A DNA stretch of 64,000 bases. It comes from Phycisphaerae bacterium. Its GTDB lineage: Bacteria > Planctomycetota > Phycisphaerae > Sedimentisphaerales > Anaerobacaceae. The position numbers and the translations under genes are program-made. The DNA lies in contig JAGOLX010000021.1 in the NCBI GenBank assembly GCA_017993835.1, forward strand, positions 1 to 64,000, given 5' to 3'. How positions within the stretch are numbered: position 1 is the first letter of the stretch; the number at the start of each line of letters is the position of its first letter. The notes below the pieces were generated by a model. It made no database searches. It saw only the letters and a list, made by a program, of their open reading frames with translations, and had not been told where the DNA came from. This document shows positions 1 through 64,000 of this stretch, piece by piece.

Positions 1-236
1 GCAACATCCTGGATGTGCCGGAAGAGGAATTCGAGGAGGTCAATCCCGTGACGGAATTGGCCGAGCTGCTCAGCCAGGCGGACCGGGTGGATTTCATTCT
101 CGGCCGGGGCGCCAACCCCGCCAACGACTCGATGGGTTTCCGCCAACAGGGAATCATCAAACGCGAAGCCATCGTCCCAGTACTCGCCAGGAAGCTCCGC
201 GCCCGCGGCAAGCTGGTCATGGTCAACACCATCTGA
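1..236 (+). CDS. C-terminal end of an unrecognised protein (truncated by window start)
   Basis: An open frame enters from the left edge (in phase from base 3) and stops at TGA 234-236, giving at least 77 residues. The tail is rich in Arg/Lys and Val, with a GRGANPANDSMGFRQQG stretch and the ending KLVMVNTI. A GTG at base 15 could be read as a start, but no ribosome binding site can be seen before it, so this is more likely the end of a longer gene. I do not recognise the family. It converges on the GH2-like gene of the minus strand, leaving a 230-base gap in which I see no gene. Confidence 0.5.
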   Translation, partial: NILDVPEEEFEEVNPVTELAELLSQADRVDFILGRGANPANDSMGFRQQGIIKREAIVPVLARKLRARGKLVMVNTI

Positions 237-467
237 CAATCCACCTGTGTTCGCCCTCGGTGATTCTGTATACCCTGCGTCCGTTTGTGCCGATTGACAA
301 CAGGCTTGGCACTCATTGATCCGTCGGGCCATCAGTCTCACGGAGAAGAAACTCATCGAGGAACAGACCGCACCTCTCGATCCGTAGGCCGGCGGCATCA
401 GGCCAGGCGCGATTCGAAAAGAGACTCGGATGTCAACGCGCCGCAGGCGTGTTGTCCCGCGGCGCGC

Positions 468-3400
468 TCACCATCGGAAAAACCGATAGGGATCATCCCA
501 TTCCTGCGGCTCGTCCAGATAGAAGCCCGTGAGCCATCGGTTCGGTTCGTCCTTCTCGACGGGGGCAAAGAACCGCGGCAGCAATGGAGTCTGACTACGC
601 ACGCCCAGGTTGGCCGCAAGACGGGCCACGAGGAAACTCACTCGGCGGAAGGTCCGCTTGAGCCCGAAGTTGTCCCGGTACTCGAATTGCCACGGAACGA
701 GCTGACAGAGAACCCCCCCCCCTGCCGAGGTCACGGCCAGCACGCCATTGCCGACGATGTCGGCGCCTCCCGAGACGAACGGAAGCGTGCGAGGATCGCG
801 ATTGTGTACATCCGCCGGTCCAACACCCGCCAGAGGCGAGTTCCTCGCGGGAGGCGTGAAGAAGGCGTTGATGTGTTCGGCCTGTGTCACCGAGACGACG
901 CCCGGCAGCACGGCATCGAGATCCTTCTGCGTCAGACCGACGGCCAGCAGGCGTCCGCCCGATGCCACGAATGCGCTGATGGCGTCTCTGTGGGCAGACA
1001 TCGCGTGGCTGTCCGGCCCAAGGATTAGCACCGAGTCCGTCGGGATCTTGCCCCCATCGTAGGAGCGGAGCGGGAATCCCGCCGCTTTGAAGTGCTCGCG
1101 GCCGGCCGGCGCACCGGCATAGAGCGCCTCTCGCTGCGGCTGAGGCTTCCACTTGCCGACGTACTCGATGAGATTGGCGGCCAATGTCTGTGCCGCCGGC
1201 TCCGTCTCGGTCCGACCGGTCACATCCATCTGGCAAAACAGCACCATCCCCCTGCCCTCGCGGCATTCCATCAGCGGGCTGCACTGGAGGCTGAATCCGC
1301 CATCCACGATGGGCAGGAAATCCCCGCACGCGGGTTTCTCGATGAGGACCGACGCGACATTTCCCCGATTGCCGCATCGCCACGCGCGGGTCACGGGGAT
1401 GCCGCACCATGTCACGGCCGGCGAGGAGTTGAACTTGGCGGAGCGTTCGTATTTCAATCGCGGCAGGTTGATCGTCGCTTCCCCTCGCCAGTTGTTCAGA
1501 TGCTCCGTCCCCAGTCCCGCCAGAGCGGGATGGTCGGGAATGCGAGGAAAGACGTTTCGCAGGCCGTACTCCGCGACGCGCAAACCAAACCGCTTTTCCA
1601 GCACGTCCGCCGTCTGTTCGAACAGGATGACCTTGAGCCCGTTCCGTACCCGACGGATGTCCGGCGCGGCGCCTTCCACGGTCAGTGCTCCCTTCCCGAC
1701 AACAAGGAGCTCATAGGGATCGAGAGCGGCAGTCGCGTCCACAGGGTCACAGGACAGACCCAGATCCTCCAGCAAGTGCGTTGTCTCGCCCTTCGGGTCG
1801 AAGACAGCGGTCTTCGGCTTGTCGCGCACAGACGCCCGACGCGGGAGGACGTGAATCGCGAACGTGTCGGTCTGTGCTGGGGCTCCGCCAAACGCGACGT
1901 TCGCGCTCAGCTCGTACCGGCCCGGCTCAACGGTCGTCGGAATGACGAATCGCATCGGGATGCGCGCCTGTTGGCCGGTCTCGACGACGAGTTGCGCCTG
2001 ACCGACGACGGGATCGGGCAGAGCCAGCGACCAGGAGCACTCACAGCGAACACGCTCCCGGGAGTTGTTGATCACGACGATCTGCTTTTCCACCGTGTCG
2101 CCAGCGACGAAGTTGTGGTCCTTGCTGGTAACGTGGCCCGGCTTGCCGGCGATGTAGGCCAGCAGACGCTGGTTGTTCCGGAGGATGGCGTTGCCGGCGC
2201 CGGTGGGTACCCAGTCCGAGCGTTCGTAGGCGAGATCCATCCGTTCATAACGCTGCTCGACGTAATCGGGGCTGAAGCCGGGCCGTTGCAGGTTCAGCCA
2301 GTCGACGTCGAGTTCCTCCCGACGGTTTCGATCCACGCCGGGACGGAGCTTGAACAGGATATGATGCTCCCACGGCGAGATGGCGGAGACGCCCCAGGTG
2401 CGGAACGCCCGCCAGTTGTCCGTGTAGTAGAGATCGAACACGGGTTCCCGCTCGGGGAAGTCCGTCGAGCCCAATTGGTGAGGATAGTCCCAGCGATGCC
2501 AGCGCTTGCGGGCGCGGAACTGCGTCGCCTCCCATCGCAGGTTCCGCTTCTCCATCTCGCTGATCTCGAACGCCCGGTCGCCGAAGAACTGCGCATTCCA
2601 TTCCGCCAGGCAGAACTCCCAGGGCACGACCGCACTGCCGAATTCCCTCTTTCCCTCGTACCACCCGCGGTACATCGCCCAGTCCCACGTGAACGGCGCA
2701 CCGTACTCGCAGAGGAACACCGGCTTGACGCCCTGCGTTGCCCAGTGCTCGAACCAGTCGGACATCTCCTGCACCGGGACGAAGTTCGGATAGAAGTTGA
2801 TCGCGTGCATTGAACCGAGGTTGCCTGACGCGTGGTGACAGACGATGCGAGAAGGGTCCAGGGCCTTGACGATCGCTTCGGCCCGCAGAGCAAGCTTGAC
2901 GTTCCGCAGGGCCCACGTGTCACGGGCGTCCTGGACGCCGTCGATCATGTCGGGATTCATGTCATCGCTGTAGCCCGTCGCGTTGTGACTCATCGAGTAC
3001 ATGACGACGCAAGGGTGATTCCGGGCCGCGCGGACGTAGAATTCCGCGTGGCGGCTATACCCATTGTCGCGGTCCGCGTCGGGTTCTTGCCAATCATAGT
3101 GGCTGAAGTGCGGCTGAGAGAACGACACGAGCATACCCGCGTCATCGGCGGCGCGGAGGATCTCCGCGAAGCTCAGATGGGAGCCGGGCTCGCAGCCGTA
3201 GTTGTGTGTATAGACGAAGTTGATGCCGAGCCCCTTGAGCCGCTCCAGGCTCTCTTTCGCGGCCTCGTAGGTGGCCAGCGCGGCGCCGACCTGCGCGTTG
3301 TCGAGAGGGACCGCACTCAGAAAGAGGCGGGTGCCGTTGAGATAGAAGTCGCGCCCATCGATCCATACCTCGCGGAATCCAAAGCGGACTCGCCAGATCG

Positions 3401-4391
3401 AGTCCAGCACCTTGCCTTCCTGGTCGACGAGCGATACCTCCGCGTCGTACACATTCTGCGGCGTGTGGATGTCCCAGAGCTTCTCGGGGATCCATTTCTC
3501 CGCGCATTCCATGCGACCGTCGCGGATGTCACTGCCTCGGAACATGCGATCCGTGAGTTCCTTCACGAGGTCGCCCTGCTCCAGGATGCGCACACGTATC
3601 GTGTACTCCGCCTGCGGTTCGAGCGCTTCGAGTCCGAGATCAAGGAGAAGCTCTTGTCTGCGGATCGAGGTCTCCACGCGCACGTCGACGATGCGAGGTC
3701 CGTTCGGCTCGCCGATCAGATAGACATCGCCGCACAGACCTCGCCGGGCGACGGCGCCCTTCACCTGCCGGGCCGAGGCGGTGTCCGTGTAGGAGAGCAT
3801 GACGCCCTTGAGTGGCATCGCTACGACGAGAAGGCTGAGCCGGTGCGTCTGACCTGGACGGCACTGCGCAGTCAGATCCACGTGGCCGCCGGGGAATCGA
3901 GCCTCGCCCGCCCTGCTGCCATCCACATAGACCGCTGCATACGAATTGAGATACTCCAGAGACAGCGTGATCCGTCGCCCGGCCCAGGAGGACGGGACTG
4001 TGATCTGGCGCTCGTACCAGGCGGCTGTCAGATCGTTCAGCCCGCGGCTCCGCCAACTCGGGTGTGGGTACACCGTCTGGCTGTCTTTCTGCATGTAGTC
4101 GGTGATTCCGGGCCAGCATCCTGGGACTTTGAAGTAACCCCAGTTGGCGTCGGGCACCTGTTCGGCATTCGCCTCCGCGGGCTGCCACCGCCACAGGCCG
4201 TTGATGCAGATGCGCTCGCGCGTCGCCGTAGTGTCGTGGTACGCCCGCGACATGTCCCACGCGAGTTGGACGCCTGCCGGCAGCACCGCCTCCTGATACT
4301 CCCCATGGGCCCACCTCGTGACACCCGCGATGGTCAGAGAGACGATGCTGATCGCGATCCACACTCCGTCTCGACATGCTCGTCGCTGCAT
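468..4391 (-). CDS. Exported glycoside hydrolase family 2-like protein with altered acid/base site
   Basis: The product is 1307 residues. The ATG at 4391 is chosen because a strong purine-rich site (AAGGGGGTG) precedes it and residues 1-30 then form a clean signal peptide ending in WAHG. Order: sugar-binding jelly roll (about 60-225), immunoglobulin-like segment (about 230-345), TIM barrel (about 350-640), then more than 600 residues of Ig-like and GATase-like sandwich domains typical of large planctomycete GH2 relatives. The nucleophile region FLCEYGAP places Glu562 as expected. The canonical acid/base motif ending Asn-Glu instead reads YSMSHN, with Asn470 where Glu should be. It may act on galactosides or glucuronides, but retaining hydrolysis by the standard mechanism is doubtful. 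It lies 132 bases downstream of parB on the same strand. Confidence 0.85.
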   Translation of the reverse strand: MQRRACRDGVWIAISIVSLTIAGVTRWAHGEYQEAVLPAGVQLAWDMSRAYHDTTATRERICINGLWRWQPAEANAEQVPDANWGYFKVPGCWPGITDYMQKDSQTVYPHPSWRSRGLNDLTAAWYERQITVPSSWAGRRITLSLEYLNSYAAVYVDGSRAGEARFPGGHVDLTAQCRPGQTHRLSLLVVAMPLKGVMLSYTDTASARQVKGAVARRGLCGDVYLIGEPNGPRIVDVRVETSIRRQELLLDLGLEALEPQAEYTIRVRILEQGDLVKELTDRMFRGSDIRDGRMECAEKWIPEKLWDIHTPQNVYDAEVSLVDQEGKVLDSIWRVRFGFREVWIDGRDFYLNGTRLFLSAVPLDNAQVGAALATYEAAKESLERLKGLGINFVYTHNYGCEPGSHLSFAEILRAADDAGMLVSFSQPHFSHYDWQEPDADRDNGYSRHAEFYVRAARNHPCVVMYSMSHNATGYSDDMNPDMIDGVQDARDTWALRNVKLALRAEAIVKALDPSRIVCHHASGNLGSMHAINFYPNFVPVQEMSDWFEHWATQGVKPVFLCEYGAPFTWDWAMYRGWYEGKREFGSAVVPWEFCLAEWNAQFFGDRAFEISEMEKRNLRWEATQFRARKRWHRWDYPHQLGSTDFPEREPVFDLYYTDNWRAFRTWGVSAISPWEHHILFKLRPGVDRNRREELDVDWLNLQRPGFSPDYVEQRYERMDLAYERSDWVPTGAGNAILRNNQRLLAYIAGKPGHVTSKDHNFVAGDTVEKQIVVINNSRERVRCECSWSLALPDPVVGQAQLVVETGQQARIPMRFVIPTTVEPGRYELSANVAFGGAPAQTDTFAIHVLPRRASVRDKPKTAVFDPKGETTHLLEDLGLSCDPVDATAALDPYELLVVGKGALTVEGAAPDIRRVRNGLKVILFEQTADVLEKRFGLRVAEYGLRNVFPRIPDHPALAGLGTEHLNNWRGEATINLPRLKYERSAKFNSSPAVTWCGIPVTRAWRCGNRGNVASVLIEKPACGDFLPIVDGGFSLQCSPLMECREGRGMVLFCQMDVTGRTETEPAAQTLAANLIEYVGKWKPQPQREALYAGAPAGREHFKAAGFPLRSYDGGKIPTDSVLILGPDSHAMSAHRDAISAFVASGGRLLAVGLTQKDLDAVLPGVVSVTQAEHINAFFTPPARNSPLAGVGPADVHNRDPRTLPFVSGGADIVGNGVLAVTSAGGGVLCQLVPWQFEYRDNFGLKRTFRRVSFLVARLAANLGVRSQTPLLPRFFAPVEKDEPNRWLTGFYLDEPQEWDDPYRFFRW

Positions 4392-4523
4392 ACTGAGCAC
4401 CCCCTTTCGCGTGCAACTGCCCTGCTGTCGCGGCGTCAGACCGTGCCACATCCGTTGAATCGCCCGACGAGGTCTCTCCATCGCGCACCGCCGCGCCCCC
4501 CTGCTGCCCGTCCATCGGACGAC

Positions 4524-5489
4524 CTACACTTCCTCGGTGCAGGCGACGCCCAGGACATCCGTGATGCGCTCGAACTCGTCGATGGAATCGAACTCGATCG
4601 TGATCCGTCCGCTGCGACCGTTTCTTCTGGTCTCGATGAAAACGTGTGTGCCCAAATGGCGACTGAGCTTGGTCTCCAGGTCAACAATATTGGCGGGCTT
4701 GGCCTTACCGGTCGTCCTGGGACCCCCCTGCTCGGCTATGTGGGCGCGGACGAGTCGCTCGACCTCGCGGACGCTGAGCCGCCCTGCCAGGGCGCGATTG
4801 GCCAGCTTGCGTCGCAGCTCGTCTGTGGGCAGAGCGAGGATCGCCCTGGCATGGCCCATGGTGAGTTGGCCGTCTATGAGCATCTGCTTCAGCTCGTCCT
4901 GTAAGTCCAGCAAACGCAAGTAGTTGGCGATAACCGAGCGGTCTTCGCCAAGTCTTTCGGCGGCCTGTGCTTGGGTCAGAGAAAAGGCCCCCAGGTAGTG
5001 TTGGTAGGCCTTGGCACGTTCGATCGGGTTCAGGTCGCGGCGATGGATATTCTCGACGAGCGACCACTCGAAGAGCTGTTCATCGGTGACTTCGCGGACG
5101 ACAGCGGGAATCGTGGCCAAGCCGGCCATCTGTGCCGCACGGAAGCGCCGCTCGCCCGCGATGAGCTGGTACCCACCCTGCCAGGGTCTGACGATGACCG
5201 GCTGGATGACGCCATTGGCCTTGATGGAATCCGCCAGCTCGCGGAGGTCCGCGTCATTCCACACGGTTCGTGCCTGATACGGATTGGGGCGGATTGCGCC
5301 CACAGCGACCGTCTGAAGCGAGTCACGGACGTCTGTGTCTGGTGGCAAACCAACTAACTCAGTAGTCTCGCGGGGCTGTTCCTGAACGATACGGTCCGAC
5401 AGGGGTGCCGCAGTCGCTGTTATGGGACCCAATAGAGACTCCAGCCCCCTGCCGAGATGCCTTGGCTTATCGCCCTTCGCCATGCTCAT
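4524..5489 (-). CDS. parB: Chromosome partitioning protein ParB (ParB/Spo0J family)
   Basis: A CTP-dependent clamp that loads at parS centromere sites and spreads on DNA to drive origin segregation. The product is 321 residues, a normal length. ATG 5489 is preceded by GAAGGAG at good spacing; the longer frame would need a TTG start inside that site. Visible features: the N-terminal LGRGLESLLG peptide that usually contacts ParA, the CTP-binding box with GERRFRAAQ, the ENIHRRDLNPIE helix, the helix-turn-helix (about 155-200) and a C-terminal dimerisation domain. No parA is present in the window; upstream lies a 1.4-kb region with two parS-like sites. A promoter candidate lies at 5535-5564. Confidence 0.96.
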   Translation of the reverse strand: MSMAKGDKPRHLGRGLESLLGPITATAAPLSDRIVQEQPRETTELVGLPPDTDVRDSLQTVAVGAIRPNPYQARTVWNDADLRELADSIKANGVIQPVIVRPWQGGYQLIAGERRFRAAQMAGLATIPAVVREVTDEQLFEWSLVENIHRRDLNPIERAKAYQHYLGAFSLTQAQAAERLGEDRSVIANYLRLLDLQDELKQMLIDGQLTMGHARAILALPTDELRRKLANRALAGRLSVREVERLVRAHIAEQGGPRTTGKAKPANIVDLETKLSRHLGTHVFIETRRNGRSGRITIEFDSIDEFERITDVLGVACTEEV

Positions 5490-5534
5490 GACAATCTCCT
5501 TCAAGAACGATGCTTCGACCGTGCGGGACGAGGT

Positions 5535-5564
5535 ATTCTATGCACAAGGGCCGAGCCGCCTCAA
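5535..5564 (-). promoter_or_regulatory. Candidate sigma-70 promoter of parB
   Basis: On the minus strand TTGAGG (5559-5564) and TAGAAT (5535-5540) are separated by 18 bases, 46 bases upstream of the parB start codon. Inferred from hexamers only. Confidence 0.5.
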
Positions 5565-5829
5565 GAGCAATTTTGGCACTGCCCGTAGAACTTCTGCACA
5601 TTTCTTGATCGTCGGATGACACAGAGCATGAAGCAGGGCGGCAGAGAGGGTGGGTGATGACGCATCGAGCAAGTGGGGGACGCAGGACTGCGGAAGCGCG
5701 ATCTCCAGCCCGGAGGTCTGCCTGTGACGACGGGCGACGTCACCTACCATCGGGGCGCCAGGTCTCGCGAAGCAGGGGAGCTGTGTGTGGGATCTCCGGC
5801 GGAGTCTGGTCGCTGGAGGGGCGAACCAG

Positions 5830-5845
5830 TGTGTCACGTGGAACA
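5830..5845. promoter_or_regulatory. parS-like site, degenerate
   Basis: TGTGTCACGTGGAACA matches the bacterial parS consensus TGTTTCACGTGAAACA at 14 of 16 positions; the central CACGTG palindrome is intact. It lies 341 bases upstream of the parB start. Confidence 0.65.
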
Positions 5846-6078
5846 ACGTGGCGGAGGTCGGTCGGCATTGAGACTCCACCCACGACTGGACAGGTGTGCT
5901 TGCCGCCAACATGTGCTGAAGACGCCAGGGCAGTGCAGCCCCCGGTCCACGAGTCCATTCGGAGCGCGTACGCCGGCACCTCCGATGCTCACAGGCTCGA
6001 TCGCGTTGGAGGCGTCCACTCGACAACTCCGTCATGATGCGTCCCGCCAATGGACTGGCCCGAAGGCACCGTGAGCCG

Positions 6079-6094
6079 TGTTTCACGAGAAACA
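6079..6094. promoter_or_regulatory. parS site
   Basis: TGTTTCACGAGAAACA matches the parS consensus TGTTTCACGTGAAACA at 15 of 16 positions; the single difference is in the central dyad. Its closeness to parB (590 bases) supports a functional ParB loading site. Confidence 0.85.
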
Positions 6095-6582
6095 AGCGCT
6101 GCATGCCCGCGCCCGCTCGCGACCACGATAACGAGGGACGTTCTCAGGCCGTGTGTCTGGCACGATGCCGGAAACTGCTCCTCACAGGCCCGAATCTCGC
6201 GACCGAGGCAAGCAACTGGCCTGCGCGGGCCACCGATAGCCGTGTTGGCCCAGCGAGGATCAGGCAGGATGTACGTTCCTGTCTCATCTCGGCGCACGTC
6301 CACATGCCTGCTAGCCCAACCAGGCGTGAGAAACTGGCTGCATGCCTCTGCGAAGGCGTTTCGATCCCAAGGGAGGGCATCTGCGACCAAACGAAGCCAA
6401 TCCGTCGGGAGCCCGAACAAGTTGGATCCCGGCAGGGGGTCTGGAGAGGGCAGTACCCTCCGCGTCGCCGGATTGGGCCGAACTAGGTTGGCACTGGCAT
6501 GCCCCGCAGGAGTTTCCGGAGGTGCCGTCTGTGTTGCAAATGGGTCTGCGCATGTTACCGTGCGACATGTGCGCTATCAAAG

Positions 6583-6616
6583 AGTGGTGAATTATCGGAC
6601 GCACCACTCCAGTGGT
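6583..6616. repeat. Small palindromic cluster (AGTGGT/ACCACT)
   Basis: AGTGGTG at 6583-6589, CACCACT at 6602-6608 and AGTGGT at 6611-6616 form two alternative inverted repeats, one with a 2-base centre. This could be a regulator binding site upstream of the sulfatase-fold gene or part of the centromere region; nothing decides between these. Confidence 0.35.
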
Positions 6617-6922
6617 AACTTGCACAAGTTGCCCCGGCGATAGCGTGTGGGGGTACTTCCTCCGGTTCGGCAACATCGGTAACGCTCGGTCCAGCGTGGC
6701 TGGGGCTTGATGCCCGGGCATAGACGCCAGGCCGGCGTCGGCGCGTTGCTTGGTGTGCCGGCGGGTCGCATCGGGAGGACCCACAGTGCGGCGAGGGAGA
6801 TGCACTGGCTGGATTCGAGTGGGAAGGGTGGATCGCTGGCGGCAGCGTGAATTCCGCCAATGCAGCGGCTCTTGATGCGTCTGTGCCTGTGGGTGCGTGC
6901 TCCCGCAATTCGCGGAAAGCGG

Positions 6923-6951
6923 TTGCCACAGACGGGTCGTTACTGTATGTT
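6923..6951 (+). promoter_or_regulatory. Candidate promoter of the membrane sulfatase-fold gene
   Basis: TTGCCA (6923-6928) and TATGTT (6946-6951) are spaced by 17 bases. The ATG at 6958 starts only 6 bases after the -10 hexamer, so transcription would begin at or next to the start codon, which agrees with the lack of a Shine-Dalgarno site. Confidence 0.5.
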
Positions 6952-6957
6952 CTGCCC

Positions 6958-8976
6958 ATGAGAGCCGATTCAGTCACAAAAAGGGTATGGGAGAGCGTGT
7001 GCGACGGGCTTGCCCGACTCTACGGGGCGGCGGCGCCGCGGGCGCACACGGTGATCATGTTCGCGGCGTTGTTCTGCAACCTCGCGGTGAAGCTGTTCCA
7101 CGCGATCAGGTGCGGCTTGTTGCGTGAGTACCCCGGCTGGATCCTCACGGACGTTGCGATTCTGCTCACTCTGGAAGTGGTTCTGTCGCTCCTGTTGTAC
7201 CGGCGTACGACGGTGCGTGTCTTCCGCGCGGTCACCATCGTGGCGGCGATCGTCTGCACGTGGTCCGTTACGAACGCAGCGTGGGTGATCCGGACCGGGA
7301 CGCAGATCCTGCCGATGGAGCTGTTGCCTCTGTTTCGGGACCCGCTAAACATCGCAAAAATGGTGTTTCGCAACCTGATTGCGATGCCAGGCGCATCGGC
7401 GGCCCTGTTTCTCCCCGCCGCAGTGGCTATCGCCTTTCTTGTTTCGGTCTTGGCGAGGCCTGCCTTGCCGAACTACAGCCGACGCGCGTTTCGGGCACGA
7501 ATGGCTGCTTCACTGATCATCAGTGCGCTGCTGGCCATAGCAAACTTCGGGGTCTCGAGTCTTGGTTCCGCACAGATCGCCGCGGCCGGGATGCGCTACA
7601 ACTGCCAGGCCCGTGCCATCCTGGCCTTCTTGTTGCCCCGATACCGCCATCTCGCGAGGAATGACTTCCGCAATGCGACGCGCCGCCTGCCCGGCACCGA
7701 CGACATTCCCGTCGCGATTCCGTCCCCTCGGGTCAATCACAACGTCGTTATCGTCGTGTTGGAGGGGGTCCAATATGACTGCACGTCGCTGGCCTGGGAG
7801 CAGGGGGGCATCGCCCCGCAAGTCGGTCTCAGCGGGGGCCAACCCACGCCGTTCCTTTCGGCCCTCGCAGCCCAGGGCGTCTCTTTCAGCAATGCTCGCT
7901 CGACGGTCACGCACACAACCAAGGCGCTCTTCGCCCTCCTGACCGGTCGGTTTCCGTCCGCGTCTCAGGACATCTCCGAGACGGTGCCGATGGCAACGCC
8001 GTACGCAAGCTTGGCGACGATCCTGGAAAAGGGTCTCGGCCTGCGGACCGCCTTCTTCCAGTCCGCGACAGGCACTTTCGAGTCGCGACCGGGACTCATC
8101 CACAACCTCGGCTTTGATAAGTTCTTTGCTCGCGAGGACTTACGAGATCCCAACGCGTTCGTGGGCTACCTCGGCGCAGACGAATTCGCGATGCTCAGAC
8201 CGATCCACGACTGGATCGCGTCCGAGAATACGCCGTTTCTCGCTGTTGTCCTGTGCTCCGTTACGCACGATCCCTATGAAGTGCCATCCTGGTTCGGCGA
8301 CAAGGCCGACCGCTACGAGGATCGTTACATGCAGACCATCATGTACACAGACCGCTTCCTCGCAGCACTGGATGCACAGCTCTCTGAGCTTGGCTTGGCG
8401 GACGATACCGTCTTCTGCGTGGTGGGCGACCACGGCGAGGCATTCTCCGAACATCGAATCATGGGCCATGAGCGGCTCGCCTATGATGAGGTCCTCCGGA
8501 TCGCGATGTGTATTCGCGCGCCGTCTCTCGTGGAGCCTGGTCGTCGGATCTCGGCACCGGTCAGCTCCGTGGACTTGGCCCCTACGATCCTCTCATTACT
8601 GGGATTCGAGACAGGTCCCATGCAGTTCGATGGCAACAATGCGTTGGCGCCGCTGCCGTCGGACCGCAGAGTGTACCTCTCCGGCTGGATGCAGCAGGGT
8701 CCCGCCGGCTTCGTTCAGGGCGATATGAAGTTCGTCTACGACCCAGAGAACAGCACGGTCACCGTCTTCCAGTTGGACATCGATCCGCTCGAACTGAGCG
8801 GCGTGGACCTGCCCCCTGCTCAGGCCGAGGCACTCAGTAAGCAAATCACGGATTGGCGCAGAGGCACTATCTTCCGTATCGACGAGCAATCCAGGGGGCA
8901 GACGCTCCTCTTCGGGTCATGGCAGAGCAAATGGTCCGGGCGAAGCTGTCGGATCAAGTACGTCGGACAAAAGTAG
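6958..8976 (+). CDS. Membrane-anchored alkaline-phosphatase/sulfatase superfamily protein (LtaS/EptA-like)
   Basis: The product is 672 residues with an N-terminal block of about five membrane helices (to about residue 215) followed by an extracytoplasmic sulfatase-fold domain. Metal and catalytic landmarks: VVIVVLEG with Glu269 at the domain start, the nucleophile segment THTTKALFALLTG (Thr320 or Thr321), and GDHGE at 490-494. This is the arrangement of lipoteichoic-acid synthases and lipid A phosphoethanolamine transferases, so it probably transfers a phospho-alcohol head group to an envelope glycan or lipid; the acceptor cannot be told. The start is at ATG 6958 because upstream codons have no hydrophobic or conserved content. 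It appears to be transcribed alone. Confidence 0.82.
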   Translation: MRADSVTKRVWESVCDGLARLYGAAAPRAHTVIMFAALFCNLAVKLFHAIRCGLLREYPGWILTDVAILLTLEVVLSLLLYRRTTVRVFRAVTIVAAIVCTWSVTNAAWVIRTGTQILPMELLPLFRDPLNIAKMVFRNLIAMPGASAALFLPAAVAIAFLVSVLARPALPNYSRRAFRARMAASLIISALLAIANFGVSSLGSAQIAAAGMRYNCQARAILAFLLPRYRHLARNDFRNATRRLPGTDDIPVAIPSPRVNHNVVIVVLEGVQYDCTSLAWEQGGIAPQVGLSGGQPTPFLSALAAQGVSFSNARSTVTHTTKALFALLTGRFPSASQDISETVPMATPYASLATILEKGLGLRTAFFQSATGTFESRPGLIHNLGFDKFFAREDLRDPNAFVGYLGADEFAMLRPIHDWIASENTPFLAVVLCSVTHDPYEVPSWFGDKADRYEDRYMQTIMYTDRFLAALDAQLSELGLADDTVFCVVGDHGEAFSEHRIMGHERLAYDEVLRIAMCIRAPSLVEPGRRISAPVSSVDLAPTILSLLGFETGPMQFDGNNALAPLPSDRRVYLSGWMQQGPAGFVQGDMKFVYDPENSTVTVFQLDIDPLELSGVDLPPAQAEALSKQITDWRRGTIFRIDEQSRGQTLLFGSWQSKWSGRSCRIKYVGQK

Positions 8977-9288
8977 GCCCTCATCAGCTCCACTCTTGAT
9001 GTCAATAATCGCGTATCGCACCCTGCAGTGTGGAATATGGGTCGGCGTGGCAAATGGAGAGATGGAGGCAATTTTGTCCTTGCCGCTCCGTGTGTTAACC
9101 CTAAGATATGATGAAGGCTGTACGTGCCCGTCTGAGCCGCAGGTCGTATAATATCGAACTGCCTGACCTGAAAGACGGCGATTGACGGCGCAGTTCTTTC
9201 TTGCTTGTGTCTTTGTGCGAAATAGGGCGGTGCGTCCTAAACCCAGATCTCGTGTTTTCACGAAGGAGGAGGAATGGCCCGCCCTATT
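8977..9288. other. Gene-free stretch
   Basis: No convincing frame, tRNA or terminator is seen. The stretch separates a plus-strand gene from a minus-strand gene, so both transcripts must end here. Confidence 0.5.
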
Positions 9289-9573
9289 CTACTCCATGTC
9301 GTGATGCGGCGAGTTCGGGTCCTGGGCCAGCTCGTAGAGTCCCGCTCCGACGCGTCGGAGCCTGCCCATCTCCACGAGCTTCTCCCAGACCTCTCGCGGG
9401 TACTGGTTGGGCGGCTGGATGCCCACAATGCCCGAGCCGCGACCGCTGCTGAACGGCCCGCCGCCGAGGGTGGACTCCGCATCGAGACGGGTCAGCTTCA
9501 GACGCTTCTTGAATGCCTTCATGGCCTGTTTGAGCAGTTGCAGGGTCGGCTGGTCGGGCGTTGCATCGGTCAT
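9289..9573 (-). CDS. Small conserved hypothetical protein
   Basis: The product is 94 residues, basic in the first third (KQAMKAFKKRLKLTRLD) with a Gly-rich middle (GGGPFSSGRGSGIVGI) and a helical segment REVWEKLVEMGRLRRVGAGLYEL. ATG 9573 is preceded by TGGAGGAAT at ideal spacing, which supports expression. The layout suggests a small DNA- or RNA-binding or winged-helix-like protein, but I cannot name a family. The end PNSPHHDME gives no further clue. It is flanked by intergenic DNA and is not part of an operon. Confidence 0.7.
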   Translation of the reverse strand: MTDATPDQPTLQLLKQAMKAFKKRLKLTRLDAESTLGGGPFSSGRGSGIVGIQPPNQYPREVWEKLVEMGRLRRVGAGLYELAQDPNSPHHDME

Positions 9574-9830
9574 GGTATTCCTCCAGGCAGTAGCTATCGA
9601 TGGGATTGTACTGGCGATCCGCGAGGCCGTCCAGCGTCAAGATCCGCCGTAATCCCGGTCGTACCCAGGGGGACACACCCCGGCATCCGACGTTCTTCAC
9701 AGCCACGCTCAGACACCGTCGCCGTTTTTTGTGCTTGCGTGGGCCGTGATGGTGTATAATGGCAGGCAATCGCAAGGTGTGACTGGCGGGGACTTCTGAC
9801 TTCGAGCAACGGCGTTGAAAAGGACATCCT

Positions 9831-11297
9831 GTGAGACAGTTGACAATGATTACGGCGTTCGTGCTGGTGTGTGTTTGCGGATCCGCGGCGGTCGCCGGAA
9901 GATTGGATGCGTCCGCTTCGGTGCACCAGGCCGCTGCGGCCGGCGACGTGGAACAGATCAACCAGTTCGCCCGGAACAAGGCGGACCTCAATGCGCTCGA
10001 TTCCTTCGGGTACACGCCTCTCAAGCGCGCGATCCAGGCCTCTCATCCCGAGGCAGTGAAGGCCCTGCTCGACGGGGGCGCCAATCCCAACACGAAGGAC
10101 GCCGAAGGTTCGACCCCGTTGATCCAGGCGTCCATGCGCGGTCAGAAAGATGTCGTTGACATGCTGCTGGCCGCCAAGGCGGACACCTCTCTGAAGAACC
10201 GGTCCGGATCGACCGCGCTGCACGCGGCCGTCGAGACCGCCCAGTTGGAGATTGTCGAGGCGCTCGTCGCGGCCGGCGCGGACGTGAACCCGGTGAACAA
10301 CAGGAGGGAGACTCCGCTGAGAATCGCACAACAACGAGCGAACATGCCGGAGATCGAGGATTTTCTCAGGCAGCACGGCGGGACCGTGCCCCCGCAGGTG
10401 GACCCGATGAATCCCTATGGGGACCTCGGCATGCCGCAGCAGACCTCGCAGGCCACCGCGACGCAGGCGCAACTACCGCCTGGCTTCGTCATCGACCCGA
10501 ACGTGATCCGCGCCGACCTTGCCAAGTTCCCCCAACTCGATGCCCCCCTCAAGACCGTCGATGCCAACAGCGAGAGCGAGCAGCGTGGGTGGATCCTTCG
10601 ACGGACTGACAATCGCGCGATCCTGATTCGCTCCGTGCAGAAGCAGTTCGAGAATGAAATGGCCCTGGTCAAGCGCGTGGCGACGGAGGAGAAGGCCGCC
10701 AAGACGACCAAGGCGGTCGATGACCTCGTCGCCGCACGGAAGGAGCGATACCAGCAGATCGGCACGGAACTGCGGGAACAGCGCAGGGTGGCTCTCCAGG
10801 AGAGCCGGGAGACGGCCGCTGCAAGCCGGGGGGGCCGGGGCATGACAGGTCGCGGCGCCCGCGGCCGGTCTGGGACCGGGGCAGGCGGCGGGCAGGACCC
10901 GTACGGCACGACCGCCCCACAGGCCAGATCATCGCGTCGGTCCACGACGAACGCGCCCGCAGCGCCCGCGATGAGTGCGGAAACGCAGGCGCAGATGCAG
11001 GCATGGACGAGCGCCACCACGGAGAACAAGGCCGACCTGCTCGTTGCCGTACACACGGTCGACATCTCCGAGTATGCGGCCCTGCACAAGCTGGCGGGTG
11101 AGGAGCAGGCGGTCAAGACGCAGACCGCGATCATGGCCCTGTTGATGCTTCGCGAGCAGCGAAATGCCAAGGTCGTCGAGAAATGGAAAGAGGAGGACGA
11201 GCGGTTGCAGAGACTGCAAGAGCGGGGGGGCGCGAACGAGATGCAGCCTGGCACTCAGCCCGGGACCCAACCGACCATGCGTCGCGGCCGAAGATAG
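9831..11297 (+). CDS. Exported ankyrin-repeat protein with an RG-rich linker
   Basis: The product is 488 residues. The GTG at 9831 is preferred to the ATG at 9846 because AAAAGGA lies 6 bases before it; a signal peptide follows (about 1-23, ending AAVAG). Residues about 28-185 hold four to five ankyrin repeats (GYTPLKRAI, GSTPLIQAS, GSTALHAAV, ETPLRIAQ). Downstream is a helical region (about 245-330), then a Gly/Arg-rich segment (about 330-355, repeated RGG and GRG) and a final Gln/Met-rich tail. Ankyrin repeats bind proteins; an exported form suggests a role at the envelope or outside. A TATAAT box at 9755 lies upstream, without a good -35. The gene ends 23 bases before a 71-bp repeat. Confidence 0.8.
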   Translation: MRQLTMITAFVLVCVCGSAAVAGRLDASASVHQAAAAGDVEQINQFARNKADLNALDSFGYTPLKRAIQASHPEAVKALLDGGANPNTKDAEGSTPLIQASMRGQKDVVDMLLAAKADTSLKNRSGSTALHAAVETAQLEIVEALVAAGADVNPVNNRRETPLRIAQQRANMPEIEDFLRQHGGTVPPQVDPMNPYGDLGMPQQTSQATATQAQLPPGFVIDPNVIRADLAKFPQLDAPLKTVDANSESEQRGWILRRTDNRAILIRSVQKQFENEMALVKRVATEEKAAKTTKAVDDLVAARKERYQQIGTELREQRRVALQESRETAAASRGGRGMTGRGARGRSGTGAGGGQDPYGTTAPQARSSRRSTTNAPAAPAMSAETQAQMQAWTSATTENKADLLVAVHTVDISEYAALHKLAGEEQAVKTQTAIMALLMLREQRNAKVVEKWKEEDERLQRLQERGGANEMQPGTQPGTQPTMRRGRR

Positions 11298-11320
11298 TGG
11301 ACAGCACCGTCGGCAGGCAA

Positions 11321-11391
11321 TGTAGCGTGTGCTGTGCACACCGTATGGTCTTCTCGATGGGTCGGACTTCGGTGGGCACAGCCCACCCTAC
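11321..11391. repeat. 71-bp palindromic repeat, family A, copy 1
   Basis: The left unit (from TGTAGCGTGTGCTGTGCACA) and the right unit (GGTGGGCACAGCCCACCCTAC, 11371-11391) are each dyad-symmetric and separated by about 28 bases. The same unit pair with the same total length recurs at 13315-13385. The TAG stop codon of the neighbouring minus-strand gene (11388-11390) lies inside the right unit. Confidence 0.8.
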
Positions 11392-13103
11392 TCAATGAAC
11401 TCCACGTCGTCGATCCAGGCCGTGTCTGAGCCGGAGGATGCGGACGAGTCCTTCTCGTATCGCCACTCGAACAGACTGGTCCCCGACCGCACGATCGGGA
11501 ACGATACCTGCTGCCAGTCCGCCTGGCCCGCTGCTTCCTGGAGGTCGCCATAGACGAGAGCCCAGAGAGCCTCGACCCTCGCCTGCTCCTGCTCGAAGGC
11601 CGCCACGTCGGTCTCGTCCACCTTCCCGTCGGGAATTCCGACCACCAGCGTGCCGTCGGCCTTCAGACTGGCCATATCGCCCATCGAGTTGCCCACCTTG
11701 CCCAGATCGCGAAGCACCACCGCGCAGTCGTTCCCATCCACCACGCGGTCGTCGTTGAAATCGGCAACCGAGAGCTTGTCTGTTCGGAGGACAAAGTAGT
11801 GCCCGGTTCCGTTGTACATTTTGCTGGGAAGATCGGGCAGAACCACGATTCCGACACCATTCCCATCTGCAATGAGTTGCCTCACATCATACAGCGGATA
11901 TGATTCGGCATTCGGGTCTGGAACATTGCTGTCTACAGGACCCGGGAGATACTCCTGGAATGTAATCAGCCTGTCCGCAAACACGCCATTGCTTTCCATG
12001 GGGAAGCTAAACGCAAGCACATTGGTATCGCCTCCCGAGACTCTGGCAAAACCCCAGTCAGAATAGAATACCTGCTCCAGGTAGAAAGGCGTTCTGCTGC
12101 TGGGGTCTCGTGCATCTGCCTGCAGATACTTGACGCCGACTTTCGTCAGCAACAACGGCACTTGCACTCCCGTGAAATCAGTGAATTCACCGTCTACTGC
12201 ATCATCCCCCTCTTCGGTTGCCCCTGGCTCATAGACCAATTGGAAGGTCCTCGTAGGCATCTTGCTATGCACATTGTCAATCCTCAGTCTGTGCGGGGCG
12301 TCTTGGGACAGGTCGGTGAGCAGGCCGGGGGTGGTGAAGGTCTTGGTCTCCCCGTCGCCGCGGTTGCCGCCGTTGCTCGCGTGGGCCTGATAGGAGTAGG
12401 TCGTCTCGGCCTTCAGGCCGGAGATCGTTGTGCTGAACGTCTGCGGGCCGTCCACGCCGGACCCGCATTCGCTGGTGAAGAAGTCCCCACCCTCCGTCCA
12501 GTACGTGAACCAACAGTCGCAACCTTTGGCATTGTTGTTGATGTTGCCTTCCAGCGTGGCGGTTGTGTACGTCACCTCCGTCGGCGTCAGCGTCCCGACC
12601 GTCGGCCGAGGGACGAAACTCACCATGCCCGTTCCGGTTATGCTGGTTAGAGGAATCGTCCCAACAGTCTTGGCATCGTACGTGATACCTTCTATCGTTA
12701 TGAAGACATCCTCATAGACAAAACCACTTGTAGACACGATTAACTCGGGATGCTGTAATGGTGGTATCTCGCCTCCGCCTTGGCGATAGACCGTGTAACT
12801 GATTGTCGCACTTGTCGTGCTGTCTACTGGTCGTTGGTCGCTATCAAGGGATCTTGCTGCAACTGTTGACCAAATCTCCGAAGCAATTCCGGATGGATTA
12901 TACATCGTATAAACAAAATTATCGTACCTGTCGATGCCCTCCTCTGCACCAAAGTAATGGGTCAATGTCCAGTTGGAGCCTGTGTACGGCAAGTCTATCT
13001 TGTAGCCTACAACTACCCACCCCTGCGAGCCACAAGCCATGTAGGGTGTGCTGAGCACACCGATTCCGATCATCGACAATACGAGCCGGATAGACATTCT
13101 CAT
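11388..13103 (-). CDS. Exported protein with FN3-like and dockerin-like segments
   Basis: The product is 571 residues from ATG 13103; the longer frame upstream runs through repeat DNA. An N-terminal signal peptide (about 1-25, hydrophobic core VLSMIGIGVL) is followed by a beta-rich region, a fibronectin type III-like domain (about 165-260, ending KTFTTPG), a further beta domain, and two dockerin-like calcium loops (DFNDDRVVDGNDC and the later IPDGKVDETD). The end AWIDDVEFIE resembles the C-terminal sandwich of other planctomycete surface proteins. It is probably cell-surface or secreted; its ligand is unknown. The signal-peptide codons for GVLSTPY coincide with a family A repeat unit, and the stop codon lies in another copy. 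Weak ribosome binding site. Confidence 0.72.
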   Translation of the reverse strand: MRMSIRLVLSMIGIGVLSTPYMACGSQGWVVVGYKIDLPYTGSNWTLTHYFGAEEGIDRYDNFVYTMYNPSGIASEIWSTVAARSLDSDQRPVDSTTSATISYTVYRQGGGEIPPLQHPELIVSTSGFVYEDVFITIEGITYDAKTVGTIPLTSITGTGMVSFVPRPTVGTLTPTEVTYTTATLEGNINNNAKGCDCWFTYWTEGGDFFTSECGSGVDGPQTFSTTISGLKAETTYSYQAHASNGGNRGDGETKTFTTPGLLTDLSQDAPHRLRIDNVHSKMPTRTFQLVYEPGATEEGDDAVDGEFTDFTGVQVPLLLTKVGVKYLQADARDPSSRTPFYLEQVFYSDWGFARVSGGDTNVLAFSFPMESNGVFADRLITFQEYLPGPVDSNVPDPNAESYPLYDVRQLIADGNGVGIVVLPDLPSKMYNGTGHYFVLRTDKLSVADFNDDRVVDGNDCAVVLRDLGKVGNSMGDMASLKADGTLVVGIPDGKVDETDVAAFEQEQARVEALWALVYGDLQEAAGQADWQQVSFPIVRSGTSLFEWRYEKDSSASSGSDTAWIDDVEFIE

Positions 13104-13193
13104 GTTCTTAGCGTGGTCTGTCTTGTGTTCGTCATAACGCGGCTTCGGGTCTCGATTGCGGGCGGCCGGGATGGTGGGCACAGGCCACCCTAC
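13040..13193. repeat. Family A repeat, copy 3, units held apart by the start of a gene
   Basis: The left unit (13040-13063, GTAGGGTGTGCTGAGCACAC) lies within the signal-peptide coding sequence of the minus-strand gene, and the right unit lies at 13173-13193 (GGTGGGCACAGGCCACCCTAC). In the other two copies these units are only about 28 bases apart; here about 110 bases intervene, containing the gene's start region. Confidence 0.65.
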
Positions 13194-13209
13194 GCGATCC
13201 ATGTCGCTG

Positions 13210-13292
13210 GTTTCGCGACGGCGGCTTTCGTCTTGCATATCCCCACACTCCGGCGTTGGACACGATGCTGCTCGTGCGGCCCTTGTCGTCCC
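13210..13292. repeat. Family B direct repeat, partial copy
   Basis: An 83-base segment beginning GTTTCGCGACGGCGG and ending near CTTGTCGTCC repeats the first third of the longer copies at 13402 and 14418. Confidence 0.75.
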
Positions 13293-13314
13293 TTCACTCT
13301 GTTCCGGCCAGTCT

Positions 13315-13385
13315 TGTAGGGTGTGCTGTGCACACCGATCCGTCTTCTCGATGGGTTAGACATTGGTGGGTACAGCCCACCCTAC
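13315..13385. repeat. 71-bp palindromic repeat, family A, copy 2
   Basis: Same two-unit layout and length as 11321-11391, with TGTAGGGTGTGCTGTGCACA at the left and GGTGGGTACAGCCCACCCTA at the right. Confidence 0.8.
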
Positions 13386-13401
13386 GCGATCCATATCGCT
13401 G

Positions 13402-13682
13402 GTTTCGCGACGGCGGCTTTCGTCTTGCATATCCCCACACTCCGGCGTTGGACAGGATGCTGCTCGTGCGGTTTCTTGTCGTCCTGAACGAGGCGTAGCG
13501 AAGTGAAGGACCTGGCCGGCGACCGAGAGACACCTCCCGTCCGATGCCCAGATCCTTCGGCTGTGCCTCAGGATGACAAGTCCACCACGGCGCACAGGTT
13601 CTTCCGAATCCGTATTCTAACTACGGGGCCCGTTCACCCGTCTCGATACAGACACCGATCATACCACAATTCCCCCGCCAAA
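13402..13682. repeat. Family B long direct repeat, copy 1
   Basis: About 281 bases are nearly identical to 14418-14699. Within it, GTCCTGAACGAGGCGTAGCG and the later TCCTTCGGCTGTGCCTCAGG form a broad inverted repeat like the common genome-dispersed elements ending CAGGATGACA. No open frame is conserved between the copies, so this is a non-coding repeat. Confidence 0.8.
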
Positions 13683-13728
13683 GCCAGGACTATCCGACAC
13701 ACCGCGGGCCCGTCGCGCACAGGCGAGC

Positions 13729-13932
13729 CTATGAACTGCGGGCGGCCTCGGTGTTGGAAGACGAGACGATTCTCGCTTGGCTCTGCTGTCGCCAGAGAGG
13801 ATCGTCCTTCAGCGTCTGCTGGATTCTCTCCTCGATCTGCTCGGCGGTCAGGCCGTCGTAGGCACGCGAGAGTTCTTCACGTCGCTTCCGCATGAACGCC
13901 ACGGCGTCAAACGTCTTCTTCCTGTCCTTCAT
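13729..13932 (-). CDS. Small charged protein, probable partner of the PIN-domain gene
   Basis: The product is 67 residues from ATG 13932 (MKDRKKTFDAVAFMRKRREE), highly charged and helical, with LTAEQIEERIQQTLKDDP in the middle. Its start overlaps the end of the PIN frame by 26 bases, the translational coupling usual in toxin-antitoxin pairs; here the putative toxin comes first. A purine-rich stretch inside the PIN gene (GAGAGAGGTG) precedes the ATG. I infer an antitoxin or a PIN-associated accessory protein; the family name is not certain. Confidence 0.6.
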   Translation of the reverse strand: MKDRKKTFDAVAFMRKRREELSRAYDGLTAEQIEERIQQTLKDDPLWRQQSQARIVSSSNTEAARSS

Positions 13933-14390
13933 GCAACACCTCTCTCGGCGTTCGGATCTCAATCAGGCCGTACCCTTGTTCAAGATTCACTGCATTGAAC
14001 AACCTTATTCTACCAAAGTTGACGATATGTTTGAAGTTCCAGCTCACGAGCACATCCACGGCGTTTACGGTCGCCAGGGCCACATGCAGCGCGTCAGCCA
14101 GAGAACCTGGCCCAACCACGCCGTGAGCAAGGTAGGCGTCCGCCAGATCTCGAGCCTCTTGCGTGAGCCGGACCTGAACTTGATGGGCTGTGGGGATGTC
14201 CTGGAGATGGTGGCGGACGCTCGGTGGTGCGGCAGCCATCTCCTGGATGGTCAGATCCGAGATGACAAGCATAAACTCGCCTGATCTGAAATTTGGACCG
14301 TAGCTGACGCGATGCATCGGAGAATTCTTCGTCCTCACAGCCCCCGATTACCGATGTGTCCGCATAGATACGCAGCTTCTTCATGGCCAT
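13907..14390 (-). pseudogene. PIN-domain ribonuclease (VapC-like), interrupted by a frameshift
   Basis: The N-terminal part (from ATG 14390: MAMKKLRIYADTSVIGGCED, with the first catalytic Asp in ADTSV) is in one frame, and the rest (GEFMLVISDLTIQEM through ADALHVALATVNAVDVLVSWN and IGEIRTP-like tail) is in another. The break is near 14290, where the first frame reads SKFQI and the second reads RSGEF; one extra base or two missing bases would explain it. Joined, the product would be about 160 residues with the PIN acidic residues (ADTS, E in TIQEM, D in ADALH, and the SWN motif). Either a decayed toxin or a sequencing error. Confidence 0.72.
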
Positions 14391-14417
14391 TGCCTACCTG
14401 CACAATCCAAAGAGTGT

Positions 14418-14699
14418 GTTTCGCGACGGCGGTTTTCGTCTTGCATATCCCCACACTCCGGCGTGGGACAGGATGCTGCTCGTGCGGTTTCTTGTCGTCC
14501 TGAACGAAGCGTAGCGAAGTGAAGGACCTGGCCGGCGACCGAGAGACACCTCCCGTCCGATGCCCACATCCTTCGGCTTCGCCGCAGGATGACAGATTCA
14601 CACACGGCACACAGGTTCTTCCGAATCCGTATTCTAACTACGGGGCCCGTTCACCCGTCTCGATACAGACAACGATTATACCACAATCCCCCCGCCAAA
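14418..14699. repeat. Family B long direct repeat, copy 2
   Basis: About 282 bases are nearly identical to 13402-13682 and in the same orientation. The PIN gene and its partner lie between the two copies, so recombination between them would delete the pair. Confidence 0.8.
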
Positions 14700-14801
14700 T
14701 CGAGGATCATCCGCCGCGACAGCGGGGCGTGCGTCTGTGCAGGATTTCGGGCGTCAGTGCCCCTCCGATCCGGATTTGTGCTATGCGCAGGCAGTCCGTT
14801 T

Positions 14802-14885
14802 GTAGTGACGCCGTGAGGCGTTATCTTCGCGTGACCCGTGCCTCGTAGCCCGTGACCAGAAGATATGCCCTCACGGGCACACTAC
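14802..14885. repeat. REP-like palindrome pair downstream of ogt
   Basis: Two units, GTAGTGACGCCGTGAGGCG at 14802 and, inverted, the mirror ending GGGCACACTAC at 14885, each with a GCC/GGC hairpin and a TATCTTC side arm. The TAG stop of ogt (14882-14884) is part of the repeat. Confidence 0.7.
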
Positions 14886-15409
14886 AAGCAGGCCAACGAC
14901 CGCTCGTGTTCGAGCATCCTCTGTTTGACGGCGATCCCGCCGGGGGCGGAGAACCCGCCCAGCCCGCCGTTCGTGCGGAGGACGCGGTGGCAGGGGATCA
15001 CCAGGGGGATAGGGTTCGAGGCCATGACGCCGCCCACGGCACGAGCGGCGCCCAGCGAGCCAACCTGACGGGCCAGATCGCTGTAAGTCCTTGTCTGGCC
15101 GTAGGGTATGGCTCGGCAGGCATTCAGCACCCTGCGGGCGAATGGCGATGCATAGTCCAGCAGGATGGGTGGATCGACGCTGAAATCGACGCTTTCGCCC
15201 TCGTAATAGCCGATGATTCGTTCCTGGAGGGCTGGGAGGAAGCCCGGATCAAGACGGACACCCTGGGTGGCGGGGCCCAGAGCCAGGAGCAGAGCCTGCT
15301 CCGCTGCCCGGCGGTCCGGCGTCGGCAGGAGGGTGCGCGACAGGGCATCGCCAGTGCCGGCCAAGCCAAAATAGCCCCACTTCGTTCGGAAAATGGTGTA
15401 TTGCAGCAC
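14882..15409 (-). CDS. ogt: Methylated-DNA--[protein]-cysteine S-methyltransferase
   Basis: A suicide repair enzyme that takes the methyl group from O6-methylguanine (and O4-methylthymine) onto an active-site cysteine. The product is 175 residues, a normal size. The GTG at 15409 is chosen because GAGG lies 6 bases before it; the upstream frame is not conserved-looking. Landmarks: the helix-turn-helix-containing segment FARRVLNACRAIPYGQTRTY (about 90-109), the Asn-hinge ASNP, and the catalytic motif IPCHRV with Cys140, followed by GGFS. The gene sits alone between inverted REP-like repeats, and its stop codon lies within one of them. Confidence 0.93.
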   Translation of the reverse strand: MLQYTIFRTKWGYFGLAGTGDALSRTLLPTPDRRAAEQALLLALGPATQGVRLDPGFLPALQERIIGYYEGESVDFSVDPPILLDYASPFARRVLNACRAIPYGQTRTYSDLARQVGSLGAARAVGGVMASNPIPLVIPCHRVLRTNGGLGGFSAPGGIAVKQRMLEHERSLACL

Positions 15410-15526
15410 TTCTAACCTCACGATTCTCAATCCATCGCAGCATATCGTCGCCTGGCCGGCGCGGTCAATGGCCAATCGAGCGGTGTCGTTATAAGGGTCT
15501 GGCCGGGCTGCCGCGCCAGCCGGTTC

Positions 15527-15580
15527 GTAGTGTGCCCGTAAGGGCATATCTTCCCTGGGAGGAGGATAACGCCTTACGGC
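15527..15580. repeat. REP-like palindrome pair upstream of ogt
   Basis: GTAGTGTGCCCGTAAGGGCA at 15527 followed by the inverted unit GAGGATAACGCCTTACGGC to 15580. These match the units at 14802-14885 in inverted orientation, so ogt is framed by them. Confidence 0.7.
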
Positions 15581-15649
15581 CCCGGATCAAGTCCGGGGCA
15601 GGCTCCCAGTTGGGCCTCCTTTCGGTTGGCGAGGCGCCGGCCTGGACTC

Positions 15650-15760
15650 TGTCATTCCTGCGTCAAGCAGGAATCCAGAAACCGTGGGATTTGCGTGCGA
15701 CCTGGAGAGTGGATTCCCGCCCCCGATCGGGTCGAGGGCAGGCTTTTCGCGGGAATGACA
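15650..15760. repeat. Dispersed palindromic repeat, family C, copy 1
   Basis: Bounded by TGTCATTCCTGCG and CGCGGGAATGACA, with inner inverted words CAGGAATCC and GTGGATTCCCG. A related copy lies at 45039-45124. Confidence 0.7.
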
Positions 15761-15841
15761 ACTGGCGGTCCGCGCGGACCTCGATGGCACGCACGCGAGT
15801 ACGGTCACGCACCCAATATTACAGGCAGGTGGTGAAATTCA

Positions 15842-15870
15842 TTGACGAAAGGGGGCGATTGTGCTAAGGA
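15842..15870 (+). promoter_or_regulatory. Weak candidate promoter of pheA
   Basis: TTGACG (15842-15847) and TAAGGA (15865-15870) are 17 bases apart; the -10 is poor. It is the only reasonable candidate before the pheA start. Confidence 0.3.
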
Positions 15871-15900
15871 AGAGAGTTTTCGCAACGCCGGGCTGATGGT

Positions 15901-16971
15901 ATGTCGCTAGATGAACTGAGAAAACGGATCGATGAGATCGACGTGCAGCTTGTTGACCTGCTCAACGAGCGGGCAAGCGTCGTCGTGGAGATCGGCAAGC
16001 TCAAGACGCAGGCCGAGCGCCCCATCTACGCGCCGGACCGCGAGAAGCAGGTTCTGGACAAGGTCGTCAAGTCCAACAAGGGACCTCTGCCGGACCGGAC
16101 GCTGGTCGCGATCTGGCGGGAGATGATGAGCGGGTCGTTCGTCTTGGAGAAGCGTCCTCGGATCGCCTACCTCGGTCCCGGCGGCAGCTTCAGTCACACG
16201 GCGGCCATGCTCAAATTCGGCCGCAGCGTCGAGTACGAGCCGCTGGCGGATATTCGGTCGATCTTCGACGAGATCAGCAAGAGTCACTGCGATCTGGGGA
16301 TTGTCCCTGTCGAGAATTCCACCGGCGGGGGCGTGATCGAGACGCTCGACGCCCTGGTCAACACGGACGTGAAGATCTGCGCCGAGGTGCTGATGACGAT
16401 CCATCACAACCTGCTGGCGAACTGCACGCTGGAGGAGGTCGAGAAGGTGTACTCGAAGCCGGAGGTGTTCGCCCAGTGCCGCAACTGGCTGGCCGCGACC
16501 TTCGAGGAAGCCAATACGATCGCGGTGGCCTCGTCGGCGAAGGCGGCGCAGTTGGCCGCGGAAGAGTCCTACGCGGCGGCCATCGGCTCGAAGGTGGCGG
16601 CCGAGTTGTACGGGCTGAACGTGGTCTGCGAGAACATCGAGGACATCGCCAACAACGTGACGCGGTTCCTCGTGGTCAGCCGGGAGGATGCCCGTCCGAC
16701 CGGCGAAGACAAGACGGCCATCGTGTTCAGCACCGCCCACAAGGCCGGCGCCCTGGCGGACGTTTTGGAGACATTCAAGAAATACAATATCAACCTGACC
16801 AATATCGAGTCCAGGCCGAGCAAGAAGCGGGAGTGGGAATACCACTTCCTCGTCGATTTCCTCGGTCATCGAACGGAAGAGCGCGTGCAGATCGGGCTCG
16901 AGGAAGCCCGCCAGCACTGCCTGCAGCTTTCCGTTCTCGGGAGTTTCCCGCGGGCCAAGGAAGTCTTGTAG
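15901..16971 (+). CDS. pheA: Bifunctional chorismate mutase / prephenate dehydratase (P-protein)
   Basis: Converts chorismate to prephenate and then to phenylpyruvate in phenylalanine synthesis. The product is 356 residues, the usual length. Order: AroQ-type chorismate mutase (about 1-85, starting LDELRKRIDEID), prephenate dehydratase (about 87-270, with LGPGGSFSHTAA, PVENSTGGG and the TRF motif in NVTRFLVVS), and an ACT regulatory domain (about 275-350, with the ESRP motif that binds phenylalanine). The expected LGPEG reads LGPGG and ENSTEG reads ENSTGG. Feedback inhibition by phenylalanine is expected from the ACT domain. It lies upstream of tpiA, separated by a branched inverted repeat. 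Confidence 0.96.
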   Translation: MSLDELRKRIDEIDVQLVDLLNERASVVVEIGKLKTQAERPIYAPDREKQVLDKVVKSNKGPLPDRTLVAIWREMMSGSFVLEKRPRIAYLGPGGSFSHTAAMLKFGRSVEYEPLADIRSIFDEISKSHCDLGIVPVENSTGGGVIETLDALVNTDVKICAEVLMTIHHNLLANCTLEEVEKVYSKPEVFAQCRNWLAATFEEANTIAVASSAKAAQLAAEESYAAAIGSKVAAELYGLNVVCENIEDIANNVTRFLVVSREDARPTGEDKTAIVFSTAHKAGALADVLETFKKYNINLTNIESRPSKKREWEYHFLVDFLGHRTEERVQIGLEEARQHCLQLSVLGSFPRAKEVL

Positions 16972-16993
16972 CGATCTGGGTATAGGACAAGAT

Positions 16994-17170
16994 GAAGTTC
17001 TGGAAAATGGAGATCAGGCCTATATTCTTCAAGGAAATCTCACTCTTCGATTTCCTTGAAGAATGGGCTTGCACTGATTTGGACTGGACCGAGGCGGTTT
17101 GGGAAGGAAAAATCGAGGAAAGAGATTTTTCCTTCCCAAAGTAGGCCTGATCTCCATTTTCCAGAGCTTC
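16994..17170. repeat. Branched inverted-repeat element, copy 1 (between pheA and tpiA)
   Basis: An outer stem of 29 bases (16994-17022 with 17142-17170, one G-T pair) encloses two perfect inner hairpins: 16 bp (17024-17039/17049-17064) and 17 bp (17098-17114/17124-17140), each with a 9-base loop. Folded as single strands this makes a three-way junction. It begins 23 bases after the pheA stop and ends 24 bases before the tpiA start. A second copy, with the hairpins in opposite order, lies at 42332-42510. Confidence 0.9.
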
Positions 17171-17194
17171 GGAACAAGGACATAGGAGAGCACC

Positions 17195-17956
17195 ATGAGA
17201 AAACCGTTTGTGGCGGGCAATTGGAAGATGAACACGGACAGTCGCTCCAGCGTGGAGTTGGCGCAGGGGGTGGCCAAGGGCGCATCCGGCCTGGCGGGCG
17301 ACAAGGTGAATGTGGCCGTGATCCCGCCGTTCGTATACCTGCAATCGGTCGTGAAGGCCGTCAGTTCTACCGGCGTGTCGGTCGGCTCGCAGGACGTGTA
17401 CATCGAGCCCAAGGGCGCCTTCACCGGCGAGGTCAGTGCTGCGATGCTCAAGGACGTCGGCTGCACGTATGTTCTCTGCGGCCACTCCGAGCGCCGTCAC
17501 GTCCTCGGGGAGTCGGACGATCTCGTGGGCAAGAAGGTGACGGCATCGATTGCCGGGGGCCTGTTGCCCATCCTCTGCGTGGGCGAGCTGCTCGCGGAGC
17601 GGGACGCGGGTCAGACGGAGGCGGTGGTCGCGCGACATCTCAAGACCGGCCTGGCCGGACTGAGCGCCGACAAGATGTCCGCCGTGACAATTGCCTACGA
17701 GCCCGTCTGGGCGATCGGGACCGGAAGGACCGCGACGCCGGAGCAGGCACAGGAGGTACACGTGTTCGTCCGCAAGGTGCTGGCCGAGATGTTCAACCAA
17801 AAACTGGCCGACGAGATCCGCGTCCTCTACGGCGGTTCCGCCAACGCAGGCAACGCGAAGGACCTGATGGCCCAGAAGGACGTGGACGGCCTTCTCGTCG
17901 GCGGCGCCAGTCTCAAGGTCGATGACTTCGTGAAGATCATCCAGGCTGCGGCGTAA
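17195..17956 (+). CDS. tpiA: Triosephosphate isomerase
   Basis: Interconverts dihydroxyacetone phosphate and glyceraldehyde 3-phosphate in glycolysis. The product is 253 residues. Catalytic residues are all in place: Lys11 in GNWKMN, His97 in CGHSERR, Glu169 in AYEPVWAIGTG; the phosphate-binding end YGGSAN and the glycine loop near LLVGGASLK are present. ATG 17195 follows AGGAGAG at good spacing. It may be co-transcribed with pheA through the branched repeat, which would then lie in the mRNA just upstream of this start codon. Confidence 0.98.
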   Translation: MRKPFVAGNWKMNTDSRSSVELAQGVAKGASGLAGDKVNVAVIPPFVYLQSVVKAVSSTGVSVGSQDVYIEPKGAFTGEVSAAMLKDVGCTYVLCGHSERRHVLGESDDLVGKKVTASIAGGLLPILCVGELLAERDAGQTEAVVARHLKTGLAGLSADKMSAVTIAYEPVWAIGTGRTATPEQAQEVHVFVRKVLAEMFNQKLADEIRVLYGGSANAGNAKDLMAQKDVDGLLVGGASLKVDDFVKIIQAAA

Positions 17957-18044
17957 GCGCCTGGCGTACGAGGGTTCGAGTATAATCAAGAAAGCCGCCT
18001 GTTCAGGCCGGCATGACTGACGAATTTGTTATTGAGGCGTCCGT

Positions 18045-18521
18045 ATGACTTTCTTACCTCTGTTGGCAGTTGGCACTCTGATGAAGTTCGTGGCCGTCCT
18101 GTTCGTGCTGGTCTCGATCGTCCTGGTTCTGGTCATTTTGGTCCAGAAGGGCCGGGGCGGCGGGCTCAGCGGCGCATTCGGCGGCGGCATGGCAAGCGGA
18201 CTGCTCGGCTCCAAAACCGGCGACTTCCTCACGTGGCTTACCATCGGCCTGGTCGTCGTCTGGCTGGGCATGGCGGTCCTGATGGCCAAATTCTTTCGGC
18301 CGAGTGTAAGCGAGGAATACGACGCCAAGGCTCCGGGTTCCGCGGCGAGCGCACCGGCATCAGGGCAACCTGCCGGCACGACGACGGAGCAGCAGCCCAC
18401 GACGCCGGCCCAGTCGCCGACTCCCGCGGCCGAGCCGACCCCCGCGCAACCGGGGACGACAGAATCTGCTCCGCAAGCGCCGACTGGGGACGCCACACCG
18501 GGTGGGTCGGGCGGCCAGTGA
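18045..18521 (+). CDS. secG: Preprotein translocase subunit SecG
   Basis: Accessory subunit of the SecYEG channel in the cytoplasmic membrane. The product is 158 residues with two membrane helices (about 9-29 and 63-84) around the conserved cytosolic loop QKGRGGGLSGAFGG. The SecG core is about 85 residues; the remainder is a low-complexity tail of Pro, Ala, Thr and Gln (about 95-158), common in planctomycetes. It follows tpiA by 88 bases, the tpiA-secG pairing seen in many bacteria. A GAGG lies before the ATG. Confidence 0.92.
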   Translation: MTFLPLLAVGTLMKFVAVLFVLVSIVLVLVILVQKGRGGGLSGAFGGGMASGLLGSKTGDFLTWLTIGLVVVWLGMAVLMAKFFRPSVSEEYDAKAPGSAASAPASGQPAGTTTEQQPTTPAQSPTPAAEPTPAQPGTTESAPQAPTGDATPGGSGGQ

Positions 18522-18757
18522 GCCGTGCGTTGCCATCCGGCCCAAAACGCTGCGCGCCAGCGCGCGGGCGTGCTTCGTCGGATGTGCGGCCATGCGTCGC
18601 AGCGACGTTTGACCGGTCGGCCGCGTGCGAATGGGAAGGGGCTATGCCCCTGGGCGTCGTGTCTGAGACGCCACAAGGGAGCGCGTGACGTGGTTCGCCT
18701 CGCAAGGTCGGGCTTGGGCGGCAATGGGGTAGGACAACGTACCATCTTTGAGAGTGA

Positions 18758-19648
18758 ATGGCGATGCTGAACAGCATGACGGGATATGGTGAAGCGGCCG
18801 GCGAACTGGAAGGCGTCTCCTATGCCGTCGAGGTCAAGACCGTCAACAATCGATATCTCAAGACCATCATCAAGCTGCCGGAAGGCGTCACGTTCCTGGA
18901 GGAGGAGATCGATCGGGAGTTGCGGAAACGCCTCTCTCGCGGCACGGTGAACTACGTCCTGAGGCTCCGGGGCGCCTCCGCCGGGGCCCTGTTCGAAATC
19001 GACCAGGCGGCCCTGGCGTCCATTGTGTCTCGTCTGAAGGCAATCAGTTCGTCGGTAGGGGCGACCGGGACGATCGATCTGGCCGGCCTGCTCGCGTTGC
19101 CCGGGATCGTGCAGCCCGTGCAGCCGGACGAGGAGCAGAGTGCCAGGATCAAGCAGCTCGTCCTCCACTTGACCGGCCAGGCCCTGGACAAGCTCCAGCA
19201 AATGCGGGAGGCGGAAGGCCGCTTCCTCCAGGCCGACCTCGATAAACACTGTGATATCATGGTCCAGGAGCTGAACGCCATCCGCAAGTGGAGCGGGTCT
19301 GTGGTCCTGGAGTACGCCAAGCGACTTCGTCGTCGCGTGGAGGAGCTGCTGGCGGAGGCCAAGCTCAAGCTCGACGAGCAGACCTTGGCGCGGGAAGTCG
19401 CGATCCTGGCGGACCGGTCGGACATCTCGGAGGAAATGGCCCGCCTGGACGCTCACTTGCAGCAGTTTCGCCAGATCTGCAAAACGGATGGGCAGGCCGG
19501 CCGGCGACTGGATTTTCTCAGCCAGGAGATGCTTCGCGAGGCGAACACCGTGGCGAGCAAGGCCGCCGATGCCGATATCGCCAAGTCGGTTGTGGATATC
19601 AAGTGTTGCATCGAGCGCCTCAAGGAGCAGATCCAGAACATCGAGTGA
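18758..19648 (+). CDS. yicC: YicC family protein (endoribonuclease-like)
   Basis: The product is 296 residues with the hallmark start MLNSMTGYGEA, an N-terminal YicC domain (about 1-155) and the C-terminal DUF1732 domain (about 210-296, with DFLSQEMLREANTVASKA and the ending VDIKCCIERLKEQIQNIE). YicC-type proteins act as RNases and sRNA adaptors in enterobacteria. ATG 18758 or 18764 could be used; GAGAGTGA precedes the first. It starts the conserved cluster yicC-gmk-rpoZ-coaBC. Confidence 0.93.
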   Translation: MAMLNSMTGYGEAAGELEGVSYAVEVKTVNNRYLKTIIKLPEGVTFLEEEIDRELRKRLSRGTVNYVLRLRGASAGALFEIDQAALASIVSRLKAISSSVGATGTIDLAGLLALPGIVQPVQPDEEQSARIKQLVLHLTGQALDKLQQMREAEGRFLQADLDKHCDIMVQELNAIRKWSGSVVLEYAKRLRRRVEELLAEAKLKLDEQTLAREVAILADRSDISEEMARLDAHLQQFRQICKTDGQAGRRLDFLSQEMLREANTVASKAADADIAKSVVDIKCCIERLKEQIQNIE

Positions 19649-19695
19649 CGAGTCCGCGGCATCGGAACAGGCCGCAACATATTGCGTGCAGCAGG

Positions 19696-20289
19696 ATGGC
19701 CCAGGCAGACAACCCAACGAAGACCACTCGCGGCAGGCTGATCGTGATCAGCGGGCCCTCGGGCGTCGGCAAGAGCACCATCACCAAAGCGGTAATGGGT
19801 CGGCTCGAAGACGGCTATCTGAGCGTCTCCATGACGACCCGACCCCAGGCGCCGGGCGAACAGGACGGGCGGGACTACTGGTTCGTCTCGCGGGACCAGT
19901 TCCGCAAGCGGATCGAGAAAGGTCTGTTTCTGGAGTATGCCGAGGTGTTCGGCAACCTCTACGGAACGCCTCGCGACAAGACCGACGAGGCCCTGGCGGC
20001 CGGAAGGACCGTGATCCTGGAGATCGACGTCCAGGGCGGCCGGCAGGTCAAGGCGATCTATCCGCACGCGGTGATGGTGTTCATCATGCCGCCGAGCTCG
20101 CAAACGCTGGCGGAGCGGATCGGTCGTCGAGGTCGCGAGAGCGGCGAAGTCGTCGCCCGCCGGCTCCGGGCCGCACAGAACGAGATCGACGCTGCGGCGC
20201 TATGCTATGACAATATGGTCGTCAACGACGACTTGGACCAGGCGATCAATGAAGTGATCCGGATCATCGAGAACGCCCCGGACGCATAA
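19696..20289 (+). CDS. gmk: Guanylate kinase
   Basis: Phosphorylates GMP to GDP with ATP. The product is 197 residues from ATG 19696, a normal size; the long upstream open frame overlaps yicC and is not coding. Motifs: P-loop GPSGVGKS (20-27), the GMP-binding stretch SVSMTTRPQAPGEQDGRDYWF, and EYAEVFGNLYGTP. It lies 47 bases after yicC and 14 bases before rpoZ, in one operon. Confidence 0.96.
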   Translation: MAQADNPTKTTRGRLIVISGPSGVGKSTITKAVMGRLEDGYLSVSMTTRPQAPGEQDGRDYWFVSRDQFRKRIEKGLFLEYAEVFGNLYGTPRDKTDEALAAGRTVILEIDVQGGRQVKAIYPHAVMVFIMPPSSQTLAERIGRRGRESGEVVARRLRAAQNEIDAAALCYDNMVVNDDLDQAINEVIRIIENAPDA

Positions 20290-20303
20290 TTTGGAGAACA
20301 CAG

Positions 20304-20582
20304 ATGCTGGAAGAACTCAAGAGTGATGAAATCGTCAAGAAGGTCGGCGGTCGGTTCAAGCTGGCGGCGCTGATCCAGAAGCGCATGCTCGAGATGTTGC
20401 AGGGCTCGCGACCCCTGATCGACAACACCGAGGGCAGGACCATGATGGAGATCGTGGTCCAGGAGATTCTCCAGGACAAGATCACGGTTGACGAGACGCC
20501 GTACGTCCGCAAGCCGAAGGCGGAAGTGGAGAGCCGCAGCGACGAACTGGATCGCCTGTTCGAGAAGCGTCCTTCTTTCTGA
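20304..20582 (+). CDS. rpoZ: DNA-directed RNA polymerase subunit omega
   Basis: Small subunit that helps the beta-prime subunit fold and assemble. The product is 92 residues with FKLAALIQKRMLEMLQGSRP, the omega-specific helix, and MMEIVVQEILQDKI in the position of the conserved ALREI helix. The gene directly follows gmk, the usual neighbour. TTGGAGA precedes the ATG. Confidence 0.9.
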   Translation: MLEELKSDEIVKKVGGRFKLAALIQKRMLEMLQGSRPLIDNTEGRTMMEIVVQEILQDKITVDETPYVRKPKAEVESRSDELDRLFEKRPSF

Positions 20583-20604
20583 GTGTCCGGGACAGTGAAC
20601 ACGA

Positions 20605-21162
20605 GTGCCGAAGGACCTGAACATCCTGTTGGGCGTCACGGGCGGGATCGCCGCGTACAAGGCGGTAGACCTGGCCAGCAAGCTGACGGCGGCCGGGGCA
20701 AGCGTACGAACGGTGATGACGGGAGCCGCCTGCCGGCTCGTCGGTCCCAAGAGCTTCGAGGCGGTCACCGCGGCGCCGGTGTACACGAGCCTCTGGAGCA
20801 ACCCGCAGGGCCATAGCAGCGCCCACGTCTCGCTGGCGGACTGGGCACGAATCGTGGTCGTGGCCCCCGCTTGCGCCGACATCCTGGGCAAGGCCGCCCA
20901 CGGCATCTGCGACGACCTGCTCAGCACGACGCTGTGTGTCTGCTGGGCGACGCCGACGCTCTTCGCGCCGGCGATGAACACCCGCATGTGGGAAAACCCG
21001 GCGGTGAAGCGCAACGTCGAAACCCTGCGGGCGATGGGCGTCCGCTTCGTCGGCCCGGCGGCGGGCCGTCTGGCCTGCGGCACAGAGGGCGTCGGCAGGA
21101 TGGCCGAGCCCCAGGATATCCTCGCGGCCATCGAGGAACTGGCCGCTGAAAATAGGCAATAG
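20605..21162 (+). CDS. coaC: Phosphopantothenoylcysteine decarboxylase (stand-alone CoaC domain)
   Basis: FMN-dependent decarboxylase of coenzyme A synthesis. The product is 185 residues from GTG 20605 (MPKDLNILLGVTGGIAAYKA). Flavoprotein landmarks: GVTGGIAAYK, the catalytic His in HVSLADWA, PAMNTRMWENPA with the substrate-clamp Asn, and the ACGTEGVGRMAEP loop with its Cys. In most bacteria this is fused to CoaB; here CoaB is a separate gene about 600 bases downstream with a Cys-rich gene between. The start is a GTG with no strong site before it; translation may be coupled to rpoZ, which ends 22 bases upstream. Confidence 0.93.
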   Translation: MPKDLNILLGVTGGIAAYKAVDLASKLTAAGASVRTVMTGAACRLVGPKSFEAVTAAPVYTSLWSNPQGHSSAHVSLADWARIVVVAPACADILGKAAHGICDDLLSTTLCVCWATPTLFAPAMNTRMWENPAVKRNVETLRAMGVRFVGPAAGRLACGTEGVGRMAEPQDILAAIEELAAENRQ

Positions 21163-21239
21163 GATTACCTCCATTTCTGAACGCGTCGGTGGCAGCGGCC
21201 GATAGACGAGTATGATGGACTCCATTGAGAGGTGATCCG

Positions 21240-21626
21240 ATGGTCTTCAGACGCTGTTCAGCATGTGAAGCCGCGTGGAGCGCACGAGAGGATTTTCTCG
21301 CGGATGCCGATGTGGCTCTGATTGGGTATCGGGCCAGTCTGATCGACCTGCACGCCGGAGTATTCCTCTTCAGCCACCGCTGTGGCGCTGTGATCATGAT
21401 GGACGCCGGCGAGTTCGTGGACCTGTACGACGGGCCGGTGTATGAGGACCGCCGGACGGGGAGCGAGGAGTGTCCTGGGTACTGTCTCCGCAAGGAGGAG
21501 CTGCGTCCTTGTCCGGTCAAGTGCGAATGTGCCTATGTGCGCGAGGTCGTCCAGATTGTCTTGAACTGGCCCAAACGCCAGGACACCACCAACCCGAGAC
21601 TTGCCAAGCTTGGGTTCTCTGTGTGA
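21240..21626 (+). CDS. Cys-rich conserved protein between coaC and coaB
   Basis: The product is 128 residues from ATG 21240, which follows GAGAGGTGA. An N-terminal CSAC pair and a later cluster (CPGYCLRKE, CPVKCECAY) could bind zinc or a metal. The middle (DADVALIGYRASLIDLHAGVFLFSHRCGAVIMMDAGEFVDLYDGPVYEDRRTG is split here only for description: LIGYRASL, VFLFSH, FVDLYDGP) looks like a small alpha/beta domain. I do not know the function. Its position within a split coaBC pair is odd. Confidence 0.7.
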   Translation: MVFRRCSACEAAWSAREDFLADADVALIGYRASLIDLHAGVFLFSHRCGAVIMMDAGEFVDLYDGPVYEDRRTGSEECPGYCLRKEELRPCPVKCECAYVREVVQIVLNWPKRQDTTNPRLAKLGFSV

Positions 21627-21769
21627 GATGAGCTATCGCACATCAGGAGCTCGCCGCAGGTCTGGCGCGAGTCCATGCCGCCGGAGAGCTTGCCCTGTTT
21701 CGACATCCCTGGTACACTGGCTTTCCGAATCGCGGCCCATCGGGGAATCGCGAATAGGGACAGCCGATT

Positions 21770-22432
21770 ATGCGTATTCTCGTCACGGCGGGGGGCACCC
21801 GCGAATACATCGATCCGGTTCGGTTCATCTCGAACGCCAGCAGCGGAAGGATGGGCTATGCGCTGGCTCGCGCCGCGTTGAAGGCCGGCCACGAAGTAAC
21901 GTTGATCACTGCGCCGACCGCGGTGAGGCCCCCGGCGGGTACAACGGTCATCCGCGTCGAGAGCGCCGCCCAGATGTTCCAAGCGGTGAAAGAGCAGTTC
22001 CCGAAGTGCGATTGCCTGATCATGGCCGCCGCGGTCTCCGACTACACACCCGCCAGGCCATCGAAGACCAAGCTCAAGAAGCAGGCCGCTGGACTCACCC
22101 TGGAACTGAAACCGACGCCGGACATCCTCAAATGGGCGGGGAGACATAAGACCAGGTCGCAGACCGTTGTCGGCTTTGCGTTGGAGGACCGCGACCTGCG
22201 AGCCAACGCCGAGCGCAAGATGTGGGACAAGCACCTCGACATGATCGTCGCCAACGCAACCAGTTCCATCGGTGGCGACACATCGACTCTGCACATTAGG
22301 ACCCCGAGAAGGGACTGGTTTGAAATCCGGGATACGAAGAAGGCTGCGAGCGCGCGCCGAATCATCCGCATCATCGGCGCGACGTGCAAATCATCAATAA
22401 TCGACAATCATCCATCATCGATCAGTCCGTGA
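21770..22432 (+). CDS. coaB: Phosphopantothenate--cysteine ligase (stand-alone CoaB domain)
   Basis: Joins cysteine to 4-phosphopantothenate using CTP in coenzyme A synthesis. The product is 220 residues, matching the CoaB half of CoaBC. Motifs: VTAGGTREYIDPVRFISN and SSGRMGYALA near the start, MAAAVSDYTPA, KLKK for the nucleotide, and VVGFALED. The last 10-12 residues run into the repeated AT-rich tail and overlap pyrE by 11 bases on the opposite strand. With coaC upstream this completes a split CoaBC. Confidence 0.93.
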   Translation: MRILVTAGGTREYIDPVRFISNASSGRMGYALARAALKAGHEVTLITAPTAVRPPAGTTVIRVESAAQMFQAVKEQFPKCDCLIMAAAVSDYTPARPSKTKLKKQAAGLTLELKPTPDILKWAGRHKTRSQTVVGFALEDRDLRANAERKMWDKHLDMIVANATSSIGGDTSTLHIRTPRRDWFEIRDTKKAASARRIIRIIGATCKSSIIDNHPSSISP

Positions 22433-22946
22433 TGCCGAGGTCGTCCTTCGTGATGATCGATTCGAAGGTGTAGCCTGCGCCCTCGATGTTCTCGCGGGCG
22501 CCTTGCTTGCGGTCGATGACGCAGACGATCTTCTTGACTTTGGCGCCCGCGTCGGTGACGACCTTGGCGGCTTCGAGAACCTGGCCGCCGGTGGTGGCGA
22601 TGTCCTCGACAAGCAGGACGACGTCGCCGGCCTTGAGGACGCCCTCGACGAGCTTGCTCGTGCCGTAGTCCTTCTTGCTGTTGCGGACGATGATCCAGTT
22701 CTTGCCCGTCTGCATCGCGGTCGCCGCCGCCAGCGCGACACCGCCCAGCTCCGCGCCCGCGATCAACGTGGCATCGTCGGTCATATGCTTCGCGAATTCC
22801 GCTCCAAGTGCCTTGAGAATGTCCGGGCACGTCTCGAAGAGGTACTTGTCGAGGTAGTACTTGCTCCGCTTGCCGCTGCGAAGAACGAAGTCGCCTTCAA
22901 GGTACGCGGTCTGCTTGATACGCTGGATGAGCTCTTTTTTGGTCAC
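22422..22946 (-). CDS. pyrE: Orotate phosphoribosyltransferase
   Basis: Makes orotidine monophosphate from orotate and PRPP in pyrimidine synthesis. The product is 174 residues, typical for the short PyrE type. The PRPP loop VEDIATTGG lies at about 113-121; the KKDYGTSK and RSGKRSKYYLDKY segments bind substrate. The start is GTG 22946, preceded by GAGGG. The 3' end overlaps coaB by 11 bases (tail-to-tail). Confidence 0.95.
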   Translation of the reverse strand: MTKKELIQRIKQTAYLEGDFVLRSGKRSKYYLDKYLFETCPDILKALGAEFAKHMTDDATLIAGAELGGVALAAATAMQTGKNWIIVRNSKKDYGTSKLVEGVLKAGDVVLLVEDIATTGGQVLEAAKVVTDAGAKVKKIVCVIDRKQGARENIEGAGYTFESIITKDDLGITD

Positions 22947-23069
22947 GGAAAACCCTCGGAATTTACTATCTACTAATTACTATTTACTATTGGGGAGCGC
23001 CCCGGCTCCTGACTAAGTCCTGAGCCTTGCCGCTCAAATAGTAAATCGTCAATCGTAAATCATCAATCG

Positions 23070-24503
23070 CTACACTCTCAGCTCGACCTTCCGGTTGAGT
23101 TCTTTTGCGTACCTCTTGCGGATCGGGGCGACGACGGCGCGGATGAATTCGTCCACCTGCTGGGGGGCGCGGCCGACGTAGGCCGTTGGGTCGAGGACCT
23201 TCTCGAAATTGAGATTCGCGAAGGCGCCATCCGTCCGCAAACGGGAGATCAGGTCGTTCGGCCGGCCGAGCTTCTTCACCTCGTTGGCGGCCGCCTGCGA
23301 GTACTGGCGGATCTTCTCGTGCAGGTCCTGACGATTGCCGCCGGCCTTGACCGCGGCCATGAGGATGTTCTCCGTCGCCATGAAGGGCAGCTCCGCGGCC
23401 ACGTGCGACGCGATCACCTTCGGATAGACGACCAAGCCATCGAAGACGTTCACAAGGATCTGCAGAATGCCGTCGACCGCCAGGAACGCCTCCGGGATCA
23501 CGACCCGCTTGTTGGCGGAGTCGTCCAGGGTTCGCTCGAACCACTGCTCGGAGGCGGTCATTGCCGGGCTGGTGGCCAGGCTCAGAACGAGCCGGCTCAG
23601 CGCTGTCACCCGCTCGCATCGCATCGGATTACGCTTGTAGGCCATGGCGGACGAGCCGATCTGCGACTTCTCGAACGGCTCTTCCATCTCCTTGAGGTGG
23701 GCCAGCAGGCGGAGGTCGTTGCACGTCTTGTGCGCCGACTGCGCGATCAACGCCAGCGTGTTGACGACGAGCGTGTCGATCTTCCGCGTGTAGGTCTGGC
23801 CGGTGACAGGACAGACCTTCTTGAATCCAAAGGCCGCGGCTACGTCCCTGTCGAGCTGGCGGACCTTCGCGTGCCGGCCCTCGAAGAGTTCCATGAAAGA
23901 GGCCTGCGTGCCGGTCGTGCCCTTGACGCCTCGGAAGGGGAGTGTCTCGATCCGGTGCTCGACCTCGTCGAGGTCCATCGCGAACTCCTGGCACCAGAGC
24001 GTGGCGCGCTTGCCGACCGTGGTGAGCTGGGCCGGCTGGAAATGCGTAAAGCCCAGCGTGGGCATGTCACGATATTCCTGGGCGAACTTTGCCAGCAGGG
24101 CAATCACCGCAGCCAGCTTGCCTGCGGTCAGACGCAGTGCCTCGCGCATGATGATCAGGTCCGCGTTGTCGCCCACGTAGCAGCTCGTCGCGCCCAGGTG
24201 GATGATCGGAGCGGCCTTCGGGGCGACCTCGCCGAACGCGTAGACGTGCGCCATCACGTCGTGTCGGAACTGCCGCTCGTAGACGGCCGCTTTGTCGAAG
24301 TCGATGTCGTCCAGGTGCCTGGCCATCTCGTCGATCTGGCTCTGCCTGATTTCCAGGCCGAGGTTTTTCTCGGCCTTGGCCAGCTCCAGCCAGAGCCGTC
24401 GCCACAGACTGAATTTCTTCTGGGCGCCGAAGAGTTCCGCCATTTCCCGCGAGGCGTTTCGCTCGACGAGCGGACTGGTGTACACATTCTGTTCTTGAGA
24501 CAT
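23070..24503 (-). CDS. purB: Adenylosuccinate lyase
   Basis: Cleaves adenylosuccinate and SAICAR in purine synthesis, releasing fumarate. The product is 477 residues. Fumarase/aspartase-superfamily regions are clear: THFQPAQLTTVGKRA with the catalytic His, and the signature loop GSSAMAYKRNP with the catalytic Ser. It follows AAGGGAAACTGA at the start. The 120-base gap to pyrE holds an AT-rich word repeated several times (ATTTACTAT/ATAGTAAAT). Confidence 0.96.
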   Translation of the reverse strand: MSQEQNVYTSPLVERNASREMAELFGAQKKFSLWRRLWLELAKAEKNLGLEIRQSQIDEMARHLDDIDFDKAAVYERQFRHDVMAHVYAFGEVAPKAAPIIHLGATSCYVGDNADLIIMREALRLTAGKLAAVIALLAKFAQEYRDMPTLGFTHFQPAQLTTVGKRATLWCQEFAMDLDEVEHRIETLPFRGVKGTTGTQASFMELFEGRHAKVRQLDRDVAAAFGFKKVCPVTGQTYTRKIDTLVVNTLALIAQSAHKTCNDLRLLAHLKEMEEPFEKSQIGSSAMAYKRNPMRCERVTALSRLVLSLATSPAMTASEQWFERTLDDSANKRVVIPEAFLAVDGILQILVNVFDGLVVYPKVIASHVAAELPFMATENILMAAVKAGGNRQDLHEKIRQYSQAAANEVKKLGRPNDLISRLRTDGAFANLNFEKVLDPTAYVGRAPQQVDEFIRAVVAPIRKRYAKELNRKVELRV

Positions 24504-24563
24504 TCAGTTTCCCTTATGTCGCGGTTCCTCTCCATCCTATGGGACGGACAGGACCCATAGGGC

Positions 24564-25538
24564 TCATCCGCCGGCGGCGAGCTTCTTGTCTCGCGCGGCC
24601 AGCAGGTTCTCGACTTCTTCGATATCCTCCTTGCCGAGGTTCCAGTCGGAGGCAGGGGCAGTCTCGGTGATCTGCCCGGGCCGGCGGGCGCCGACAATCG
24701 CCGCGGTCGTCTCCGACCTGCGGAGGACCCAGGCGACCGCCAGTTGCGAAACGGTCTTGCCGTTGCGCCGGGCGATCTCCTTGAGCCCTTCGACCAATTC
24801 CAGTGTAGCGCCGAACTGCGGGTCCTGGAACTCCGGCATTCGCCTGCGGTGGTCGTCGGGCGCCAAGGTCGCAAGTCGCTCGCGAGTGAATGTGCCGGTC
24901 AGCAGGCCTCGCTGCATGGGACTGTAGACGACCACGCCGATCCCGTGCTGGGCACAATACCCGAGCAGCTCGCGTTCAACCTCGCGATGCAGCATACTAT
25001 AGGGCGGCTGGAGCGACGCAATCGGGTGGATCCTGGCGACCCGCTCCATCTGCTGCACGCCGAAATTCGACACGCCTATGTAGCGGACCTTGCCCTCTTT
25101 CGCCAGGCGGGCCATCTCCTCCCAGGCCTCTTCGATATCGGGGTCGGGGTCGGGCCAGTGCATCTGATACAGGTCGATGGTCTCGACGCCGAGCCGCCGG
25201 AGGCTGTCGTGGCACTCCCGGCGGATGCTGTCGCGCTTCAGGTGCACGACCTTCTCTTTCTTGTCGTTCCAGAGGATGCCGCACTTGGTGGCCACGTAGG
25301 GTTTGTGCTTCGTCCGGCGCAGAGCCTGGCCGACCAGCTCCTCCGAGTGGCCCAGGCCGTAAGCGGGCGCCGTGTCGATCCAGTTGATCCCTTGATCCAG
25401 GGCCTCCAGGATCGACGCGACTGCCTCGTCGTCATCCTGCGGGCCCCAACCGTACTGCCATGGCCCGCCCATGGCCCAGGTGCCCAGGCCCACCGTCGTG
25501 AGCCGCATATCCGTCTTGCCCAACTGTCGCTGCTGCAT
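24564..25538 (-). CDS. Aldo/keto reductase
   Basis: NADP-dependent oxidoreductase with a TIM-barrel fold; substrate unknown. The product is 324 residues. The tetrad is intact: Asp55 and Tyr60 in WIDTAPAYGLGHSE, Lys85 in ATKCG, His127 in YQMHWPD. The C-terminal cofactor segment VGARRPGQITE is present. The family resembles general-stress and YhdN-type reductases. A promoter candidate lies at 25587-25615. It is followed 60 bases later by purB, probably in the same transcript. Confidence 0.92.
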   Translation of the reverse strand: MQQRQLGKTDMRLTTVGLGTWAMGGPWQYGWGPQDDDEAVASILEALDQGINWIDTAPAYGLGHSEELVGQALRRTKHKPYVATKCGILWNDKKEKVVHLKRDSIRRECHDSLRRLGVETIDLYQMHWPDPDPDIEEAWEEMARLAKEGKVRYIGVSNFGVQQMERVARIHPIASLQPPYSMLHREVERELLGYCAQHGIGVVVYSPMQRGLLTGTFTRERLATLAPDDHRRRMPEFQDPQFGATLELVEGLKEIARRNGKTVSQLAVAWVLRRSETTAAIVGARRPGQITETAPASDWNLGKEDIEEVENLLAARDKKLAAGG

Positions 25539-25586
25539 GCCTCATTCTCCGAAAGGGCGGCGCAAGGCACTCCCTTGTGCCCCAGT

Positions 25587-25615
25587 AGGATAGTCGGGCA
25601 AGGCGGCTTTATCAA
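25587..25615 (-). promoter_or_regulatory. Candidate promoter of the aldo/keto reductase gene
   Basis: TTGATA (25610-25615) and TATCCT (25587-25592) are spaced by 17 bases on the minus strand, about 49 bases before the start codon. Confidence 0.5.
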
Positions 25616-25629
25616 TAGTGATGTGGCGT

Positions 25630-26214
25630 CTACTGCTCGGGCCCTTGGAGCGTGAAGTCGCAGCCAGCGGAGATGAAACGCATGTGATGGTCCATCATCT
25701 CCACGCCGAAACCGACGCCGATGGAGATTCCGATGCCCCATCGCACCTCCGGCCGTTCCGGCAAATCGAACTTGGAGAATCCTGCGTTCTCCGAAAGGTA
25801 GACATCGTCGAAAACGGCAATCCTCATGTCCCCATCGTACACGTGTACGTCCCGGACGAAGGCGTCCACGGAGTCCGTCTCGAACAAGAGCATGGCGGCA
25901 CTGATGCGCAGGCGCGCATCGTTGACAATCACCGGCGTAGGGATCGAGAAGTGGAACCAGTTCGAGGTGCCGGGGTTGCCTTCGATCTGGAAGTGGTAGC
26001 CCACGTGCTCCTGGAAGGCAATTCGTTCGGGATACTCGATCTCCATGGTGTTGCCGTGGATCCACGAGGCATGGAGGATCTTGGCTTCCGCGGCGTCGGC
26101 GCGGACCTTCCCCGGCGTCACGACGCCGGTCGCCGCGCCGGCGAGCACGCCCATCCCGGACCATTTCAACATTTCACGTCGGTTCGTTCCCCTGCTCAGA
26201 GCTTGCTCGTTCAT
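25630..26214 (-). CDS. Tat-exported protein of unknown function
   Basis: The product is 194 residues from ATG 26214, which is preceded by AAGGAGATG. The N-terminus has a twin-arginine signal (TNRREMLKWSGMGVLAGAATG, positions about 10-30, shown as RREMLKW) and likely cleavage near VRADA. The mature part is beta-rich (FQEHVGYHFQIEGNPG, NWFHFSIPTPVIV) and ends CDFTLQGPEQ. Proteins like this occur in many soil and planctomycete genomes without known function. Folding before export suggests a cofactor or a tight complex. Confidence 0.7.
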   Translation of the reverse strand: MNEQALSRGTNRREMLKWSGMGVLAGAATGVVTPGKVRADAAEAKILHASWIHGNTMEIEYPERIAFQEHVGYHFQIEGNPGTSNWFHFSIPTPVIVNDARLRISAAMLLFETDSVDAFVRDVHVYDGDMRIAVFDDVYLSENAGFSKFDLPERPEVRWGIGISIGVGFGVEMMDHHMRFISAGCDFTLQGPEQ

Positions 26215-26488
26215 GATGCATCTCCTTATACAGGTCGAAATGAAAGACACACCCCGTCCGGCCACGCAGCCGGCGCAAGGACACACCTTCACGAATCGCT
26301 GAAACCGTCTGAGTTGAAAATGCCGTCAAATACGAGGACGCGGGTCCGTGCTGCCGAATCGCCTACCCATCTTGCGAAAGCAAAGCACATCCGCGTCGGT
26401 TTGTCAAGTCCGTTCTTCGTGGCGATCCGATGAAAGGCATGACCAGATTCATCCAGCCAAATGCAATTCGATTGGCTCTGGAATTGCG

Positions 26489-27190
26489 TCAATGGTACCC
26501 GGCGCCGGGATAGAGGAGGTTCAAAGCCAGGCCGTGAGCGGGGCCGAGCAGACCGCCGATCACGTTCCACGCGATGACCAGGCCCACCATGCCCGCAGCG
26601 GGCTGGGCCATGAACTCCCGATAGCGAGCGGCTGCACGGTCGTCGAGAAACAACGTGAGGATCTCGCTGCCGTCGAGCGGGGGCAGCGGCAGCAGATTGA
26701 AGACCAACAGAATCAGGTTCAGCGAGAACAGAACGCTGATCACGACCGCGGCGCCGGCCATCGGGCCCGGGGACCGGGCGACGGTCACCTGAGTCCAGGC
26801 GGATTCCAGGGGCGCCATGAACAGGTCGAGGGCCACGCCGATCCGGATGAGTATCGCGGCCAGGAGAATCAACGCCAGGTTGGCGACCGGACCCGCCAGG
26901 GCCATCCAGGCCGCCTTCCTGCGGTTGCTGATCGCCCAGTAGGGATCGTACGGGGTGCTCGCCCAGCCGAGCATCCAGCCGCCGAACAGGAAGGACACGA
27001 TGGGAATGGCCACCATTCCGATAGGCGATCGCTGAATGTGCGGAACCGGGTCGAGCGTCGCCAGACCGGCGTCTCGCGCGGTGGGATCGCCCAGCGCCAG
27101 CGCGGCGAATCCATGGGCGGCCTCGTGACAAGTCGTCGAGATCACGAACACCGCGTACCAGACCAATCCGAGTCCCAGTTCGACCGGCAT
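26489..27190 (-). CDS. Site-2 protease family (M50) membrane metallopeptidase
   Basis: The product is 233 residues with about five or six membrane helices. The zinc motif HEAAH (22-26) lies in the first helix, and the second metal motif NLLPLPPLDG (165-174, Asp173) is late. This is the compact SpoIVFB/Rip-like form without PDZ or CBS domains, cutting substrates within the membrane. No substrate gene is evident nearby. ATG 27190 follows a modest AAGGG site. The 55-base gap to GH95 suggests co-transcription. Confidence 0.9.
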   Translation of the reverse strand: MPVELGLGLVWYAVFVISTTCHEAAHGFAALALGDPTARDAGLATLDPVPHIQRSPIGMVAIPIVSFLFGGWMLGWASTPYDPYWAISNRRKAAWMALAGPVANLALILLAAILIRIGVALDLFMAPLESAWTQVTVARSPGPMAGAAVVISVLFSLNLILLVFNLLPLPPLDGSEILTLFLDDRAAARYREFMAQPAAGMVGLVIAWNVIGGLLGPAHGLALNLLYPGAGYH

Positions 27191-27245
27191 CGTTGTCTAT
27201 CCCTTTTACCCCTTTGTGCGTCCGGACTGCTGCAATCGCGCCGGC

Positions 27246-29645
27246 TCAACGGTCCTCAGCATCGATTACGTAGCTCCGGCCCGCCTGGGTCTCGAATTCC
27301 ACGACTCTGTTGCTCGGCTCGACGGTTCTCACCGGCGCCCCGGCCAGGCTCACGCGGACAGGCACGTCCGTCCGGACTCGGCACGTGTTGCCCGTCTTGG
27401 AGTGAATAACGCCCTTGTCCAGCTTGCCTTCCCGCCAGTAGATGTCCACCTCGAAGCCGCCGCGGGCGCACAGTCCTGTGACGCAACCCCGCGGCCAGGC
27501 GGCCGGCAGGGCGGGCAGCAGATGAATCTCACCGCCGTGGCTCTGGAGGAGCATTTCCGCGATGCCTGCGGCGCCGCCGAAGTTGCCGTCGATCTGAAAC
27601 GGCGGGTGGTTGTCGAATAGGTTCGGCAGCGTCGATTTCTCCAGGAGTCTGACGACGTTCTCGTGAGCCTTCTCGGCTTCCTGCAGACGGGCCCAGAAGT
27701 TGATGATCCACGCCCGGCTCCAGCCGGTATGACCGCCGCCGTGCGAGAGACGGTATTCGAGCGCCTTGCGAGCGGCCTGTGCCAGTTCGGGCGTGCCGGT
27801 CAGGGTGATCTGGCGACCCGGATGGAGGCCGAACAAATGCGACATATGACGATGTCCCGGCTCGGGCTCGTCGTAGTCCTCGATCCATTCCTGGAGCCGG
27901 CCGGTCTTGGCGCTGATCTGAAGGGGGGCCAGGCGTTCCAGTGCCGATGCGAGCCTGGCGCGGAACTCCGCATCCGTATCCAGGATCGTCGCGGCCTCGA
28001 TGCAACTGGTGAACAGATCGCGGAGGATTCCGAGGTCCATCGTCGCGCCGTAGGTGAACATGGAGGTCGAGCCGTCGGGTTTGCGGAATGAGTTCTCCGG
28101 CGAGTGGGAGGGATTCGTCACGAGCCTGCCGGCCACGGGCGTTTCCGCGGGCGCCTCGACGAGAAAATCGAGCATGAACTCGGCGGCCCCCTTTATCAGC
28201 GGATACGCCGTGTCGCGAAGGAACGCCTTGTCCTGGGTGAACAGGTAGTGCTCGTAGGGGTGCTGGGCCAGCCAGGCGCCGCCCATGAGCCAGACGCCCC
28301 AGACCCCATCGGCGGGCGTGGTGAAGCCCCAGACGTCGGAGAGGTGATGGACAACCCAGCCATTGCAGCCGTAATGGACTTTCGCTGTCCGGTTGCCCGA
28401 CTCGACGAGGCAGTTCCTCATGTAGTCGAAGAGCGGCAGGTGGCATTCACCCAGGTTCGCCACCTCGGCGGGCCAGTAGTTCATCTGCAGGTTGATGTTC
28501 GTGTGGTAGTCGGCGTTCCAGGGGGCCTTCATATGTTCGCTCCAGAGACCCTGGAGGTTGGCGGGCATGTCCCCCGGCCGGGAGCAGCCCATGAGCAGGT
28601 ACCGCCCGAACTGGAAGTACAGGGCAACGAGCGAGGGGTCGGCCTGCCCTTGGGCGAGCCGCGCGAGTCGCTGGTCCGTCGGCAGGGCGGCGTTTTCGGT
28701 CCGGCCGAGGTCCAAACTGACCCGGCGGAACAGTCTCTGATGGTCGGCCACATGCCTCTTGCACAGTTGCTCGCAGGAGTCCGCTGCCGCCGCGAGGTGT
28801 GCCTGGCACAGTTCGGCAGGCTGGCCCCCGCGATAGCTGGTGGCTCCGGCGATCAGAAGAAGCAGCTCGTCGGCCTTCTCCACGAGGAGCTTTCCGTCCC
28901 GGCTGGAGATCGTGCCGCCCTTTGCCCTGGCGAGGGCGCGGGCCTCGAACTTCATGCCGACGTTCTGGTGCGTCTGGTGGTGCTCGCGCTGGATCTGGCC
29001 GCGAAGGGCGATCCGGTCATTGCCCTCGCTGACGCAAACTGCGTCCTGCTGGCGGGTGATCGTCGCGACACACGTGATACTCGCGGGTTTATCGGCCGTG
29101 ATGTGAACGACGAGGACGTTGTCCGGGGCGGAGGCGAAGACCTCGCGGGTGAGCCGGACTCCGTCGGCAGTCCAGGTCGTGGTCGCGATCCCGGTGTCGA
29201 GGTCGAGGCTCCTGCGGTAGTCTGCGACCGTCCCGACCGTGGGGCAGTCGATGTGCAGATCGCCCAGCGACTGGTACGACTCCACGCCCATGGGGCGTCC
29301 CATCATCTTGTCGCCCGCCAGCTTCGTTGCCTCGGCGTTCTTGCCCTGGAAGAGCAGCCTGCGGACCTCGGGCAGCGCCTCGAGTGCCTGTGGGCTGGTC
29401 GTATCGCGGGGATAGCCGTCCCAGAGGGTGTCCTCATTGAGCTGGATGCGTTCGTCGGTCACCTTGCCGAAGACCATGGCGCCGAGCCGGCCGTTGCCGA
29501 TAGGCAGCGCTTCGTTCCATTCTCTTGCCGGCTGGGCGTACCATAGCGTGAAGTCCGACCGCTCGCCCGTCGGCTCAGCAACCGTCGTGCCTGCCAGCGT
29601 GCCCAATGCGATGATTGTGATTGCCCCGGCGAACTGCATCCTCAC
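27246..29645 (-). CDS. Exported glycoside hydrolase family 95 (alpha-L-fucosidase-like)
   Basis: The product is 799 residues. The GTG at 29645 follows AGGAGA at good spacing and gives a signal peptide ([19 protein letters not shown], cleavage near TTVAE). Order: N-terminal beta domain starting [21 protein letters not shown], then the (alpha/alpha)6 barrel with [18 protein letters not shown], whose Asn residues help activate water in this inverting family, and NPSHSPEN and [11 protein letters not shown] downstream, and a short C-terminal beta domain. GH95 enzymes hydrolyse alpha-1,2-fucosides or alpha-L-galactosides. It is outside the glycan cluster at 48-64 kb. Confidence 0.93.
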
Positions 29646-30038
29646 GTTGCTTCTCCTGATAGCCAAGTGTACGTCTGATAATACTCCCCCACGCGGGGCC
29701 GGTAGACGACCCGGCGGTCTCCAGTCACAGTATCCGAAGCCAAGCATCCGTGCAACCGTGGACTGCAAGGAGCCAGTGCATTTGTGCGGGCCGGCGTGAA
29801 CCACGAGCCTGCGCAGGCGGCCCGGATTTGGCAAAAAGCTTATGTGGTTTTTGGCGTTGGCCGATTTACTACATATGTTTTAGACGGATTCGTTTCGACG
29901 GGTCCTCTGTGCCCTGCTGGGGGGCGGCCGGGACGCAGTACGGAGTCCCAACCCGGACGCAAGGGGCTGCGTTTGCGGACCCGGTCGGCGCGCCCGCCAG
30001 GAACAGGCGTTCACAGACGTAGGCACGGGAGGTTTGAT
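29646..30038. other. Divergent intergenic region between GH95 and the PilZ gene
   Basis: Holds the PilZ promoter candidate at 29851-29879 and a hairpin-prone 5' leader of about 150 bases. No gene is seen. Confidence 0.5.
29851..29879 (+). promoter_or_regulatory. Candidate promoter of the PilZ gene
   Basis: TTGGCG (29851-29856) and TATGTT (29874-29879) with a 17-base spacer, leaving a long leader of about 150 bases before the ATG. Confidence 0.45.
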
Positions 30039-30902
30039 ATGAGTGAGATCGTCATGCTCCAGGGCGCTGAGTCCCGGACAGTGCTCGATGCGGTGGTCCA
30101 GAGCCAATCCCCCGCGATCATGTCGTACCTGTCCAAGGACAAGTGGCACGTGGCCAAGGTGGTCATGAAGCAGCTTACGACGGACACGACGAGCGGCGCG
30201 GGCAAGCTGTTTGTCGAAGGGTATCACTCGACGGGCAAACCTCACCCGATCAACATCCGCATCGACCAGCCGGTCGGGATGAATTTCAAGCACGCCTACG
30301 GCAAGTTCGTGTTCGACACGGTGGTCGTGAACCTGGAGCCCTCCTCCGATCCGGACGCAGGCGGGACCATCGTCCTGGCGGCGCCCGAGCGGATCGGGGT
30401 GATCCAGCGTCGCAGCTACTTCCGCGTCAATGTTCCCCCATCGCTGAAGGTCAACGTCGTGCTCTGGCACCGGACGGGCAAGCGTTCGCCCGATGAGAAG
30501 AGCCATACCTATTACGAGGGCCGGCTGATGGATATCTCCGCCGGCGGCGCCCAGGCGGTCGTCCCTCTCACGCGGGCAACCGATGCGCCGGGCGGTCCCG
30601 TGAGCGAGGCGGACTTCCGCAAGGGCCAGTTCATGGGCGTGCGATTCACGCCGATGCCGTATGAGCAGCCTTTGATGTTCAACGCCCAGATCCGAAACGT
30701 CCTGCCCACGGCGGACCGGACGGCCTTATGCATCGGTCTGCAAATCGTCGGTCTGGAAGCGAGCGAGGAAGGTCGGGAAATGCTCAGCCGGCTGGCCGGG
30801 GTGGTGGATCACTACCACAAGATCAATCAGGCCAGCGGCGTGCAGCAGTCCCCTGGGCCCGCGGGGGCGTGCTGCGTTCCAGCCGATGCCCTGATGGACT
30901 GA
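30039..30902 (+). CDS. PilZ-domain protein (cyclic-di-GMP receptor, YcgR-like)
   Basis: The product is 287 residues from ATG 30039, after GGGAGG. The N-terminal half is a YcgR-N-like beta barrel; the PilZ domain carries the ligand motifs QRRSYFR (123-129) and DISAGG (166-171), the RxxxR and D/NxSxxG signatures that bind cyclic-di-GMP. A Pro/Ala-rich end follows. It probably links the second messenger to motility, secretion or polysaccharide production; no flagellar or pilus gene lies in the window. It converges on pssA. Confidence 0.9.
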   Translation: MSEIVMLQGAESRTVLDAVVQSQSPAIMSYLSKDKWHVAKVVMKQLTTDTTSGAGKLFVEGYHSTGKPHPINIRIDQPVGMNFKHAYGKFVFDTVVVNLEPSSDPDAGGTIVLAAPERIGVIQRRSYFRVNVPPSLKVNVVLWHRTGKRSPDEKSHTYYEGRLMDISAGGAQAVVPLTRATDAPGGPVSEADFRKGQFMGVRFTPMPYEQPLMFNAQIRNVLPTADRTALCIGLQIVGLEASEEGREMLSRLAGVVDHYHKINQASGVQQSPGPAGACCVPADALMD

Positions 30903-30912
30903 TCCGTCCTGC

Positions 30913-31818
30913 TCAGGTGCTCACATGAGATGTGCCGTCCGCAGCCGGCTCCTGGCTGGGGAGCGGAATTGCCCGCGTCCTGGGGAAGATCCTGCCGTAG
31001 AGCCATCTGACGAAGCTACCTGCCGCGAAGTACCCGAAGATCAGAACCATCGCTGTCTGCACGCTGCTAAAGCAGACCAGCGAGAGGAGCAGGAGGAGCC
31101 GGATGAGGTAGTCAAACGGCTGTCTGCCCTTGAGGTACACGTTCACGATGTGCGGATACCGAAGCCGGCTCACCATGAGGACGCCAACGCCCAGCGTCGC
31201 CAGCGGCAGCGCATACACCAGCAGGCTCAGGGTGGGGACCTGCTCCTGCTGGAAGATGATCAGACTGACGACGACGCCGGCCGCTGCGGGACTGGGCAGG
31301 CCGGCGAAGCTCATGTGCGAGACCTCATTCTCGTCGTTCTCGACGTTGAAGCGGGCCAGTCGAATCGCGGCACAACTGAAGTACACCAGCGCCGCCAGCC
31401 AGATGAACCGGTGAATCAGACCCCCCCAGAAGATCTCGTGGAGCTGCAATTCGTTCTCGACGAGCCGGAGCATGATGAACGCGGGCGCAGCTCCGAAGCT
31501 GACGAGATCGCAGAGGCTGTCGAGCTGGCCGCCGAAGCTCGATGTGCTCTGGCTCATACGCGCCAGCCGGCCGTCCAGCATGTCGGCAACCATGGCCAGC
31601 ACGATCACGTATCCCGCCAGCGCGAAGCAGGACATCTTGCCCGCCGTCGGTTCATGAGCCTTGCTCGCCAGGACGATGGCGGTGAATCCAAGGATCCCGT
31701 TGAGCAGCGTAACCAGCGAGGGCAGGAGGGTGACGTACTTGACGCGATGCCGTCGAACACGACGGAACAAAGGCCGCCTGGGCTTGTCATCCATCATTCT
31801 TCGATGTCTACCGCTCAT
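30913..31818 (-). CDS. pssA: CDP-diacylglycerol--serine O-phosphatidyltransferase
   Basis: Makes phosphatidylserine from CDP-diacylglycerol and serine in the membrane. The product is 301 residues with about eight helices. The CDP-alcohol phosphotransferase motif DG-x2-AR-x8-G-x3-D-x3-D is complete (Asp82, Gly83, Ala86, Arg87, Gly96, Asp100, Asp104). The start ATG at 31818 overlaps the end of psd by 11 bases, so the two are translationally coupled: psd comes first, the product of this gene being its substrate. Confidence 0.95.
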   Translation of the reverse strand: MSGRHRRMMDDKPRRPLFRRVRRHRVKYVTLLPSLVTLLNGILGFTAIVLASKAHEPTAGKMSCFALAGYVIVLAMVADMLDGRLARMSQSTSSFGGQLDSLCDLVSFGAAPAFIMLRLVENELQLHEIFWGGLIHRFIWLAALVYFSCAAIRLARFNVENDENEVSHMSFAGLPSPAAAGVVVSLIIFQQEQVPTLSLLVYALPLATLGVGVLMVSRLRYPHIVNVYLKGRQPFDYLIRLLLLLSLVCFSSVQTAMVLIFGYFAAGSFVRWLYGRIFPRTRAIPLPSQEPAADGTSHVST

Positions 31819-32533
31819 GGTCTTCCTGCTGTTGCCGCCGCGGCGACGTCGGCGCGTACTTCACAAGCGGCGTGAGTCCCGCTTTGACCTTGTCCCCGAT
31901 GCGAACCAGGCACTCCACGCTCTCGCTGGCGGAGAGATACAGCTCGGTTCGAGACCCGAACTTGATCATGCCGAACTGCTCACCGCCGGCGAGTCGCTGG
32001 CCTTCCTGGGCGGCGCAGACGATCCGACGCGCGATCGCCCCGCTGATCTGGCGGACGAGGAGCCTGTCCTGGGGCTCGCTCGTTCGCACCATGGACAGGT
32101 TGTTCGACTCGTTCACCTGGCCCGCCCGCGGACTCATCGCATTGAGATACTTGCCGGGACGATAGACGATTCGTTCGACCTTCGCGTCACACGGTGCACG
32201 GTTGATATGCGTGTTGAAAATGCTCAGGAAGATCCCGACGCGGAGGGCCGGACCGTCGATGAATTCGGCTTCCTCGACCATCCCCACATCGGTGATCGTG
32301 CCGTCGGCCGGCGACAGCAGGAGACTGTCATCTCGCGGCGGCTCGCGTCGCGGGTCTCGAAAGAACATCAAGGCCCACCCCAGGGTGATCGCGAGAATCG
32401 CCTCGATGGCGACTACCCCCCAAAGGGGCGATAACTCGGGCCCGAACACACCCACGGCGGCCATCAACAACAGGACAACCGCCGGATACACCACAACCTC
32501 AGGCAACCCGTACTTCGTCAATGGAATTCGCAT
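31808..32533 (-). CDS. psd: Phosphatidylserine decarboxylase proenzyme
   Basis: Pyruvoyl enzyme that makes phosphatidylethanolamine. The product is 241 residues, the short type. Two N-terminal membrane segments (about 12-30 and 38-56) precede FFRDPRREPP, SPADGTI, FNTHINRAP and the self-cleavage site FGSR (Gly193-Ser194), where the serine becomes the pyruvoyl group. ATG 32533 begins only 10 bases after a strong promoter -10 box, so the mRNA may have almost no leader. Together with pssA it makes phosphatidylethanolamine. Confidence 0.95.
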   Translation of the reverse strand: MRIPLTKYGLPEVVVYPAVVLLLMAAVGVFGPELSPLWGVVAIEAILAITLGWALMFFRDPRREPPRDDSLLLSPADGTITDVGMVEEAEFIDGPALRVGIFLSIFNTHINRAPCDAKVERIVYRPGKYLNAMSPRAGQVNESNNLSMVRTSEPQDRLLVRQISGAIARRIVCAAQEGQRLAGGEQFGMIKFGSRTELYLSASESVECLVRIGDKVKAGLTPLVKYAPTSPRRQQQEDHER

Positions 32534-32542
32534 AAGCCGGTC

Positions 32543-32571
32543 ATGATACGCCCGGCTGCCCGCGGAATCAA
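32543..32571 (-). promoter_or_regulatory. Promoter of psd-pssA, nearly leaderless
   Basis: TTGATT (32566-32571) and TATCAT (32543-32548) with a 17-base spacer; the start codon begins 10 bases beyond the -10 box, so the leader would be only a few bases. Confidence 0.6.
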
Positions 32572-32844
32572 CAAGGAAAACACCGGACAGAACGTCCAGA
32601 GCGCAAGAAGAAAGGCCGATCTCCGCTCAATCGGCCCTGTCGAAAGGAGGCAAACACAGCCGCAAGCAACAAATGCCAGGAAGACTGCAACCGCTCGCCG
32701 TCTTCAGTATATAGACGTCGAACAGAGGGATGCGTTACAGAATTCCCAGGAGTTTCCCACAAGGGAACAGGGGAAAACCGCGACGAAGATCGACAGGAGG
32801 CAACAGCCGCCGGAAATCTCTCATGCCCACATGCAGAATCTTCC

Positions 32845-32873
32845 TTGACTTGGCCGGGCAAAGGGTGTATGTT
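32845..32873 (+). promoter_or_regulatory. Promoter of the M50-enolase fusion gene
   Basis: TTGACT (32845-32850) and TATGTT (32868-32873) spaced by exactly 17 bases, the best sigma-70-like match in this region. Confidence 0.6.
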
Positions 32874-32996
32874 CTTGCGTTTTCCGAAGGCGGGGAGTGT
32901 ACGACCTCGCTTTGACCGCAGATGCCCACAAGGCTATCCGTCTTGGCTGCAGCGGCGAAATGAGATGAGAAGAACGGTAAGAAGGAGAAATCCAGA

Positions 32997-35705
32997 ATGA
33001 AAGAGTCAGCGGTGGAAATGAATAGAAACAGGCCCAGGCCAGCGGCGGCGTCCGATGAATTTCGGGTCAATGCTGCAGGGTATCTGGAGCGCGGCTGGGT
33101 CATCGCGAACCACAAGCTCGTCTCGTTCCACGCCGCATTTATTTCGTCCGTGCTGAGCCTGCCCGTCAAGGAGCTGAGCGAAAAGGCCATCGCAGGGGCC
33201 AATCTGAAGCTCGAAGTGCTGAAGTTCATGTTCCTCAGCGTCGAGACCATCGTGTCGTTGGCCATTCTGTACTTGTCGTGGCATATCGCCATCGCGATTC
33301 ACGAGATGGGCCATTTCCTGACCGCCGCCAAGCTGACGGCTCTGAACAAGGACTCACAGGAGAAGGCGGACGCCGCCCTGAAGAGCGGTGGCAAATTCGG
33401 CTATTACGCCCAGATGCTCCTTCTGATTCCGTGGGGCAAGTTCTACGGCGTGAGGAAAGAGAACGGTAACTTCGCACCCGACGCGCCATACAACCTGGCC
33501 GTGTCGGCGGCCGCGCCGATCTGGAGCCAGTGGCTGGCCACGATCTGTTTGCCGATTGCCGCGTTCTTCATCGCAGTGGGATTGCTGGCAGGGCAGGAAT
33601 GGATGATCTACATCGGCCGGTTCTTCCTGGCACCGGGCGTGGTTGGCCTCCTGGACCGATTCCTGGCCGACCCCGGCAAGCTGAAGGAATTCCGCAACCG
33701 CGAGAAGGCCGCCGCGGAAGCCGCTGCCCGAGCCGCTGCGATCGCCGCCTCCGGCGAGGCATGGACCGCCCGCGTCGCCCAGGTCAAGAAGACCATGCTC
33801 ACCACCCGTATGCAGACCGTCACCCTCAAAGATGGCAGCCGTGTCGCCGCCCCCTGGCAGTTCCGTAACTGCGCCATGGGTGGCCGTCACACGGAGAAAG
33901 AGTACCCCGAGAGCAACATCAGCATGCAGGAGAGTATGTTCATGCCGCTCTCGCCGAAGACCTACGAAGACTCCCAGGAGATGACGGTCAAGTTGCAGTC
34001 CCGTCTGAAGGAGATCATCGAGTCCGCCCCAGGCGCGAAAGTCATGGGCGTCGGTCTCGAAGGCGGCATCGCCCCCTACATCGACAAAGAGCCCACGGAT
34101 CAGGTCCCCGAGCAGCGTATGTGGCGCTTCATGAAGCAGGCCATTCTGGACTGCGAGCTCGTGCCCGGCGTGGATGTCGCCATCGCGCTGGACCCTGCCT
34201 GCTCCGAGCTGGAGAACGCCTATCGCGAGGAACGCGGCGAGCCGGATTCCGTCGGCATGTACCGCTTCTGGCGTGACAAGGACAAGGTCGAGATGAGCCG
34301 CGACCAGATCCTTACTCTCTTCAAGAAGTCCATGGAAGACGGCATCCCGATCCTCTCCATCGAGGACGGCTTCGGCGAACGCGACCACCAGGGCTGGCAG
34401 AACATGATGAAGGAGCTTGGCGACAAGATCTTCATCATCGGCGACGACCTGGTCACCACGAAGGACTCGAACATCGAGAAGTGCGCCAAGAACGGCGAAA
34501 TCAACGCGTCCCTGATCAAAGCAAACCAGATCGGTACCGTGACGGAAACCGTGCTGGCCATGCTGACCTCGCTGGGCTACGGCGCCGAACTGGTCATCTC
34601 GCACCGCTCCAAGAGCCCGAACGATCCGTTCGAGGCGGAAATCGGAACCGCGATGAATGCTCTCGGCGTCAAGTGCGGCGGCGGCGCCAACACGGAGCGT
34701 CTCCAGAAGTACGGTCGCGTCATGGAGATTCTGGCTTTGGCCCGCTCTTCGCAACGCAGCATGACCGACAAAGAGCGCAAGGAGACCCAGGAAACCGTCA
34801 AAGAACTGGTGAAGACCCTGACCGGTCAGGACGTTGCGATCAAAGGCGACGCCGGCGACATCGACATCACCGGCCTGCTCATCAAGATGCTCGCGATCGA
34901 GGCCGTCAGCGGCACCGAAGAGGCGACCAACGCCGGCATTCCGTCGGCCGCTGCCTCCCTGTTCCTCGGTAAGAGCGGCATCATCCGCTTCAAGGGCTCG
35001 ACTCCTCTGGGCACCAGCGCCGGCGAGGACGAGGCCATTCACTACGTCGATAGCATCATCGAGGCCTCCGAGGCGACCAAGAAGTACCCCGATATGTTCA
35101 AGAATATCGGCGACGGCACCTTCCGCTTCAAGAAGGACGTCAAGGTCGCGGACGTCAAGGCCAAGAACGATGAGAAGCTCATGGCCCTCTGGAAGAAGTC
35201 CCGACGGTACGACGGCAAGGGTTGCATGGACGCGGTCAGTCACATCGAAGGCGTGCTCGCCAAGGCGTTCGTCGGCCGCAAGGTCGGCCAACTGGGCAGT
35301 CTGCTCGACGCGGACAAGGAACTGCTGGGTCTCGAACTGGGCGAGGCCATTCGCATGGGCCGGATCCCGCAGGATGCCCCAAGGGACAAGAAGATCCATG
35401 CCATGCAGCGAAAGAGCGTGCTCGGCATGAACGCCATCCTGTCCATGTCGCTGGCTCTGGGCCGCACGGTGGCCGCCGGACAGGGCAAGGAACTCTGGCA
35501 GCTCATCCGCGAGATGTCGGCCGACACGATGTCCAAGTTCGTGGCCGCCAACGCCAAGGGTGAGAAGAAGAGCGCCGCGGACCTCAAGAAGATGGACTAC
35601 GACCAGCTCCAGGCGCTGTATCAGAAGACAGCGACTGAGGCCATCAAGGAAGGCAAGACGCTCTACGAGCTGCTGCGGGCTCAACTGCCGGTCTATCCGG
35701 TATAA
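32997..35705 (+). CDS. M50-like membrane domain fused to a circularly permuted enolase
   Basis: The product is 902 residues. Residues about 30-230 form a multi-helix membrane domain with the metalloprotease motif HEMGH (102-106) and a late Asp220. Residues about 285-580 match the enolase C-terminal barrel: GGRH (His298), QE (Glu312), LEGG (Glu355), metal ligands Asp399, Glu456, Asp483, Lys508 in LIKANQIG, SHRS (His536), Lys559 in VKCGGGANTERLQKY. Only after this, at about 630-900, comes the enolase N-terminal lid domain: PLGTSAGEDEA (Ser674, the mobile loop), GKGCMDAVSHIEG, and KSVLGMNAILSMSLALGR. The protein ends LPVYPV, the point where a normal enolase passes from lid domain to barrel. So the order is swapped, with a linker at about 585-625. 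All catalytic residues appear kept. Start ATG 32997 follows AAGGAG. Confidence 0.88.
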   Translation: MKESAVEMNRNRPRPAAASDEFRVNAAGYLERGWVIANHKLVSFHAAFISSVLSLPVKELSEKAIAGANLKLEVLKFMFLSVETIVSLAILYLSWHIAIAIHEMGHFLTAAKLTALNKDSQEKADAALKSGGKFGYYAQMLLLIPWGKFYGVRKENGNFAPDAPYNLAVSAAAPIWSQWLATICLPIAAFFIAVGLLAGQEWMIYIGRFFLAPGVVGLLDRFLADPGKLKEFRNREKAAAEAAARAAAIAASGEAWTARVAQVKKTMLTTRMQTVTLKDGSRVAAPWQFRNCAMGGRHTEKEYPESNISMQESMFMPLSPKTYEDSQEMTVKLQSRLKEIIESAPGAKVMGVGLEGGIAPYIDKEPTDQVPEQRMWRFMKQAILDCELVPGVDVAIALDPACSELENAYREERGEPDSVGMYRFWRDKDKVEMSRDQILTLFKKSMEDGIPILSIEDGFGERDHQGWQNMMKELGDKIFIIGDDLVTTKDSNIEKCAKNGEINASLIKANQIGTVTETVLAMLTSLGYGAELVISHRSKSPNDPFEAEIGTAMNALGVKCGGGANTERLQKYGRVMEILALARSSQRSMTDKERKETQETVKELVKTLTGQDVAIKGDAGDIDITGLLIKMLAIEAVSGTEEATNAGIPSAAASLFLGKSGIIRFKGSTPLGTSAGEDEAIHYVDSIIEASEATKKYPDMFKNIGDGTFRFKKDVKVADVKAKNDEKLMALWKKSRRYDGKGCMDAVSHIEGVLAKAFVGRKVGQLGSLLDADKELLGLELGEAIRMGRIPQDAPRDKKIHAMQRKSVLGMNAILSMSLALGRTVAAGQGKELWQLIREMSADTMSKFVAANAKGEKKSAADLKKMDYDQLQALYQKTATEAIKEGKTLYELLRAQLPVYPV

Positions 35706-35939
35706 CCCCGGTCGGGGGCGCGGGCCCTCTGAAGAATTCCTTCAGAGAACGCCGGCCGACGGCCGATAAACCGAACAGGCTGAGGGCTTTGTCCGAAGGA
35801 CTCTTGGCCGAACGGTGTGATGCAGATGCAATTCGGCAGGTGTGGCTCTCTCCAGTCGATGGAGAAGGGCCACGCCTGCCGCAGTTTTTGAGCCCGGAAT
35901 CCAATTGCCGCAACCGGCCTTTGAGCCGAACTGGGGACC

Positions 35940-36419
35940 ATGCAACGGCACAGTATCCTTCGCTTCCTGGTCTTCGTGGTGTTCTTCAGCAGCGGGGCCG
36001 CAGCGCTCGGCGGTGCGGTCCTGTGCGACGATTTGATCCGGTATTGCCGCAATAGGGAGGTCCTCAGGGAAGCGGAGTCGGCCATCCGTCGGCTCGAATC
36101 TCTCAACGCGGAATACGACGTCCTCCTGGAACAACTGGAGAACAATCCCGAGCTGCTCAAGCGGATCGCTCCGGTGACGCTGGGCACGGAGCCCAACGAC
36201 CCGAACACAGCCTATCCCAAAGCCCGGGCTCGCGAACTCGCCCTGGCCCGCAAGGCGGTGATAGATCATGTCGGCGAGGAGCCCGCCGAGGCCGCCATCC
36301 CGACCTGGCTTCAGCGATGCAGCGATCCCCCCAAGCGGATCGTCCTGTTCATCAGCGGCGCCAGTCTCATCTTGATTTCCATGGTCTGCTTCACGTCGCC
36401 CGGCGACGACGAGAAATAG
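35940..36419 (+). CDS. Small membrane protein with a coiled-coil middle
   Basis: The product is 159 residues. A hydrophobic N-terminus (FLVFVVFFSSGAAALGGAVL, about 9-28), a helical stretch with heptad character (REVLREAESAIRRLESLNAE, about 38-58 and on to 75) and a C-terminal membrane helix (about 133-153). Both ends anchored with a coiled coil between recalls septum or envelope scaffold proteins, but I see no family signature. The ribosome binding site is weak (GGGGAC). It follows the enolase fusion by 234 bases, with a small hairpin (CTCTGAAG/CTTCAGAG) between. Confidence 0.6.
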   Translation: MQRHSILRFLVFVVFFSSGAAALGGAVLCDDLIRYCRNREVLREAESAIRRLESLNAEYDVLLEQLENNPELLKRIAPVTLGTEPNDPNTAYPKARARELALARKAVIDHVGEEPAEAAIPTWLQRCSDPPKRIVLFISGASLILISMVCFTSPGDDEK

Positions 36420-36493
36420 CGATGCCGCCTCGATCGTCGCGGTTTCTCGGTGGTTGCAGGATGACATCTCGCGCGTGGAAGATCCCGCGTCAA

Positions 36494-36567
36494 TGGGCGA
36501 TATAGGATTCGGACCTATGACCTCACGGGTGTGATCCGTGCGCTCTAACCAGCTGAGCTAATCGCCC
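36494..36567 (-). tRNA. tRNA-Val (anticodon CAC)
   Basis: Cloverleaf on the minus strand: acceptor GGGCGAT/ATCGCCC, D arm GCTC/GAGC, anticodon stem CACGG/CCGTG with loop ATCACAC (anticodon CAC), T arm ATAGG/CCTAT with TTCGAAT. Discriminator A; CCA is not encoded. 74 bases, no intron. Confidence 0.92.
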
Positions 36568-36578
36568 AAGTTCGGGCC

Positions 36579-36608
36579 ATTAGAACCGATCCCCCCATGC
36601 CCTGTCAA
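36579..36608 (-). promoter_or_regulatory. Promoter of tRNA-Val
   Basis: TTGACA (36603-36608) and TCTAAT (36579-36584) with an 18-base spacer, 11 bases before the 5' end of the tRNA. It lies just beyond the nikR stop. Confidence 0.65.
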
Positions 36609-36633
36609 GCGCCAATCGCGGGGAATCTGTGGC

Positions 36634-37038
36634 TCAGGTGGCTACGAGGTTGACCCGTCCGAGCTTGACGCCCTTCATGCTCAGGATGCTCTCGCCCACG
36701 CGGTTGATCTCACCGACCTGGCCGCGAAGGACGATGATCTCCAGGCAGTCGTGGTGGTCCAGGTGGACGTGCAACGACGAGATCGCGTGCAGCAGGTTCG
36801 AGTGCTGGATCGCGATCAGCTTCTCCGCGAGATTGGCGGCGTGGTGGTCGTAGACGAGAAAGACCGCCGCCACTGCGTGGGCCTCCGGGTCAGACACGCG
36901 TTCCTGGCTCAACTGCTGGCGAACCAGGTCGCGGATCGCCTCCGAGCGGCTCTGGTACCCCTGCTTGGCAATGAGCTTGTCGAAGTCAGCCAGCAGGTCC
37001 TTGTCCAACGACACCCCGATGCGTTCGATCTCTGCCAT
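36634..37038 (-). CDS. nikR: Nickel-responsive transcriptional regulator NikR
   Basis: Ribbon-helix-helix repressor with a C-terminal ACT-like nickel domain. The product is 134 residues. The RHH part (about 1-45) starts IERIGVSLDKDLLADFD. The nickel ligands correspond to His79, His90, His92 and Cys98 (in QHSNLLH, LHVHLDHHDCLE). Its ATG overlaps the stop codon of metXW (TGATG), so translation is coupled to methionine synthesis genes rather than to a nickel transporter, which is unusual; no nik or nickel-enzyme gene is in the window. Confidence 0.93.
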   Translation of the reverse strand: MAEIERIGVSLDKDLLADFDKLIAKQGYQSRSEAIRDLVRQQLSQERVSDPEAHAVAAVFLVYDHHAANLAEKLIAIQHSNLLHAISSLHVHLDHHDCLEIIVLRGQVGEINRVGESILSMKGVKLGRVNLVAT

Positions 37039-38840
37039 CAGTCTTTCCTGCAACAATAGACCGCCTGTTCGGCGAACACGTTCGCGCCAAATCGGATCGG
37101 ACTGGCGCTCGTTTCCACGAGGGGGATTCTCTGCTCGATGGTGACGCCCAGCTTGCGACAGAACTCGTCGAAGTCCTTCAGGGACAGGAAGTGGATGTTC
37201 GGCGAGTTGTACCAGCGGAAGGGGAGTTCTCGCGTCACCGGCGAGCGGCCCCAGAAGAGCATTTGCAGGCGGCACCGCCAGTGGGCGAAGTTTGGGAAGC
37301 TGACGATCACCTTGCGCCCGACGCGGAGAAGCTCTCTGAAGACCCGCTCCGGGTCTTTGATCGTCTGGACCGTCTGGGACAGGAGTGCGTAGTCGAAGCT
37401 CTTGTCCCCATAGCCGCGGAGGCCACGATCGATATCGCGTTGCACGACGGAAATCCCCCGGCAGACGCCGCCCAGAACGAGCGATTCGTTCAGCTCGATG
37501 CCCTTGCCGCGAATGCCCTTGTCGGCGGTCAGTCGAGCCAGTAGCTCTCCGTCGCCGCAGCCGACGTCCAGGACCGTGCTGCCCGGCCCGATCAGCGACT
37601 CGATCAGCTCGTAATCCACGCGGGTCCGATGGGCCTGTTCGGACCGTGCGACCCGGCATCGCCCTTTACAGCAATCGCCCAGCGCCCCGGCGTTCACCCC
37701 CGGCCGGCGGGCCGCCCTCAGGAAACTCGACAAGAACGCGCCCAATCTCTCGTCTTCGAGCAGAAAGGCGTCATGCCCGTAGCCCGAAGCGATGTCGCAG
37801 TAGCTGACGTCCTTGCCGTTGGCGACGAGGGCGTCGACCATGGCTTCGGATTGCTCCGGCGTGAACAGCCAGTCGCTGCTGAAGCTGACCACAAGGAAAC
37901 GGGCCTGCACGCCCGCGAAGGCTTCCTGCAGCGACCCGTAGTCCCTGGGGAGATCGAAATAGTCCGCTGCCTTCGTGATATACAGGTAGCTGTTCGCGTC
38001 AAACCGGTCGACGAAGGTCTGACCCTGGTGGTCGAGATAGGTCTCGACCGCGAACTCCGGGTCGAACTCATAGCTGTACTTCTCGGAACCGCGAAGCTCG
38101 CGTCCGAACTTCTGACGCATCCCTTCCTCGGACAGATAGGTGATGTGCCCGATCATGCGGGCGATGGCCAGACCTTGGCCTGGAACCTCGCCCTGGTGGT
38201 ATTGCCCGCCTGCAAAGTTCGCATCGGCCAGGATGGCGTTTCGACCCACCGCGTCGAATGCGATGGACTGGGCTCCCAGGTGCGTTGTCGTCGCGATGGG
38301 GATGGCGGCATCCATCATGTCCGGATAGGCGAGTGCCCATTGGATCGTTTGCATGCCACCGATGGAGCCGCCAATCACAGCCAGCAGGTGCCTGATGCCC
38401 AAGGCGTCGAGCAGGAGCTTCTGGACCTTGACCATGTCGGCGATGGTGATAATAGGGAAGTCGAGGCCATACGGCCGGCCGGTGGCGGGATTGATCGACG
38501 AGGGACCCGTGGTCCCGGCGCAGCCGCCGAGGAAGTTCGAGCAGATCACGAAATACTCGTTCGTGTCGATCCCTTTGCCCGGCCCGACCATTCCCTCCCA
38601 CCAGCCGGGCTTCTTGTCGTCGGCGCCGTGGCAGCCGGCCACGTGAGCGTTGCCGCTCAGCGCGTGGCAGATGAGGATCGCGTTGTCCCTGGCGTCGTTG
38701 AGTCGGCCGTATGTTTCGTAGGCGACGTCGATCGGCCCGAGCGTCTTGCCGCACTCCAACTGCAACGGCTGGTCCTGCGGGACAAGCCGGATGATCCGGG
38801 TCTCCACCAGACCCACCGAGTTCTCATTGCCATTCGTCAT
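37038..38840 (-). CDS. metX: Fused MetX-MetW: homoserine O-acetyltransferase with MetW methyltransferase-like domain
   Basis: Acylates homoserine for methionine synthesis. The product is 600 residues. MetX part (about 1-375): alpha/beta-hydrolase with catalytic Ser159 (GGSIGG), Asp323 (SSDWLF) and His356 (GYGHDAF), plus the family stretch LGGCAGTTGPSSINP. MetW part (about 400-600): SAM-binding-like motif VLDVGCGDGELL (423-434), and FPNFAHWRCRLQMLFWGRSP, a MetW hallmark. In proteobacteria metX and metW are adjacent separate genes; here they are one frame. It overlaps nikR by one base. A promoter sits immediately before the start, leaving almost no leader. Confidence 0.95.
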   Translation of the reverse strand: MTNGNENSVGLVETRIIRLVPQDQPLQLECGKTLGPIDVAYETYGRLNDARDNAILICHALSGNAHVAGCHGADDKKPGWWEGMVGPGKGIDTNEYFVICSNFLGGCAGTTGPSSINPATGRPYGLDFPIITIADMVKVQKLLLDALGIRHLLAVIGGSIGGMQTIQWALAYPDMMDAAIPIATTTHLGAQSIAFDAVGRNAILADANFAGGQYHQGEVPGQGLAIARMIGHITYLSEEGMRQKFGRELRGSEKYSYEFDPEFAVETYLDHQGQTFVDRFDANSYLYITKAADYFDLPRDYGSLQEAFAGVQARFLVVSFSSDWLFTPEQSEAMVDALVANGKDVSYCDIASGYGHDAFLLEDERLGAFLSSFLRAARRPGVNAGALGDCCKGRCRVARSEQAHRTRVDYELIESLIGPGSTVLDVGCGDGELLARLTADKGIRGKGIELNESLVLGGVCRGISVVQRDIDRGLRGYGDKSFDYALLSQTVQTIKDPERVFRELLRVGRKVIVSFPNFAHWRCRLQMLFWGRSPVTRELPFRWYNSPNIHFLSLKDFDEFCRKLGVTIEQRIPLVETSASPIRFGANVFAEQAVYCCRKD

Positions 38841-38850
38841 ATGGGGTTAG

Positions 38851-38878
38851 AGTATAGCCGGGTGCCGCGCTCTGTAAA
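38851..38878 (-). promoter_or_regulatory. Promoter of metXW-nikR, nearly leaderless
   Basis: TTTACA (38873-38878) and TATACT (38851-38856) with a 16-base spacer. The ATG begins 10 bases beyond the -10 box. No SAM riboswitch-like fold is possible in such a short leader. Confidence 0.65.
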
Positions 38879-39011
38879 GGACCCTCGAACACGCCAACGG
38901 TTTGGCACAGGGGGTGGGAACTGCATCCGGACCGGTGTGAAACAGGAGATTCTCTCTTGCTATTTGATCGTGTTAATGGTATTCTTAATCATAGCATTGG
39001 AGATATCGTTC

Positions 39012-39293
39012 ATGACTAAGTTGCCGAACATCGTTCCCATTACCGATTTGAGGCAGGATGCGACATCGATTGTGAATCGCTTGTCCACGTCGCCGGAGCC
39101 GGTGATCATCACACAACGCGGACGGGCCGCTGCGGTAATGGTCGGTACGGAGGCTTACGAGCGCTCCCAACACGAGCTGGAGATCCTGCGGCTTCTCGCA
39201 CGCGGGACCAGAGAGATCGAGGAGGGCAAGGGCTTCGATCTGGATGCCGTTCTCGCGGAGGCCGACGCCCTCTTGAAAGAGACGGCCCCGTGA
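39012..39293 (+). CDS. Phd/YefM-family antitoxin
   Basis: The product is 93 residues from ATG 39012, preceded by TTGGAGA. The first 50 residues (VPITDLRQDATSIVNRL, PVIITQRGRAAAVMVG) are the DNA-binding Phd/YefM fold that represses its own promoter; the C-terminal half (EIEEGKGFDLDAVLAEADAL) binds the toxin. It overlaps the toxin start by 4 bases. The gene lies just upstream of the metXW promoter and reads away from it. Confidence 0.88.
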   Translation: MTKLPNIVPITDLRQDATSIVNRLSTSPEPVIITQRGRAAAVMVGTEAYERSQHELEILRLLARGTREIEEGKGFDLDAVLAEADALLKETAP

Positions 39294-39592
39294 AGATCCG
39301 TTTCACACCGTCCGGACGTGCCCAGTTCCTCGCAGCGATAATCTACATTCGACGGGAGCGTCCAGTCGCGGCGGACGCCTTTCGGCGCAGGGCGGAGAGG
39401 ATCTTATCGAGGCTCCAGAGATTCCCACAGTCCGGCCCGATACTGCCAGAATTCCCCGACCTGCCTTTTCGAGAGGTGGTCATCGTTCCTTACCGTTTCT
39501 TCTATCGCGTGAAGGGAAAGACCGTATGGATTGTGGCCGTGTGGCATGGGGCGCAGCTTCCCGGCCAACCGAGCGAGGTCGAAGGCGAATGA
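39290..39592 (+). CDS. RelE/ParE-family toxin
   Basis: The product is 100 residues from GTG 39290, whose codon overlaps the antitoxin stop (GTGA). ParE/RelE landmarks: an N-terminal IRFTPSGRAQFLAAIIYI strand-helix, a central FRRRAERILSRLQRFPQSG, then REVVIVPYRFFYRV and IVAVWHGAQ. Members either inhibit gyrase or cut mRNA on the ribosome; the sequence does not decide. With the antitoxin it forms a complete type II pair. Confidence 0.88.
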   Translation: MKIRFTPSGRAQFLAAIIYIRRERPVAADAFRRRAERILSRLQRFPQSGPILPEFPDLPFREVVIVPYRFFYRVKGKTVWIVAVWHGAQLPGQPSEVEGE

Positions 39593-39664
39593 GAACGATC
39601 GAGCAACGATCATCTTCGCCCCCTCCCAAGAGGCCCTTCTATCGATGATGTCGCTCAACAGACG

Positions 39665-39862
39665 CTACAACCCGCAAGGCACCGGTTCCCACCATAGACG
39701 GGGATAGTCCTTGCCCTCGCAGATCGTCCAGATGTTCTCGAAATCCCATCCCGCGAAACTGGCCTGCTTCTTCATCTGGGTGTTCGTCAGGGGCACGCCG
39801 AAACCGGTATCCGGCCCGCCGCCATCGGACTCGATCAGGAAATGGCGACAAGACGACCACAA
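39665..39862 (-). pseudogene. Remnant of a large surface protein (GLUG-type repeat end)
   Basis: A 65-codon frame with GWDFENIWTICEGKDYPRLWWE, the characteristic end of GLUG-type repeats found in big planctomycete adhesin-like proteins, followed by a stop. There is no start, signal or upstream repeat, so this is a leftover of a deleted gene. Confidence 0.6.
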
Positions 39863-39883
39863 GACGGGCTGAGGCAGAAGCTG

Positions 39884-40690
39884 TCAGGCGGAATGCCTGT
39901 AGTACCTGTCGGCTGAGTGTATCTTGTCCAGGCGCCTGACATGGGCTGTCACTGCCCTGGCGAGTGAGTCGGGGTTGGCCCCTGTGCCGGCAGCGTAGGT
40001 AGAAACGAGCAGATCCTTGAGCGGATCGTCAAAGCAACGCGTCGCCATGCTCCATTGGAGCTTGCCCAGGTCCTTGATCTTGCAGGACGTGCTTCGGGCG
40101 TTCCGCATCATTCGGTGGAGGTCGATCACGCTGAATTCATACCGTTGTCCGAACGTCGCGGCGGGGGTGAACAGGTGCCAGACCGCCAGGTCGGGCAGCG
40201 AGATGTTCAACGCGTGAATCCTGCAGGCCAGCTTCGCCATCTCGATTACGAGGCTCTCCTGCGCGGACCGGTCGAGGTCCTGCCACCGGTCCAGGATGAG
40301 GTCCATCAGGCAGGCGGATTCAAGCTGTTCGGTGATCAGGAAGGACCGCTGCTCGAAGCCGCACGTGACCTGCTCGCCAAAGCACAGGGGTCTGTAGGTC
40401 CCGATGCCATTCTGGAGCAGGTAGTTGGCGTTGCTCCATTCCACGCCGGCCTGGGACATCGGTCGGCCGAATCTCCGGAAAGCGGCGAATGCGTCCTTCA
40501 GATGCGGGCGATGGAACCGCTTGATGAAGACGGTCTTGGCAGGGGGGCCCGCCAGCGTCAGCTTCGTGACATCGCGCCGGTTGTTCTTGTTCACGACGAG
40601 GCCCTGGGCCTCGAAGAACTGGGCGAAGGTGCGAAGCCCGCAGCGGTCGAGGTACTCCTGTGACGAGCCTGCAAAAGCGAGTTTGTCCAT
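39884..40690 (-). CDS. Lipopolysaccharide kinase (WaaP/Kdo kinase)-like protein
   Basis: The product is 268 residues. It has the eukaryotic-like kinase fold of Kdo/heptose kinases: TVFIKRFHRPHLKDAF with an ATP-site Lys, a lobe-bridging EQVTCGFEQRSFLITEQLES, a loop HALNISLPDLAVWHLF in the position of the usual HxDL catalytic loop (the first His-Gly pair reads LP but Asp remains), and SVIDLHRM for the metal Asp. It would phosphorylate a core sugar of lipopolysaccharide. It starts (ATG 40690 or GTG 40693) 7-10 bases after the prenyltransferase gene ends, so they are probably co-transcribed. Confidence 0.8.
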   Translation of the reverse strand: MDKLAFAGSSQEYLDRCGLRTFAQFFEAQGLVVNKNNRRDVTKLTLAGPPAKTVFIKRFHRPHLKDAFAAFRRFGRPMSQAGVEWSNANYLLQNGIGTYRPLCFGEQVTCGFEQRSFLITEQLESACLMDLILDRWQDLDRSAQESLVIEMAKLACRIHALNISLPDLAVWHLFTPAATFGQRYEFSVIDLHRMMRNARSTSCKIKDLGKLQWSMATRCFDDPLKDLLVSTYAAGTGANPDSLARAVTAHVRRLDKIHSADRYYRHSA

Positions 40691-40700
40691 CACGATCCAC

Positions 40701-41645
40701 TCATCCGTTGGCTGTCCACAGGCCCGCCGCCAGCAGCCCGGCGGATAGCGAAAGCGAGCCGACCGTGTGGAGCAGTATTGTCGTGCGGTTTGCGCCGTAC
40801 TGGCCGCGGACGGCCAGATCCCTGCTGTTGGCCCCTCGCATCGCGAAGATAGCCAGCGGCAACGTCAGGAGATAGAAAGTCCCGGCCAGGAACGTGACCC
40901 GATGCGCCAGCATCAGGGCCGCGGCGAAGTAGCTGGCCGCCAGGACCGCCCGGTAGATCCATGCGGACCGGCCCATGCCCAACAGAACGACCAGGGTTCT
41001 CTTGTGCACTTGGCTGTCGGCGGCCAAGTCGGGGAACTCGTTGATCAGGATCACCAGAAAGATCAGGATCGCGACGATCACGGCCGGGAGCACCGGGAGC
41101 AGATCGACCGACCTGGCCTGGAGGAAGTACGACCCGTACACAGGCAGGATGCCGAACAGGAAGGCGATCATCACCTCACCCACGCCGCGATAGCCCAGTT
41201 GGAGGGGCTTGGCGGTGTAGAAGAACCCGCCGAGCACGCCGAGAAGGCCGATCCCGAGGATGAACAGGCTCTGGGTCAAGGCCACGAGGATCAGTCCGAT
41301 CCCCGACCCAACCGCCAGGTAGGCTAGCCCGGTCAGCAGGGTGGCCTTGGGAGAGAGGATGCCCTGCTGGATGAACCGCCGACCGCCGGAGAAGGGGGTC
41401 GGGTTGTCGTTCACCCAGTCGTTCCGCGAGAGGTGGTCGAAGTAGTCGTTGACGACGTTTGCCCCGGCGTGGAGGGCCATGATCGCGAGCACGGCCAGCA
41501 CGAACAGCCCCACGCTGAAGCTGCCGCTCACGGCGTACCCCAGCGCCGAGCCCACGAGCACGGGTGCGGCACTGGCGCCGAGATATTGCGGACGCGAGGC
41601 CAGAAGGAGTACGCCCAACCCCGTGGGCAATGCCTGGATTCTCAT
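40701..41645 (-). CDS. UbiA-family prenyltransferase (MenA-like)
   Basis: The product is 314 residues with about nine membrane helices. The start ATG 41645 follows GGAAAG; the longer frame upstream lacks conservation. The prenyl-diphosphate motifs are NDYFDHLSRND (from Asn66) and the second acidic motif NEFPDLAAD. The pattern with NVVNDYFD and GGRRFIQQG is that of 1,4-dihydroxy-2-naphthoate prenyltransferase, which makes menaquinone. Other menaquinone genes are not in the window, so the acceptor stays open. Confidence 0.85.
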   Translation of the reverse strand: MRIQALPTGLGVLLLASRPQYLGASAAPVLVGSALGYAVSGSFSVGLFVLAVLAIMALHAGANVVNDYFDHLSRNDWVNDNPTPFSGGRRFIQQGILSPKATLLTGLAYLAVGSGIGLILVALTQSLFILGIGLLGVLGGFFYTAKPLQLGYRGVGEVMIAFLFGILPVYGSYFLQARSVDLLPVLPAVIVAILIFLVILINEFPDLAADSQVHKRTLVVLLGMGRSAWIYRAVLAASYFAAALMLAHRVTFLAGTFYLLTLPLAIFAMRGANSRDLAVRGQYGANRTTILLHTVGSLSLSAGLLAAGLWTANG

Positions 41646-41873
41646 GAACGGTCTTTCCAACGGCGATTTCGTGCAATCCATGTATCGGTCGGATTCTACC
41701 TCCTGCAGGGGCCGTGTCAATGACAGGCGATGGACACGCCCCGACCGGGAACTGCCACCATGGCAGAGCAGGCAGTACCCCCTGCAATTCTGCCAGACGC
41801 CGTTCTCTGATTGTGTAGCCATAAGTCTTTCTTTTACAGTGATTTGCGGCTATGACGTTGATGCGGTAGCCCC

Positions 41874-41889
41874 TGGCACGCCATTTGCA
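41874..41889 (+). promoter_or_regulatory. Sigma-54 (RpoN) promoter
   Basis: TGGCACG-CCAT-TTGCA is a full match to the -24/-12 consensus TGGCACG-N4-TTGCW. The ATG of the receiver gene lies 25 bases past the -12 element, so transcription would start about 12-15 bases before it. Confidence 0.8.
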
Positions 41890-41913
41890 ACATGATCCCA
41901 AGCTGGTGTAACT

Positions 41914-42327
41914 ATGGTTGCTCAATGGTCACAAGTCGGCGATGTGAATGTACTGGCCAGTGCGGCGGACTGGGCCTGGCCGGACGCGGTGCGCAGCATC
42001 TTCAAGCCCAGAGGCGTCAACCTCCTGATGGCCGAGAACGCCGCGGAGTTCGTGAGCATCATCGGCACCCGGCGAATCCATACCGCGATCGTGGATGTGG
42101 ATGCGGTCCAGTCCTGCGGATTGACCACGGTGAAGATCATCCGGATGGACTACCCACTGGTGCCGTGCATCGTCCTGACGCACAGGGCGGACAAGGAAAC
42201 GCTGGGCAAGGCGCTGCAGCTCGACGCGTTCGGCGTCGTCGCCAAGCCCGTGAACATGGACATCCTGCAACAGTTGCTCAACCGACTGTTCCTCAAGAGG
42301 TACAACAGCGATCTGTTTGCCAGGTAA
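41914..42327 (+). CDS. Stand-alone receiver-domain protein
   Basis: The product is 137 residues, a single CheY-like domain without an output part. The phosphorylation Asp is in TAIVDVDAVQ, the switch Thr in CIVLTHRAD and the conserved Lys in VVAKPVN; the acidic pair at the N-terminus is weak (the segment reads LASAADWAWPD), so phosphorylation is uncertain. It is placed behind a perfect sigma-54 promoter and followed 4 bases after its stop by a branched repeat, then groES. A role as a signalling intermediate or connector is inferred. Confidence 0.75.
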   Translation: MVAQWSQVGDVNVLASAADWAWPDAVRSIFKPRGVNLLMAENAAEFVSIIGTRRIHTAIVDVDAVQSCGLTTVKIIRMDYPLVPCIVLTHRADKETLGKALQLDAFGVVAKPVNMDILQQLLNRLFLKRYNSDLFAR

Positions 42328-42331
42328 GGAA

Positions 42332-42510
42332 GGAGTTTTGGAAAATGGGCAGTTGGGCCTACTTTGGGAATGAAGAATCGCAGTTCTTGATTTTTCATTC
42401 CCAAACGGTGGTGGCTTGACAAATGGCCTTGCGCGTCGATTATTCAAGGAAATCGAGGAACAAGATTTCCTTGAAGAATATAGGCCCAACTGCCCATTTT
42501 CCAAAACTCC
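42332..42510. repeat. Branched inverted-repeat element, copy 2 (upstream of groES)
   Basis: A perfect 30-base outer stem (42332-42361 with 42481-42510) encloses two inner hairpins: 17 bp with one G-T-type mismatch (42363-42379/42389-42405) and 16 bp with one mismatch (42439-42454/42464-42479), each with a 9-base loop. The right arm of the second hairpin is identical in sequence to that of the first hairpin of copy 1. Hairpin order is reversed relative to copy 1, as if inserted in opposite orientation. Confidence 0.9.
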
Positions 42511-42559
42511 GCTGAATACTGATTGGATACCATAATCTGCTGGAAAGGAGCAAGAACAC

Positions 42560-42850
42560 ATGAAGATTCGACCATTGGGTGACAAGGTGCTCGTGGAGCG
42601 CGTGGAGGCGGAGGCGAAGACGGCCGGCGGCATCGTCCTCCCGGATACGGCGAAAGAAAAGCCGCAACGAGGCAAGGTCGTCAGCGTGGGCGAGGGCAAG
42701 ATGCTCGAAGACGGCACCCGCAGGGAAGTCCAGGTGAAGAAGGGTGATCTCGTGCTCTTCACCAGCTACGCCGGCACCGAGATCAAGATCGACGGCAAGG
42801 AATTCTTGATCATGGACGAGTCGGACATCATGGCGGTGATCGAGAAGTAG
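42560..42850 (+). CDS. groES: Co-chaperonin GroES
   Basis: Caps the GroEL cage. The product is 96 residues with the usual start [20 protein letters not shown], the mobile loop [16 protein letters not shown] (about 20-36), and the end [24 protein letters not shown] precedes the ATG. I looked for the CIRCE operator (TTAGCACTC-N9-GAGTGCTAA) upstream and did not find it; the branched repeat occupies that position instead. Confidence 0.97.
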
Positions 42851-42881
42851 ACCCTAAGTGTGAAGAAGGAGTAGCGAAAAC

Positions 42882-44504
<1,623 letters not shown>

Positions 44505-44530
44505 CTCTCACGAGTCTTTGTATGTCGCAG

Positions 44531-44560
44531 GCGGGTCCCGAACGGGACCCGCTTGTTTTT
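44531..44560 (+). terminator. Rho-independent terminator of groES-groEL
   Basis: GCGGGTCCCG pairs with CGGGACCCGC (44531-44552), followed by TTGTTTTT. It ends the operon just after groEL. Confidence 0.88.
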
Positions 44561-44597
44561 CGCAAAATCGCAGACGCCCTCTGTGGGAGACAACTGA

Positions 44598-44891
44598 ATG
44601 CCTTTCCGCTTCTACACAAATATGATGTCACAGGCGTCGCGGAGCGTGGCGTCGGGGATTCTCGTCGTAGGCCTCTTGCTGATCGGCTTTGGCGCGCTGA
44701 TTCTTGCGTTGCCCGAGCTATTCGCATTCCTGGCGGCCGCGGTCTTCTTTATCGCGGGGGCCGGCTGTGCGACCGTCGCCATCAAGATCCTCTGGACCCA
44801 GTGGCGTCTGGACCGGATGACCTCTCCCGACGGCTCGGACGCCTACCGGAAGAACGTCCGCATCCACCTCAGCGACCGTTACGAGCAGTGA
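44598..44891 (+). CDS. Small membrane protein
   Basis: The product is 97 residues with two adjacent membrane helices (about 18-37 and 41-63) and a short charged C-terminus (MTSPDGSDAYRKNVRIHLSD). There is no recognisable family. It sits after the groEL terminator and may have its own promoter. The Shine-Dalgarno site is not clear. Confidence 0.5.
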   Translation: MPFRFYTNMMSQASRSVASGILVVGLLLIGFGALILALPELFAFLAAAVFFIAGAGCATVAIKILWTQWRLDRMTSPDGSDAYRKNVRIHLSDRYEQ

Positions 44892-45038
44892 GCCACGCGC
44901 TTTGTTCTGCAGGTCGCGATGTGGTTTGTCATGGCGATCGCAGCGAGCTATACGGCCTCCGACGGAGAGGTTGCTCGGGACGACAAACACGCGGACTGAC
45001 GCAACCCGAGGCAGAGGACCAGACACACGTCACGACAC

Positions 45039-45124
45039 TGTCATTCCTGCGTCAAGCAGGAATCCAGGAACCGCGGGACCCGGCGTGACCCAGGGAGTGG
45101 ATTCCCGCTTCCGCGGGAATGACA
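45039..45124. repeat. Dispersed palindromic repeat, family C, copy 2
   Basis: Bounded by TGTCATTCCTGCG and CGCGGGAATGACA, with the same inner words as 15650-15760 (CAGGAATCC, GTGGATTCCCG), but 25 bases shorter. It fills most of the gap between two genes that point toward one another. Confidence 0.75.
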
Positions 45125-45184
45125 GGCGCGACCCCTGTCATTCTGAACGCAACGCCACGACCGTTGTCTTCCTGAGTCGCGACA

Positions 45185-46999
45185 TCACTTGCCCGGCCAT
45201 TCCTCCCATCTCATGCGAGACAGGTGCCAGTAAATGACGCCCCCGAGCACGACGGCTGCCCCCAGCAGGAGGAATCCCAGCATCGTCTGGCCGAAGATCA
45301 GCTTGCCCGCGCCGAACAGGCAGAGCATCACGCACGCAACACCCGCCAGCCAATCCACGAGCAGGACCCAATAGCCGGTGTCGCTCTTGACGTCGGGCAG
45401 CTTGTCGGAAATCGGTTTCCACAGGGCGCCGCCGGGGTGTACCCGCCTGTAGAAGGCCAGCAGCACGTCTTCCGCCGTCGGTCGTGTGAGGAATGTCACC
45501 GCCAGCCAGACGACTGTCGAGCCCGTCACGATGACCAGGAGCGACTCGGGGAATTTCACCTGCAGCACGTATTTCGCGAGGGGATAGAAGGCGAACGGCG
45601 CGATCAGGGCCGCGATCTCCGACCATGCGTTGATCCGCCACCAGAACCAGCGGAGGATGAGCACCAGCCCGATGCCCGCGGAGCATTCCAGGATGAACTG
45701 CCAGGCGCCGGTGATAGTCTCCAGCTTGGCGGTCACGACGACTGACAGGGCCATCAACGCCACGGTCGTGATCCGCGAGACGCGGACATAGGACTTCTCG
45801 TCGGCGCCGGGCCGGATGAACGGCCGGTACAGATCGTTGACGATGTACGAGCAGCCCCAGTTGAGCTGCGTGGCAATGGTGGACATGTACGCCGCAAGGA
45901 AGGCCGCCACCATCAGACCGACGAGTCCCGCGGGCATTACCTGGCCGACCATCATGATGAATCCCTTGCCCTTTTGGCTCTCCTCCAGCTCGGGGAACAT
46001 CACGAGCGAGCACAACGCGACAATCACCCACGGCCACGGCCGGACCGCATAATGGGCGATGTTGAACCACAGCGTCGCCAGCAGGGCGTGCTTCTCATTC
46101 TTGGCGGACATCATCCGTTGTGCGACATATCCGCCGCCGCCGGGCTCGCTGCCGGGGTACCAACTGGCCCACCACTGGACGCCGAGATACGTTATGAAGG
46201 CCAGAACGGTCATCTGCAGCAGGCCGCCGGCCTCCTGTGCGGCGGATTTGGCGCCCTCGATTTCCGGCGTGAACTGGAAGACCCAGTCGGGCAGCTTGGC
46301 CTTCAGGCCTGCGATCCCGTCGATCTCGGGACTTCGCAGAGCCAGCACTGCCAGGACAATGCAGCCCGTCATAGCCAGAACGAATTGAAACGCGTCGGTG
46401 ACGGAGACGCCCCACAGGCCGGAGAGCGCCGAATACCCCGCCACCAGCAGCATGAGAATGCCCACCAGAATCAGATGCGAAGAGAAGTGAAAGCCGAGCA
46501 CATCGATCGATTGTCGCTCGAAAAGCGTCAGGTTCGGGAAGATCACGGCGAGGATCTTCACCATCGCCAGGTTCACCCAACCGATGACGATGATGTTCAT
46601 GAAGATGCCGATGTAGACGGCGCGGAAACCCCGGAGGAAGGAAGCGGCCGGACCGCCGTAGCGGATCGAGACGAACTCGCAGTCCGTGAGGATGCCCGCG
46701 CGTCGCCAGAGCCTGGCGAAGAAGAAAGCGGCCAGTACGCCGCCGAAGACCATGTTCCACCAGAGCCAGTTGCCTGCGATGCCGTTCTTGGCGACCAGTT
46801 CCGTGACCGCCAGCGGCGTATCGGCCGCGAACGTCGTCGCGACCATGCTCGTCCCCGCCAACCACCAGGGCAAGGCCCGCCCGCTCAGGAAGAAGTCCCC
46901 CGTGCTCTTGCTCGCGCGTTTGGAGTAGGCCACTCCAATGGCCAGGCTGACGACGAAGTACGACCCGATGACGATCCAGTCGATGGCGGTCAAAGTCAT
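45185..46999 (-). CDS. Sodium/solute symporter (SSS family)
   Basis: The product is 604 residues with about 13-14 membrane helices, in the SGLT/PutP fold. ATG 46999 follows GTGGAG; the upstream codons are not conserved. Family features: DFFLSGRALPWWLAGTSMVATTFAADTPLAV (shown in part: LSGRALPWW and MVATTFAADTP), and FWWRINAWSEI later. SGLT-type carriers near glycan loci usually import sugars or uronates with sodium. It diverges from the DegT-family gene 127 bases away, and is likely part of the carbohydrate region. Confidence 0.9.
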   Translation of the reverse strand: MTLTAIDWIVIGSYFVVSLAIGVAYSKRASKSTGDFFLSGRALPWWLAGTSMVATTFAADTPLAVTELVAKNGIAGNWLWWNMVFGGVLAAFFFARLWRRAGILTDCEFVSIRYGGPAASFLRGFRAVYIGIFMNIIVIGWVNLAMVKILAVIFPNLTLFERQSIDVLGFHFSSHLILVGILMLLVAGYSALSGLWGVSVTDAFQFVLAMTGCIVLAVLALRSPEIDGIAGLKAKLPDWVFQFTPEIEGAKSAAQEAGGLLQMTVLAFITYLGVQWWASWYPGSEPGGGGYVAQRMMSAKNEKHALLATLWFNIAHYAVRPWPWVIVALCSLVMFPELEESQKGKGFIMMVGQVMPAGLVGLMVAAFLAAYMSTIATQLNWGCSYIVNDLYRPFIRPGADEKSYVRVSRITTVALMALSVVVTAKLETITGAWQFILECSAGIGLVLILRWFWWRINAWSEIAALIAPFAFYPLAKYVLQVKFPESLLVIVTGSTVVWLAVTFLTRPTAEDVLLAFYRRVHPGGALWKPISDKLPDVKSDTGYWVLLVDWLAGVACVMLCLFGAGKLIFGQTMLGFLLLGAAVVLGGVIYWHLSRMRWEEWPGK

Positions 47000-47125
47000 A
47001 AGCGGCTCCACGGTATTCCCATCGTATTCCTGCGGTACTGCCACGCGGACATTCTACAGTTCGCTCTTGACACTGCACACCTGAAACTCCACACTGCAAG
47101 CATGGCTTCTTTGAAAGGGGCGGAT

Positions 47126-48487
47126 ATGACGAGTGGTGATTTGACGCGACGGCAATTCGTGGCTGCGGTCTCGGCCGGCTCCCTCGCGGCGGCATCGCGG
47201 AGCATTCCCGCGTACGGAAACCTCACGAAGAAGGCAAGTCAGTTGGCCATCCTCGGAGGCGAACCGGTGCGGAAGAAGGGCAGATCCTGGCCCGATTGGC
47301 CCAGTTGCTGCTGGGACGAGAACCTGACCGAGTCGCTGCTCAAGACCGCCAAGAGCGGCATCTGGTGTCGGATTCAGGCTGCCTCGGGCACGGTCCCCAC
47401 ATTCGAGAAGGAGTACGCCAAGCTGATGGGCGCCAAAGCCTGCGTCGCCACCGGCGCCGGAACCCAGGCGTTGCACACGTGCGTGGAGGCGATGGGCATC
47501 GGGCCGGGCGACGAGGTCATCACGTCCCCCTACACCGATCCGGGCACGATCCAGGGCATCCTGTCCGCGCGGGCACTGCCTGTCCTGGCGGACTTGGACG
47601 TCGAGTCGTATCAGCTCGATCCCGCCGACGTGGAAAAGAAGATCAACGAGAACACCCGGGCGATCATGCCGGTCCACATGATGGGCCAGCCCTGTGACAT
47701 GGACTCGATCATGGCGATCGCCAAGAAGCACAAGCTCCGAGTGATCGAGGACGCCTGCCAGGCGCACCTCGCGGAACACCGCGGTCGTAAGCTCGGGACC
47801 ATCGGCGATCTCGGCTGCTTCAGCTTCCAGTCGAGCAAGACGCTTGCCTGCGGCGAAGGCGGCGGGATCATCGGCAACGACGAAGCCCTCATGGACAGGT
47901 GCTACACCGTGCACAACCACGGCACGAACCGCAAGGGCCAGACGGAACTGATCGGACCTAAGTACCGGATGAACGAGTTCGAAGCGGCAGTGCTGCTCGG
48001 CCAGTTTCCCACGGTGATCCAGCGATGGCGACGACGGAATGAGAATGCCGCCTATCTGACCGCCCGACTGAAGGACATTCCCGGCCTGACCCCGCAGAAA
48101 CTGTATCCGGGCACCGAGAGCGGTTCGTTCTACCTCTACACCATGTCCTATCACAAGGACCTCTTCGACGGCGTGAGCCGTGCGACCTTCTTCAAGGCCA
48201 TCAATGCCGAGGGGATCGGCCTGAGCCCGTACATCGCAAAGGGACTGCACAGAGAGCCCTGGATCGATGAGATCTGCAATTCGAAGGTCTACAAGACGAT
48301 GTACTCGCCCGAGCGCCTGCGCCGGTTCAAAGACGAGTGCAACTGTCCGAGGTGCGACCAGGTGTGCGAAGAGATGGTGATGCTCTGGGCCTCCGGTCCG
48401 CTGCTGGCGCCGCAGGAGGAAGTAGCCGACATCGCGGACGCCATCGAGAAGGTCTGGGAGAACCGAGCCAAACTCAAGCAGGTCTGA
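47126..48487 (+). CDS. Tat-exported DegT/DnrJ/EryC1/StrS-family PLP protein
   Basis: The product is 453 residues from ATG 47126, preceded by AAAGGGGCGG. A twin-arginine signal starts TRRQFVAAVSAGSLAAA (about 7-23). The rest is a full DegT-family fold: ATGAGTQALHTCVEAMGI for cofactor binding, EDACQAHLAE with the conserved Asp, and SFQSSKTLACGEGG with the Schiff-base Lys238. These enzymes aminate sugar-nucleotide ketones in the cytoplasm, so an exported copy is odd; such Tat-tagged forms are common in planctomycetes and of unknown role. It diverges from the symporter. Confidence 0.85.
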   Translation: MTSGDLTRRQFVAAVSAGSLAAASRSIPAYGNLTKKASQLAILGGEPVRKKGRSWPDWPSCCWDENLTESLLKTAKSGIWCRIQAASGTVPTFEKEYAKLMGAKACVATGAGTQALHTCVEAMGIGPGDEVITSPYTDPGTIQGILSARALPVLADLDVESYQLDPADVEKKINENTRAIMPVHMMGQPCDMDSIMAIAKKHKLRVIEDACQAHLAEHRGRKLGTIGDLGCFSFQSSKTLACGEGGGIIGNDEALMDRCYTVHNHGTNRKGQTELIGPKYRMNEFEAAVLLGQFPTVIQRWRRRNENAAYLTARLKDIPGLTPQKLYPGTESGSFYLYTMSYHKDLFDGVSRATFFKAINAEGIGLSPYIAKGLHREPWIDEICNSKVYKTMYSPERLRRFKDECNCPRCDQVCEEMVMLWASGPLLAPQEEVADIADAIEKVWENRAKLKQV

Positions 48488-48516
48488 CACGTCGGCGAAT
48501 CAGGCCGGAACGTCTG

Positions 48517-49506
48517 CTAGGGCAACGCATTCTGCCTGTCGGGCCCGTTCGTTATCGCCTCCAGATAGTCGTGATGGGCAACCGCTGGATCGAAGCCCTC
48601 CTCGCTGCGAGCGGCATGGATCAGGATGCCGAAACGAAGACGGAATGAGGCGCCGGATGCGACTTCCGTCCTGTTGGCCGGCCCCTTCTTGAAGGCCGAC
48701 CGGGCAAATGGATTGGCAACCATCAGGCCGTAATCCCGCGTATGCCAGCGACAGAGCGAGACGTTGCGTGGATCGGGCATGACCATGATCCCGACGAACG
48801 CGTCATCGACCCAACCGGCATAGTCGCACCATGCGGCTGGTTCACCCCAGGTTCCTTTCTCGTCCCGCCGGCCTTCACTGTTCAGGATACGCCCGGGGCG
48901 ACTATGGTTCCCATAGGGCTTGACCATGATGGGCGTCGCCACCCGCACGCCCAAGCCCATCTCCTCCTGGTCGCCGAAGCACAGGCCGGATTGCTCCGAT
49001 TGAAAGGTCGAGTCCCACAGGATCAGACAGCCCGCCGACTGCACCAGGAACGTGTACGTGCAGACCTCCCGGCAGACCACGGTCCCGCCGGCCACGTAGT
49101 TGTTGCGCACGGTGAACGTGCCCTTGTCCCGGTCCACTCGCGGCTCCTCGACGAATCCCGCGTGCTCCACGGTCGCCTTGTTCCGCCAGAAGTCGGCGCC
49201 GTTCAGATCGCCGAACGCCAGCCAGAGACCCGGGTGCATCGTCGCGTGATCGGCCGGATCGGCGTCCTCCTTCGGCGGATGACGCCGGGTCACCTGGACG
49301 CGCCCCGGCGCACAGACGTCTTTGAAGTAGGGACGGAGGATCTCCTTGTCACGGTAGACATACGTCGCCAGCAGCTCATCATCCACGCGAATCGACAGCA
49401 AGCCTTCCTGCTGCTGGAAGACGATACGGCGCCCGGGCTCCGTCGCGCCGGCGGCTGTCGCGACGCAGAGCAGAGCCATCATCGTTTGGCCGACTATCAC
49501 CTGCAT
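48517..49506 (-). CDS. DUF6807 (PmoA-family) exported protein
   Basis: The product is 329 residues from ATG 49506, preceded by GGAGG; a signal peptide follows (MMALLCVATAAGA). The DUF6807 pattern is visible in LLATYVYRDKEILRPYFKDV, HPGLWLAFGDLNGADFWRN and the later WCDYAGWVDD and MPDPRNVSLCRWHTRDYGL. The family is widespread in polysaccharide-degrading bacteria; activity unknown. It is the last gene of the long minus-strand cluster. Confidence 0.85.
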   Translation of the reverse strand: MQVIVGQTMMALLCVATAAGATEPGRRIVFQQQEGLLSIRVDDELLATYVYRDKEILRPYFKDVCAPGRVQVTRRHPPKEDADPADHATMHPGLWLAFGDLNGADFWRNKATVEHAGFVEEPRVDRDKGTFTVRNNYVAGGTVVCREVCTYTFLVQSAGCLILWDSTFQSEQSGLCFGDQEEMGLGVRVATPIMVKPYGNHSRPGRILNSEGRRDEKGTWGEPAAWCDYAGWVDDAFVGIMVMPDPRNVSLCRWHTRDYGLMVANPFARSAFKKGPANRTEVASGASFRLRFGILIHAARSEEGFDPAVAHHDYLEAITNGPDRQNALP

Positions 49507-49524
49507 AGGCTGTCGCCTCCACAA

Positions 49525-50823
49525 TCAATCCGGCAGATCCTTGTTCGACGTCTCCGGCGCCCACCAGATGGCCACCATGCCGAGCGAGTAAATCAGACCC
49601 ATCACGGCGCCCACCTTGGCGAAGTCGCCGCCAAACCAGACGGCCAGTGTGCCCGCGGCGAAGACCCCGCCGGCAGTGGCGAAACGCCCGACATTATACG
49701 CGATGCCGCTGCCCGTGGCGCGGACCTTCGTCGGAAACAGCTCCGGAAGGTACAAGGGCAGCCAGCCGAAGAAGAGCGTCGCGACGAAACCCTGTGCAAA
49801 GGCCACCGGCAGGAAGGACGGCCGCAACGGAGCGGTGAACAGGAACAAGCCGCAGGTCAACGCTGTGGAACCCAGGCTGATCAGGAAATAGGAGAGCCGT
49901 CGGCCGAGCTTGCCCGCCAGTTGTGCCCCGAAGAAGCTGCCCAGCACGGCTCCCAGCGCCCAGTATCCCTGCGCGACCGCTTTGTATCCCGGCTGTGCGG
50001 CCCCGCCGACCTTGTCCGCCCACGGAATCATCCACTTGCTCGCGGCCCACGCGCCGACGAGGGGAATCGAGCCGAGGATGATGCCCAGGATCGTTAGCCG
50101 CAACAATGGCGGGCGAAACAGATCGCGCAGCGGCGTGACCTTCCGCTGTACCGCAGCGGCACGAGTGGACAGCCATCGCGGCGATTCCGGGACGAAGACC
50201 AGCGCTACGACCCCGAGCAGGCCTGGCACCGCAGTCCACCCGAAGAACCACCGCCAGGAGTCCGGCGTGATGTGCCAGATGCGCGCGATCTGGGAGAGCA
50301 GCAGGATTCCGGCGTTCAGGCCCGCGCCGACGATCCCGGCTACGATCGGCCGCGACACGCTGGGCCAACATTCCGATACCAGCGCCACGCCGTTAGGCCA
50401 CATGCCGCCGATGCCCAGTCCCACGAAGAAACGAAGGACGAACATCTGCTCCAGGCTGCCGACCAGCAGTCCGAGCCCTGAGAAGATCGAGTAGAACAGG
50501 ATGCTCACCCCCATGGCCCGCGTGCGTCCGATGCGATCGCCCAGCGCCCCGAACACGATCCCGCCGACTGCGGCGCCGAGCATCAGGCTCGCCGTGAAAC
50601 GCGCGAACCAATCGCCCGCCAAGGCGTCCGTGAAGCGGTCGCCCAGCAGGCTTCTCGTGACGGAAATGGATGCGATGGGCATCAGGCCCAGCTCGATGCC
50701 ATCGAAGAGCAGGCCGCCAAAGGCGGAGAAGAGGACTATGAGCCTCGCCTTCCAGGACAGCGTCGAAGCAGAGCAGGCCGTTGCGGTCGGTTCCATAGGT
50801 TCGCTCCCAATCGGACCATTCAT
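49525..50823 (-). CDS. Major facilitator superfamily sugar-acid/aromatic-type transporter
   Basis: The product is 432 residues with 12 membrane helices. The start ATG 50823 overlaps the stop codon of the upstream dehydrogenase gene (TGATG). Sugar-porter-like signatures: GDRIGRTRAMGVSI after helix 2, PESPRWL at the end of helix 6, LYLPELFPTKVRATG and FVGLGIGGMWPNGVALVSE. This pattern fits the MFS group that imports sugar acids or short metabolites. In the cluster it probably imports a breakdown product of the polysaccharide. Confidence 0.88.
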   Translation of the reverse strand: MNGPIGSEPMEPTATACSASTLSWKARLIVLFSAFGGLLFDGIELGLMPIASISVTRSLLGDRFTDALAGDWFARFTASLMLGAAVGGIVFGALGDRIGRTRAMGVSILFYSIFSGLGLLVGSLEQMFVLRFFVGLGIGGMWPNGVALVSECWPSVSRPIVAGIVGAGLNAGILLLSQIARIWHITPDSWRWFFGWTAVPGLLGVVALVFVPESPRWLSTRAAAVQRKVTPLRDLFRPPLLRLTILGIILGSIPLVGAWAASKWMIPWADKVGGAAQPGYKAVAQGYWALGAVLGSFFGAQLAGKLGRRLSYFLISLGSTALTCGLFLFTAPLRPSFLPVAFAQGFVATLFFGWLPLYLPELFPTKVRATGSGIAYNVGRFATAGGVFAAGTLAVWFGGDFAKVGAVMGLIYSLGMVAIWWAPETSNKDLPD

Positions 50824-51782
50824 CACGTGTCGCTCTTGTCCGGCGTCCGTTGTCGGGCAAGGTGCTCGAAAGCGAGGATGATGGCGCTGTTGTCTCTCGC
50901 CCCGTAGCCGGCGCTCTCCGCCAGTTCCAGCAGGCGGGCGTGCGCTTGTGTCAAAGGCAAATCCGTGCCCGCAGCAGCAGCAGCCTGGAGCATCAGGCGA
51001 ACGTCTTTGTGATGCTGCGACAGGCGGGCCTGCGGCTCGAAATCCCGTCGAATCATCTTCTCGCCCTTCGTGTCCATGATCCGCGAGTACGCCATGCTCT
51101 CGCGGAGCACCGTCAGCACGGTCTGCGGGTCGAGACCCATCGTCTTGCCCAGCCAGAGTCCCTCGGCCAGAGCGGCGCGATTCAGGCCCAGGACGAGATT
51201 GCTGACGAGCTTCATTTGCGAGCCGCTGCCGCAGGGCCCGAGGTGAAACCAGCGGCGGGCGAAGAGCGGAAACAGATCCCGACACTGATCGAACGCGACG
51301 TCCGGACCGCCCGCCAGAACGACCGCCTGTGCGTCGCGCACCTGCTGACTGCTTCCCGAGATCGTGGCATCCAGATAGTCGATGCCTCGTTCGGCCAGCC
51401 GGCGGCCCATAGCCGCGGCGCGTTCGGGATCGCCCGTCGAGGTGTCGATGATGATCTGTCCAGCGACCAGGGACGGGCCCACCTCGGCAAGCACCGTCTC
51501 GACAACATCGCTGTCCGGCAGGCTCAGGACGATTCTGGTACAAGCGTGGGCGACAGCCGCGGCGCTCGAAGCGGGTTTGCCGCCGAATCGGACGAGAAGA
51601 TCGTTCCGTCTGCGATCGATGTCATATCCCCATACTTCGAGTCCGCCGGACCGCAATCGCTCGACGAGGGCTATGCCCATCAGACCCAGTCCGATCACCC
51701 CGACCGGCTGAGAAAGGGGCTTGCCCTCGCCCACAGCAACACTCTGCACAATTGGCTCCATAGAAGCACCGTGGTTTCCCAT
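50823..51782 (-). CDS. 3-hydroxyisobutyrate dehydrogenase-family oxidoreductase
   Basis: The product is 319 residues. The Rossmann motif VIGLGLMG lies at 29-36, the substrate-binding signature DATISGSSQQ in the middle, and the catalytic Lys191 in GSGSQMKLVSN. This beta-hydroxyacid dehydrogenase group includes tartronate-semialdehyde reductase and related enzymes that finish uronate or sugar-acid catabolism. The start ATG 51782 is 12 bases after the GH127 gene ends; ATG 51761 is an alternative. Gene order suggests it handles an imported sugar acid. Confidence 0.85.
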   Translation of the reverse strand: MGNHGASMEPIVQSVAVGEGKPLSQPVGVIGLGLMGIALVERLRSGGLEVWGYDIDRRRNDLLVRFGGKPASSAAAVAHACTRIVLSLPDSDVVETVLAEVGPSLVAGQIIIDTSTGDPERAAAMGRRLAERGIDYLDATISGSSQQVRDAQAVVLAGGPDVAFDQCRDLFPLFARRWFHLGPCGSGSQMKLVSNLVLGLNRAALAEGLWLGKTMGLDPQTVLTVLRESMAYSRIMDTKGEKMIRRDFEPQARLSQHHKDVRLMLQAAAAAGTDLPLTQAHARLLELAESAGYGARDNSAIILAFEHLARQRTPDKSDT

Positions 51783-51794
51783 TCATCCTGTTTG

Positions 51795-54700
51795 TCACGG
51801 AAGCCGACCGGTGACGCGGGTCAGCTCATCCGATCCGACGATTGTCACGCCGTCGGCAAAGACGTGCAGGCCGCTGCCTTTGTGATACTTCTCGCCGGTT
51901 CGATCCCACAGGATCGTCAGCGTTCGTCCATGATATGGCACGTTGTCGAGGCAGAACCAGTCCCACATGTCCGGCGGAATCAAGGGATCGACCACGACCG
52001 TATCGTCGTCGCGGGGGACAAGCCCCGCCAGGCCGGTAATGACGAGGTCGCAGAACGTCGAGTGATTGTAGTAGCGACTGCGATTCGAGTCCGGCTTCAG
52101 CCATTCGCCGTTCTGCTCGTCAAGGTACTCCCCGATGTACGGCTTGCCGCGATATTGATGCGATCGCGCGTATGTCACGAGGGCATCGAAGTAGTCTGCC
52201 TTGCTCACATACTGTTGCGGATAGTCGCGGAGCACATTGGCCAAGGCTCCCAGCGTCTGGCTCGTCGCGAAGGGCCAGACGGCTCCGTCCCACTCGCAGG
52301 TGCCCACGCCGTGACTGCGAAACTGCGGGTGTCGGCGCTCCGCCGTCGTGATGCCCATGGGGGCCTTGAAGCCCTGCAGATCGAGGAATTGCCGCCACGC
52401 CTGCTCGTGTCCCGACTCGGGCAGCTCGAAATACCAGGGAATGAATCCAATCTCTTCCCGCACGTCGGCCAACATTCCGTCGGGTCGGCGCACCTTGAAG
52501 AACTGCGCGTCATCGTCCCACAACGACTCGTGGATGAGCGACTTGAGCCTGGCGGCCTTCTCGGTGTATTCCTGCGCGACCTCGTCGCGCCCCACCATCT
52601 CGGCCACCTTCGAGATCGCCAGGGCGTTGGCGTACATGTAGCAGTTCAAGGGCGGTCGGATGTTCTGGACCTTCCGTCCGCCGCTGATCGATTCTTCCAT
52701 GCCGTCGCGCACATCGTATTGCCAGAACAGGCCGTTCTCGGCGCCCCGCTCCTGCACCCAGCCCTGGTAGTCCGCAATGAATGCATCGAGCAGATTCGTC
52801 AGAAAGGCGCCGTCGTGGTTGACCAGATACCTGCGATAGAGTGCCGACGTCGCCCAGTTGCTGTACTTGTGGAAGTGCGGCTGCAAGCCCCCCTCGTGCC
52901 CGACATACCAGAAGCGGGCGTAGTCGTCGATGTACCGTCTGTCGCGCAGCCAGGAGCCTTCGCTGATGTGATGTCCCAGGGCGCAGCTTATCGTATTGTG
53001 TTTGCCGCTGTGGCCGACCTGGTCGAGGAACTCCGTGAAAACAAAGCCGTCCGGCGTCTTCTTCAGATGCTTGCGGAACGTCCACCACCGATAGTAGTAC
53101 ACCTGCTCGAAGCCCTTGTCGGGACACTCGAAGAACGGGATGTTGTCCTTCATCCACGACCACGACTGGCGATTCGGAACGTGGTTGACGATGTTCTCGG
53201 GCTCCATGTCGTTGAAGAAGTCGACGTGGTGCCTGAACGCCTGCGCGTCGAGGACGAACATCGGGTCACCCGGCGCGTCGCCGGCCAGAGGCGTCCAGAC
53301 GGACATCTCGGAATCGCCGCGGTTGCCCCAGGCATAGTAGGGAATCATGCGGATTCCGACGGTCTTCGACGCGCGAGGTGCGATGGGTCGATAGAGGGCG
53401 TCGTCCCAGTCGCGACTCTCCACGGTCCTCGCGTTCGCCTCCAGAACGGTGACCCCGCCCAGGAGCGAAGCGATGTGCTGCGTCTCGAAGTGCATATCGG
53501 GAGAGATCGTGACATCGGCGATCTCGACGCCGTCAGGCAGATCGACCGACTCGAGACAATACACAATCGGTCCGCGACGCACCGCGGCCTGGTTGCGCGT
53601 TTCCTCGACCAGCGGATACGCCTCCAGCAATTGCACGGCCATGGGCAGGACCAACTCAACACGGTCGCCGGCCGACCACAATCGCCGGGTTTCGAAGTAC
53701 TGTCCTGTCTGAAGGTCTTTGCCGACGGGTTTGCCGTTGACCGCGACGCGAGCGCCGTGGGCCCAGGCGGGAATCCGCAGAAACAGCGAGAATTCCGTCG
53801 TCGATGCGGCGTCCACGGCAATGCGGATCGTGCCGTCCCACGGATAATCGGTCTGCTGTCTCAATTGTACAATCGCCCCGCCGGGAAGACGGGTGTCGAG
53901 CGTGTTGCTGCCGTAGAGGTTGACCCACACCCCGTCATCCGACACGCCGTATGCATAGGCAGCGGTCTCGGCAATCGTCCGCACGACGTTGGGCGGGCAG
54001 CAGAAACAACTGATGTATGGTTCGCGCCGGCGCGACCAGCGGAGTTCGAACGGCAGTTCGTCGATGCGCGCCAGGGGGTTCGTGTAGAAGAACCCCTTGC
54101 CGTCCAGGCTGATGCTCGCCAACAGGCTGTTGTAGAGAGCCAGTTCAAGCTGATCGGCGAAGCGGGCCTGGCCGGTGATGCCCAGCATCCGCCAGTTCCA
54201 CAGGATCAAGCCCACCGTGGCGCAGGATTCACAGTGTGCTGTGAGGTTGGGCAACTGGTACGCCCGGCCATAGGCCTGATGCACAGGCTGGATCGTGGAC
54301 TGGGCCTTCGCGCCGTCGGGCGAGGCGCCGTTGTACAGTGCACCGGTGGCCCCGGTCACGTAGATCTTCCGCGAAGCGACATCGAGCCAGATCTTCTCTA
54401 AGGCGCTGAGCAGGGACGGATCGCCCGTCTCCGCGTACACGTCGGCCGCGCCGGCACAGAGGTAGTTCGACCGGACCGCGTGCCCGACCGCCTGTGTCTG
54501 CTGGCGGAAGGGAATCCGATCCTGATTGTCATCCGTGCCCCCCTGGACGCGATCCCGAATGTCGATCAGACCCCGGGCGAGTTCCAGATACCGAGGATCG
54601 CCCGTCGTGCGGTACATCTCCACGACGCCCATGTAATGAGACGGACAGATGGCGTTGTTCGCCAGCGTGTCGGGAGACTCTCTGTACGTTCGATAGAGGA

Positions 54701-55301
54701 ACTCCGTGGCCTTCTTCGCAATGTCCAGCAGGGTGGTCTTGCCGGTGGCGCGGTAATGCACACAGGCAGAGGTCATCAGGTGTCCCATGTTGTAGGTTTC
54801 GAAGTCCAGCCGGTCGTGGAATTCCTCGGCCTGCGCCAGATGCTGCCGCTGGGCGATGATGGCGGGGGTGTGGATGTACCCGTCCTCGCGCTGGGCCTTG
54901 CCGATGATCGCGATGATGCCATCCATTTGCCGGTCGAGCGCTGGGTCGCGCGTCGTGCCGTAGACAAACGCTACCGCTTCGAGCCACTTGTAGAAGTCGC
55001 CGTCGTGCCATTTCGGCCCATGGTGCCTGCCTTGTTTCCCGCCGGCGGCGACCAGGAAGTTGTCATAGGCATGACTGATATTGGGGTCTTCGAGCAGTCT
55101 CCACATGTTGGGGATCGCGACGGATCGACAGCACTCGAATCGCTCGGCCCAAAACCCGTCGGTCCATCGCACCGCGTCGATCCCGACGCTTCGCAGCCTG
55201 ACGTGCGGACTGGAGGAGGTGCCGGTCAGCCCCTCGTCGGCTCCGCGGACGTATCCGCGGCTGACGCAGACGATCGTGCATAAGACAAGCCATCGCCTCA
55301 T
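51795..55301 (-). CDS. Exported GH127-like (beta-L-arabinofuranosidase) domain fused to a second (alpha/alpha)6 hydrolase domain
   Basis: The product is 1168 residues with a signal peptide (1-20). GH127 part (about 35-670): the zinc ligands are Glu358 and Cys360 in HCESC, Cys434 (nucleophile) and Cys435 in CFCCPPN. The acid/base position, normally Glu in a GEAF/GERFG motif 16 residues before the zinc Glu, reads HQAY with Gln342. Second part (about 690-1160): GH63/mannosylglycerate-hydrolase-like barrel (GHHISEGSWLRD, HKYSNWATSALYRRYL, RGAENGLFWQYD, GTCEWDGAVWPFATSQTL). The start overlaps the GH78 stop (ATGA). Linked domains suggest sequential attack on one substrate. Confidence 0.88.
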   Translation of the reverse strand: MRRWLVLCTIVCVSRGYVRGADEGLTGTSSSPHVRLRSVGIDAVRWTDGFWAERFECCRSVAIPNMWRLLEDPNISHAYDNFLVAAGGKQGRHHGPKWHDGDFYKWLEAVAFVYGTTRDPALDRQMDGIIAIIGKAQREDGYIHTPAIIAQRQHLAQAEEFHDRLDFETYNMGHLMTSACVHYRATGKTTLLDIAKKATEFLYRTYRESPDTLANNAICPSHYMGVVEMYRTTGDPRYLELARGLIDIRDRVQGGTDDNQDRIPFRQQTQAVGHAVRSNYLCAGAADVYAETGDPSLLSALEKIWLDVASRKIYVTGATGALYNGASPDGAKAQSTIQPVHQAYGRAYQLPNLTAHCESCATVGLILWNWRMLGITGQARFADQLELALYNSLLASISLDGKGFFYTNPLARIDELPFELRWSRRREPYISCFCCPPNVVRTIAETAAYAYGVSDDGVWVNLYGSNTLDTRLPGGAIVQLRQQTDYPWDGTIRIAVDAASTTEFSLFLRIPAWAHGARVAVNGKPVGKDLQTGQYFETRRLWSAGDRVELVLPMAVQLLEAYPLVEETRNQAAVRRGPIVYCLESVDLPDGVEIADVTISPDMHFETQHIASLLGGVTVLEANARTVESRDWDDALYRPIAPRASKTVGIRMIPYYAWGNRGDSEMSVWTPLAGDAPGDPMFVLDAQAFRHHVDFFNDMEPENIVNHVPNRQSWSWMKDNIPFFECPDKGFEQVYYYRWWTFRKHLKKTPDGFVFTEFLDQVGHSGKHNTISCALGHHISEGSWLRDRRYIDDYARFWYVGHEGGLQPHFHKYSNWATSALYRRYLVNHDGAFLTNLLDAFIADYQGWVQERGAENGLFWQYDVRDGMEESISGGRKVQNIRPPLNCYMYANALAISKVAEMVGRDEVAQEYTEKAARLKSLIHESLWDDDAQFFKVRRPDGMLADVREEIGFIPWYFELPESGHEQAWRQFLDLQGFKAPMGITTAERRHPQFRSHGVGTCEWDGAVWPFATSQTLGALANVLRDYPQQYVSKADYFDALVTYARSHQYRGKPYIGEYLDEQNGEWLKPDSNRSRYYNHSTFCDLVITGLAGLVPRDDDTVVVDPLIPPDMWDWFCLDNVPYHGRTLTILWDRTGEKYHKGSGLHVFADGVTIVGSDELTRVTGRLP

Positions 55302-58105
55302 TTCTGCCTGCCCCCGACAGTCGCGTTCCGGGCCTGTGTCCGCAAAGGAGCGCGGAACTCGTATTCGCCCGAACCGATGTTGAAGACGGCTCGCCCGGGG
55401 GCACCCGTCGCATCACTCTTTGCGTCGGTGCGTACGAATCGGACGCCTTGTGCGGTATCCACAGGCCGCCCGCCTTCGGTCACCGCGGCGGCTTCAATTG
55501 TCGGGACATGTGCCTCCGCGGTCACATTCGGCGGTACGATGATTCGCCAGAAGAACTGCCCGTCTTTGATCCACCATCGGCTTTCGATTCGTCCTCGGAC
55601 GCTGTCGTAGTATCCCGAGGCGCTCGTCAGATCGCCGACAAGTTCCGGCCTGAGCAGCAGGCGGTTGAACGCGACACTGCCCGGCGCCTGGCGAATTCCG
55701 ACAATGGATTCCTGGAACCACTCCTGGATGTGCCCGAACATGCAGTGATTCATCGACGAGCCCGGCTTGTCCCAGGTCTCGGACAGGGTCTTGAAGCCGA
55801 GCCGGAGCATGTTGCCGTAGCCCGGCGGATCAGTGCGGTCGATCATTCGATGCACCACGTCGGAACGCCCCCCGTCCGCCAGCGCCTGGACCAGCATCCG
55901 GAAACAGACCTCCCCGGTGCTCTGGCGGTACTGCGACCGCTCAAGCTCCGCCACGAGGTTGGCCAGCACACTCTCGCGATCCTCTTCGGGCACCAGGCCG
56001 AAATGCAGCGCCGTAGCCAGCGATGCCTGAGACCCCGTCGCGACAGAGTGTTCGGCGGGCTTGTAGTAAGCGCGAATGAAATCCTGACGCACCTGCTGGG
56101 CGAGTCTCGTGAACTCGTCCACTTCGGCGTTCTTGCCGATCCTGTCGGCGGCACGAGCCAGCACGCGGGCGTTGTCATACAGGAACGCGGTCGCTGGTAA
56201 CTCCGCCGGAGTGAGTTGAGATCCGCCGGCATGTCCCTTCTCCTGGGTCCAGTCGTACCAGTCGCCCAGGCCGGGCTTGACCAATCCCTGCTCGTTCCGC
56301 GTCGAAGCGAGATACCGCACGTAGCGAGCCATGGTCTCGTATTGTCGCTCTGCAGTGACGCCGTCACCGTACCAGTCGTGTAGGAGACCCGGCACCTGTA
56401 CGCACGCGCTGCCCCACTCGGGCGACTCCAGGAATCCCCCGCTGAATCGCGTGTATTCCGGCGCGATGTCAGGGACCATCCCGTTGTCCCATTGGGCCTC
56501 TGCGGTGTCACGACTGATCTTCCGGTAGAGACGGCACACGTCGCGATGGTAGAAGATCGAGGGTCCCATCAGGTGCGGCACCTCCAGCCAGCCGAGCTTC
56601 TCCCGATGCGGGCAGTCGGTCACGACGCTCTGCAGGTTGCTGCGGACGGAGCGGCCAATCATCGCATTGATGTCATTGAACAGTGTGTTGGAGCACTCGA
56701 ACTCGCCGACTTTATCGGCCGAGCTTGTGAGGAATTCGCTGCCGGCCTCCAGGAGCCGCGGTCGGGGACTACGCTCCCCCGCGTCTCCGGGCCTGTCCAC
56801 GCCGGAGACGTAGAGGTACTGGAAGCTGAAGTACGTGAAGCGAGGGCGAAAGACCTCCTCGCCATCGCCTCGGAGGGTGCAGGTATAAACGTGGCCGCCG
56901 TTCTCTGTCCATGGCTCGCCCCGCTTCTCCGCACATCGGATGACGACCTGGCTTCCGGCGGGTCCTTGGATCTTCACGACGGGCCGAGCCGACAGGTTGA
57001 TCCCGCAATCGACCTCGTATTCTCCGTCTCCGAGACGCTGCACGGTCACCGCAGGCAGGTACTCAGCCACCTTGACCGGCGGTGCGTACTGAGCCACAAG
57101 TGTGCCGCCGGGGCCGTCACACGCCACGGCCTGCGACCATGTTCCGTCGTCGAAGCCCGGGCAGTCCCATCCCGCCAGCTCCCGGCGGGCATCGTAGTCC
57201 TCGCCGCCGTAGATGCACGTGAACACGATCGGTCCCGGCCTACACTTCCACGTCTCGTCCGAGGCGACCACTGTCGTGGAGCCGTCGGCGAAGATGACGT
57301 GCATCTGGCAGATCAACTTGGGCGGGCCGAACGTACCTTTGAACTTCGTGTAGCGCCCGCCGGGCACGTTGTACATCCCGTTGCCGAGCATGACCCCAAT
57401 GGCGTTCTCGCCCGGCGTTAGCAGGCTCGTCACGTCGTACGAGCTGTACAGGCACGTCTTGCGGTAGTTCGTCCAGCCTGGGTCCATCTCGTGATCCCCA
57501 ACGCGCCGGCCGTTCACGCTCAGCTCGTACTGGCCCAGGCCGCAGATGTGGGCAGTCGCCCGCCTGACGGGCTTGTCGAGTCGGATGGCCTTGCGGAAGA
57601 TGGGCAGAGGGTCCTTATCGGTGCGATTCGCGGTGATCCACTTCGCCTGCCAATCCTGCGGGTGGAGAAGGCCCATCGTCCACGACGCCGGCTTGCTCCA
57701 GGGCGACATGCGATTGTCTCGATCCCAGGCGCGCACCTTCCAGAATACCTTTTGCAGCGATTCCAGAGGGCGGCCCTCATAGGGAACCTGAATCGTCTGC
57801 CCGCCGGCCATGGTCCCGCTGTCCCACAGATCCCCCTCATTGCGAGCCAGAGTCTCCTCAGAGGATGCGACGAGAACCTGATAGGCCGTTTGTCGCTGGT
57901 CGCGCGCCGTGCTCCGCAGCTCCCACGCGAGGCGTGGTTGCGTCGCGTCCACCGCCAGTGGCTCCGCCGCATACTCGCAGCGAAGATCAGCCGGAGCCAG
58001 GACAGCGCCCGCGGAAAGACTCGCGTCACAGAGCTGCCGGTTCCCGAAGCCGGACAGGCACAAACTGAGGAACAATACCACCGGCGTCGCTGTCCGTTGT
58101 GTCAT
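55298..58105 (-). CDS. Exported alpha-L-rhamnosidase (GH78)
   Basis: The product is 935 residues from ATG 58105, after GGAAGG, with a signal peptide (about 1-27). Order: FN3-like domain (LRCEYAAEPLAVDATQPRLAW), rhamnosidase N domain (AHICGLGQYELSVNGRRVG, GNGMYN), concanavalin-like domain, the (alpha/alpha)6 barrel beginning TDCPHREKLGWLE, with GLGDWYDW and the later SMNHCMFGHIQEW, and a C-terminal beta domain. The family cleaves terminal alpha-L-rhamnose from plant glycans and glycosides. The ends overlap both neighbours by 4 bases (ATGA). Confidence 0.94.
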   Translation of the reverse strand: MTQRTATPVVLFLSLCLSGFGNRQLCDASLSAGAVLAPADLRCEYAAEPLAVDATQPRLAWELRSTARDQRQTAYQVLVASSEETLARNEGDLWDSGTMAGGQTIQVPYEGRPLESLQKVFWKVRAWDRDNRMSPWSKPASWTMGLLHPQDWQAKWITANRTDKDPLPIFRKAIRLDKPVRRATAHICGLGQYELSVNGRRVGDHEMDPGWTNYRKTCLYSSYDVTSLLTPGENAIGVMLGNGMYNVPGGRYTKFKGTFGPPKLICQMHVIFADGSTTVVASDETWKCRPGPIVFTCIYGGEDYDARRELAGWDCPGFDDGTWSQAVACDGPGGTLVAQYAPPVKVAEYLPAVTVQRLGDGEYEVDCGINLSARPVVKIQGPAGSQVVIRCAEKRGEPWTENGGHVYTCTLRGDGEEVFRPRFTYFSFQYLYVSGVDRPGDAGERSPRPRLLEAGSEFLTSSADKVGEFECSNTLFNDINAMIGRSVRSNLQSVVTDCPHREKLGWLEVPHLMGPSIFYHRDVCRLYRKISRDTAEAQWDNGMVPDIAPEYTRFSGGFLESPEWGSACVQVPGLLHDWYGDGVTAERQYETMARYVRYLASTRNEQGLVKPGLGDWYDWTQEKGHAGGSQLTPAELPATAFLYDNARVLARAADRIGKNAEVDEFTRLAQQVRQDFIRAYYKPAEHSVATGSQASLATALHFGLVPEEDRESVLANLVAELERSQYRQSTGEVCFRMLVQALADGGRSDVVHRMIDRTDPPGYGNMLRLGFKTLSETWDKPGSSMNHCMFGHIQEWFQESIVGIRQAPGSVAFNRLLLRPELVGDLTSASGYYDSVRGRIESRWWIKDGQFFWRIIVPPNVTAEAHVPTIEAAAVTEGGRPVDTAQGVRFVRTDAKSDATGAPGRAVFNIGSGEYEFRAPLRTQARNATVGGRQK

Positions 58106-59037
58106 GTCGTACCTTCCCTTCTCACCTGGAATACTGACTTGAGATACCGGGTGTTGGCGCCGAAATTCCACGCCACGTCCCGACTGTTCTGGGCGCTGCG
58201 GGACCGCTCGATCACGAGCCACCCGCTCCAGCCCATATCGTCGAGCGTCTGCCTGACCTTGGGCATGTCGATGCGAGGGTTGTCCTGAAGCCACACGCCG
58301 TCTTGGTCGGTGCAATGAATCTGGCAGATGCGGTCCTTGCCGAGGATTCGCAGTTCCTCGCACAGGTCCCGGCCGTTCTGGAGGGCATTGGCGAAGTTGA
58401 AGTAGATGCGGATGGCCGGCGAGCCGATATCGTCGAGGAGCTTGACGTCGCCTGTGGCATCCAGTGCGGTCTCCACGCCGATCACGACGCCCGCTTCCTG
58501 GGCCTTGGGACCTGCCGCCTGGAGTCGTTCCACGATCGCGGGGCGCAGTTCGGGGTTCTTGACCAGATCGCCTCGCACGCCCAGGGGCAGGAACGCGATC
58601 TTCACGTTCATCCCCTTCATTGTGTCGATGCAGTCCTGCAACATGCGGGGCACCGTGGGACGCTCGGCAAAGGATTGGGCGTAGAACCCGGACATCGCGA
58701 TGGAGCAGATCTCCAGGTTGAACTTGCGCGCCTCGTCCAGGAACTGCTGCCGGACCGCGGGATCGGCCAGCTTGTTGTCGAAGGTCTCCCGCTGGCCCAG
58801 GCTGCCCATATCCACTTCGACGCCATCGGCGCCGATCTGAGCGGTCCATTTGAATGCGCCGAGCTGCTGGCGTTTGAGGATCATCCAGTCACATACACCG
58901 ATCCTGTATCGCTGGCTGGGGACCGGTTGGGACGCGGCGTCTCCATCCCCCCGCGCATCTCCTGCCGGCGAGAGCAGGCCGACTGCCACCGCCGCACCCA
59001 TGAAGCGGCGACGACTCATGGACGGATCGTCGATCAT
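58102..59037 (-). CDS. Tat-exported sugar phosphate isomerase/epimerase-like (xylose-isomerase-like TIM barrel) protein
   Basis: The product is 311 residues from ATG 59037, preceded by GGAGG at 5 bases. Twin-arginine signal SRRRFMGAAVAVGLL (about 8-22). The TIM barrel shows IGVCDWMILKRQQLGAFKWT, GADGVEVDMGSLGQRETFDN, GVVIGVETALD with the metal Glu, IRIYFNFANALQNG and CQIHCTDQDGVWL with metal His. Exported relatives have been linked to oxidised-sugar metabolism. It lies between GH78 and the DUF6298-like gene, both overlapping or within a few bases. Confidence 0.85.
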   Translation of the reverse strand: MIDDPSMSRRRFMGAAVAVGLLSPAGDARGDGDAASQPVPSQRYRIGVCDWMILKRQQLGAFKWTAQIGADGVEVDMGSLGQRETFDNKLADPAVRQQFLDEARKFNLEICSIAMSGFYAQSFAERPTVPRMLQDCIDTMKGMNVKIAFLPLGVRGDLVKNPELRPAIVERLQAAGPKAQEAGVVIGVETALDATGDVKLLDDIGSPAIRIYFNFANALQNGRDLCEELRILGKDRICQIHCTDQDGVWLQDNPRIDMPKVRQTLDDMGWSGWLVIERSRSAQNSRDVAWNFGANTRYLKSVFQVRREGTT

Positions 59038-59048
59038 ACTGTCCTCCA

Positions 59049-62000
59049 TCAATCTGCTTGGGCCACCTGCAAGACCGCCGGGCCCGATGTGGGACATTTC
59101 AACTCCGTGCTCTGTGCACCTTTGGCAAGCGACTGTTTCCTCAAGAGCGAGCCATCTCTGGGATTGATCCAGTGCGCCGTCAGGGGACCGTCTTTCGTAT
59201 TCAGATCGAGCTTCAGATCGCCTGAGGCACGGCAATACACGATGAACTCTCCCCGGCCATTGCCCAGCGTCCACTGTCCGGCGGGCGCGCCGGGCAGATC
59301 CACCGGATGCATCGACGCGGCGCGCTCCAACAATCCGGTCTCCGACACCTTGGGGATGCCGGCCAACGAGCCGCCTGCCATGAACGCGGCCCACGCGAAG
59401 TCGTTAAGCGAGTCCGCAGAATACAGGATCGCCTTGTCTGGATACCGTTGCCGATACTCGCGAACCGCCCGGTATGCCTGTTCGAACGAGGTCCTGCCGG
59501 GGGAGACGAGTCGGGCGTGCTGACGGGGCGCGAGATTCTGCCCACCTGCGGGACTGTACAGACTCCCATCGCTGCGATAGTGCCAATAGCGGATGTCGAC
59601 CACATCCACCGCAGCGCCGCGGACTGGGTCGGCCAAGATCGCGTCCTGCACGTCTTTCGTGACGCTCAAGCCGACGATGGTGTGCCTGCCGGTCTGACGC
59701 TCCCATTCCAGGATCGTATCGATCCAGAACTGCACGAAGTGCAGCGGGCCGGTGTACTCGGCCCCGATGAACTGGACGACGCTGCTGTTGTCCGCGAAGT
59801 TGTCGAGGCATTGGCGTATGTAGGCCTGATGCAACGGCCGGCGGACCGGATGGTTCACGTCATAGAACTGCTCCGCCAGGAAAATCCGCTTGTCGCCCGC
59901 ATAAGGCGGGGGCTCCGGAAATCCCGTGTCGTTGACGTTGTTCGCCGGACGCCAGGGGAAATCGGTCCAGTGGGCGCCGGCCTCGATGATATTGTGCTGG
60001 AAGTAGTTCTGGTGGATGAGGACGAGGCCCTTTCGGTCCGCCAGGTCGGCGAATTGCCTGAGCCGTGTCCAGTACCAGGGATTGTACTTGGTCAAATCGT
60101 AGCGGCTCAAGCCGTCGAAGGCGGTCCCCTGTCCGCTTCTGGCAAAGGGCTGCTCGTAGAATGGCGGCCACACATCGCCATCGATGCGCCGCACCCGCTC
60201 GTGATCGTCGCGTCGCCGCTCGTACCACAGCCCATAGTTGTGGTCGACGGCGACGACTCCCTGATTCCGCATTCCGTCGGTCATTTCGTCCGGATCGTCC
60301 GTCAGTCCGGGCCCGGTCCGGCCCGGCACAAAACGGGTGATGTGCGGCGTGGCTTTTGCGACGTCGAGCGGGCGGACGCCCCCGCTCCACCATCGCACCT
60401 CTTGACGTGTGCCCGTCATGACCGCATCGCCGTAGACGAGCCAGCCATTCTGGACGCACATAGGAGAATCAGCCTGCTTGGAGACGGGTGGCTCACTGTA
60501 TCCGATCTCATCAATCGTTCTGACGCCTGCGTGGGAGGTGGGGATAGCCTGTCGCTGCGGCGCCTGGTCGATCCAGTCAGAGAGCAGCACGGGCGGATTC
60601 CGCGATTGCGCCGTTAGAGCCGCTGCCAACTCCGCGCTCGGACTGCTCGTGGCTTCCGTGCTCACGGGCAGCAGATGCATGCGCGACCGGACCCGCTCGC
60701 CCAGACGATCCTGAAGCTGGGCATAGTACAGACTCCGCGGCTGGACGTGGCTGTTGGATTCCTCCCAATACCCGTCGCCGGCAAATTCGGCCCACGAGCC
60801 AAACGCCCAGTTGCAGGCGGTGGGCGGCGCGTAGCAGTCAATTCGCGAGGCGGAGCAGTTCCAGAAGACGCTGTTAGCTGCGTTCCAGCCGGCGCCCTGG
60901 GCATCCTGCGAGCGGTTGAACAGGCTCAGGGCCTGGCCGTCGATCATGACGACATCGAACAGCACCCCCGATGCCCAACTGTCGATTCCGCCGCTGAAAC
61001 TGAAGGGTTGGCTCGACTCGCACTGCACGAAGGCGTTCGGCCCGGCGGCACAGAAGCCCACAGCGAAGTCATGATAGCCGCCCTGGGCGTACAGACGTTG
61101 AAAAAGGGTCTGTTGGCCGACGGTCCAGAAGGTGTTCCGCCGCTGGCCGCCGATCTCCGAGATCGGCGCCAGGGACTTGCAGTCCTCGACGGTGACGCGC
61201 CTGGCGGTCTGCCAGACGGCAACCGCAGAACCAGCGAAGTGTTCGAACCGGACCTGCCGCACCCAGGCGTCGCTCACGTCCTCCAGTGTCACCGCCATCC
61301 AGCGATGAGCTTCGTCCTTAGGATTGTCCTTGTCGTACGTGGATCGGCAGCAGAGGTTTTCGATGCCCACATTCGCGATCCGCCCGGGCCACTGGCAAGT
61401 CGCGATGCGGCCGCCGCCGTAAGTCGCGTCCAAGGCGGTGGTCAGTGGCGCATCCAGCGTGATCCGGTCACCCTCGACGGAGACAATAGTCCGGTCCCAG
61501 TAGAGATCTCGGCTTGCCGGCTTCCAGCCAAGACTCGTGATCCCGCCGCCGAAATGGTCCGTGCCCAGCGTCTTGATCCATTCCCCTGTGCAGGGCCGGT
61601 GCACCAAGACTCGATCCCCCGGACGGAACGAATGGGACGCATCCACGCGGAGGACGCTGGCGTTGACCGGCACGAAGGCATCCGCAATCGCCACCCAAGG
61701 CCCAATCTTGAGGTCGTTTCTTCCCTTCATGCAGATGAGTGTGTCCCGCTGCAGTCCTGTTGCCAGCAGGACTGTGCCGTCCGGGCCCATGCCGCTGCCG
61801 CGGAGGACGAGGCCGGAAGCGGCGATTCGCAGGCTCCCGGACACATGATGCACACCCTTCTCCAGCAGCACGACGCCTCGCAGGCCGTTGGAATCCGCCG
61901 GCAGGGAAGCAACGTAATCCAGCGCCGCCTGGATCCGCTGCGTGGCGTCGCCCTCAATCACGGGGACAACGACGCGGATCGTGGCGTCGGGAATCGGACG

Positions 62001-62225
62001 CTCACCCGCCATGTATCCGCAATAGGAGAAGTCCGATATGCGATTGCCCTTCTCGTCCGTCGTATACACCAGGCGACGATCCGGACCTTGTGACACGGGT
62101 CGTTTCGTGCGCGGGTCCCAGCCGGCGCGGAGATCGGCCAATTCGGACCAGCCAAAGGCAATTGCCAGCATCGCCAGAACCAGCCGTTTCTTCTCCACAG
62201 CCATTGCGAAGGCACTTTGCTTCAT
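59049..62225 (-). CDS. Large exported protein: beta-helix region plus DUF6298-like TIM barrel
   Basis: The product is 1058 residues with a membrane-spanning signal (about 14-27). Residues about 60-500 resemble a right-handed beta-helix of the pectate-lyase type (repeated short turns: VVLLEKGVHHVSGSLRI, RWMAVTLEDVSDAWVRQVRFE). Residues about 590-1000 form a DUF6298-like barrel with HNYGLWYERRRDDHERV, LIHQNYFQHNIIEAGAHW, FIGAEYTGPLHF and ILYSADSLNDFAWAAFMAGG; Glu in FIGAEYTG could be catalytic. The name is my recollection of the domain layout, and the activity is unknown. Translation starts 8 bases after the GH43-like gene ends. Confidence 0.7.
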   Translation of the reverse strand: MKQSAFAMAVEKKRLVLAMLAIAFGWSELADLRAGWDPRTKRPVSQGPDRRLVYTTDEKGNRISDFSYCGYMAGERPIPDATIRVVVPVIEGDATQRIQAALDYVASLPADSNGLRGVVLLEKGVHHVSGSLRIAASGLVLRGSGMGPDGTVLLATGLQRDTLICMKGRNDLKIGPWVAIADAFVPVNASVLRVDASHSFRPGDRVLVHRPCTGEWIKTLGTDHFGGGITSLGWKPASRDLYWDRTIVSVEGDRITLDAPLTTALDATYGGGRIATCQWPGRIANVGIENLCCRSTYDKDNPKDEAHRWMAVTLEDVSDAWVRQVRFEHFAGSAVAVWQTARRVTVEDCKSLAPISEIGGQRRNTFWTVGQQTLFQRLYAQGGYHDFAVGFCAAGPNAFVQCESSQPFSFSGGIDSWASGVLFDVVMIDGQALSLFNRSQDAQGAGWNAANSVFWNCSASRIDCYAPPTACNWAFGSWAEFAGDGYWEESNSHVQPRSLYYAQLQDRLGERVRSRMHLLPVSTEATSSPSAELAAALTAQSRNPPVLLSDWIDQAPQRQAIPTSHAGVRTIDEIGYSEPPVSKQADSPMCVQNGWLVYGDAVMTGTRQEVRWWSGGVRPLDVAKATPHITRFVPGRTGPGLTDDPDEMTDGMRNQGVVAVDHNYGLWYERRRDDHERVRRIDGDVWPPFYEQPFARSGQGTAFDGLSRYDLTKYNPWYWTRLRQFADLADRKGLVLIHQNYFQHNIIEAGAHWTDFPWRPANNVNDTGFPEPPPYAGDKRIFLAEQFYDVNHPVRRPLHQAYIRQCLDNFADNSSVVQFIGAEYTGPLHFVQFWIDTILEWERQTGRHTIVGLSVTKDVQDAILADPVRGAAVDVVDIRYWHYRSDGSLYSPAGGQNLAPRQHARLVSPGRTSFEQAYRAVREYRQRYPDKAILYSADSLNDFAWAAFMAGGSLAGIPKVSETGLLERAASMHPVDLPGAPAGQWTLGNGRGEFIVYCRASGDLKLDLNTKDGPLTAHWINPRDGSLLRKQSLAKGAQSTELKCPTSGPAVLQVAQAD

Positions 62226-62232
62226 CGCACAC

Positions 62233-63861
62233 CTATTTCAGTCGATACCCCTGTGCCGAAAGGTAGTTGTTGATCCTGCCCTTGTACTTGCGGAACCACT
62301 GATGCTTCTCCTCGGAGGTCCCGGCGTCCATGGCCAGTTCGCGTGCCTCCACCAGGTACGCCATGATCTGCTGCTTCTGGGCGTCGGTCAACTCGGGCAC
62401 CTGGACCAGATAGCCCTGGTAGGTGGCAGCCAGGATGCCATAGGTCATGCCGTCTTTGACCTGGTCCACCTGCTCGGGCGTCAATTCTGCGGAGAGCCTC
62501 GCCAGGTAGCTCTGGTGCAGTTGCCTGACCCGCCCGTCTGCCTGTTCCCGAATGCTCTTCGCGAGGGCCTCGGCCGACGCCTTGTCCGAGGCGGTCTTCC
62601 CGACAGCTTCGATCTCTTTGTCTCGCTGGGTATGGATGGCGTTCAGATCGCGGTATTGCTGCACGATGATGTCCCGGACCCTGGTCCTTCTGTCGTCATC
62701 CGGGATGTCCAGAGTCTTCACGATCTTGTCGGCCCGCCCGGTGATGACGCGGGTATAGTCCGGGTCCGGATCGCTCGCAGGCGGTGGGGTCTGCGGGCCA
62801 GCCGTCTCCATGGGCCGGGAGGTGGCCAGCGCAATGGCCCGTCCCTGATCGCCGACCGCACAATAGAAATGGTAGACGACGCCGTCGTGCTTGAGGACCC
62901 AGGGTTTGTGGGCAAATTCCTCGTCCCAGGGCTCGGAAGGCTCGATGAGGTGAGGGCCGTCCCAGTGGGTCCAGTGAACCAGATCCGTCGAGGCGGCAAA
63001 TGTGTCGAAGGCCTTCGGCTTCCAGAAGGCGCCGAAATAGAACATGACCCACAGGTCGCCCATCCGCACGATCTGCGGATCGCCACTGATGACGCCGTGC
63101 TTGAGATCGGGGGGGCGCGGGTTCACGACCACCGGGTCATGACCATAGCGCCGCCACGTCCGCAGATCCTGGGAGATCGCGATGCCGATGGTCTCGTCGC
63201 CGCGAGGCGGGCGGGCGTTGTAGTACATGACGAAGGGTGCGCCGAGCGTGGCGGCTTCGTCGCGGAAGACGAAGCTCTTGAAGAGCGTGCCGGTCTCGAA
63301 GGGGCGTGCATCCGCATCGTCCGGCCGGAGGACCGGGGCGGGCAGCTTCTCCCACTCGGCAACAGAAACGGGATCGAGTGTCGAAGCCATGCCGATGGAC
63401 AATGGCGGCGTCTCATAGCCGGGGCGCGCTCCGCCCAGGTAAGACATCCAGTATCGTCCCTCGTGGGTGTCGAGAGTCACATCGCTGCCCCATTGCGTAT
63501 TGACCAGTGCGATGCCGCCGGCGGCATTGGCCTTGTCCCAGGCATCCCGGTCGCCGCGGGCGAGGATCGTGCCCTGCACCTGCCAGTGCAGCAGGTCATC
63601 GCTGGCGGCCAACTGGGTGGTGTAGCCCTGGGGTTCGTTTTCGAGCTGGACGTAAACCATATACCAGCGGTTTCCGTGGCGGAAGACCGTGGGGCAATCC
63701 ACCTTCTTGCCCTCGGGCGCGGGAATGACGATGCCATACTTGTACGGCGTTCTCACCTCCTCGTAGATGGCCTGCATTCGCTCGGGCGGCACGTCGGAAG
63801 CCCGGACGCTACAGACGACGGAACTGGCGACAAGGAGGATTCTGAAACACAGCGGATTCAT
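62233..63861 (-). CDS. Exported GH43-like five-bladed propeller fused to DUF3826
   Basis: The product is 542 residues with a signal peptide (1-21, ending VRASD). ATG 63861 follows CAGGAG. Residues about 35-360 form a five-bladed propeller of the GH43/GH32/DUF377 type (VDCPTVFRHGNRWYMVYV with a possible catalytic Asp55, ASDDLLHWQVQG, MYYNARPPRGDETIGIAIS, GDPQIVRMGDLWVMFYFG). Residues about 385-540 match DUF3826 (VKTLDIPDDDRRTRVRDIIV, YRDLNAIHTQRD). DUF3826 is usually a separate protein near rhamnogalacturonan genes in Bacteroidetes; here it is joined to the hydrolase. It is the first gene of the eight-gene cluster. Confidence 0.82.
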   Translation of the reverse strand: MNPLCFRILLVASSVVCSVRASDVPPERMQAIYEEVRTPYKYGIVIPAPEGKKVDCPTVFRHGNRWYMVYVQLENEPQGYTTQLAASDDLLHWQVQGTILARGDRDAWDKANAAGGIALVNTQWGSDVTLDTHEGRYWMSYLGGARPGYETPPLSIGMASTLDPVSVAEWEKLPAPVLRPDDADARPFETGTLFKSFVFRDEAATLGAPFVMYYNARPPRGDETIGIAISQDLRTWRRYGHDPVVVNPRPPDLKHGVISGDPQIVRMGDLWVMFYFGAFWKPKAFDTFAASTDLVHWTHWDGPHLIEPSEPWDEEFAHKPWVLKHDGVVYHFYCAVGDQGRAIALATSRPMETAGPQTPPPASDPDPDYTRVITGRADKIVKTLDIPDDDRRTRVRDIIVQQYRDLNAIHTQRDKEIEAVGKTASDKASAEALAKSIREQADGRVRQLHQSYLARLSAELTPEQVDQVKDGMTYGILAATYQGYLVQVPELTDAQKQQIMAYLVEARELAMDAGTSEEKHQWFRKYKGRINNYLSAQGYRLK

Positions 63862-63903
63862 CGATTACGCTCCTGCGGTTCCGTGGCTTTCCGACACATG
63901 CAC

Positions 63904-63931
63904 ATGATAACAAGTCCCTGGGCCTCGTCAA
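63904..63931 (-). promoter_or_regulatory. Promoter of the eight-gene glycan cluster
   Basis: TTGACG (63926-63931) and TATCAT (63904-63909) with a 16-base spacer, about 43 bases before the first start codon. No operator repeat is obvious in the remaining 70 bases. Confidence 0.6.
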
Positions 63932-64000
63932 CGGGCTCCAGGGCTGCGACTCTCTTGACGCATGCCCCCTGGAGTTGCGCATCTTCTCATGGTACAATCG

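Follow-up and report, generated by a model that had tools for sequence, protein, structure and literature searches.

A membrane-tethered enolase homologue with permuted domain order, from a conserved family widespread among bacterial phyla

Enolase is among the most conserved of the sugar-burning enzymes, and its architecture is among the most fixed in biology. To our knowledge, no natural enolase with permuted domains has been described, and a literature search, with most subscription papers and bioRxiv outside its reach, returned no report of one. The 902-amino-acid protein considered here is encoded in a 64,000-nucleotide stretch of DNA from a Phycisphaerae bacterium (the window), which lies on contig C80 of a genome assembled into 115 contigs with a total of 6.37 Mb. 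Like enolase (TIGR01060; PF03952 plus PF00113), it has a barrel and a lid with the corresponding folds and keeps every catalytic and metal-binding residue, but it carries the lid after the barrel, a membrane domain in front, and two insertions in the lid, and it is about 30 to 37% identical, no higher. Its points in common with site-2 protease and other M50 proteins (PF02163) are HExGH in its membrane helices, an AAxP/AAGP-type motif around the helix that follows, and a later Asp, but it scores below the Pfam cut-off, reads LLDRxLAD rather than LDG, and has the extra invariant residues His39, His45, and His96. Finally, pyruvate phosphate dikinase (PPDK; TIGR01828; PF01326, PF00391) has its ATP-grasp and phosphohistidine domains in common only with fused relatives of the window protein; in contrast to PPDK, these relatives have no recognised PEP/pyruvate-binding barrel, and the window protein itself lacks the whole module.

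A preliminary description made from the sequence alone had given the open reading frame, its coordinates, and its residue numbers correctly. The layout is as follows, in window coordinates.

32981..32995, plus strand: ribosome-binding site region (AAGGAG) ahead of the ATG at 32997, read from the sequence
32997..35705, plus strand: whole gene, an open reading frame of 902 amino acids comprising membrane domain, enolase barrel, enolase lid, and C-terminal helical extension
33075..33788, plus strand: N-terminal membrane domain, residues ~27-264, from the full-length model and a weak M50 match
33300..33314, plus strand: HEMGH motif, residues 102-106 (HExGH in 47/47 aligned relatives)
33831..34751, plus strand: enolase TIM barrel, residues 279-585, from Pfam and the fit to solved enolases
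34611..34625, plus strand: family signature KSPND, residues 539-543, directly after SHRS and invariant in 47 relatives
34752..34886, plus strand: barrel-lid linker, residues ~586-630, with model helices at 591-609 and 624-631
34887..35510, plus strand: enolase lid domain, residues 631-838, with the mobile-loop Ser674 (TPLGTSAGE), from profile, fold, and conservation
35511..35702, plus strand: C-terminal helical extension ending in LPVYPV, residues 839-902, helical in the model

The swapped order that the preliminary description had proposed, barrel first and lid second, is borne out by Pfam, by a lid profile, and by predicted folds. In the window protein Enolase_C matches residues 287-578 with 157.5 bits, and Enolase_N follows C-terminal to the barrel with 31.9 bits (E 1.7e-7), slightly below its 35-bit cut-off; in most scanned relatives Enolase_N lies above that cut-off (51.4 bits in L072, 49.4 in L079, 54.8 in L156, 45.4 in L150, and 44.9 in L192). 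A profile of 47 lids, searched against PDB sequences, matched enolases only among the matches listed (best E 2e-16), with three collinear segments, all of them inside chain residues 1-137. Modelled alone, the lid (631-838; pLDDT 89.9, pTM 0.87) superposes on enolase N-terminal domains with Z scores of 13.8-15.4, an rmsd of about 2 Å over about 135 residues, and about 30% identity, and enolases made up all 50 entries listed in the corresponding structure search, mostly aligned at residues ~1-137. The full-length model (pLDDT 87.8, pTM 0.84), whose own structure search was filled by matches to the barrel, places residues 279-585 on positions ~136-420 of solved enolases with a Z score of 33. Since the barrel thus corresponds to enolase residues ~136-420 and the lid to residues ~1-137, the arrangement is a true circular permutation. 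The NCBIfam equivalog for phosphopyruvate hydratase, TIGR01060, gives the window protein 191 bits and the relative in L072 246 bits against a cut-off of 300; this counts against an enolase, although permutation by itself is bound to lower the score. The case had been staked beforehand on the likeness of the C-terminal residues to the enolase lid, and both fold and alignment upheld it.

The break falls, as had been proposed, at the natural joint between lid and barrel: the structure alignment starts there, at model residue ~279 and enolase residue ~136. The accompanying suggestion that the C-terminal LPVYPV represents this joint is rejected, because the barrel has its own counterpart of the enolase LPVP, APWQFRN (285-291), and because the divergent proteins of family f16 (~815 amino acids) stop just past the lid, about 60 residues sooner, without LPVYPV. 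Likewise, the C-terminal extension is largely missing from divergent relatives, and the barrel-lid linker is mostly absent from family f16. The insertions in the lid of the window protein lie at residues ~688-735 and ~767-800.

The permuted gene is conserved and widespread. Each of the eight remaining genomes of the genus has it in full length, at 70-91% identity, and it also occurs in several further genera of the host's family. A scan of GTDB genomes, from which the best 80 of 155 relatives were kept, extended it to at least 80 genomes, spread over Planctomycetota and upwards of ten further phyla. With the group labels of metagenome-assembled genomes (MAGs) taken as given in the sequence records, these 80 comprise Planctomycetota, Verrucomicrobiota, WOR-1/Margulisbacteria, WOR-3/Stahlbacteria, Fermentibacteria, Omnitrophota, and Acidobacteria/Aminicenantes, as well as Dehalococcoidia, Desulfonatronum, Gemmatimonadales, Krumholzibacteria, Myxococcales, other Deltaproteobacteria, Gammaproteobacteria, and Elusimicrobia. 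A family search in other planctomycetes, as originally proposed, would have been too narrow in scope. The order barrel-then-lid is seen in 79 of the 80 relatives, the one exception being a frame-broken contig end, and in a phylogenetic tree the permuted proteins form a single clade relative to conventional enolases, with full support. That the gene is an artefact of fusion or assembly, or that its C-terminal part resembles the lid by chance, could be argued from the slightly low Enolase_N score of the window protein; we give this explanation practically no weight and regard it as already refuted, because the 79 relatives that share the architecture come from unrelated assemblies and because the lid matches enolases alone in both fold and sequence. 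In one single-contig genome (L016/L082; G025:C1) a run of N past residue ~610 masks the lid part of the gene.

All catalytic and metal-binding positions of enolase are retained. When 56 permuted enolases were aligned with 31 conventional ones after their domains had been brought into the same order, residues S674, H298, E312, E355, D399, E456, D483, K508, H536, and K559 of the permuted protein proved invariant in 56/56 permuted sequences, and the same ten positions are invariant in 31/31 conventional ones. This bears out the complete active-site set that had been noticed in the window protein; the yeast equivalents, numbered as in the preliminary description, are Ser39, His159, Glu168, Glu211, Asp246, Glu295, Asp320, Lys345, His373, and Lys396. 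If the mechanism of known enolases may be borrowed, Lys508 would take the C2 proton of 2-phosphoglycerate (2-PG), Glu355 would assist the departure of water, Asp399, Glu456, and Asp483 would hold the Mg2+ ions, and phosphoenolpyruvate (PEP) would be formed reversibly. For this, the C-terminal lid would fold back over the mouth of the barrel, so that the mobile loop with Ser674 reaches the active site.

The permuted family nevertheless differs from conventional enolases in its SHRSKSP loop and in several fixed residues. Where conventional enolases read SHRSGET, the permuted forms read SHRSKSPND, a mark of the clade, with K-S-P in 56/56 against G-E-T in 31/31. In addition, R16, E22, E370, R395, and R407 (numbering of the canonical enolase of L166), invariant in conventional enolases, are replaced. 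The dimer of Staphylococcus aureus enolase is built by beta1-beta3, alpha5, and alpha12 (PMC4667285), and the lid's opening strands contain the positions of R16 and E22. With R16, E22, and R407 replaced, the quaternary structure of the permuted family probably differs from the conventional homodimer. More generally, the changes in the phosphate-side loop and at the other fixed positions suggest that either the substrate or the oligomeric state may differ. One could therefore suppose that the permuted homologue has another phospho-acid as its substrate or serves a specialised pathway, while a conventional enolase, where present, runs glycolysis. Such a change of role has a precedent in the carboxy-phosphonoenolpyruvate synthase of phosphinothricin biosynthesis, and it would account for the altered diagnostic loop and the other fixed changes, but it is hard to reconcile with the retention of all ten catalytic and metal residues, and we consider it unlikely.

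The membrane tether put forward in the preliminary description is supported by predicted long helices at residues 34-54, 82-112, 167-198, and 201-224. Behind the last of these, residues 225-285 are strongly basic (12 K/R versus 6 D/E), which fits a barrel on the cytoplasmic side. In other words, the protein would be anchored in the inner membrane by its hydrophobic helices, and barrel and lid would face the cytoplasm. HExGH and D220 are invariant in 47/47 relatives and form the pattern typical of M50, an HExxH in a membrane helix with a later Asp; H39, H45, H96, and D225 are invariant as well. M50 was also the commonest Pfam match of the N-terminal domains (34 of 36), with a best E value of 1.3e-5 and none shown above the cut-off. 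PF02163 scores 13.7 bits in the window protein and 25.2 bits in the copy of G098 against a gathering score of 27.2, and hhalign gave 45-58% probability against planctomycete M50 proteins. LLDRxLAD or LLDFxLAD stands in place of the third M50 motif, LDG, and a sequence search of the domain against the PDB gave no meaningful match, an absence that proves nothing. The label M50-like is therefore apt as a resemblance but not as a Pfam assignment. Most likely, the His/Glu/Asp cluster binds metal in an M50-like manner, and the domain may still be active as a peptidase or as some other metalloenzyme of the membrane, the extra invariant histidines leaving room for another metal chemistry. The five invariant histidines (39, 45, 96, 102, and 106) together with D220 and D225 (window 33096-33656, residues 34-220) exceed what an M50 site needs.

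In close relatives the mean column identity is 81% for the membrane domain and 81% for the lid, so that the former is more than a tag or an anchor. This conservation, which extends to HExGH, D220, and three further histidines, could also speak for an enolase part that serves as a 2-PG/PEP-binding sensor or scaffold and controls the metalloprotease-like domain, as in a site-2-protease-type regulator that responds to a metabolite of glycolysis. Sensor domains, however, usually lose their catalytic residues, all of which are kept here, and a comparison of gene neighbourhoods yielded no functional lead and no substrate or regulatory gene pairing near the permuted gene. We consider such a sensor very improbable, and the earlier notion of a moonlighting form regulated by a site-2 protease is likewise not supported. 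A stand-alone M50 peptidase (45 bits) is encoded about 6 kb upstream of the enolase gene, on the minus strand of the window (26573-27154).

The assignment to glycolysis rests on the distribution of conventional enolases. Among 34 genomes with the permuted gene, a conventional enolase is absent from 22, full in 10, and present as fragments in 2. In a class-wide sample it is absent from 19/25 permuted-bearing genomes versus 20/372 others (Fisher p 7e-17), and among high-quality genomes only (completeness of 90% or more, contamination of 5% or less) from 9/12 versus 2/272 (p 4e-13); these tests ignore kinship, lineages not being independent, and the genomes are mostly incomplete MAGs. Families f1, f7, and f16, at the least, repeat this absence, and it includes two genomes that consist of a single contig, G367 and G385. 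In 13 genomes searched for pathway genes, namely, 12 without a conventional enolase and that of the window, phosphoglycerate kinase was found in 13/13, pyruvate kinase in 11/13, and iPGM in 8/13; the remainder may use another mutase. The retention of phosphoglycerate kinase and, mostly, of pyruvate kinase implies that the step between them is needed, and we infer that the permuted protein, as the only enolase in many such genomes, catalyses the enolase reaction in these Phycisphaerae lineages. Its sole presence there also argues against a different substrate, a reading for which the co-occurrence of a conventional enolase in about one third of the planctomycete genomes with the permuted gene could be cited.

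The genome of the window does contain a second enolase of conventional order, with its catalytic motifs intact in the sequence (G000:C9:73032-74297; L001), as revealed by the genome search that the preliminary description had recommended. Its proposal that the protein is the cell's glycolytic enzyme at the membrane is thus well founded for relatives without another enolase, whereas in the organism of the window, where the permuted protein shares the cell with a divergent second enolase, it is a candidate for that role. In the tree, the second enolases of f1 genomes form a clade apart from native Phycisphaerae enolases, a pattern that loss of the native gene would produce. The second enolases L001, L099, and L101-L106 of permuted-bearing genomes share a clade of their own. 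The permuted enolase seems to have replaced the normal enzyme in several lineages. Taking these data together, we think it quite probable that the product of the gene is a membrane-tethered enolase in circularly permuted form that performs the enolase step in many Phycisphaerae, where it would have displaced the normal enzyme. Recurrence in many phyla, retained catalytic residues, and apparent replacement suggest that an enzyme at the core of glycolysis is open to rewiring and to relocation to the membrane. Of practical concern, genomes with the permuted form alone could appear to lack enolase in annotation.

Replacement is not universal, given the second enolase of the window's genome and the situation in WOR-3/Stahlbacteria, where a conventional eno lies directly downstream of the permuted gene (L166:7636-8928, L160, L164, L169, and L174). 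This apparent operon, too, could be taken to favor a different substrate for the permuted form. The idea that the permutation arose by tandem duplication in WOR-3 was considered and rejected, as the adjacent conventional enolase falls outside the permuted clade.

In records labelled Acidobacteria/Aminicenantes, Myxococcales, Deltaproteobacteria, and Gammaproteobacteria and in one planctomycete, the permuted enolase is fused in frame to a C-terminal PPDK-like ATP-grasp and phosphohistidine module, giving chains of ~2030-2150 amino acids:

L079:2981-9424, minus strand: PPDK-like fusion protein; further such proteins in L182, L192, L186, L179, L189, and L200

The fused module gives a partial match to TIGR01828 (240 bits), and a PPDK-like gene adjoins the permuted gene in two WOR-1 genomes checked. 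Fusion or adjacency in other phyla points to PEP metabolism. The lack of a recognised PEP/pyruvate barrel in the fused chains might again be claimed for action on another phospho-acid. Returning to the permuted protein as an enolase, it is possible, though on balance doubtful, that membrane-embedded permuted enolases are the working glycolytic enolase of several lineages and elsewhere share a single polypeptide with a membrane metal site and a dikinase-like module of the ATP-grasp/phosphohistidine type, coupling 2-PG/PEP chemistry to phosphoryl transfer or another membrane reaction in a way undescribed before. With the PPDK-like fusions, coupling to the membrane at the PEP node can be tested directly. 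The idea that Phycisphaerae have a PPDK-like partner as a separate protein was rejected: when 31 genomes were searched with the fused dikinase region, all matches beyond its source genome fell in the range of ordinary PPDK.

Other partners occur in Omnitrophota. A 3214-amino-acid open reading frame (L159:751-10392) combines glutamate-dehydrogenase-like, permuted enolase, and UDP-glucose pyrophosphorylase-like parts, and another very long chain has a GPI-like end slightly below its cut-off. Fusions and neighbours of the family point to a link with central carbon metabolism around PEP. Just downstream of the gene in the window, a small open reading frame (35940-36419, plus strand) encodes one hydrophobic helix and a sequence of coiled-coil appearance without a Pfam match; it is kept in 13 neighbourhoods and, together with the upstream psd/pssA, is conserved among close relatives only.

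Follow-up and report, generated by a model that had tools for sequence, protein, structure and literature searches.

What is an enolase doing behind a membrane domain that carries an HExxH motif, and is that domain a protease or just an anchor? The question is raised by a single open reading frame of 902 amino acids in the window, i.e., the whole stretch of 64,000 nucleotides that was analysed. The gene lies at 32997-35705 on the forward strand, as do all its parts described below. It starts with an ATG at 32997, and a Shine-Dalgarno-like AAGGAG, read from the sequence, is placed 9 bases 5' of the start (32982-32987). Enolase is nearly universal and among the most conserved enzymes of life, and its standard order is the cap followed by the barrel. 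The gene product is most probably (about 0.75) a membrane-tethered, circularly permuted enolase that would be able to replace the soluble enzyme, and its membrane domain is probably M50-derived.

Sequence comparison places the enolase domains in reversed order, the barrel first and the catalytic cap second, with the cut exactly at the domain boundary. Pfam detects Enolase_C at residues 287-578 and Enolase_N at residues 803-837, i.e., the barrel before the cap. In a profile-profile comparison with canonical planctomycete enolases, residues 286-580 (TIM barrel, 33852-34736) correspond to canonical 148-415 (E 2.4e-40) and residues 635-849 (N-terminal cap, now 3' of the barrel, 34899-35543) to canonical 4-146 (E 6.7e-12); residues 1-285 have no match to these enolases, and the usual cap-before-barrel order is absent. 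The old C-terminus and the old N-terminus of the enolase are bridged by about 55 variable residues (linker 581-634, 34737-34898; shorter in the L028 relative), and the cap is followed by a C-terminal tail of 53 residues (850-902, 35544-35702). Enolase_C (PF00113) scores 157.5 bits on the query against a cut-off of 21.5. Both Pfam families are matched in all 22 members, which bears out the enolase identity proposed by the sequence-only reading, where the swapped domain order had gone unnoticed. Enolase_N (PF03952) reaches a best E of 4.5e-14 among the 22 members and 49.4 in L028, but only 31.9 on the query itself, below the cut-off of 35. The NCBIfam eno equivalog (TIGR01060) gives 191 bits and does not reach its cut-off of 300, as expected because the match is split. 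The barrel of the full-length structure model superposes on solved enolases (Z 23.8, rmsd 3.4 over 276 residues), with model residues 281-583 placed on chain residues 137-421. The same fold search matched solved enolases over the barrel only and did not place the cap, the placement of which rests on sequence. In a tree of the barrel, the permuted sequences fall into one group with strong support, and the canonical enolases of this phylum lie far from it.

An arrangement of this kind could be produced by gene prediction or assembly fusing unrelated genes, and the source data are indeed draft genomes. This explanation, the probability of which is close to nil, is already refuted by the homologues: the same architecture recurs without interruption in over 20 independent genomes, including two single-contig ones, at 49-91% identity (47-85% to the query in the membrane parts, over 22 homologues). 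In a one-genome-per-species collection, relatives were found at 20 loci, all in Planctomycetota MAGs and mostly labelled Sedimentisphaerales or Phycisphaerae. The gene is common within the taxonomic family to which the window's genome belongs. Of 392 genomes drawn evenly from the phylum, only the window's own, G277 and G301 have it, the latter two from other families. No relative was found in the viral contigs searched. Two further matches and two apparent gene defects were rejected. The match in G177 (L031) sits in a probable ATP-synthase operon and is due to chance, and that in G021 (L030) is a 35-aa fragment resembling the N-terminal motif, in a short frame (about 5386-5487, reverse strand) where the rest of the protein is absent. 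The seemingly truncated gene of G424 has its missing end masked with X rather than lost, and both pieces of the seemingly split gene of G435 stop at contig ends.

The catalytic equipment of the enolase is retained. Catalytic positions were mapped to yeast enolase numbering by motif and alignments: S39 corresponds to S674, H159 to H298, E168 to E312, E211 to E355, D246 to D399, E295 to E456, D320 to D483, K345 to K508, H373-R374 to H536-R537 and K396 to K559. All these residues are invariant in the alignment of 22 sequences, as are the further equivalents Q311 (Q167) and S538 (S375), and S674 belongs to the catalytic loop PLGTSAG in the cap. The changes relative to the yeast enzyme are D210 to Leu, T40 to Ala and GETED to KSPND; in addition, 5 residues are inserted between the positions equivalent to H159 and E168. 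The dN/dS ratios are 0.035-0.07 for the barrel, 0.08-0.29 for the cap and 0.11-0.17 for the membrane part, and therefore all three are under selection. Compared with canonical enolase (PF03952 plus PF00113, TIGR01060), the fusion shares both domains, with 30-32% identity where they align, and all the classical catalytic residues, whereas the reversed domain order, the new linker, the C-terminal tail, the N-terminal membrane domain, the inserts in the cap and the substitutions above are its own. We infer a working, membrane-tethered enolase.

The protein might instead be another enzyme of the enolase superfamily, acting on a membrane-linked phospho-compound. The fusion to a membrane domain, the altered D210 and GETED positions and the deep split that sets the protein apart from canonical enolases in the tree would all fit, and the psd and/or pss genes that adjoin the gene, in the window as well as in several relatives, would point to lipid metabolism. 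However, several other relatives have different neighbours, all the classical catalytic and phosphate-binding residues of enolase are kept, and carriers of the gene tend to lose the canonical enolase. A fusion in G301 also speaks against such an enzyme, which is unlikely. There, the relative (L028, 3981-10421, reverse strand) is one frame of 2178 amino acids in which the permuted enolase is followed by about 900 residues that match no Pfam family and then by the PPDK_N and PEP-utilizers mobile domains of pyruvate phosphate dikinase/PEP synthase (PF01326, PF00391); the C-terminal PEP-binding barrel was not matched in this fusion. Both PPDK-like domains are absent from the window's protein. Their attachment in G301, which also has a canonical enolase, gives an independent link to PEP. 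Most of these genomes contain ordinary genes for PPDK, which may use PEP.

Support for an enolase function comes from the canonical gene, which tends to be absent where the permuted one occurs. Among the genomes of the window's family that are at least 85% complete, tallied by hand and with G469 left out, 11 of 18 carriers of the permuted gene lack the canonical enolase, as against 1 of 39 non-carriers (present in 7 and 38, respectively). The Fisher test gives p 1.8e-6, a value that is indicative only and overstates independence because the genomes are mutually related and mostly draft MAGs. The single-contig genomes G422 and G423 contain the permuted enolase only, and the permuted form appears to be the sole enolase in several carriers, a surprise for so conserved an enzyme. 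In G469 (L127, contig C500), the canonical gene is frameshifted, its barrel is partly deleted and the catalytic C-terminus is gone, while the permuted copy is intact; barring an assembly error, this looks like a replacement in progress. The window's own genome has an intact canonical enolase besides the permuted one, which may therefore have another role there.

The permutation suggests how a membrane-bound enolase could be built. The barrel would be suspended by its N-terminus on the cytoplasmic side of the membrane, a tethering made possible by the permutation, and the cap, now C-terminal, would fold back over the active site and supply the loop with the Ser39 equivalent. The interconversion of 2-phosphoglycerate and PEP would thus take place at the membrane surface, and the soluble enolase could become replaceable. 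The barrel is joined to the membrane domain by a connector (residues 226-285, 33672-33851) that is basic, Ala-rich and, according to hydropathy and the structure model, helical.

The membrane domain covers residues 28-225 (33078-33671), as delimited by hydropathy and predicted helices. Hydrophobic segments are found at about 35-53, 70-104, 167-207 and 201-224, and the structure model predicts helices at 34-53, 82-112, 164-198 and 201-222. The HEMGH motif (residues 102-106, 33300-33314) lies inside the predicted membrane helix 82-112, and Asp220 (33654-33656), the candidate third metal ligand, lies within VVGLLDRFLADPG (VVGLLDRF). The motif, the hydrophobic segments and the aspartate had all been noticed from the letters alone, and both sites are invariant in the 22 homologues. 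The fusion of an enolase to a membrane domain whose HExxH helix resembles that of M50 is likewise real and is conserved across more than 20 genomes of planctomycetes. When residues 1-285 are shuffled, an HExxH motif arises in 0.4% of cases. H102, E103, H106 and D220 remain invariant down to 47% identity of the membrane part, although this is not specific by itself because about 80 of the 285 columns are invariant.

The HExxH helix probably comes from the M50 family; membership of the domain in that family is not established. Of the resemblance to M50 proposed around both motifs, the first half stood. The HExxH helix, and that helix only, aligns by hhalign with planctomycete RseP-type M50 of the same genome group at 94% probability. 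The second half did not: the Asp220 segment has no similarity to M50 LDG segments by hhalign. The remark that NxxPxxxLDG is only partly kept was accurate, as only L219-D220 is retained (invariant), N, P and G are lost and the Asp is followed by Arg or Phe, whereas reference M50 proteins of the same genome group keep an NxLPxxxxDG-type motif. The peptidase family PF02163 is matched in 18 of the 22 members (best E 2.6e-5), but its gathering cut-off of 27.2 bits is never reached (14.7 for the query, 25.4 for the best member). When the membrane domain was compared by profile with the PDB, chance matches alone were obtained. With a pLDDT of 68.6, the AlphaFold model is weak, and Foldseek and VIA searches with the membrane model retrieved helical bundles only; the S2P structure 3b4r appears among unrelated helical proteins (Z 6.2 over 70 residues) in a non-homologous register, from this same weak model. 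Between HEMGH and Asp220, and in the order of M50 proteases, lie a predicted short pair of strands and an AAGP-like motif, which reads AAAP in the query (residues 171-174, 33507-33518) and AAGP in L028, the likeness to the AGP motif of M50 being judged by eye. These residues fall inside the stretch covered by the weak PF02163 match. In comparison with RseP, SpoIVFB and mjS2P, the fusion shares an HExxH in a long hydrophobic helix, followed by the AGP-like motif and a conserved Asp. On the other hand, it has no PDZ or CBS domain, and the attached glycolytic enzyme and an extra invariant N-terminal motif are its own. This motif, GWVIANHxLVxFHxAFISS (residues 33-53, 33093-33155), contains His39 and His45, which together with the likewise invariant His96 may provide additional ligands for a metal or cofactor.

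If the N-terminus is inside, as a weak charge bias suggests, HEMGH and Asp220 would each be close to the cytoplasmic end of its helix, and the enolase would be cytoplasmic. The domain is probably derived from an M50 protease, and HEMGH plus Asp220 may still bind a metal. The M50-like site could then sense or bind the metal, cut something, or be a relic. An active intramembrane metalloprotease would hold zinc at HEMGH/Asp220 and cut the connector, releasing a soluble enolase, or cut another membrane protein according to the state of glycolysis. The invariance of the four residues, the purifying selection on the membrane part, the PF02163 matches, the RseP-type helix, the AAGP-like motif with its strand pair, and the position of both sites as deduced from hydropathy and helix direction are in favor of it. 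Nevertheless, the best score stays under the Pfam cut-off, the second motif is reduced to L-D in a segment that no M50 profile resembles, and the PDB fold search gave no convincing S2P match; activity of this kind is less likely than not. The combined scenario, in which the permutant displaced the canonical enolase in some planctomycetes under the control of an active attached metalloprotease able to release it, is unlikely.

A non-catalytic anchor, left by a decayed M50 protease and serving solely to hold the enolase at the membrane, has somewhat better prospects, although still short of an even chance. Most of the second M50 motif is lost, and the enzyme part, as judged from the barrel ratios above, is better conserved than the membrane part. 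However, a mere anchor would have no need for an HExxH and an Asp220 that stay unchanged among such distant homologues, and a pure relic is disfavoured because the site is invariant. Anchoring or regulation appears somewhat more likely than proteolysis.

Neither a natural circularly permuted enolase nor an enolase-M50 fusion was found in the literature searched, which covered open-licence papers and is not proof of absence. One candidate precedent for a permuted enolase, PMC1570152, was rejected, since its passages concern an artefact of superposition that affected a single test pair, not a permuted enolase. A natural permutant that is seemingly able to replace enolase would indicate that attachment of the catalytic cap also works from the opposite side, and the fusion would bring a central step of glycolysis to the membrane. 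The protein offers a direct test of the effects of permutation, tethering and a protease-like domain on a core enzyme. Annotation is also at risk, as such organisms may be called enolase-negative or the gene may be called a protease.

The surroundings of the gene include a typical M50 site-2 protease (HEAAH, NLLPLPPLDGS) at 26573-27154 on the reverse strand of the window, about 6 kb from the fusion. Divergent from the fusion, the reverse-strand genes at 30913-32533 read as phosphatidylserine synthase and decarboxylase, and several relatives, for example L009, L012, L014, L019 and L020, have one or both of them next to the fusion gene. Just downstream, 35940-36419 on the forward strand encodes a small membrane protein of 159 amino acids, and similar small reading frames also lie downstream in L009, L019 and L020. 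Farther on, a single reading frame at 37038-38840 on the reverse strand reads as a putative homoserine O-acetyltransferase (MetX) joined to a MetW-like methyltransferase domain.
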